A DNA stretch of 22,251 bases from a virus. Under the pieces are notes generated by a model. The model ran no database searches and was not told where the DNA came from. It saw nothing but the letters and a program-made list of their open reading frames with translations. The stretch lies in IMG/VR virus record IMGVR_UViG_3300023049_000204, positions 1 through 22,251 of that record, one strand, 5' to 3'. Positions within the stretch are counted from its first letter, which is position 1. Each line of letters starts with the position of its first letter. Positions 1 to 22,251 of the stretch are shown here, one piece after another. The translations under genes and the position numbers were made by a program.

Positions 1-487
1 CAGGGATCTGGTCTTGTACGACGAACTGTTCGGACGCGACGATCTCGATCCCGTCGAGCGCCCGGCGGTATGCGGCGAGGGTCCGGCGGGTGGAGTCGTC
101 GAGGCCGGCCGGGATGTCCTCGCCACGGTCGACCTGTTCGGCGAGCAGGTGCACTGCGGAGCCGTAGTTCGCGGCGGCGTCTGCTGCTGCAGCGTCGCGG
201 GCGTCTTGTGCGACCCGGTCGAGGTGACGGTCGTTGCTCAGGTCGGACAGGGCGGAGGTGACGAGGTCGTTGCGTTGTGCGAGTCCGCGGACGGTCTGGC
301 GGATCTTCCACCGTTCGAGGCCGAATCCGTCTTCGAGCTTCTTGCCCCAGGACGACGGCCGCTGGTAGGGGATCGGGTCGCTGCCGTCGGCGGGGACGAT
401 GAGTGGCCGTCGCCACCTGTCGCGTGGGACGTCGGCGGGGATGCCGTCGGTGGGCTTGGCGGTGGTCGGGGTGGAGAACGTGGTCAT
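1..487 (-). CDS. Probable RecB/Cas4-like PD-(D/E)XK nuclease, N-terminal part, cut by window edge
   Basis: The frame is open from ATG at 487 through position 1, giving 162 residues with no stop, so the C-terminal part lies outside the window. The end of the visible portion carries G-S-A-V-H-x-L-A-E (about residues 110-118), a spacer with an Arg-Arg-containing helix (TRRTLAAYRRAL), then an acidic residue in I-V-A-S-E-Q-F-V-V. In RecB/Cas4-like phage exonucleases a G-T-x-V-H-x-x-x-E motif is followed by a helix and an E-x-x-V strand before the catalytic D and ExK, which here would fall beyond the edge. The role, if right, is DNA end resection in recombination or replication. The start overlaps the upstream stop by ATGA. 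The catalytic core is not visible, so the family call is an inference from the N-terminal pattern. Confidence 0.6.
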   Translation of the reverse strand, partial: MTTFSTPTTAKPTDGIPADVPRDRWRRPLIVPADGSDPIPYQRPSSWGKKLEDGFGLERWKIRQTVRGLAQRNDLVTSALSDLSNDRHLDRVAQDARDAAAADAAANYGSAVHLLAEQVDRGEDIPAGLDDSTRRTLAAYRRALDGIEIVASEQFVVQDQIP

Positions 488-894
488 GCGAAACCGCCGT
501 CGATGTGGTCCCAGCCGCCGGCTCGGACCCAGTCGAGGACGGCCTCAGCTCGAGGCCGGGCGAAGCCGCCGAGGACCCGCACGACTATGGCCTGCTCTCC
601 GAGGTTCAGCGGGTAGACCAGTGACGCGCGGTGGTCCGTCTCCCAGCGCACCTTCCACTGCTCTGCCCGCACGGACGTGATCTGGTTCGGCGGGACGTAC
701 CTGACAACAAGTCCGGCGGCGATGTCGTGGGCGACATCGGGGACGGTAGACAGTCCGACGACGTGACAATTGCCGTCAATGTCGACCCTCGGGCGGGACT
801 GGTCGTCTGGGTCGGGGAGGACGCGGACGCGGACGCCTGCGACGGTGGCGTGACCCCACCCGCCGTTGAGCTTGTCAATGTTGGAATCGGTCAT
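484..894 (-). CDS. Hypothetical protein, 136 aa
   Basis: The ATG at 894 overlaps the methyltransferase stop by ATGA and the gene's own stop overlaps the next start by ATGA, so it belongs to the translationally coupled early operon. I do not recognise the family. The protein is soluble with no membrane segment or cysteine cluster. It has a beta-rich middle (for example L-V-V-R-Y-V and K-V-R-W-E) and a C-terminal helix A-E-A-V-L-D-W-V-R-A-G-G-W-D. It sits between a DNA methyltransferase and a probable nuclease, so a role in DNA processing is possible, but nothing in the sequence shows one. Confidence 0.85.
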   Translation of the reverse strand: MTDSNIDKLNGGWGHATVAGVRVRVLPDPDDQSRPRVDIDGNCHVVGLSTVPDVAHDIAAGLVVRYVPPNQITSVRAEQWKVRWETDHRASLVYPLNLGEQAIVVRVLGGFARPRAEAVLDWVRAGGWDHIDGGFA

Positions 895-1799
895 GCGGCA
901 CCGCCGACGTCGAGACGGGGCGCGTCGCGGATGGTCTGCGCCCTCCGGAGGTTCTCGACTCCGGTCGACCAGTACGACGGCTTCAGCTCGCAGCCGATGA
1001 ACTTGCGGCCCAGCCTGACCGCTTCGTGACCTTCGGAGCCGATCCCCGCGAACGGGGACAGCACGACTTCACCCGGGTTGGTGTAGAGCCTCACAACACG
1101 TTCGATCAGGTCAAGTTGGAGCGGGCAGATGTGGCGCTCGTCGGCGTCCTCGCGTGCTTGGGAGACGTTGAGGGTGTTGGACTCGCGGATCCCCGTCCAG
1201 ATCGGCCGTGCCCACTCGATCCAGTCCTCGCGGGTCATCTGTCCGTTCTGGACGGGCAGGACCGGAGTGATGTTGTCGCCGGGCTTTCGGAACAGCAGCA
1301 AGTAGTCGGCCAGCGCCATTCGGTTGTTGGTCGAGTCGCGTTCGAGCGTCGCGAACATCAGGGCGTGGGCCTTGGTACGGATCGCTTGTGCCTGCGGGTC
1401 CTTGTCGATGGTGTTCTCGCCGTGGAACCACCATCCGTCGGCGATGTGCTGGCGGATCACGTCGCCGCGGAAGTCGGTCAGGGCGTTGAAGCCGTGGGTG
1501 GACTTGGTGGTCGTGAGCTGCTGGACGTGGACTGCGGCGATGCGTCCGGGCTTGAGGGTGCGCAGGACGTGGCGGGAGATGAACCCGTAGTGTTCGAGGA
1601 ACTCGTCGCGGGTGGTGGAGTTGCCGAGGTCACGTTCGGACGGGCTGTAGGTGAACAGCGACGCGAACGGCGGCGAGTAGACGGCGAGGTCTACCGAGCT
1701 GTCTTCGACCTCGTCGAGACGTTCGCACGAGTCGCCGAGCATCATCGTCCAGCCGTCTCCGGTGGTCGTGTCGGTCGCGTACCCGGTGGTCGCTGTCAT
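891..1799 (-). CDS. DNA amino-methyltransferase, beta-class (N6-adenine or N4-cytosine)
   Basis: This 302-residue protein transfers a methyl group from S-adenosylmethionine to an exocyclic amino group in DNA. The catalytic tetrapeptide SPPF (motif IV, residues 42-45) comes first, and the AdoMet-binding motif SPFAGIGSEG (about 248-257), followed by F-I-G-C-E-L, comes near the C terminus. That order is the beta class. SPP[YF] is common in N4-cytosine and some N6-adenine enzymes, so the target base is not decided. The middle (residues about 100-220) would hold target recognition. The ATG at 1799 overlaps the helicase stop by ATGA, so enzyme and helicase are coupled. No cognate restriction endonuclease is seen nearby, consistent with an orphan phage enzyme that modifies the phage genome against host restriction. 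Confidence 0.88.
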   Translation of the reverse strand: MTATTGYATDTTTGDGWTMMLGDSCERLDEVEDSSVDLAVYSPPFASLFTYSPSERDLGNSTTRDEFLEHYGFISRHVLRTLKPGRIAAVHVQQLTTTKSTHGFNALTDFRGDVIRQHIADGWWFHGENTIDKDPQAQAIRTKAHALMFATLERDSTNNRMALADYLLLFRKPGDNITPVLPVQNGQMTREDWIEWARPIWTGIRESNTLNVSQAREDADERHICPLQLDLIERVVRLYTNPGEVVLSPFAGIGSEGHEAVRLGRKFIGCELKPSYWSTGVENLRRAQTIRDAPRLDVGGAA

Positions 1800-3085
1800 G
1801 CTGGTGCCTTCGCTGTGATCGGTGATCGGGCTGCAAGCTCGTCGACGAGCCAGCCGGCGTTTCGTGCCTTGCGGTTGACGTTGTCGACGATCTGTCGTTC
1901 GAGCTCGGACACGACGACCCATGCGGTGACGTCGCGGGTCTGCCCGTACCGCCAGCACCGACGGACGGCCTGGTAGTAGGTTTCGTAGGAGTCGCCCAGT
2001 CCGCAGAACGTCATCTTCGAGCAGTTCTGGAAGTTCATCCCGAACCCGGCGATCGACGGTTTGGTGACGAGGACCCGGACATGTCCGGCGACGAAAGCGT
2101 CGATGGCGTCTGCCTTGTCCTCGGCGGACCATGACCCTTCGACGTTGACGGCGTCGTCGATTGCGGCGGTGACCTGGTCGGCTTCGTCGTTCAGTCCGCA
2201 CCAGACGATGTGCTGGTCGGCGTGGCCGGTCGTGGCGACTGTTGCTGCCACTCTGGCTTCGAGGGTCTGGCGGCGGACGTTGGCCCGTCCGCCGACGCCG
2301 CCGAGGTCTGTCGGGAACAGCTGGCCGGGGGCTTCGATGTTGACGGGCACCACGACGTCGAGGACGTGCAACGGTGGCAGCAGATAGCCGTCGTCGCGGC
2401 CGCCGACGTCGGACGGATAGCGGGCCGCGACGATCCACGTGGCCATCCAGTCGAGCATGGGCTTGCGGGCGTGCCCCTTGAGCCGCCACGCGCCGACGTC
2501 TTGGTCGTTGATGAAGTAGGCAGCGAGCATCTGTGCCCGGTCCATCTGTCCGAGCCATTCGGCGTGGTTGACGATCTCTGCCACGTCGTTGGGTGCCGGC
2601 GTGGCAGTCGCTGCGAGCTTGTATGGCACGTCGCGGCACGAGTCGGTGAGCATCATGCGGGTCTTGGAACCGACGGCCTTGAGGATCGACGACTCGTCGA
2701 GAACGACGGCGCCGTAGGTGGACGGGTCGACATGCTCGGCCATCTCGTAGTTGGTGATGTGGACGCCGGGGCCGGGGAGTGGTCCGCGGGTGTAGGTGAC
2801 GTCCAGGCCGATCTTGCGTGCTTCGGCGATCGTCTGGCGTGCGACGGACAAAGGCGCGATGATCAGCGAACGGTCGGACACGAGCCGGGCCCATTCGAGC
2901 TGCTGGAGTGTCTTGCCCATCCCGCAGTCCTGGAACAGTGCGACGCGGCCTGTGCGGCATGCCCATGCGACGACGTACGCCTGCCAGTCGTGCAGCAGAT
3001 CGTGGACTTCGGACCGGTTCACGTCGACACCGACGGGAGGTGCGACGCTGCGCTTGCGTGACATGAACTCTGCGTAGGCGGTCAT
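1796..3085 (-). CDS. SF2 (SNF2/DEAD-like) ATP-dependent helicase
   Basis: This 429-residue protein has the helicase motifs in order: H-D-W-Q near residue 32, Walker A CGMGKT (54-59), motif Ia I-I-A-P-L-S (75-80), motif II DESS in V-V-L-D-E-S-S (127-133), motif III ATATPAPN (159-166) and motif VI QAVRRCWRYGQ (372-382). Motif VI of the form QxxRRxxRxGQ and the DES box fit SNF2-related phage helicases. The protein hydrolyses ATP to move on or remodel DNA. At about 430 residues it is a minimal two-lobe enzyme without accessory domains. The ATG at 3085 overlaps the previous stop by ATGA. Its stop overlaps the methyltransferase start, suggesting joint synthesis for replication, recombination or modification. 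Confidence 0.9.
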   Translation of the reverse strand: MTAYAEFMSRKRSVAPPVGVDVNRSEVHDLLHDWQAYVVAWACRTGRVALFQDCGMGKTLQQLEWARLVSDRSLIIAPLSVARQTIAEARKIGLDVTYTRGPLPGPGVHITNYEMAEHVDPSTYGAVVLDESSILKAVGSKTRMMLTDSCRDVPYKLAATATPAPNDVAEIVNHAEWLGQMDRAQMLAAYFINDQDVGAWRLKGHARKPMLDWMATWIVAARYPSDVGGRDDGYLLPPLHVLDVVVPVNIEAPGQLFPTDLGGVGGRANVRRQTLEARVAATVATTGHADQHIVWCGLNDEADQVTAAIDDAVNVEGSWSAEDKADAIDAFVAGHVRVLVTKPSIAGFGMNFQNCSKMTFCGLGDSYETYYQAVRRCWRYGQTRDVTAWVVVSELERQIVDNVNRKARNAGWLVDELAARSPITAKAPA

Positions 3086-3402
3086 GCGGCACCTCGTGGG
3101 TGGTCGGGTGTGGGCCGGTCGCAGTCCTGCCAAGCCGTCTCGAGCGCGAGCAGGGCAGCCTGGACCTGTCCCGCTGCGGCGCTGGTCTGCCCGGCGCGGG
3201 CGTACGACGCGGGCTTGCGGCGGGCGATGTCGACGGCACGCCGTGCGGACAGGAACCGTGCGACAGCGTCGTAGAGCGCGTCGTCGGGCGGGCAGGTCAG
3301 GTGGACCCAGCCGTCGTACGGGTTGGACCGGTAGACCTCCACGCCGGGAGGGACGGGCTTGGTGCAGCGGGCGCAGGACGTGGCGAACCGGGCGACCGTC
3401 AT
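3082..3402 (-). CDS. Small CxxC...HxxC putative zinc-binding protein, 106 aa
   Basis: The N-terminal third holds C10-x2-C13 and H34-x2-C37, a spacing expected of a compact zinc ribbon. Between them is a V-E-V-Y-R-S strand, and the sequence G-W-V-H-L-T-C surrounds the second pair. The rest is alanine- and arginine-rich and predicted helical. The start and stop both overlap neighbours by ATGA. It precedes the helicase, so it may bind DNA or a replication partner, but that is inference. No named family is recognised with certainty. Confidence 0.85.
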   Translation of the reverse strand: MTVARFATSCARCTKPVPPGVEVYRSNPYDGWVHLTCPPDDALYDAVARFLSARRAVDIARRKPASYARAGQTSAAAGQVQAALLALETAWQDCDRPTPDHPRGAA

Positions 3403-3683
3403 GCCGTGTCCCCGTCGTTGTGACGTTCGAGGAGCTGGCGTAGTTCACGGTCGTCGAGGTAGCCCCACGGCTCGTCAAGCAGCGGCGACAGGTCGATCTG
3501 GTGACGGCGTGCCGCAGCGAGCAGCGCCCCGGCCTGTGCGGTGGCGTCACGCGCTTCGGCACGGGCACGTGACGCGACCCGTACGGCCTGCCGGCGAGAG
3601 ATTTCGGCACCGATCAGGGCACCGCCGAGGACCATCAGCACGATGATCGACATCAGGAACGTCCAGGACGCGGCCGGTGTCAT
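3399..3683 (-). CDS. Membrane-anchored coiled-coil protein, 94 aa
   Basis: The ATG at 3683 overlaps the stop of the repeat protein by ATGA, and the stop overlaps the next start by ATGA. Residues about 7-27 form one hydrophobic segment (W-T-F-L-M-S-I-I-V-L-M-V-L-G). It is followed by a long charged, alanine/arginine-rich helix (about 29-60) and an acidic C-terminal part with R-E-L-R-Q-L-L-E-R. A single N-terminal membrane span with a cytoplasmic helical tail is the simplest reading. No function is recognised. Longer in-frame readings upstream run through the alanine-repeat DNA and are not real. Confidence 0.8.
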   Translation of the reverse strand: MTPAASWTFLMSIIVLMVLGGALIGAEISRRQAVRVASRARAEARDATAQAGALLAAARRHQIDLSPLLDEPWGYLDDRELRQLLERHNDGDTA

Positions 3684-4492
3684 GCTGCACCCACGGTCTG
3701 CCGGCAGGTGGCGAGGGCGGCCGGGCTGTGAGGGCCGGCCTCGATCATGTCGCACAGCAGCGCCGCTGCTGAGTGCTGGAGCACGGTGACCGTCGGCTCC
3801 AGTGCGGCCTGAGCAGCGTCCCAAGCAGCGGCCTGAGCAGCGTCCTGAGCAGCGGCCTGAGCAGCGTCCCAAGCAGCGGCCTGAGCAGCGGCCTGAGCAG
3901 CGGACCAAGCAGCGGACTGACCAGCGGGCCGACCAGCGGGCCGACCAGCGGGCCAAGCAGCGGCCTGACCAGCGGCCCGAGCAGCGGCCTGAGCAGCGTC
4001 CCAAGCAGCGGCCTGAGCAGCGTCCCAAGCAGCGGCCTGACCAAAGGCCCGAGCAGCGGCCCGAGCAGCGGCCCAAGCAGCGTCCACATGCGGCGTCGCC
4101 GTCGTCAGACTCGCATCATCCGTGATCGGGTCAAGAGCGCGGAGGGCTGTTGCGTGGCCGTCCAGACCGGCGAGGTCCAGCCACATCGGCGTGTGGACCC
4201 GCACCAGCCAATCGCACGCCATCCACCCGCGACGATCCGCGTCCGCTGCCGTCCCTGCCGTGACAGCGAGGGCGGGGACGAACGGCAGCAGCATGTTCCT
4301 CTCCTGCTGCGACCGCATCCCGTCGTTCCACACCCGAGCGAACGCTCCGAGTGTCGTGTCGGCACAGGCGGGGTGGTCGCTGTGTGGCTCACCAGCCCAC
4401 CATGCGACCGCCTCGGCCAGGCAGACGCCGTCGTCTCGCGTGGCGTGTTGGCCGTGGGTCAGGGTCAGGGTGTTGAGGTCAAGGGTGGTCAT
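3680..4492 (-). CDS. Conserved-type hypothetical protein with Ala/Trp/Gln tetrapeptide-repeat tail, 270 aa
   Basis: The start chosen is the ATG at 4492, which overlaps the previous stop by ATGA; the in-frame extension upstream is arginine/proline-rich shadow. Residues 1-135 look like a folded domain: C-L-A-E-A-V-A-W-W-A-G-E-P-H-S-D-H-P-A-C around residue 25-44, then L-G-A-F-A-R-V-W-N-D-G-M, and later a W-M-A-C-D-W segment. From memory, this A-G-E-P-H-S-D-H-P pattern recurs in uncharacterised phage and bacterial proteins; I give no function. Residues about 135-227 are a repeat of four-residue units of type A-A-[QWR]-[AD], probably a long alanine-rich helix. A short non-repeat C terminus (about 43 residues) follows. 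The gene lies upstream of a membrane-anchored coiled-coil gene. Confidence 0.85.
   Translation of the reverse strand: MTTLDLNTLTLTHGQHATRDDGVCLAEAVAWWAGEPHSDHPACADTTLGAFARVWNDGMRSQQERNMLLPFVPALAVTAGTAADADRRGWMACDWLVRVHTPMWLDLAGLDGHATALRALDPITDDASLTTATPHVDAAWAAARAAARAFGQAAAWDAAQAAAWDAAQAAARAAGQAAAWPAGRPAGRPAGQSAAWSAAQAAAQAAAWDAAQAAAQDAAQAAAWDAAQAALEPTVTVLQHSAAALLCDMIEAGPHSPAALATCRQTVGAA
3812..4085 (-). repeat. 12-bp tandem repeat array coding for tetrapeptide units
   Basis: About 23 units of 12 bp run through this stretch. On the plus strand the unit is of the form GCAGCGgccTGA or GCAGCGtcccAA, and two types often alternate to give a 24-bp higher-order period. Because 12 is divisible by 3, several frames on both strands stay open here, which explains the long spurious frames. 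On the coding strand the units translate to AAQA, AAWD, AARA, AGRP and similar. A subset near 3915-3955 (gaccagcgggcc) codes for A-G-R-P units instead, suggesting local unit conversion and expansion. Confidence 0.9.
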
Positions 4493-4746
4493 GCTGCACC
4501 GTCCATCGGCCGGTCGGCCATGAGGTCGGGACGGGACATGTCGTCCAGCACCGGACCGAGGGGCAGGTAGTCGCGCAGCTCGACCAGCGCGCCGATGAGA
4601 CGGTCGACCTGGTACGGGTCGTTGTGCTGCAGCGACACGGTGTCGTTGAGCCACACGGCGCCGTACCGGTTCTGGTCGGGGTCATGCAGAGCGACGCGGA
4701 TGCGGTCGCTGTCGGTCCAGTACGCGGCGGATGACGAGTTCTGCAT
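4489..4746 (-). CDS. Hypothetical protein, 85 aa
   Basis: The ATG at 4746 is the first gene start after a 183-bp hairpin-rich intergenic stretch, and the stop overlaps the repeat-protein start by ATGA. The protein is soluble and acidic, with a beta-like N-terminal half (I-R-V-A-L-H-D, Y-G-A-V-W-L) and a helix V-D-R-L-I-G-A-L-V-E-L-R-D-Y-L. I do not recognise a family. The ribosome-binding site is weak (GAAAG about 10 bases upstream), so expression may depend on the leader structure upstream. Confidence 0.8.
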   Translation of the reverse strand: MQNSSSAAYWTDSDRIRVALHDPDQNRYGAVWLNDTVSLQHNDPYQVDRLIGALVELRDYLPLGPVLDDMSRPDLMADRPMDGAA

Positions 4747-4766
4747 GTTGCTACTTTCGTGTTGTG

Positions 4767-4803
4767 CGGCCCGCCGACGTCTCTTGCCGGAGTAGGCGGG
4801 CCG
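4767..4803 (-). other. Stem-loop, 9-bp perfect stem, in leader of the 85-aa gene
   Basis: CGGCCCGCC at 4767-4775 pairs with GGCGGGCCG at 4795-4803 around a 19-base loop. It ends about 20 bases upstream of the ATG at 4746 on the coding strand. No U run follows on either strand, so it is not a classical intrinsic terminator. It may be a leader structure or an operator dyad. Confidence 0.5.
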
Positions 4804-4891
4804 TGCTGTGTTGCTAGGACGTTCCGGCGGGACCCCTCCCCAGGAGTCCGCCGGTCGTGGGCCTGCCGGTGTGGGTGCCGGCGTGGTCCGA

Positions 4892-4924
4892 AACGTCCAC
4901 CGGACGGCAGCCCGGGTGGACGTT
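4892..4924 (-). terminator. Candidate terminator or operator hairpin after the small membrane-protein gene
   Basis: AACGTCCACC at 4892-4901 pairs perfectly with GGTGGACGTT at 4915-4924, leaving a 13-base loop with further G-C pairing potential. On the minus strand it begins a few bases after the stop at 4930 and is followed by a short TTTCGG, so it could end or attenuate transcription. Its arms contain the GGACGTT motif, so protein binding is an alternative. Confidence 0.45.
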
Positions 4925-4929
4925 CCGCA

Positions 4930-5076
4930 TCACGCCGTGTGCCAGACGAGGAAGCCGAACGTGGCGACCCCGACGCCGAGCAGGCACATGCCTGCCACGG
5001 TCGAGGTGAGGACGGCGCGGGCGGTGACTGCTGCGCCGATGAACACCACCATGAGGACCGCCAGCAGCAACGTCAC
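4930..5076 (-). CDS. Small two-helix membrane protein, 48 aa
   Basis: The GTG at 5076 overlaps the stop of the HTH gene by GTGA. The 48 residues are almost entirely hydrophobic. Two spans are apparent at about 2-19 (L-L-L-A-V-L-M-V-V-F-I-G-A-A-V) and 26-45 (V-A-G-M-C-L-L-G-V-G-V-A-T-F-G-F-L-V-W), joined by a short polar turn with Arg20. Being an early gene behind a regulator, it may alter the host membrane or exclude other phages, but this is a guess. Tight coupling and a clean membrane pattern support it as a gene. Confidence 0.7.
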   Translation of the reverse strand: MTLLLAVLMVVFIGAAVTARAVLTSTVAGMCLLGVGVATFGFLVWHTA

Positions 5077-5294
5077 GCTGCAGCCACCTGGTCGCCCTTG
5101 AGCTGCGGGAACCAGTTGATAAGCGTGGCGTGGGTGATCTCGACGCTCGTTCGGGCCTTGATCTCCTCGGAGATGTGGCGCCACGAGGAGCCCTGCTCGC
5201 GGCGCTCCGCGACCCAGTCTCCGAGCGGGTAGCCGTAGCGGTCCGCCCACAGGACGTCGGCGAGTTGGTACGCGATGCTCGACGCGGCTGCCAT
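5073..5294 (-). CDS. Small helix-turn-helix DNA-binding protein, 73 aa
   Basis: This is the first gene of the left operon, starting at ATG 5294 about 43 bp below a candidate -10 box, with CAGGGGAA as the likely ribosome-binding site. Residues about 36-62 (S-S-W-R-H-I-S-E-E-I-K-A-R-T-S...T-H-A-T-L-I-N-W-F) match the pattern of small actinobacterial and phage HTH proteins: a first helix S-W-x-x-I, a turn, then a recognition helix ending in W-F. It probably controls early transcription and may bind the dyad that overlaps its own promoter. It could equally act as a replication or excision accessory factor. Confidence 0.82.
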   Translation of the reverse strand: MAAASSIAYQLADVLWADRYGYPLGDWVAERREQGSSWRHISEEIKARTSVEITHATLINWFPQLKGDQVAAA

Positions 5295-5336
5295 CGATGT
5301 TCCCCTGACTGGTTGAATATTTACCGTGCATGGGTG

Positions 5337-5365
5337 ACCCTACCCCATCGGGGGGGTGGACGCAA
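5337..5365 (-). promoter_or_regulatory. Candidate promoter of the left (early) operon with overlapping dyad
   Basis: On the minus strand TTGCGT (5365-5360) and TAGGGT (5342-5337) are separated by exactly 17 bp, matching an actinobacterial -35 and a TANNNT -10. Transcription would start near 5330 and leave a leader of about 35 bases before the ATG at 5294. A dyad ATGGG (5330-5334) / CCCAT (5344-5348) spans the -10 box and could be an operator. Two A+T-rich inverted elements (GTAAATATT on the minus strand near 5315-5325, GTAAATTTT on the plus strand at 5375-5383) flank the promoter. Confidence 0.55.
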
Positions 5366-5468
5366 GTCACTTCAGTAAATTTTTGTCCACGACGAGGAAG
5401 GTTCCCCATGACGACCATCACCAAGGCCGAGGTGCGCGGCCTGAACGGCCCCGCCCGAGACGTGGAAA

Positions 5469-5494
5469 AGCCCCCCACCCGAAGGTGGGGGGCT
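5469..5494 (-). terminator. Strong intrinsic terminator ending the late operon
   Basis: AGCCCCCCACC (5469-5479) and GGTGGGGGGCT (5484-5494) form an 11-bp perfect stem. On the minus strand the loop reads TTCG closed by C-G, an extra-stable UUCG tetraloop, and the stem is followed by TTTT. It lies 58 bp past the last late gene (stop at 5552) and before the left-operon promoter, so it separates the late block from the early block. On the plus strand there is no T run. Confidence 0.92.
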
Positions 5495-5551
5495 GGGTGT
5501 GACAGTGACGTCAGGCGGATGGGTCGTCGTGGCGACGGCGGGCGGTGGCGG

Positions 5552-5875
5552 TCAGTCCCTCGACGGGCGTCCATCCGGTCCAGTGTCGCGGTTGTCGTAC
5601 TCCGGGAAGATGTCGTAGAGCTCCTCAGCCAGCCGCAGCTCGATTTCGACCTCACGCTCCGGCAGCGAGAACCCGGCCCGGGCGTACGCTCGCACGATCA
5701 GCTCGGCGCGCAGCACACGACGACGCAGCTCGCGGACCTGAGCCTTCAACTCCTCGAGGTTCGCGGTCGCCATCTCGTCGTGGCGGGTCAGCAGGTACCT
5801 GAACAGGACCAGGCCGCCACCGACAAACAGTCCGGGCTCGCCGACGTCGAACGCCCGGACGAGGAACTCGTCCAC
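5552..5875 (-). CDS. Membrane-anchored coiled-coil protein, 107 aa (last late gene)
   Basis: The start is GTG at 5875, one base after the previous stop (TGACGTG). One weakly hydrophobic segment lies at about 15-29 (L-F-V-G-G-G-L-V-L-F-R-Y-L-L). It is followed by a strongly charged helix (about 38-88: L-E-E-L-K-A-Q-V-R-E-L-R-R-R-V-L, then E-R-E-V-E-I-E-L-R-L-A-E-E-L). Such anchored coiled coils at the end of lysis cassettes are common in actinobacterial phages and may regulate the holin or link membrane to envelope, which is inference. The intrinsic terminator lies directly downstream. Confidence 0.75.
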   Translation of the reverse strand: MDEFLVRAFDVGEPGLFVGGGLVLFRYLLTRHDEMATANLEELKAQVRELRRRVLRAELIVRAYARAGFSLPEREVEIELRLAEELYDIFPEYDNRDTGPDGRPSRD

Positions 5876-5876
5876 G

Positions 5877-6362
5877 TCAGGCCCCCGTGGTGTCGCGCAG
5901 AGGGTCCGGGGCCGAAGGCCGGTCGTTGGCCACGTCCAGCAGGTGACGCAGGCCCGAGTGGTAGCAGACCGCCGGCCAGCGCAGGCCGACGACGACATGC
6001 AGGCCCCACAGCAGCGCGGCGATGATCACCGCGGGCGTTTCGACCAGCGAAACGTAGGAGCTGCCCAGCGCGACGATCCGTGCCAGCGACACCATCGTGA
6101 GGGTCGCCCCGGCGGCGGCGGCGGTCCTGACCGAGTGCGGGTACGCGACCGACAGGCCGGCCAGGACCGACGTGGCGGCGAACAGCCAGGGCCAGAGCCC
6201 CGGGTACGTCGGCGCGGTGGCGTAGGCGGACCCGAATGCCAGCAGCGCGAAACCGACCGTGATCCACAGCTGCAGGGAGAACGCCGCGATCCACAAGCGG
6301 GCACGTCGGCGCCGTCGGGCGTCAAGCTTGGAGGTGGTGACGAAATGTCCTAGTGACCTCAT
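5877..6362 (-). CDS. Four-helix integral membrane protein, 161 aa (possible holin or holin-like)
   Basis: The ATG at 6362 overlaps the stop of the 36-residue gene by ATGA; longer readings are rejected because they overlap that gene. After a basic N terminus (A-R-R-R-R-R-A-R) there are four hydrophobic segments, about 24-48, 57-75, 79-100 and 108-127, and a polar C-terminal tail. A cytoplasmic N terminus with positive charge followed by four spans is the likely topology. It follows the endolysin and a two-span holin candidate, so a lysis or membrane role is plausible. No named family is recognised. Confidence 0.78.
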   Translation of the reverse strand: MRSLGHFVTTSKLDARRRRRARLWIAAFSLQLWITVGFALLAFGSAYATAPTYPGLWPWLFAATSVLAGLSVAYPHSVRTAAAAGATLTMVSLARIVALGSSYVSLVETPAVIIAALLWGLHVVVGLRWPAVCYHSGLRHLLDVANDRPSAPDPLRDTTGA

Positions 6363-6469
6363 CGTGCGGAGAGCCACGGGACGAACCGCTCGAGGTAGTC
6401 GTTGACCTGCGGCATCGCCATGATGCGGGTGACGGCTGCGGCGATGCCTTGTACGACCGAGGTGTCCAT
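6359..6469 (-). CDS. Mini-gene, 36-aa protein between two membrane-protein genes
   Basis: This short frame starts at ATG 6469, overlapping the previous stop as TGATG, and stops at 6359, overlapping the next start as ATGA. Both couplings and the absence of any gap argue that it is translated. The protein is MDTSVVQGIAAAVT followed by a helix and N-D-Y-L-E-R-F-V-P-W-L. It looks amphipathic and could be a membrane-surface peptide in the lysis module. No family is recognised. Confidence 0.6.
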   Translation of the reverse strand: MDTSVVQGIAAAVTRIMAMPQVNDYLERFVPWLSAR

Positions 6470-6726
6470 CAGGACGTCCCGTCGTCACCCGCGACGAAAC
6501 CCCCGGCGGCCGTGAGGGCGGCCGTGGGGACGTACGTGACGCCAGCCATCGGGGTCACGTTCGCCCGGGCGGTGACACCGAGCAGCGCCGCCGACAGCGA
6601 CACGACCGCAGCGACCTGTTCACCGGTCAGGTCAAGACCGAACGCGACGACGGCAGCGATGATCACCTCGACGACGGCGAGGATCGCGACGGGCTCTCGG
6701 TCCCAGATGGCGGTGACACGGTCCAT
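6469..6726 (-). CDS. Holin candidate, two transmembrane segments, 85 aa
   Basis: The ATG at 6726 is the first start after the endolysin gap; upstream in-frame extension overlaps the endolysin and looks like shadow. Two hydrophobic segments (about 13-31 and 37-51) are separated by a short acidic turn D-L-T-G-E-Q. They are followed by T-A-R-A-N-V-T-P-M and a small-residue-rich tail. Size, position directly after the amidase and topology fit a small holin or holin-like protein that would release the endolysin through the inner membrane. A motif of type R-x-x-V-T-P after the second span is seen in related actinophage proteins (from memory). Confidence 0.68.
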   Translation of the reverse strand: MDRVTAIWDREPVAILAVVEVIIAAVVAFGLDLTGEQVAAVVSLSAALLGVTARANVTPMAGVTYVPTAALTAAGGFVAGDDGTS

Positions 6727-6755
6727 GTTCAGTCCTTGGGTGCGGTGGCAATGAC

Positions 6756-6780
6756 GAAGGCCGCCCACAGGGCTGCCTTC
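6756..6780 (-). other. Hairpin between endolysin and holin candidate
   Basis: GAAGGC (6756-6761) pairs with GCCTTC (6775-6780), and inside it GCCC (6763-6766) pairs with GGGC (6770-6773) around a three-base loop, with one C/T mismatch. No U run follows on the minus strand. It may attenuate transcription or tune holin translation. The 76-bp gap 6727-6802 that holds it has no supported gene. Confidence 0.45.
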
Positions 6781-6802
6781 AAGTAGTGACGTTGGCGGAC
6801 GG

Positions 6803-7435
6803 TCAGGTGACGGTGAACCCGGCGATCTCGGCCTGACGGCGTGCGTACCAACGGAAGTCGCGGTCCATGCTCCGTGCGGCCTTCGCGGCCTCGAGGGCGT
6901 ACCACTCTGCTTCCTTCCACTCGAGCACGTCAGGTGACGTCGGCTGCAGCAGGGCACGGACCTGTGGCAGCAGTGCGTACAGGTCGTCGCCGGGGCAGGC
7001 GGTCTGGCCGTCGTCGCGGTGCCCCTTGACCGTGCAGTCGGCGGTGACGAGCTGCTTGTCGCGCAGGAACCAGATCAGGCCGGCGAGGTCACCGGGCAGG
7101 GTGTCGGGCACGGGATGCTGGTTCTGGAAGTTGCCGAGCACTGCGATGCCGACCGACCCGTCGTTGTGGCCGGACACGTGCGCACCGACATGCTTGGCGC
7201 CGCGGCCCACCGCAGCCTGCCGGGCGGCCGGGTCGACCATGAAGTTGTAGCCCACGTCGGTCCAGCCTCGGCCGTCCTGGTGGAACTTCTGGATGGCAGC
7301 GAACTCGGCCGGCCCGCCACCGAGCCGGCCGCCGGTGTGATGGATGTAGATGGTGTCGGGAAGGGACGTCTGGTCTGTCGGGTGGCCCTTCGCGGGGCGT
7401 GCGTTCCAGTCGCCGCGTGACAGCAGAGGGATCAT
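6803..7435 (-). CDS. Endolysin: N-acetylmuramoyl-L-alanine amidase (amidase_2 / PGRP fold)
   Basis: This 210-residue enzyme cuts the bond between N-acetylmuramic acid and L-alanine in peptidoglycan. The zinc ligands of the T7-lysozyme/PGRP fold are visible: the histidine pair in I-Y-I-H-H-T-G (32-33), H139 in V-K-G-H-R-D and C147 in T-A-C-P-G. W-T-D-V-G-Y-N-F (58-65), with the conserved Tyr, and H-V-S-G-H-N-D-G-S-V-G-I-A (86-98) are also family signatures. The catalytic domain spans about 1-160. The last 50 residues are helical and acidic/basic (W-K-E-A-E-W-Y-A-L-E-A-A) with no known cell-wall-binding repeat. There is no second catalytic domain and no mycolylarabinogalactan esterase gene nearby. 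The ATG at 7435 has AGGA about 10 bases upstream. Confidence 0.95.
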   Translation of the reverse strand: MIPLLSRGDWNARPAKGHPTDQTSLPDTIYIHHTGGRLGGGPAEFAAIQKFHQDGRGWTDVGYNFMVDPAARQAAVGRGAKHVGAHVSGHNDGSVGIAVLGNFQNQHPVPDTLPGDLAGLIWFLRDKQLVTADCTVKGHRDDGQTACPGDDLYALLPQVRALLQPTSPDVLEWKEAEWYALEAAKAARSMDRDFRWYARRQAEIAGFTVT

Positions 7436-7468
7436 GAGGCGTCCTGACAGTCGGAACGGGCACGGGCG

Positions 7469-7498
7469 AAAATAGCAGAGTCAGACGGTGTAGGTCGA
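7469..7498 (-). promoter_or_regulatory. Weak candidate promoter before the endolysin
   Basis: On the minus strand TGCTATTTT gives an extended -10 (TATTTT at 7474-7469 with TGC before it), with TCGACC 18 bp upstream (four of six bases of TTGACA). It lies across the stop of the repeat-protein gene and the 45-bp gap before the endolysin, one of the few A+T-rich spots in the late block. It would give the lysis genes their own start of transcription. The match is modest. Confidence 0.3.
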
Positions 7499-7777
7499 CG
7501 CCGTCGCGGTCACCACGCCCAGCCTCAACACCTCGAACGACTCGAACGGCTGGACCGCCTGTGCGGTCGTCGGGCCGCCGTTGGGACGGACGTACGTGCC
7601 GGACCGCAGGGACACCACGCCCAGCCGCAACACCTCGAACGGCTCGAACGGCTGGACCGCCTGCGTGGTCGTCGGGCCGCCGTTCGGCCGGATGTGCGTG
7701 TCCATGCGGGCTGTGACACCCGCGCCAAGCGGTTCCGGCTCGACGATCCGCCCGCTTTCGCCGTAGTCGACGTTCAT
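7481..7777 (-). CDS. 98-aa protein built on two near-identical 34-residue repeats
   Basis: The ATG at 7777 overlaps the previous tail gene's stop by ATGA. After a 29-residue leader, residues 30-55 and 64-89 are the same 26-residue block (R-P-N-G-G-P-T-T-x-Q-A-V-Q-P-F-E-x-F-E-V-L-R-L-G-V-V) with only two substitutions. A short variable linker ending in Thr-Tyr follows each copy, giving a period of 34 residues. The block alternates a Gly/Pro turn with beta-prone strands, suggesting a small repeated beta structure. It sits between the tail fibre genes and the endolysin, so it may be a virion tip or fibre accessory. No family is recognised. Confidence 0.82.
   Translation of the reverse strand: MNVDYGESGRIVEPEPLGAGVTARMDTHIRPNGGPTTTQAVQPFEPFEVLRLGVVSLRSGTYVRPNGGPTTAQAVQPFESFEVLRLGVVTATASTYTV
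7511..7690 (-). repeat. Direct repeat, two 78-bp copies with 102-bp period
   Basis: Copies at 7511-7588 and 7613-7690 differ at about six of 78 positions by my reading, some of them silent. The identity between copies is much higher than needed for protein function alone, so the duplication is recent or kept alike by recombination. Together they make most of the 98-residue gene. Confidence 0.9.
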
Positions 7778-8679
7778 CCCGTCAGCCGAGCAAGCTTCAC
7801 GCCTAGCCCGCCGGTGGTCTGGATGACGAGCAGGTCGTCGCCGTCGAACGTAAGCACCTCACCCTGCGTGAGCGGCACGTCGTTCTTTGCGGAGTAGAAC
7901 CAGTCGAAGAGCCCGATGACTAGGTCCACGGTGCCTATTTCGTCTTGCACTCTCAGCCATCTCCGGGTGATCGCCCAAGCGTCCGGGTACGTGACGTCGA
8001 AGTTCGTGTTGCCGTACGCAAGGTGGACCATCGGCCCCAGCGCAGGGTCGACAATGCTTCCGCCAGCGACGTTTGCGAAGCTCGTGCGGTAGAGCCGCGT
8101 GTAGGCGGAGGAGTCTCTGTCGAAAACGGTCCACGCCGATGCGGCTTGGGCGGGGTCAAGCCCGATGTAGAACGACGCCCCAGCGATCGTCCCGTTGGCC
8201 GACGACCAGAACCAGGTGTAGTCAAACTCCACCCGTGCCACGTACACGTCCGACACGGTGTTCCACGTCACCTCCCGTGCCCAGATGATCGCGCCTGACA
8301 GCGACCCGCCTAGGAAGAACCCGGTCATGCTTGTTGCCATGTCGCGCGCAGGTTCTCCCGTGGTGCCGTCTGCGGCCAGCGGCCAGTTCCCGAGCAGGTT
8401 CGCCATCGTGAAGTCGTCCATCTCGGACACGCCGTCGAACGTCTCCGCGCCCCAGATCCACAGCGTCGTCCCCGCGTCCCGTTCGCGCAGGAACATCGTG
8501 AAGTCTGCTCCGGACGAGTTCGACGCCCCCGGTGTCGTGCCCCACCAGATCGTGTCGCCGTCGTCGGAAGTGAACGACCCGGTGGTGTAGCCCACGGTGG
8601 TCCACTCCGCGACCAGCGCGGTGCGGACGGTGACAGCTGGCGTCGCGTCGGCGGTGAGCGTTGCGGTAACGAGTCCCAT
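7774..8679 (-). CDS. Minor tail / tail fibre-like protein B, 301 aa
   Basis: The start is ATG 8679, overlapping the previous stop as TGATG; the longer in-frame reading overlaps the upstream gene and looks like shadow. The N terminus (G-L-V-T-A-T-L-T-A-D-A-T-P-A-V-T-V) repeats the pattern of the preceding gene's N terminus, so the two are paralogues at least in that part. The rest is rich in Thr, Ser, Gly, Trp and aromatic residues in short strands (I-W-W-G-T-T-P-G, T-L-W-I-W-G, F-D-Y-T-W-F-W), typical of beta-structured distal tail proteins. It probably contributes to the baseplate or receptor-binding tip. Codons and base composition look less G+C rich than the neighbours. Confidence 0.72.
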   Translation of the reverse strand: MGLVTATLTADATPAVTVRTALVAEWTTVGYTTGSFTSDDGDTIWWGTTPGASNSSGADFTMFLRERDAGTTLWIWGAETFDGVSEMDDFTMANLLGNWPLAADGTTGEPARDMATSMTGFFLGGSLSGAIIWAREVTWNTVSDVYVARVEFDYTWFWSSANGTIAGASFYIGLDPAQAASAWTVFDRDSSAYTRLYRTSFANVAGGSIVDPALGPMVHLAYGNTNFDVTYPDAWAITRRWLRVQDEIGTVDLVIGLFDWFYSAKNDVPLTQGEVLTFDGDDLLVIQTTGGLGVKLARLTG

Positions 8680-9626
8680 CAGGTTGCCTTCATCCACGGC
8701 GAAAAGACATTTTCGTTGATCTTTATGTAGTCGACGGCGCCGATGGTGATCGTGTCGAACGTCAGAAAGTCGGGATGAGCCCGTGCGAACCCGTAGATCT
8801 GGTGCAGGTATCCGCGAGCGTTGTCGCCCTGGTTGACGCTGGTCAGAAAGGCGCGCCCCCCGATGACAAGGTCGCCAAGCCCGACCCGGTCCGTGTCTGC
8901 TGACGGATCCCAACCAGGCCCAAAGTGCTCGTTATCGTCGCGGAACACCGCCGTTGCGAGGCCGTTCACGATGGCATGAGAGTCGTCCGATATGAACGTC
9001 TTCGATCCGCCGTTGTACTGCGCCGAGAAGTTCGAGAACCTCAAGTTCTTCTGCGTGTCGGAGCCGGAGAAGCGAAAGCCTCCACAGACCAGCGGGATGT
9101 CGTCCAGCCCGCCGGACGTGATGTACCGCTCGTAGAACCCTGCATACAGACCGGAAGCGTCGGTGTCGGCCCGTCCGAGGACCGCAACGTGGTTGATCGA
9201 CAGCGTCGCCGCGTACTTGTCCAGCACCACGTCGAACAGCAGAGGCGTCTTGTAGAAATCGGCGTTGGTCAGCGGGGTAGGGCTCGGTGAGATGTTCGGG
9301 TAGCCGTCTACGTCCAGCGTAGTCGTGGAGTCGGTGTTGCTGTAGACCGGGTGATCCGACTGTTCGGTGCCAGTGTTCCAGTCCTCCGCTGCCGCGAAGT
9401 ACAGGCTCGTCTCTGCCGCGTCGACGCCAATGAACAGATACCAGTCTGCGCCGACCTCGTTGCTTGCGGCGGCGGACTCCCACACGTCGTAGGTCACCGA
9501 CGACGCGACCACTCCGGTGTCGACCTCGGTCCACCCGGTGATGCCCCCAAGGGCCGTCTCGATCGCAGCCTTGACCGTCGACGCGGGTGTCGCGTCTGCG
9601 GTGAGCGTGCCTTCGATGAACACCAT
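8679..9626 (-). CDS. Minor tail / tail fibre-like protein A, 315 aa
   Basis: The start is ATG 9626, with AGGAGG about 7 bases upstream and two bases after the previous stop. The N-terminal block (V-F-I-E-G-T-L-T-A-D-A-T-P-A-S-T-V) matches the next gene. The following segment aligns loosely with it too (V-G-A-D-W-Y-L-F-I against S-G-A-D-F-T-M-F-L), so a shared N-terminal attachment domain of about 100 residues is likely. The C-terminal two thirds differ and carry beta-rich, Ser/Thr/Asn-rich sequence (F-R-F-S-G-S-D-T, F-S-A-Q-Y-N-G-G-S). By position it is a distal tail protein. The coding DNA near 8690-8730 is visibly A+T richer than the rest of the window. Confidence 0.74.
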   Translation of the reverse strand: MVFIEGTLTADATPASTVKAAIETALGGITGWTEVDTGVVASSVTYDVWESAAASNEVGADWYLFIGVDAAETSLYFAAAEDWNTGTEQSDHPVYSNTDSTTTLDVDGYPNISPSPTPLTNADFYKTPLLFDVVLDKYAATLSINHVAVLGRADTDASGLYAGFYERYITSGGLDDIPLVCGGFRFSGSDTQKNLRFSNFSAQYNGGSKTFISDDSHAIVNGLATAVFRDDNEHFGPGWDPSADTDRVGLGDLVIGGRAFLTSVNQGDNARGYLHQIYGFARAHPDFLTFDTITIGAVDYIKINENVFSPWMKAT

Positions 9627-9627
9627 G

Positions 9628-10293
9628 TCAGCCTCCTGTGGCAAGAACGAAGATGCTGGGGTCGTAGGGAGGGACGTCGTCGATGTCTTCGCCCGGCCGG
9701 TACAGCGTCGACCGGAACGCGATCAGGTCCAGCCGCACGTCCGCGGTCTGGGTCACACCCGACGTCTGCGCCACCGACACCGTCAACACCGACCCGGCGA
9801 ACCCGCAGAACGCCCCCGACGTCTCGCCGTAGGACGACCCGCCGAACCCGCCGACCGGCAGGATCAGCGCCCGGTCCTCCTCCGGCTCGCCCCGGTCGAG
9901 GTAGATGTCGACCAGCGCCCCGCCCGTGTACGCACCGGCGAAGAACACGGCGACGGTCACGAAGTAGAACCCGTCGTACGGCAGGATCAGCGTGTCGCCC
10001 ACGTCGCCCGTGGTCGGGAACCCGTAGCGGCACACCTCGGTGTCGAACACCACGGTGTGGCCGGAGTCGGGGACGTCTTCGGCGTCGACCCGCCAGCGGA
10101 TCAGCTCCGCCTGGCCGCCACCCGGCGGCACCACACCACCTGCGCCCCCGCCGCCGCCGCCGCCGGACAGGATGCGGTTCGGGTCGACCGGCCGTGCCAC
10201 CGCAGACCTCGCAGTCGGGTTGCCCGGGAACACCGCCCGGTCACGACGCCGCAGACGACGTTCGGTGTCAGAGGCCCTGCGCTGGTTGCTCAT
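9628..10293 (-). CDS. Minor tail protein with polyglycine linker and jelly-roll-like C-terminal domain, 221 aa
   Basis: The ATG at 10293 overlaps the previous stop by ATGA. Three parts can be seen. A basic N-terminal helix (about 5-20, R-R-A-S-D-T-E-R-R-L-R-R-R-D-R) probably docks on the tail. A Gly/Pro linker at about 44-60 includes seven glycines in a row. A beta-rich domain from about 66 holds L-P-Y-D-G-F-Y-F-V-T-V-A-V-F-F and V-D-I-Y-L-D-R-G-E. The pattern of the last domain resembles C1q/TNF-like jelly rolls (I-P-x-D-G-x-Y, then a strand, then x-x-N/R-G), which phages use at tail tips and for trimerisation. The fold call is an inference. Confidence 0.75.
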   Translation of the reverse strand: MSNQRRASDTERRLRRRDRAVFPGNPTARSAVARPVDPNRILSGGGGGGGAGGVVPPGGGQAELIRWRVDAEDVPDSGHTVVFDTEVCRYGFPTTGDVGDTLILPYDGFYFVTVAVFFAGAYTGGALVDIYLDRGEPEEDRALILPVGGFGGSSYGETSGAFCGFAGSVLTVSVAQTSGVTQTADVRLDLIAFRSTLYRPGEDIDDVPPYDPSIFVLATGG

Positions 10294-11993
10294 GCGTCCA
10301 CATCCGTCGGGTCGACCAGCTCGACCGAGAAGACCGGCAGCCCGTTGTCGTCGTCCTGACGGACCGAAATCAGCTTGACCCGCCAGTCCTCGTCGAACCC
10401 GAGCTCGTCGGGCGCAACGACGATGTCGCCAACGTCGAAGTCGATGTAGGGCGTCGCGCCAGCCACGGGCGCAAGTTCTGCCACGGCCGTGAACACTGTC
10501 CCGGCAGTCGCGTCGAACGCCGCAGCGACGGCGGTGCCGGCTTCGTTGGTCCCGTCCACTGTCGTGCCGACGTCAAGCAGCGCCTCGAGCCGTCCGAACG
10601 TCGTCACGGACGTCGTGTCGGTCTCGGCGGTCAACGTGCCGGCAGACCGCACCAGGTGGACGTTGGACCGGGGTGCGTCGTAGTCGATCGAGTAGTTGAT
10701 GATCGACACGCCCGCGTCCAGCCGGACGGTCGTGGCCGGACCGGTCGGGGTGAGACCCCGGTCGACGCCGCGGCCGTTCTGCCACATCGACAGGGTCCGG
10801 TCGGGGGCGACGTACCACTCGATGCCGCACAGGTCGACCAGCCCGTCGAGGACGGTCAGCAGGTCGGTGCCGACCGACCACCCGAAGTTGTTGACCTCGG
10901 CGGTCCAGACGTCCCCGGCAGTGTCGGTCGCGGACGCCTCGTCACCGTTGCCGGCCTGCGTGGCGTCGTAGTCGATCGCGTCGACCGTGCCTGTGGACCG
11001 GGCGTCGGACTCGCCCAGCAGGATGTTCATGATGATCCCGGCGTTCAGCCCGGGCACCGTGCCGAAGTCGAACGCCTGCCACGTCGTCGTCCCGACGCTG
11101 TTGAACGTCCGGTAGATCACGCCGTCGGGTTCGCCGTTCACGTCAAGCGTCACGATGGTGATCAGCGCCAGGGCGAAGTTGGCTGCCTCGGGGTTCGGGT
11201 TGGCGTTGTTGACGATCCGCACAGCGATGTTGTGCGGGCCGGTGTTGACGGTGATGTCTGCCGTCAGGCCGGTACGGAAGTTCCCAGAGTCGTCGGTCTG
11301 GATGACCGGCACCCCGTCGAACCAGACGGTGCCGCGCGAGTCCAGCGCGGCGTAGATGCGGCACGCGCCGAAGTCTTCGCCGGTGACGATCTCACGCCGC
11401 AGGTACCACGTGCCGACGTCGTGCAGGTACGGGTTGAGTGCAGTGCCCGTACCGGTCGTGTCGGTCGGGCCGAGCCACACCGCACCGGGGTCGGGCCACT
11501 CCGCAGGGAACCCCTTGAGGTTCGCGGTGACCTTCGCCGCGGGGGCGTCCTGACGGCCGAACGGGAACGGCTCGACCGCACCTTGGTCTGCGCCGTTCAT
11601 GTCGTTGGTCATCAGCCCGAACAGCCGCTCGTAGCCCGACGGCCTGTCGAGCCCGTACTCAGGGAACATCACCGCACGTGCCAGGCGGGCGCCCATCCCG
11701 GGCCCGGCGACAGTGATGACCTGTCCGCCGCCCTCAGCTGCAGACAGCCGGACGATGTCGACGGTCTCGACCACGAACGCGAACCGCAACGTGGACCCGT
11801 CAGCCTCGTAGACCCTGATCTCGTTGAGCGGCACCCGGGCGTACAGCGGCCCGTCGCCGACCTCAAGGATCAACGAACACTGACCAAAACCGGTCTCGTT
11901 GATGGTCTCCTGCCACGACACACCGAACGCGTTGTCGAGGGTGACCTCGGCGTCGGCTGCCTGTGTGCGCACGACCTTCACGACGTACGCCAT
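10290..11993 (-). CDS. Minor tail protein (tail hub/baseplate type) with sugar-binding-like insert, 567 aa
   Basis: The ATG at 11993 overlaps the Dit-like gene's stop as TGATG. Residues 1-130 (N-E-T-G-F-G-Q-C-S-L-I-L, L-N-E-I-R-V-Y, F-V-V-E-T-V-D-I) match the style of actinophage tail hub proteins of the Gp37-like group downstream of the distal tail protein. Residues about 185-282 (G-T-W-Y-L-R-R-E-I, G-T-V-W-F-D-G-V-P-V, N-I-A-V-R-I-V-N-N-A) look like a galactose-binding beta-sandwich module. The remaining C-terminal half includes a W-Y-V-A-P-D-R-T-L-S segment and ends with a basic strand before the stop. The protein likely forms the tail tip and may bind cell-surface polysaccharide through the insert. 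Confidence 0.78.
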   Translation of the reverse strand: MAYVVKVVRTQAADAEVTLDNAFGVSWQETINETGFGQCSLILEVGDGPLYARVPLNEIRVYEADGSTLRFAFVVETVDIVRLSAAEGGGQVITVAGPGMGARLARAVMFPEYGLDRPSGYERLFGLMTNDMNGADQGAVEPFPFGRQDAPAAKVTANLKGFPAEWPDPGAVWLGPTDTTGTGTALNPYLHDVGTWYLRREIVTGEDFGACRIYAALDSRGTVWFDGVPVIQTDDSGNFRTGLTADITVNTGPHNIAVRIVNNANPNPEAANFALALITIVTLDVNGEPDGVIYRTFNSVGTTTWQAFDFGTVPGLNAGIIMNILLGESDARSTGTVDAIDYDATQAGNGDEASATDTAGDVWTAEVNNFGWSVGTDLLTVLDGLVDLCGIEWYVAPDRTLSMWQNGRGVDRGLTPTGPATTVRLDAGVSIINYSIDYDAPRSNVHLVRSAGTLTAETDTTSVTTFGRLEALLDVGTTVDGTNEAGTAVAAAFDATAGTVFTAVAELAPVAGATPYIDFDVGDIVVAPDELGFDEDWRVKLISVRQDDDNGLPVFSVELVDPTDVDA

Positions 11994-12442
11994 CAGGCCA
12001 GCCGGCCGTCAGTGAGGATCACGTCGATGGCGGCACGGGCGACGTTCTGTGCGAGCTGGTACTCACCGACGTCGATCGCGACGACCAGGCACGAGCCGGA
12101 CACGGTCGACGCGTCGGGGAACGTGTACGTGCATGTGACCTCGCCGACGGTGTGGGCCAGCAGATTGGCACGCAGGTACTCGACGTTGTCACGCAGCCCG
12201 GCACGGCCGTTGGCGTACGGGGTGCCTGCCTGGTTGTTGTCGCCGAACACGTACATGCCGAGCTGGGCCCGCAACGCGTCGCGGGTGCGGGCGCGCGGAA
12301 GGACACCTGCAGCGCCCGGGATGACGAAGTCTGTGCCGCGGGACCGTTCACCGAGCAGCGGCTGCGGGTCGACGACACGCCACGCCCCGTCGATCGCCAG
12401 CTCGACGCTGTTGATCGTGAGGAACTCGGGCTGGTCAGCCAT
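11993..12442 (-). CDS. Distal tail (Dit-like) minor tail protein, 149 aa
   Basis: The ATG at 12442 lies inside the last codons of the tape measure gene (8-bp overlap). The short protein is directly downstream of the tape measure, where the distal tail protein normally lies. It shows I-N-S-V-E-L-A-I-D-G-A-W-R-V-V at the start, L-L-G-E-R-S-R-G-T-D-F-V-I-P-G-A-A-G at 29-46, and a later beta segment with S-G-S-C-L-V-V-A-I-D-V. The G-T-D-x-x-I-P-G-A-x-G pattern is typical of actinophage minor tail proteins (from memory). It should form the ring that joins tube and tip. Confidence 0.78.
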   Translation of the reverse strand: MADQPEFLTINSVELAIDGAWRVVDPQPLLGERSRGTDFVIPGAAGVLPRARTRDALRAQLGMYVFGDNNQAGTPYANGRAGLRDNVEYLRANLLAHTVGEVTCTYTFPDASTVSGSCLVVAIDVGEYQLAQNVARAAIDVILTDGRLA

Positions 12443-14165
12443 AGGTCAGCTCGAGCATCCGCAGCTTCGCGACGACGTCGTCGGCCATCTGCTGTCCGGT
12501 CGTGTTGACGGTCACGTTGAACTGTGACCCGGACGCCGCAGACTGCTTGTGGGTCGGCAGGACCGTCTCGCCTGCCATCAGCACAGCAGGGACCTCAAGG
12601 CCGGGAGGGCCGGGCACGATCCCGCCGTCGTGGAACGCGATCGACGAACCGATACCGCCGACCGGCCGGGGAGGGGTGTACGACGACCCGCCACCGGTGG
12701 ACCCACCAGAAGGCCGGTTGCGTGCCGGCGGCCGTGAACTGCTACCGCCACCACCGAAGCTGTTCTCGAGGTCGGCAAGTTCACCGGCGATGGAGCTGTT
12801 ACCGACGATCGGGATGTTCGAAAACGCCGACCGGATCGACCCGACAACGCCGGAAGCGAACGCTTCACCGGCCTTCTCACCGAGGGTCTGCATGGCCGGA
12901 ACGACGGTCTGCTGCAGGAACGGAAGGCCAGAGTTCGTCCACCACGGCACGACAATCTGGTTCCACAGGTTGACGATCTCTTCCCACGCCTGCCCTGCTG
13001 CAGCACCGATCCCGCCGGACTTGAACGCGGCTTCGATCCGGTCGAGAGCGCCGATGAACACCGGCTCGAACTCGGAGATGAACGACTCGCGGACGTCACG
13101 GAAGATGCCTGTGAGACGGACCTTCCAGTTGTCGTAGGCCGTGTCCGTGACACGACCCATCGTCCCCTCGACTTCTTCCATCGACCCGACGACGCCGCCC
13201 ATCGCAAGCACGACCTCAGGGCCGACGTCCCCGACGATCGAACCGAAGATTTCGACGGCGGCCTGCCCTCGAGCGATCGGGTCGTCGATCCCTTCAAGGA
13301 CCTCGGTGACCTCACCGAACGCGACTATGGCGTCGTCGCCGCCAGAGGCGAGACGCTGCACCATCTTCTCACCGTCGATGCCGATCGAGTCCAGCGCGTC
13401 GGACACCTTCGCGGTGTCCTCGGTGACCCGGGTGAACATCTCACGCAGGTTGTCTGCGAGCCGGTCGGCGTTCTCTGCACCAGCGTCGAGGCCGGCACCG
13501 AGCATCACACCGATCTGTGCGCCGTCGAGGCCGAGCTCCTTGAAGTCGTTGGCGTACTCACGGAGCACGTCAAGGAAGTCGTCACCGCGGTCTGCACCGT
13601 TGACGAACCCGGCAGCGATCGCGTCGAACGCTTCTTCGGAGTCGTCGACCAGGTCGTTGGCGATCATCTGACGGACGGCCTGCAGGACGTCCATGACGTC
13701 CGCCTCGAACACGTCCGCCAACGTCATCGCGTTCTCGGTGATGGACTGCACGGCACCGTCGCCGACCTCGCCGATGTCTCCGAGCTGTTCCTGCACTTCG
13801 GACACGACCGACAGGACCTCGTCGTAGCTTTCGCCCCACGCACCGGCGTACACCTCGGAAGCGATCCTGCCGGCGCGTTCTGCCTCTTCGGGGGTGAGCA
13901 GGAACCGGGCGGCCATGATGTCGCGGGACGCTTCACGGTTCAGTGCTTCGCCGACGGACGCGGCGAACACGCCCGCTGCTGCACCACCGGCGAGGGCGGC
14001 GGCACCAGCGATCCCGCCGAACGCCGCCTTGGCGGCTTCGCCGATCTTGTCGAACGACCCCTCGGAGTCGGACGCGAACTTGTCGACCTCACGTGTCGCA
14101 CGGTTCAGGGCCCGCTTGAGCTTGTCGGCGTCCGCAGCGATGATGAACTCTGCTGTGCGTGCCAC
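12435..14165 (-). CDS. Tape measure protein, 576 aa
   Basis: The start is GTG 14165, two bases after the chaperone stop (TGACGTG). The protein sets tail length and is ejected with the DNA. An N-terminal helix binds the chaperone or tail (A-D-A-D-K-L-K-R-A-L-N-R-A-T-R-E-V). A hydrophobic Gly/Ala segment follows at about 46-70. The long helical middle includes the recurring tape-measure motif S-I-G-I-D-G-E-K-M-V followed by G-G-D-D-A-I, V-L-E-G-I-D-D-P-I-A-R and A-A-V-E-I-F-G. The C terminus has a Gly/Ser/Pro linker and F-H-D-G-G-I-V-P-G-P-P-G with L-M-A-G-E-T-V-L-P, also typical. At 576 residues and about 1.5 angstrom per residue, the tail would be short, near 85 nm. Confidence 0.95.
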   Translation of the reverse strand: MARTAEFIIAADADKLKRALNRATREVDKFASDSEGSFDKIGEAAKAAFGGIAGAAALAGGAAAGVFAASVGEALNREASRDIMAARFLLTPEEAERAGRIASEVYAGAWGESYDEVLSVVSEVQEQLGDIGEVGDGAVQSITENAMTLADVFEADVMDVLQAVRQMIANDLVDDSEEAFDAIAAGFVNGADRGDDFLDVLREYANDFKELGLDGAQIGVMLGAGLDAGAENADRLADNLREMFTRVTEDTAKVSDALDSIGIDGEKMVQRLASGGDDAIVAFGEVTEVLEGIDDPIARGQAAVEIFGSIVGDVGPEVVLAMGGVVGSMEEVEGTMGRVTDTAYDNWKVRLTGIFRDVRESFISEFEPVFIGALDRIEAAFKSGGIGAAAGQAWEEIVNLWNQIVVPWWTNSGLPFLQQTVVPAMQTLGEKAGEAFASGVVGSIRSAFSNIPIVGNSSIAGELADLENSFGGGGSSSRPPARNRPSGGSTGGGSSYTPPRPVGGIGSSIAFHDGGIVPGPPGLEVPAVLMAGETVLPTHKQSAASGSQFNVTVNTTGQQMADDVVAKLRMLELTYG

Positions 14166-14166
14166 G

Positions 14167-14340
14167 TCAACCCCCCCAGAACTCGTTGTGGCCCGGCTGG
14201 GCCGTATCGTCGGATGTGGCAGGACGCAACGCGTCCGCGTACGTCTGCAGCTCGCTCATGGTGAGCCGCTCAACGTCCCACGGATGTATCCCGTAGTGTC
14301 GTGACAGGGCCGGCAAGGCATGACGCCAGGCGGCCCTCAC
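14167..14340 (-). CDS. Tail assembly chaperone, C-terminal (GT-type) reading frame
   Basis: The 57-residue segment A-A-W-R-H-A-L-P-A-L-S then Y-G-I-H-P-W-D-V-E-R-L-T is the characteristic second part of actinophage tail assembly chaperones, in the -1 frame relative to the first part. It can be reached in two ways: by a -1 frameshift near the end of the first frame, giving a fusion of about 152 residues, or by reinitiation at a GTG that overlaps the first stop as GTGA (14340-14338). No classical XXXYYYZ slippery heptamer is evident in the last codons (CCG GAA GGG TGA). The frame is open upstream as far as 14457, so a slip further upstream is also possible. It assists polymerisation of tail tube around the tape measure. 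Confidence 0.8.
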   Translation of the reverse strand: MRAAWRHALPALSRHYGIHPWDVERLTMSELQTYADALRPATSDDTAQPGHNEFWGG

Positions 14341-14624
14341 CCTTCCGGGTCTGGCTCCTCGACGACGTCGAGACGGACAGGCCGCTTGCCGGACACGGTC
14401 GCTGCGACGTCGGTCCACGACACGTCCGGTTCGCCGTTGCGGCGGCGGGCGAGCCACAGCACGGTCGCGGTGACGTCGAGGTCGAGGTCGCCACCGCCTG
14501 CGGACCCCATGATCTGGGCGACAGACCGGCCGGTGGCCCGACGGCAGTCGGACGCGTCAATGGCGGTGTAGTCGTTCAGGCCGACCTCGAGGTCGACCCC
14601 GTCGTGCGTGACCTTGACGATCAT
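14337..14624 (-). CDS. Tail assembly chaperone, N-terminal (G-type) protein, 95 aa
   Basis: The start is ATG 14624 with AGGAG about 8 bases upstream; longer frames overlap the gp10-like gene and are rejected. The short acidic protein (V-T-H-D-G-V-D-L-E-V-G-L-N-D-Y at the start, ending D-V-V-E-E-P-D-P-E-G) lies immediately before the tape measure gene, the conserved place for the G chaperone. Its stop is followed by the second frame described separately. The pair keeps the tape measure soluble and recruits major tail protein. Overall family assignment rests on position, length and the partner frame. Confidence 0.82.
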   Translation of the reverse strand: MIVKVTHDGVDLEVGLNDYTAIDASDCRRATGRSVAQIMGSAGGGDLDLDVTATVLWLARRRNGEPDVSWTDVAATVSGKRPVRLDVVEEPDPEG

Positions 14625-14632
14625 GCGGTCTC

Positions 14633-15130
14633 CTAGTTGACGTCGAGGAACTTGCGCAGCTCGCGGGCGAACATGTCCTCGTAGAACCGGCGGACCCACT
14701 CCTCCGAGTTGCGCATCGCCGGGTAGATCACGTACCCGGCACCGCCCGCGAACTTGTCCTTGGACGGGTACTGGTTGCCGCGCCACACCGGGAACTGGCG
14801 GTACTGCTTGGAGCCGAACTCGAGACCGAGCGACCACGGCGACGTGGCGTAGCCGATCTTGATCGACGCCTTGGTCTGGGCCCGTGACGTGCGGATGGCA
14901 TTCGCGCCTGGCTGGGACATCTTCTTGTACAGGCGTCCCAGCGGGACACCGTTGGCCTGTGACCGGACCGACACGCGAGCGGCCTGCTTGCGTGCTTCTT
15001 CTGCGACGTGCTCGCCGACCTTCTTGTTGGCCGACTTGATCACGTCGGTCGCGCCGGACCTGCTGAGCGCCCGTAGCGACTTCGTGGCAGCGGAGAACCC
15101 GACGAGCTCAACGGTGAACTCCGACGCCAT
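14633..15130 (-). CDS. HK97 gp10-like neck / tail-completion protein, 165 aa
   Basis: The ATG at 15130 starts one base after the major tail protein stop (TGACATG) with GGAG upstream. The N-terminal helix (A-A-T-K-S-L-R-A-L-S-R, then V-I-K-S-A-N-K-K-V-G-E-H-V-A-E-E-A-R-K) and L-G-L-E-F-G-S-K-Q-Y-R-Q-F at about 107-119 are signatures of the gp10/HK97 family. The L-x-x-E-F-G motif is the strongest. Such proteins sit at the head-tail joint. The usual position is before the major tail gene; here the gene lies after it. The C-terminal helix F-Y-E-D-M-F-A-R-E-L-R-K-F-L is typical. Confidence 0.85.
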   Translation of the reverse strand: MASEFTVELVGFSAATKSLRALSRSGATDVIKSANKKVGEHVAEEARKQAARVSVRSQANGVPLGRLYKKMSQPGANAIRTSRAQTKASIKIGYATSPWSLGLEFGSKQYRQFPVWRGNQYPSKDKFAGGAGYVIYPAMRNSEEWVRRFYEDMFARELRKFLDVN

Positions 15131-15131
15131 G

Positions 15132-15554
15132 TCAGACTCCGACGCCGCGGGTGATCACGCCGGTGACACGGAACGTGGCCGACACCTCTGCGAGGTCACC
15201 CACGGTCGCGTCGACCGGAGACGAGTCGATCAGGATCGACGACCCGGTGAACTCCGGGTTGCCAGCGCCAGCGACCGCAGCCGTCGGCCGGATCACGACC
15301 TCGGCCGCGTCACCACCGAGCAGCGGGAACAGGATCGAGTCGACACCCGACGCGGCGAAGTCCTGGATGAACTGGACCGTGACGGTGGCCTGCTTGAGGC
15401 CGTTGGTGAACTCGCGCCAGCCGGCCGAACCCATCGAGGTGATCTCGACGTCGTCGGACGACGACGAGATCGACACCGACATGACGTCGTCGGACAGGTC
15501 GGTGCCGTCGAGCGAGAAGAAGGCGTCTGTGTAGACAAGGGGTGTGGTCGCCAT
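15132..15554 (-). CDS. Major tail tube protein, 140 aa
   Basis: The ATG at 15554 has GGAGGAAT just upstream, a strong ribosome-binding site fitting a highly made structural protein. Residues 1-70 show the tube fold pattern: a first beta strand (P-L-V-Y-T-D-A-F-F-S-L), then D-G-T-D-L-S-D-D-V, V-S-I-S-S-S-S-D-D-V-E-I-T-S-M-G, and L-K-Q-A-T-V-T-V-Q-F-I-Q-D-F. The C-terminal strand set ends in A-T-F-R-V-T-G-V-I-T-R-G. It polymerises as rings around the tape measure. It is short, with no extra immunoglobulin-like domain. Confidence 0.88.
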   Translation of the reverse strand: MATTPLVYTDAFFSLDGTDLSDDVMSVSISSSSDDVEITSMGSAGWREFTNGLKQATVTVQFIQDFAASGVDSILFPLLGGDAAEVVIRPTAAVAGAGNPEFTGSSILIDSSPVDATVGDLAEVSATFRVTGVITRGVGV

Positions 15555-15557
15555 CGT

Positions 15558-15743
15558 TCATTCCTCCGTGTTGGCGGGGTGGTCGTCGACGTCGTCGACG
15601 GTGTCGTCCGGGTCCGGGGTCGGGCCGAACAGGTCGGGTCGTGCACGCACCGCAGGTGCGGTGTCGTCGAGGACGTCCCCCAGCGCGATGCGCACAGGGG
15701 ACGTGCCGATCACGGTCGTGAACGTGGCTAGGGCGACGGCCAT
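15558..15743 (-). CDS. Small head-tail region protein, 61 aa, acidic C terminus
   Basis: The ATG at 15743 overlaps the previous stop as TGATG, and the stop lies three bases before the major tail gene. The protein has a short hydrophobic N-terminal part (A-V-A-L-A-T-F-T-T-V-I) and an acidic, proline-rich tail (D-P-D-D-T-V-D-D-V-D-D). It is too short for a usual head-closure protein. It could be an accessory of tail tube assembly. The longer frame upstream in the same phase is shadow. No family is recognised. Confidence 0.65.
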   Translation of the reverse strand: MAVALATFTTVIGTSPVRIALGDVLDDTAPAVRARPDLFGPTPDPDDTVDDVDDHPANTEE

Positions 15744-16153
15744 CACTTGTCCTTCACGTAGACGACCACGGAGAACGTGATCGTCAGGGCGTCGCCGCCG
15801 GACAGCGTCGACTGTGTGAACCCGGAGATCGTGGGGACGTGAAGGTCTGCGGAAATCCCACCGAGGGTCCGGTCGGACAGCAGACCGTCGACGACCGTGC
15901 CGGCGAGCTCTTCGAGTTCGATCTGCGCCTGCAGGATCGTGGAGAGCTGCACGTGCACGTCGACGTCCCACGTGAGCCGTGCAAGTCCGCGGCCCATCGC
16001 CTGGTCTCTGGTGACCCACTCCGAAGCGGGCATGACCACTGCGGCAGGTAGCTGCATCTGTCCCGGGACGTACCCGTACACGTACAGGCCAACGACGGTT
16101 TCGAGGTTGGCACGCAGCCCGTCGCGGGCCCCGGCGATGTCGACGGACGGCAT
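15743..16153 (-). CDS. Probable tail terminator or head-tail joining protein, 136 aa
   Basis: The ATG at 16153 overlaps the adaptor stop as TGATG. The pattern is an N-terminal helix (A-G-A-R-D-G-L-R-A-N-L-E-T-V-V), then strands (Q-L-P-A-A-V-V-M-P, T-W-D-V-D-V-H-V-Q-L-S), a middle helix (I-E-L-E-E-L-A-G-T-V-V-D-G-L-L) and a terminal strand (T-I-T-F-S-V-V-V-Y-V). Alternating helix and beta sheet of this length fits tail terminator proteins of the gpU type, which cap the tube. Its place between adaptor and major tail protein supports that. A separate head-closure gene is not recognised, so it might cover that role instead. Confidence 0.72.
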   Translation of the reverse strand: MPSVDIAGARDGLRANLETVVGLYVYGYVPGQMQLPAAVVMPASEWVTRDQAMGRGLARLTWDVDVHVQLSTILQAQIELEELAGTVVDGLLSDRTLGGISADLHVPTISGFTQSTLSGGDALTITFSVVVYVKDK

Positions 16154-16806
16154 CAGGCGAAACCCATGTCAGAACCGGTGCGGTACGGACGGACGAGCAT
16201 CTCAACGTCAGCGTCGAGGCGGGACAGCAGACGGACACCACCACCGTCGAACGTGACCCCGGCGATCCCGAACGGTGCCTCGCGGACACGCTTGAAGATG
16301 CGGGACGCCTGGATGAGGGTCGCCTCGATGATCTCGGGCGGTGTCGTCGGGTAGCCGAACCTGCCGGTGACACGGACCCCGTCGGGGACGCCGACGGGCC
16401 AGCCGTCGTTGTCGAGCAGGATCACCAGACGGGTGTACGGGGCGCCGTTGGCGACGACGGCATGCTTCGGTTCAACGTCGAACGCGTCACCCAGCACGTA
16501 CACGTCGTTCCAGTCGTGGTCGCCGTCACGGTCGATCGCGACCTCTGTGGGCTCTGCGACGAGGCCGTAGTCGCCCGGGTTGTCGTAGGCGATGGTCAGA
16601 CTGTTGGCGTCACGGGCGGTGAAGTACCGCACGACGTCTTCGGTGTCGGCCCAGAACCTGCGACCGCAGTACCGGTCGATCGCCCTCGAGGCGGTGTCGA
16701 TCGCACGGGTCAGTGCGACGTCGTCGGTTGCGGTGGCGGTAGGGATGTTGAGGGCGGCCTTGAGCTCGTCGCCGTCGCAGTACCCGTTTGTGGGTGTCAC
16801 AGCCAC
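16153..16806 (-). CDS. Head-tail connector (adaptor) protein, 217 aa
   Basis: The start is GTG 16806 with GGAGG about 7 bases upstream. The N-terminal part (G-D-E-L-K-A-A-L-N, then T-R-A-I-D-T-A-S-R-A-I-D-R-Y-C-G-R-R-F-W) is the standard pattern of phage head-tail adaptors that attach below the portal. Residues about 55-150 form beta segments and P-P-E-I-I-E-A-T-L-I-Q-A-S-R-I-F-K-R is the next helix, a recurring feature. F-G-I-A-G near residue 178 and the C-terminal helix with V-R-P-Y complete the family pattern. The gene follows the small zinc-finger gene with a 36-bp gap. Confidence 0.87.
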   Translation of the reverse strand: MAVTPTNGYCDGDELKAALNIPTATATDDVALTRAIDTASRAIDRYCGRRFWADTEDVVRYFTARDANSLTIAYDNPGDYGLVAEPTEVAIDRDGDHDWNDVYVLGDAFDVEPKHAVVANGAPYTRLVILLDNDGWPVGVPDGVRVTGRFGYPTTPPEIIEATLIQASRIFKRVREAPFGIAGVTFDGGGVRLLSRLDADVEMLVRPYRTGSDMGFA

Positions 16807-16842
16807 GTCAGACCTCCATCAGTCCGGCAGGGATCGCCCTGG

Positions 16843-17085
16843 TCATCGGTCGTGGCTTGCCTGGTGGATCGCGAGACCACGACCGTTCTTGAACGTCCGT
16901 CCGCATTCGGGGCAGGTCGCGTCGTCAGGTGCGACCGTTGCCGTACGGACATCGTCCTGCGGGGCAGGCCGGGACGTTGGGACCCCGGCGAGCTCGAGCT
17001 GCCTGTCGACCTGCGCGGCACGGTCGGTCATACCTCGGGCGAGGTAGCCGTCCCGTTCTCGGATGAGGGCTGCAACGTGCGACAT
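16843..17085 (-). CDS. Small C2H2 zinc-finger protein after the capsid gene, 80 aa
   Basis: The ATG at 17085 has AGGAG 5-6 bases upstream. The N-terminal part is helical with many charges (V-A-A-L-I-R-E-R-D-G-Y-L-A-R-G). The C-terminal 25 residues hold C-P-E-C-G-R-T-F-K-N and L-A-I-H-Q-A-S-H-D, spaced as a classical C2H2 finger. Such proteins are common between capsid and adaptor genes in actinophages, where their job is not established. It follows a hairpin that may separate its expression from the capsid message. Confidence 0.85.
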   Translation of the reverse strand: MSHVAALIRERDGYLARGMTDRAAQVDRQLELAGVPTSRPAPQDDVRTATVAPDDATCPECGRTFKNGRGLAIHQASHDR

Positions 17086-17102
17086 GTGAACTCCTGTGGG
17101 TA

Positions 17103-17132
17103 CGTGGCCCGCACCCGAAGGTGCGGGCCACG
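17103..17132 (-). terminator. UUCG hairpin after the major capsid gene
   Basis: A 13-bp perfect stem (17103-17115 with 17120-17132) carries a loop reading TTCG on the minus strand. It lies 18 bp past the capsid stop. No U run follows (ACCCACAGG), so it is an I-shaped hairpin that may act as a partial terminator or protect the 3' end of capsid RNA. It shares the ACC-TTCG-GGT centre with the terminator at 5469-5494. Confidence 0.75.
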
Positions 17133-17150
17133 GACGTCAGACCGTCAAGG

Positions 17151-18473
17151 TCAGAACGTCGGGGCGACCAGGCCCGTCCCGGAGATCACCGAGAACGCCG
17201 TCGGGTACCGGCCGGCCGTGTACGCGCTGTAGCCGTACACGACGGCCTTCACCGTCAGGTTCCCACCGGCGGTCTCCTCGAACGTGAGCGACCGCGGTGC
17301 GGCAGCCTCGTCGGAGAAGAAGTGGCTGTCCGCCATCCGCGCGACGATGATCGCGTCCTCGTCGGTGTCGCCACCGAGGTTGGTCGGGATGTTCGCGTCG
17401 GTGTAGACGTTGAGACCCAGCAGGGTCCCGACGACCACGCCGTAGCCGTTGGACGACAGCAGACCGGCAGCATTCTGCGGACCGTTCCCGTTCGGCACGA
17501 TGATCGGACGGGCCGACGCGTCGACGTTGGCGAGGAGGAACGCCCACCGGCGCGGGTGCATGAAGATCGCGTCGGGGGCCGCGAAGCGGTTCGACTGGAT
17601 CTGCTGCACTGCGTCAGCGAGCTTGGGGTACAGCTCAGCGACGGTCGGGGTCGCGTCGGTGTAGGTCACCGAGTTGATCCCGGCCGTGCTCAGGACACCG
17701 AGGTGGGTGCCGGACGTGCCGTCAGCGCCGATCGCCGAAGCGTCGACCGCGGTGGCGTAGGCCGACGCGAGGTCGGCGAAGATGATCCGGTCGACGTTGG
17801 TGCCACGCTCGATGGACTGGCGGGAGATGTCCTGCTGTCCAGCGAACGTCCGCACGTTGATCGCGAGAGTGGTCTCGTCGAAGTTCGTCTCGGACACCGC
17901 AGCGTTCTCGGACGCCTGCGCTGCTGCGCTGGTCCCGGTCGTACCGCGAGGGATGTTGAGGACCATGCCGTCGTTCGGCAGGTTCTCCTGAGACGACGCG
18001 GCGCACCAGGGCATCCCGGCACGGACCACCTCGGCGTACAGCTCGGTGAGGAACTGCGGCACGACGAGGGCACCGAACGCCGAGGTGCCGACGTCACGGG
18101 TCTCGTGGGCCTCCGAGAACCGACGCAGACGGTCGGACGCGGTGATGTCGCCCTTGTTCGACCGGATCTGGTCGTACACCCACGAACGGTTCGAGTTCGG
18201 GGCGTACAGGTCAGGCTCGACGACACGGTCGACCTTGGGGGCGGGCTTCTCGGCGGCGCGGGTGAGCGACACCTCGATGTCCCGGAGCTTGTTGGCGCGC
18301 TCCTCGGCGGCGTCGACCTTGGTCTGCAGGTCGTTGACCTCGTCAACGGTTGCGTCGAGGTCGGCGTCGCTGGTGGCGTCGTCGTCGATGGCGGAACGGA
18401 GCTCGACCTTGGCGGTCTCGAGCTGCTCACGCAGGCGGGCCACGCGGGCGGCCTGCTCGTCGTACTTGGACAT
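17151..18473 (-). CDS. Major capsid protein, HK97 fold, 440 aa
   Basis: The start is ATG 18473, with AAGGAGG 8 bases upstream and one base after the protease stop. An earlier in-frame ATG is rejected because it lies inside the protease gene. Residues about 1-75 are a charged coiled coil (A-A-R-V-A-R-L-R-E-Q-L, then L-Q-T-K-V-D-A-A-E-E-R-A-N-K-L), the delta domain that guides assembly and is removed by the protease. The mature part begins near 95-125 (V-G-T-S-A-F-G-A-L-V-V-P-Q-F). It contains I-P-R-G-T-T, the stretch Q-D-I-S-R-Q-S-I-E-R-G, A-P-D-A-I-F-M-H-P-R-R-W, and the terminal strands. There is no separate scaffold gene. It forms the icosahedral shell. Confidence 0.96.
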   Translation of the reverse strand: MSKYDEQAARVARLREQLETAKVELRSAIDDDATSDADLDATVDEVNDLQTKVDAAEERANKLRDIEVSLTRAAEKPAPKVDRVVEPDLYAPNSNRSWVYDQIRSNKGDITASDRLRRFSEAHETRDVGTSAFGALVVPQFLTELYAEVVRAGMPWCAASSQENLPNDGMVLNIPRGTTGTSAAAQASENAAVSETNFDETTLAINVRTFAGQQDISRQSIERGTNVDRIIFADLASAYATAVDASAIGADGTSGTHLGVLSTAGINSVTYTDATPTVAELYPKLADAVQQIQSNRFAAPDAIFMHPRRWAFLLANVDASARPIIVPNGNGPQNAAGLLSSNGYGVVVGTLLGLNVYTDANIPTNLGGDTDEDAIIVARMADSHFFSDEAAAPRSLTFEETAGGNLTVKAVVYGYSAYTAGRYPTAFSVISGTGLVAPTF

Positions 18474-18474
18474 G

Positions 18475-19146
18475 CTAGTCCTCCTTGGAAAGACTCTTGA
18501 TGAGCTTCTGGGCACGGAGTCGTGCCCTGCTGATGGAGTCGTCCTCGGTGCTGGCAGGCGTGGACGTGACGTCCGGGGCCTTCCCTGCGGGCGTGGACTG
18601 CTCGGGACCGTCAGGTCCCGAGGGCTTGGAGCGGTACTCGGCGAGCATCTGCTCGAGCCGGTCCGCGGTTCTGTCGTTGAGGTCCTCGACGGACCGTGCC
18701 ACGACGGTGGTGTCCTCGTACCACGGGTAGGTCACGACGGACACGTCGTGCAGTGCTACCTCACGCAGCTCGCGGACCCCGTCGGCGGTGTAGCCGTCCT
18801 GGACGACCCGGAACCCGAACGACATGCCGGTCATGTCGCCGCGCTTCACGGCAGACAGCACGTCGCGGGCCAGCTGCGAGTCCGGGTCAAGGTCGGCCTT
18901 GACCATCAGGCCACGGTCGTCGGTGGACAGGTCAAGGGTTCCCGACTTGGTGCGGGCCAACGGCAGACCGTCGTGGTTCAGCAGCAGCCGGACGTCGGCA
19001 CCGTGGTTGAGGGTGCGCTTGAACGCTGTGCGGGTGACGACCTCGCCGTGGGCGGGAGAGTCGAACACGGCGGCGTAGCCGGACAGCCGGAGCGTGTCAC
19101 CGTCGGTGTCGGCCCGAAGTTCGGTGTCGATGTAGTGGCGTGCCAT
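18475..19146 (-). CDS. Prohead maturation protease, HK97 family (S78), 223 aa
   Basis: The ATG at 19146 overlaps the portal stop as TGATG with GGAGG upstream. The catalytic residues can be placed: His58 in L-L-L-N-H-D and Ser109 in G-M-S-F-G-F. The third position is in L-H-D-V-S-V-V-T-Y-P-W-Y, where an Asp (134) stands where most family members have Glu. Residues 20-45 hold G-Y-A-A-V-F-D, the family's typical N-terminal strand. The last 60 residues are charged and Ser/Thr-rich, probably self-cleaved. It cleaves the capsid delta domain during head maturation. Confidence 0.94.
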   Translation of the reverse strand: MARHYIDTELRADTDGDTLRLSGYAAVFDSPAHGEVVTRTAFKRTLNHGADVRLLLNHDGLPLARTKSGTLDLSTDDRGLMVKADLDPDSQLARDVLSAVKRGDMTGMSFGFRVVQDGYTADGVRELREVALHDVSVVTYPWYEDTTVVARSVEDLNDRTADRLEQMLAEYRSKPSGPDGPEQSTPAGKAPDVTSTPASTEDDSISRARLRAQKLIKSLSKED

Positions 19147-20321
19147 CAGAGGTCCTCCTCCGGGTCGGGCTGGGCGATGTCTTCGAACGGTGGGAGGTCT
19201 TCGCTTGCACGGACCTCGTTGACGGTCAGGAAACCGGCCTCAAGCGCGGTCGCGTAGGACGCGAACCGGGCGGACGTGTCTGCACGTAGCAGCCCGTCGG
19301 TGCGGAACCGGACCCGCTGTGTGCCCGGCAGCTCGAACGACAGTGCGTCCTCGAGGGTGCGGAGCCACAAGGCAAGACCGAACTGCAGGAACGCCGCGTT
19401 GCGGCCCTCCACGGTCGCGTAGGTGATCGACGACCCCTTCGTGGACCCGCCGATCAGCTCGACAGGGACGCCGAACACGCGGGCGATCTGTGACACCGAC
19501 CATTCCTGCGCCTCGAGGAACTGTGACTCTTCCGGGGCGACTTGGACCTGCTGCCACGACCAGTCACCGCCGAGGACGGCAACGTCACCGGAGTCGACCG
19601 ACGAACGCCACCTGCGCTTGACCTCGTTGGCCTGCTCGGACGTGAGCTGGGCCTTGTTCTGCAGCACCGACGACGGGTGCGCACCGTTCCCGAACCACGT
19701 GGCCGAGAACTTCTCGGCAGCGAGGCCGACACCGATCGACTGTGCTGCGTAGTTGATCGGCGACATCCCGATCGGCGAACCGGGCCCGGTGTACGCACCG
19801 ACGTGCCACGTGTCCGCAGTGGACACGGTCCGTGGCTTCATCGCGGTCGAACCCTGCCCCTGACGGACCTGCAGGTACACCTCGCCACGGTCGTTGACGC
19901 ACGGTTCGACGTAGTCCGGGTGGATCAGACGGACCGCCGTCGGGTAGCCGGACACGGGGTCGCGGGACATGATCTCGCCGTACACGTTGCCGCGGAGCAG
20001 CAGCGACGTGACGACCTGGTAGGTCCACGTCGCCTGTGTCTGGACACCGTCAGGACGGCGCAGCAACGCAGGCTGTGGCAGGACGTCCACAGACCCGTCG
20101 GGGCGGGACCTGACGACCTCGACAGGCATCGTGGAGATGGTCGACGCGATCACACGGACACACGCCCACACCGCAGAGTGCCGCAGCGCGGTCTTGTCGT
20201 TGACCAGCACACCAGAGTTCACGTACCGGTTGGAGCGCCGCTCGGACAGGACCGCGACAACCTCGGGGTCTGCTCCTGCACGCTGCTCTGGGTGGCCCGT
20301 GAGACGTCGTATGAGACTCAC
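19146..20321 (-). CDS. Portal protein, HK97 family, 391 aa
   Basis: The start is GTG 20321, overlapping the small membrane gene's stop by GTGA. Hallmarks are S-A-V-W-A-C-V-R-V-I-A-S-T-I-S-T-M-P-V at about 49-67, L-L-R-G-N-V-Y-G-E-I at about 108-117, P-I-G-M-S-P-I near 180, and the long C-terminal helix region with L-A-L-W-L-R-T-L-E-D-A-L-S-F-E-L. It forms the dodecameric ring at the vertex through which DNA enters and leaves. Length is in the usual range. The stop region supplies the ribosome-binding site of the protease gene. Confidence 0.95.
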   Translation of the reverse strand: MSLIRRLTGHPEQRAGADPEVVAVLSERRSNRYVNSGVLVNDKTALRHSAVWACVRVIASTISTMPVEVVRSRPDGSVDVLPQPALLRRPDGVQTQATWTYQVVTSLLLRGNVYGEIMSRDPVSGYPTAVRLIHPDYVEPCVNDRGEVYLQVRQGQGSTAMKPRTVSTADTWHVGAYTGPGSPIGMSPINYAAQSIGVGLAAEKFSATWFGNGAHPSSVLQNKAQLTSEQANEVKRRWRSSVDSGDVAVLGGDWSWQQVQVAPEESQFLEAQEWSVSQIARVFGVPVELIGGSTKGSSITYATVEGRNAAFLQFGLALWLRTLEDALSFELPGTQRVRFRTDGLLRADTSARFASYATALEAGFLTVNEVRASEDLPPFEDIAQPDPEEDL

Positions 20322-20458
20322 GTGTCACCACCCATCAGATAGCCGATTGCGACGAGGACAGCACCAAAACCGACCAGAACCGTCGCGATTCCACCGAACA
20401 GCCACAGGCCCGCGAAGAACGCGACCAGTCCGACCAGCTCGAGCACGTTGGACGTCAT
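20318..20458 (-). CDS. Small two-helix membrane protein between terminase and portal, 46 aa
   Basis: This frame starts at ATG 20458, overlapping the terminase stop as TGATG, and stops at 20318, overlapping the portal start by GTGA. The exact fit between two genes is strong evidence of translation. The protein is almost wholly hydrophobic with two spans (about 7-24 and 26-43: V-A-F-F-A-G-L-W-L-F and V-L-V-G-F-G-A-V-L-V-A). Small membrane proteins at this place occur in other actinophages, with unknown role. Confidence 0.75.
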   Translation of the reverse strand: MTSNVLELVGLVAFFAGLWLFGGIATVLVGFGAVLVAIGYLMGGDT

Positions 20459-21951
20459 CAGAACACCTGTGCCATCGCTTGCTCGGGAGAGGGAGACATG
20501 TCGGGCGCTGCGACCTCACCGACCGCAAGCGCCGCAGCGATCAGCGCCGACCCGTCACCCGAGATCGGACGGTCGTACACCCACGCACCTGACGCGTTGC
20601 GTTGCCGTGCGTCACCAACGGCCTTGGTCAACGCGGGATGGTTGCGGTGCCGCAGCCGGTCGGTGCCGACCAGGTCGTGGAACTTCCCACACGAACCGAT
20701 CAGCGTCGCGTAGTTCCCGACCGTGATCTCGAGACCAGCCGAGGTCATGTCAGGCACGACGGTCGCAGCCTGCGACTTCGCATCCAGCACGATCGCTGTC
20801 GGGTCGTGCCGGGCAGCAAGCTCGAGGAGACGTTCCGGGAGCCAGTCAAGGCCCTTGCGATGTTCGACGACCTCGACGTGGACACGCCCATCAGAGCGGA
20901 ACCCTGCAGCGACGATCGTGGCCCACCTGCGGTCACGTGAAGCGTCAACACCGAACGCCACCGGCCCGTCGATCTGTGACTCGGCGTCGACCAGCGAATC
21001 CCACAGGTGCTCAGGGATCAGCCGGCCTGCAGACGGATCGGTAGACGGCCAGTCACCCACACCAAGGTGTTCCACTGCGAACCCGACCGGCGACAGTGCA
21101 TGGAGCTCGTCGGACAGGAACGACGGTGCGATCCGGCGGCCCAGCGCAGGGTTCGCGACCGCCCACTGTGCCGGGTCACGAGACACGTCGTCAGGGGCGT
21201 TCTCGTACACGTCCTCGTCGACCGACCACTCGAAGTACGCCAGCCTGGCGTCCTCGCCCTTCATCGCAGTCTCACGGACCCGGGTCAACGCCAGCCCGTT
21301 GAAATGCTCCGACTGGTTCACCGGCGACGACGCGAACCAAACCTGCGGGTTCGGCTGCGCCGTCAACGTCGGCAGCATCGCGTTCATGGTCTCCTCGGCA
21401 AGGTCGTACGCCTCGTCAAGGATCACACAGGACGCCGAGTAGCCACGTGCCGAGTTCTTCGACCGTGCCACGAACGTGACCTCACGCCCGTCGGTGGTGC
21501 GTATGCCTTCACGGCCCGACCCCATCGACAGGCCACGGTCACCGACACGCCGCCACAACGGCGGACAGTCACGGACCGTCTGCACCAGGTCGAGGAACGT
21601 GCGGCGGGCAGTGGAGAACTGGTGAGCGGAAAACACCGTCAGGTCGTCGTCCAGGAGGAACAACGACGCAAGCATCCGGGCGACCAGCGTGGCCGTCTTG
21701 CCGTTCTGCCGCGGGATCACCAGACCCACCCGGAACGCCGACCACTTGCCGTCTGCCTGTTCACCAAGCGCTACCTGCATCACGTGCTGCTGCCACGGGT
21801 CCAGATGCAAACCGGCCAACGCCGCCAGCTCAACAGCCTCGGGCCCGGACGACGTCACCGACGTCGGTGACAGCTCAACCCGTGGCGTCTGACTTCCGAG
21901 CAGCTCGACGGCGGGTGAGATCGTCAACGCCATCCCCTGCCATCGTCGCAT
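20458..21951 (-). CDS. Terminase large subunit (ATPase and nuclease)
   Basis: The motor that cuts and packages phage DNA. From the ATG at 21951 it is 497 residues; an alternative ATG at 21933 (MALTIS) would remove six residues and looks equally likely, as neither has a clear ribosome-binding site. Counting from that second ATG, Walker A is I-P-R-Q-N-G-K-T (73-80), Walker B is C-V-I-L-D-E-A-Y-D (169-177) and the coupling motif lies near V-W-F-A-S-S-P (198-204). The RNase H-like nuclease has acidic residues in G-V-D-A-S-R-D (around 330) and I-V-L-D-A-K-S (around 384). The start overlaps the small upstream gene. Confidence 0.95.
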   Translation of the reverse strand: MRRWQGMALTISPAVELLGSQTPRVELSPTSVTSSGPEAVELAALAGLHLDPWQQHVMQVALGEQADGKWSAFRVGLVIPRQNGKTATLVARMLASLFLLDDDLTVFSAHQFSTARRTFLDLVQTVRDCPPLWRRVGDRGLSMGSGREGIRTTDGREVTFVARSKNSARGYSASCVILDEAYDLAEETMNAMLPTLTAQPNPQVWFASSPVNQSEHFNGLALTRVRETAMKGEDARLAYFEWSVDEDVYENAPDDVSRDPAQWAVANPALGRRIAPSFLSDELHALSPVGFAVEHLGVGDWPSTDPSAGRLIPEHLWDSLVDAESQIDGPVAFGVDASRDRRWATIVAAGFRSDGRVHVEVVEHRKGLDWLPERLLELAARHDPTAIVLDAKSQAATVVPDMTSAGLEITVGNYATLIGSCGKFHDLVGTDRLRHRNHPALTKAVGDARQRNASGAWVYDRPISGDGSALIAAALAVGEVAAPDMSPSPEQAMAQVF

Positions 21952-22201
21952 CTATCAAATCCAGCTCGGCGAGCAACGCCCGCAGCTCGCGGGTCAACGC
22001 CGGCAGGTAACGCTCCGAGTCGCACACGTCGATCGCCGCGGCCAGCTTCACCGCAGACGACTTCAACGTCGCAGCACGCCCCTTGAGCAGCGCCTCGACG
22101 GTCGTCGTCGGATCGACCTTCACCTTGCAGGCCCGCTTGTGCGAAGACAGCCCCGCGGGCGCCTTCGAGATAAACCCGCAGTCGCACACCAGCCGAGCCA
22201 T
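21875..22201 (-). CDS. Probable terminase small subunit with zinc-finger-like N terminus, 108 aa
   Basis: The gene lies directly upstream of, and overlaps, the large terminase, the usual place for the small subunit. The N terminus holds C6-x-C8, H21 and C25 (C-D-C-G-F-I-S-K-A-P-A-G-L-S-S-H-K-R-A-C), which could bind zinc and contact DNA. A helical part follows (V-E-A-L-L-K-G-R-A-A-T-L, then L-T-R-E-L-R-A-L-L-A-E-L-D-L-I-D). The ATG at 22201 is chosen, but the same frame remains open to the window edge, so a longer protein is possible. Assignment is by position and size; no direct family motif is certain. Confidence 0.7.
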   Translation of the reverse strand: MARLVCDCGFISKAPAGLSSHKRACKVKVDPTTTVEALLKGRAATLKSSAVKLAAAIDVCDSERYLPALTRELRALLAELDLIDATMAGDGVDDLTRRRAARKSDATG

Positions 22202-22222
22202 GACGGTCTTTCGCTCTCGGAG

Positions 22223-22241
22223 GGTCGCGACCTGTGGATAA
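22223..22241. other. Perfect palindrome next to a DnaA-box-like nonamer upstream of the first gene
   Basis: GGTCGCGACC (22223-22232) is a perfect 10-bp palindrome, directly followed by TGTGGATAA (22233-22241), which on the minus strand reads TTATCCACA, the consensus DnaA box. Both lie just upstream of the small terminase start. They may be a packaging or regulatory site, or chance; the edge of the window hides the context. Confidence 0.35.
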
Positions 22242-22251
22242 AAACGTTGCG

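Follow-up and report, generated by a model that had tools for sequence, protein, structure and literature searches.

In HsdS of type I restriction, TAEL tetrapeptide repeats are encoded by in-frame 12-bp units, form a helical spacer and vary in length by whole units. Two or three copies stand between two DNA-recognition domains. In spider silk genes, tandem repeats reportedly undergo intragenic homogenisation and are flanked by non-repetitive ends (PMC3933166). Imm5, a toxin-immunity protein, is described as mostly alpha, with conserved R and D residues (PMC3482391). The stretch of DNA analysed here, called the window, is a virus record of 22,251 bases (GC 67%) in which one gene contains an array of 12-bp units.

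Nearly all likely genes of the window lie on the minus strand. The terminase, portal, head, tape measure and endolysin genes are followed by the array gene, then by a helicase and a DNA methyltransferase:

20458-21951, putative terminase, taken from reading the sequence
19146-20321, putative portal, taken from reading the sequence
17151-18515, major head protein, PHROG match
12435-14165, tape measure protein, PHROG match
6803-7435, putative amidase endolysin, taken from reading the sequence
4489-4746, minus strand, 85-aa gene of unknown function upstream of the array gene, 4-bp overlap
3680-4492, minus strand, array-bearing gene, PHROG_13065 family member, 270 aa
3399-3683, minus strand, 94-aa gene downstream of the array gene, membrane segment predicted by eye, 4-bp overlap
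3082-3402, minus strand, 106-aa protein of unknown function, 4-bp overlap
1796-3103, minus strand, SNF2/DEAD-type DNA helicase (Helicase_C; phrog_62), start codon not fixed
891-1820, minus strand, N6/N4 DNA methyltransferase (PF01555; phrog_67), start codon not fixed

The array-bearing open reading frame is real and runs on the minus strand from an ATG at 4492 to 3680 (270 aa). It shares 4-bp ATGA overlaps with both neighbours (4489-4492 and 3680-3683), which bears out the tight operon of the preliminary description, and would encode a small accessory protein of the early region. An actinobacterial host is likely: the nearest matches of the capsid protein are in mycobacteriophages (37.7%), and those of the helicase-methyltransferase DNA are in Arthrobacter, Gordonia and Mycobacterium phages. 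Elsewhere in the window, a 98-aa open reading frame before the endolysin (7481-7777, minus strand) has an internal duplication with two near-identical copies of RPNGGPTT(T/A)QAVQPFE(P/S)FEVLRLGVV, and two short 21-bp tandem duplications occur at 12881-12922 and 21962-22006 (scores 56 and 60).

Profile searches match PHROG_13065 with the N-domain alone (E 0.0039) and with the whole protein (E 0.0079), values that are weak alone. On sequence comparison, membership is nevertheless clear through relatives, because the N-domain is up to 58-60% identical to family members (pairwise) and 35 of the 43 aligned members match the profile at E up to 0.01. The profile, annotated as of unknown function, covers the N-terminal motif region and is silent on the array. 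More than 120 family members were collected (5 relatives by direct scan, 52 viral and 20 genomic loci by alignment, more in three follow-up scans), mostly from phages and often beside replication and recombination genes. They include Caulobacter phage Cr30 (AGS80886) and, by predicted structure, Gordonia phage OneUp gp80, flanked by RecE-like and RecT-like genes. The family alignment gives the N-domain pattern GxH..G.C..EAVAW.AGEPHSD.P.C ... ND ... R ... R.....D...R...P, of which the motif C..EA..W.AGEPHSDHP.C occupies residues 24-43 of the window protein. Thirteen residues are invariant among 23 aligned N-domains (G14, H16, C24, E27, E35, H37, P41, C43, D57, R65, R88, D94 and R98), with rare exceptions in the wider family set.

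Pfam has no match to the whole window protein at E up to 10, and neither Pfam nor NCBIfam has a model for the family. Imm5 is matched in Pfam by none of the 43 members, nor by the window protein at E up to 10. An A-D-x3-R-V look-alike to Imm5_like in the N-domain is not supported as homology (hhalign against an Imm5_like-type linker, probability 0.2, E 0.27). The window protein has no collagen (G-X-Y) match; collagen-type profiles are matched by one of the 43 members, presumably through the composition of an AAG-type array. On the host interaction or defence evasion that the preliminary description raises as a possibility, PADLOC gives no match for the window protein and one weak hit for the 43 members (LeoBC, E 0.0017).

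Of the named PHROGs, those met most often among 113 proteins encoded beside family members are ParB-like, helicase, methyltransferase, exonuclease VIII, RecT and replication initiation; these tallies, like those for Pfam, are raw frequencies with no formal background comparison. No partner gene is conserved among the phage neighbours. No toxin family appears among the listed Pfam and PHROG hits for the window neighbours and the 113 proteins, which come from general profile searches.

The array itself was described from the outset as about 23 in-frame 12-bp units, and both Tandem Repeats Finder and codon reading agree. The program reports one array (3804-4082, period 12 bp, 23.2 copies, score 313, no indels), and the protein divides as follows:

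4118-4492, minus strand, conserved N-terminal helical domain, residues 1-125 (family alignment and model, pLDDT 95-98 over most of it)
3809-4084, minus strand, 23 in-frame 12-bp units, residues 137-228, third bases C-T-T-G in 23/23 units
3917-3952, minus strand, PAGRPAGRPAGQ (AGRP) block, residues 181-192, at the predicted hairpin tip
3740-3805, minus strand, conserved C-terminal helix LEPTVTVLQHSAAALLCDMIEA, residues 230-251, recurring in frame past the arrays of relatives

The unit reads [GCC/GAC/CCC/TCC]-GCT-[GCT/GGT]-[TGG/CAG/CGG], plus one TTT. Five of the six frames stay open throughout the array, so the openness of a frame does not by itself argue for coding. The window holds no second copy, and each locus carries a single array gene.

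An AlphaFold2 model built with 43 sequences (mean pLDDT 88.7, pTM 0.80) predicts helices in the N-domain to residue 118, then at 126-178 and 190-251, separated by a non-helical or broken stretch at 179-189, where the PAGRPAGRPAGQ block is situated. The pLDDT is 95-98 in the N-domain, ∼67-85 in the array arms and 94-96 in the C-terminal helix. The two long helices probably run antiparallel, as a hairpin that returns to pack its end against the core; this reading draws on the predicted secondary structure, the pLDDT and the conservation of the C-terminal helix, not on contacts measured in the coordinates. This modifies the helical rod of about 90 residues first envisaged: a long helical element is indeed predicted, but as a hairpin leaving and re-entering the core. 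Similarly, the A-G-R-P block is present, but as a predicted tip and not as a mere interruption of the array. The stripe of Trp and Gln on one face of a helix does not survive, since a period of 4 at 100 degrees per residue drifts by 40 degrees with each unit (2.6 turns across all 23), and relatives use periods of 4, 3, 2 or mixtures. The model of an array-less Planctomycetota relative is a compact core (pLDDT 95.7). For both the window model and this core, Foldseek finds no PDB match at E up to 0.001, and the best VIA-align Z scores (5.9 and 5.7, respectively) are in the noise range of helical bundles; a search of solved structures by sequence gave nothing credible.

The model bears on the idea of a low-complexity Ala/Gly-rich tail that shields an early phage protein against the ATP-dependent proteases of the host or aids its solubility, only length and composition being of importance. 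Composition is indeed kept where order and period are not, and the module is found on other domains. Against this, the array is predicted to be ordered and not to end free, since a conserved C-terminal helix closes the hairpin and re-enters the core; Trp and charged residues are also retained in most units. Such a tail is very unlikely.

Arrays differ widely within the family. Most have period 4 and are of the AAWD type; others have period 3 (ADL in L020 and L055, AAG in L028) or period 2 (LDLA in L058 and L059), are mixtures of A, Y and D, or are missing. As a side observation, the N-domain preceding the period-2 (LDLA) or period-3 (ADL) arrays of L058, L059, L020, L055 and L118 is the same. 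On a tree of 128 N-domains, poorly resolved and with some short arrays labelled as none, array type takes 21 changes versus 41.9 in shuffles; it appears inherited yet repeatedly switched.

Array length turns over fast. N-domains that are 94% identical (L106 and L110) are followed by tails of 166 and 102 aa, 64 residues apart, and N-domains that are 88% identical (L024 and L026) by tails of 167 and 115 aa, 52 apart. Between close relatives unit order is scrambled and the flanks are kept, and almost every complete member retains the C-terminal segment in frame. Both the length variability and the retention of frame anticipated in the preliminary description are thus found. Most arrays come from metagenome contigs, and their order and length may partly reflect assembly error: 13 of 72 contigs end inside the array, the contigs of L007 (MT835534.1) and of 12 other family loci stop in it or close to it, and short-read assemblies often break inside such arrays.

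The array is absent from L002, L003 and the copies in Methylobacterium and Planctomycetota. Relatives lacking any repeat had been named as a refutation of selection on the array as protein; they exist, and they make the array an add-on that the fold does not need, selection as protein being still supported by the evidence below. In L002 (5318-6208), L003 and L044 the array-less gene follows the capsid gene. L002, L044, L004 and L005 lie near the major capsid gene, not in a replication region, and the complete ones have no array. Array-less chromosomal copies with shared neighbouring genes (by eye epimerase-like, acyltransferase-like and DedA-like) occur in six Methylobacterium species (L064, L066-L070), which suggests a non-phage role of the core domain.

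Variation within arrays also bears on selection. In the first 23 period-12 arrays, it is found at the second position of codon 1 (A or C) and at the first position of codon 4 (N of NGG). Replacement variant types number 130 and silent ones 17, where 29% silent is expected (p 4e-7). In 54 arrays fetched afterwards, third-position variation is absent from 25, part of the rest comes from internal phase shifts, and variants found in at least two units are silent in 43 of 257 cases against 30% expected (p 8e-7); both p values take variants as independent and are weakened by relatedness. Among 59 strict [A/D]AA[W/R/G] arrays, whose allowed amino acids are fixed by construction so that only the silent-site result is informative, 9 of 786 units depart from the third-base pattern of their own array; a single pattern is kept in 52 of 59, and 15 patterns exist across arrays. 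Orthologous N-domains show the opposite, differing mostly at codon position 3 (35/48, 33/49 and 44/71). Because arrays are nearly frozen at silent sites and N-domains behave in the opposite way, the data support protein-level selection together with rapid homogenisation of the array. The earlier suggestion that the array is selected as protein gains weight, its variation being almost wholly amino-acid-changing, and the length-variable rod selected as protein is upheld as a structural and evolutionary statement.

Under tolerated slippage, the array would have arisen incidentally as trinucleotides or 12-bp units expanded in a segment that accepts any helical Ala-rich filler, with selection acting only against unfolding of the protein. 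Periods (2, 3, 4 or mixed) and alphabets that differ widely among relatives, the existence of array-less relatives, the near-random order of units and the many arrays with one third base in most codons all fit this. Neutral mutation, however, should leave ∼29-30% of variants silent, whereas silent sites are nearly frozen and dozens of arrays vary at two replacement sites. Arrays of this type are also found on other domains, and slippage of this kind is unlikely. The same data dispose of several simpler ideas. A DNA-level site function (iteron, packaging, Chi-like) was rejected, as 15 third-base patterns and differing periods leave no shared DNA motif, as was selection only for DNA interruptions that stabilise the repeat, for which silent ones, nearly absent, would do equally well. 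A balance of D and R charges is no tighter than random.

The restriction of variation to two sites per unit could also point to targeted mutagenesis, for example by a diversity-generating retroelement. Yet reverse transcriptase was found in 0 of 21 records, some of which may be fragments, and in 3 of 14 control genomes; the window lacks a second array copy; and a single Arg codon, AGG or CGG, is used per array in 47 of 49 arrays, which random first-base mutation would not give. This origin is close to refuted.

The six unit types of the strict arrays are about equally common (AW 156, AG 143, AR 135, DW 123, DR 122, DG 107), and their order is nearly random. A hypervariable recognition module, reshuffled between phages and binding variable host or phage partners through a combinatorial surface of two variable positions per unit, would account for these two fixed positions on a backbone uniform even at silent sites, for the even unit types, for the scrambled order between close relatives and for the recombination genes common among neighbours. 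But stacking into a solenoid is impossible for a helical repeat of 4 residues, and the order is no more structured than random; we regard such a module as decidedly improbable.

The array is not confined to the family. A DNA-pattern scan that asked neither for silent uniformity nor for the N-domain found at least 120 stretches; among the 80 matches listed (L157-L236), many belong to proteins whose N-terminal domain is a different one, DUF7666 and Imm5_like being examples. In 50 arrays on other domains, 18 of 501 units are off pattern and a single pattern is kept in 40, the sorting by motif being approximate and a few of these rows being divergent family members. Judged from these sequences, the array is portable between domains. 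Such arrays are common in phage dark matter, where they occur on several domains, and a literature search found no paper describing them. A wider reading, held at low confidence, is that a portable and fast-reshuffling Ala-rich helical module sits on several unrelated small phage proteins as a tunable or recognition-diversifying arm, its D/A and W/R/G positions being kept polymorphic by protein-level selection and its DNA backbone homogenised to the last silent base.

The best explanation of the array, put forward tentatively, is an adjustable stalk or assembly arm. The core would be a helical domain made of residues 1-125 and the C-terminal helix 230-251. From it an Ala-rich helical hairpin is predicted to leave and return, with arms at about 126-178 and 190-229 and its tip at the PAGRPAGRPAGQ block. 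Recombination or slippage between 12-bp units would shift arm length by whole 4-residue units without frameshift, and rapid turnover would keep silent sites uniform within each array. Protein selection would maintain the residue mixture at two fixed positions per unit (D/A and W/R/G in most relatives, D/A/P/S and W/Q/R in the window array). The arm may serve as a packing surface or an adjustable spacer and so determine how far the core reaches or how it assembles; the core itself may bind a phage or host partner. Against a stalk stands the pLDDT of the arms, only ∼67-85, and the near-random order of units and the variable period speak against an exact ruler or one particular packing face. With replacement polymorphism alongside frozen silent sites, a repeat of the sort mostly written off as low-complexity bears a clean mark of strong selection at the protein level; in experiments, the number of units can readily be varied.

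The proteins nearest in their arrays are those with DUF7666 (PF24703) and Imm5_like (PF21805) domains, which bear the same [A/D]AA[W/R/G] 12-bp arrays with the same silent freeze behind an N-terminal domain different from that of the window protein. PHROG_13065 is the reverse case: it has the N-terminal motif region in common with the window protein, and the array is outside the scope of the profile. With spider silk, only the general evolutionary mode is comparable, silks being secreted structural proteins with long repeats. The HsdS TAEL repeats, like the window array, are 12-bp in-frame repeats coding for a helical spacer that changes length by units; unlike them, the window has about 20 Ala-rich units on a small protein.
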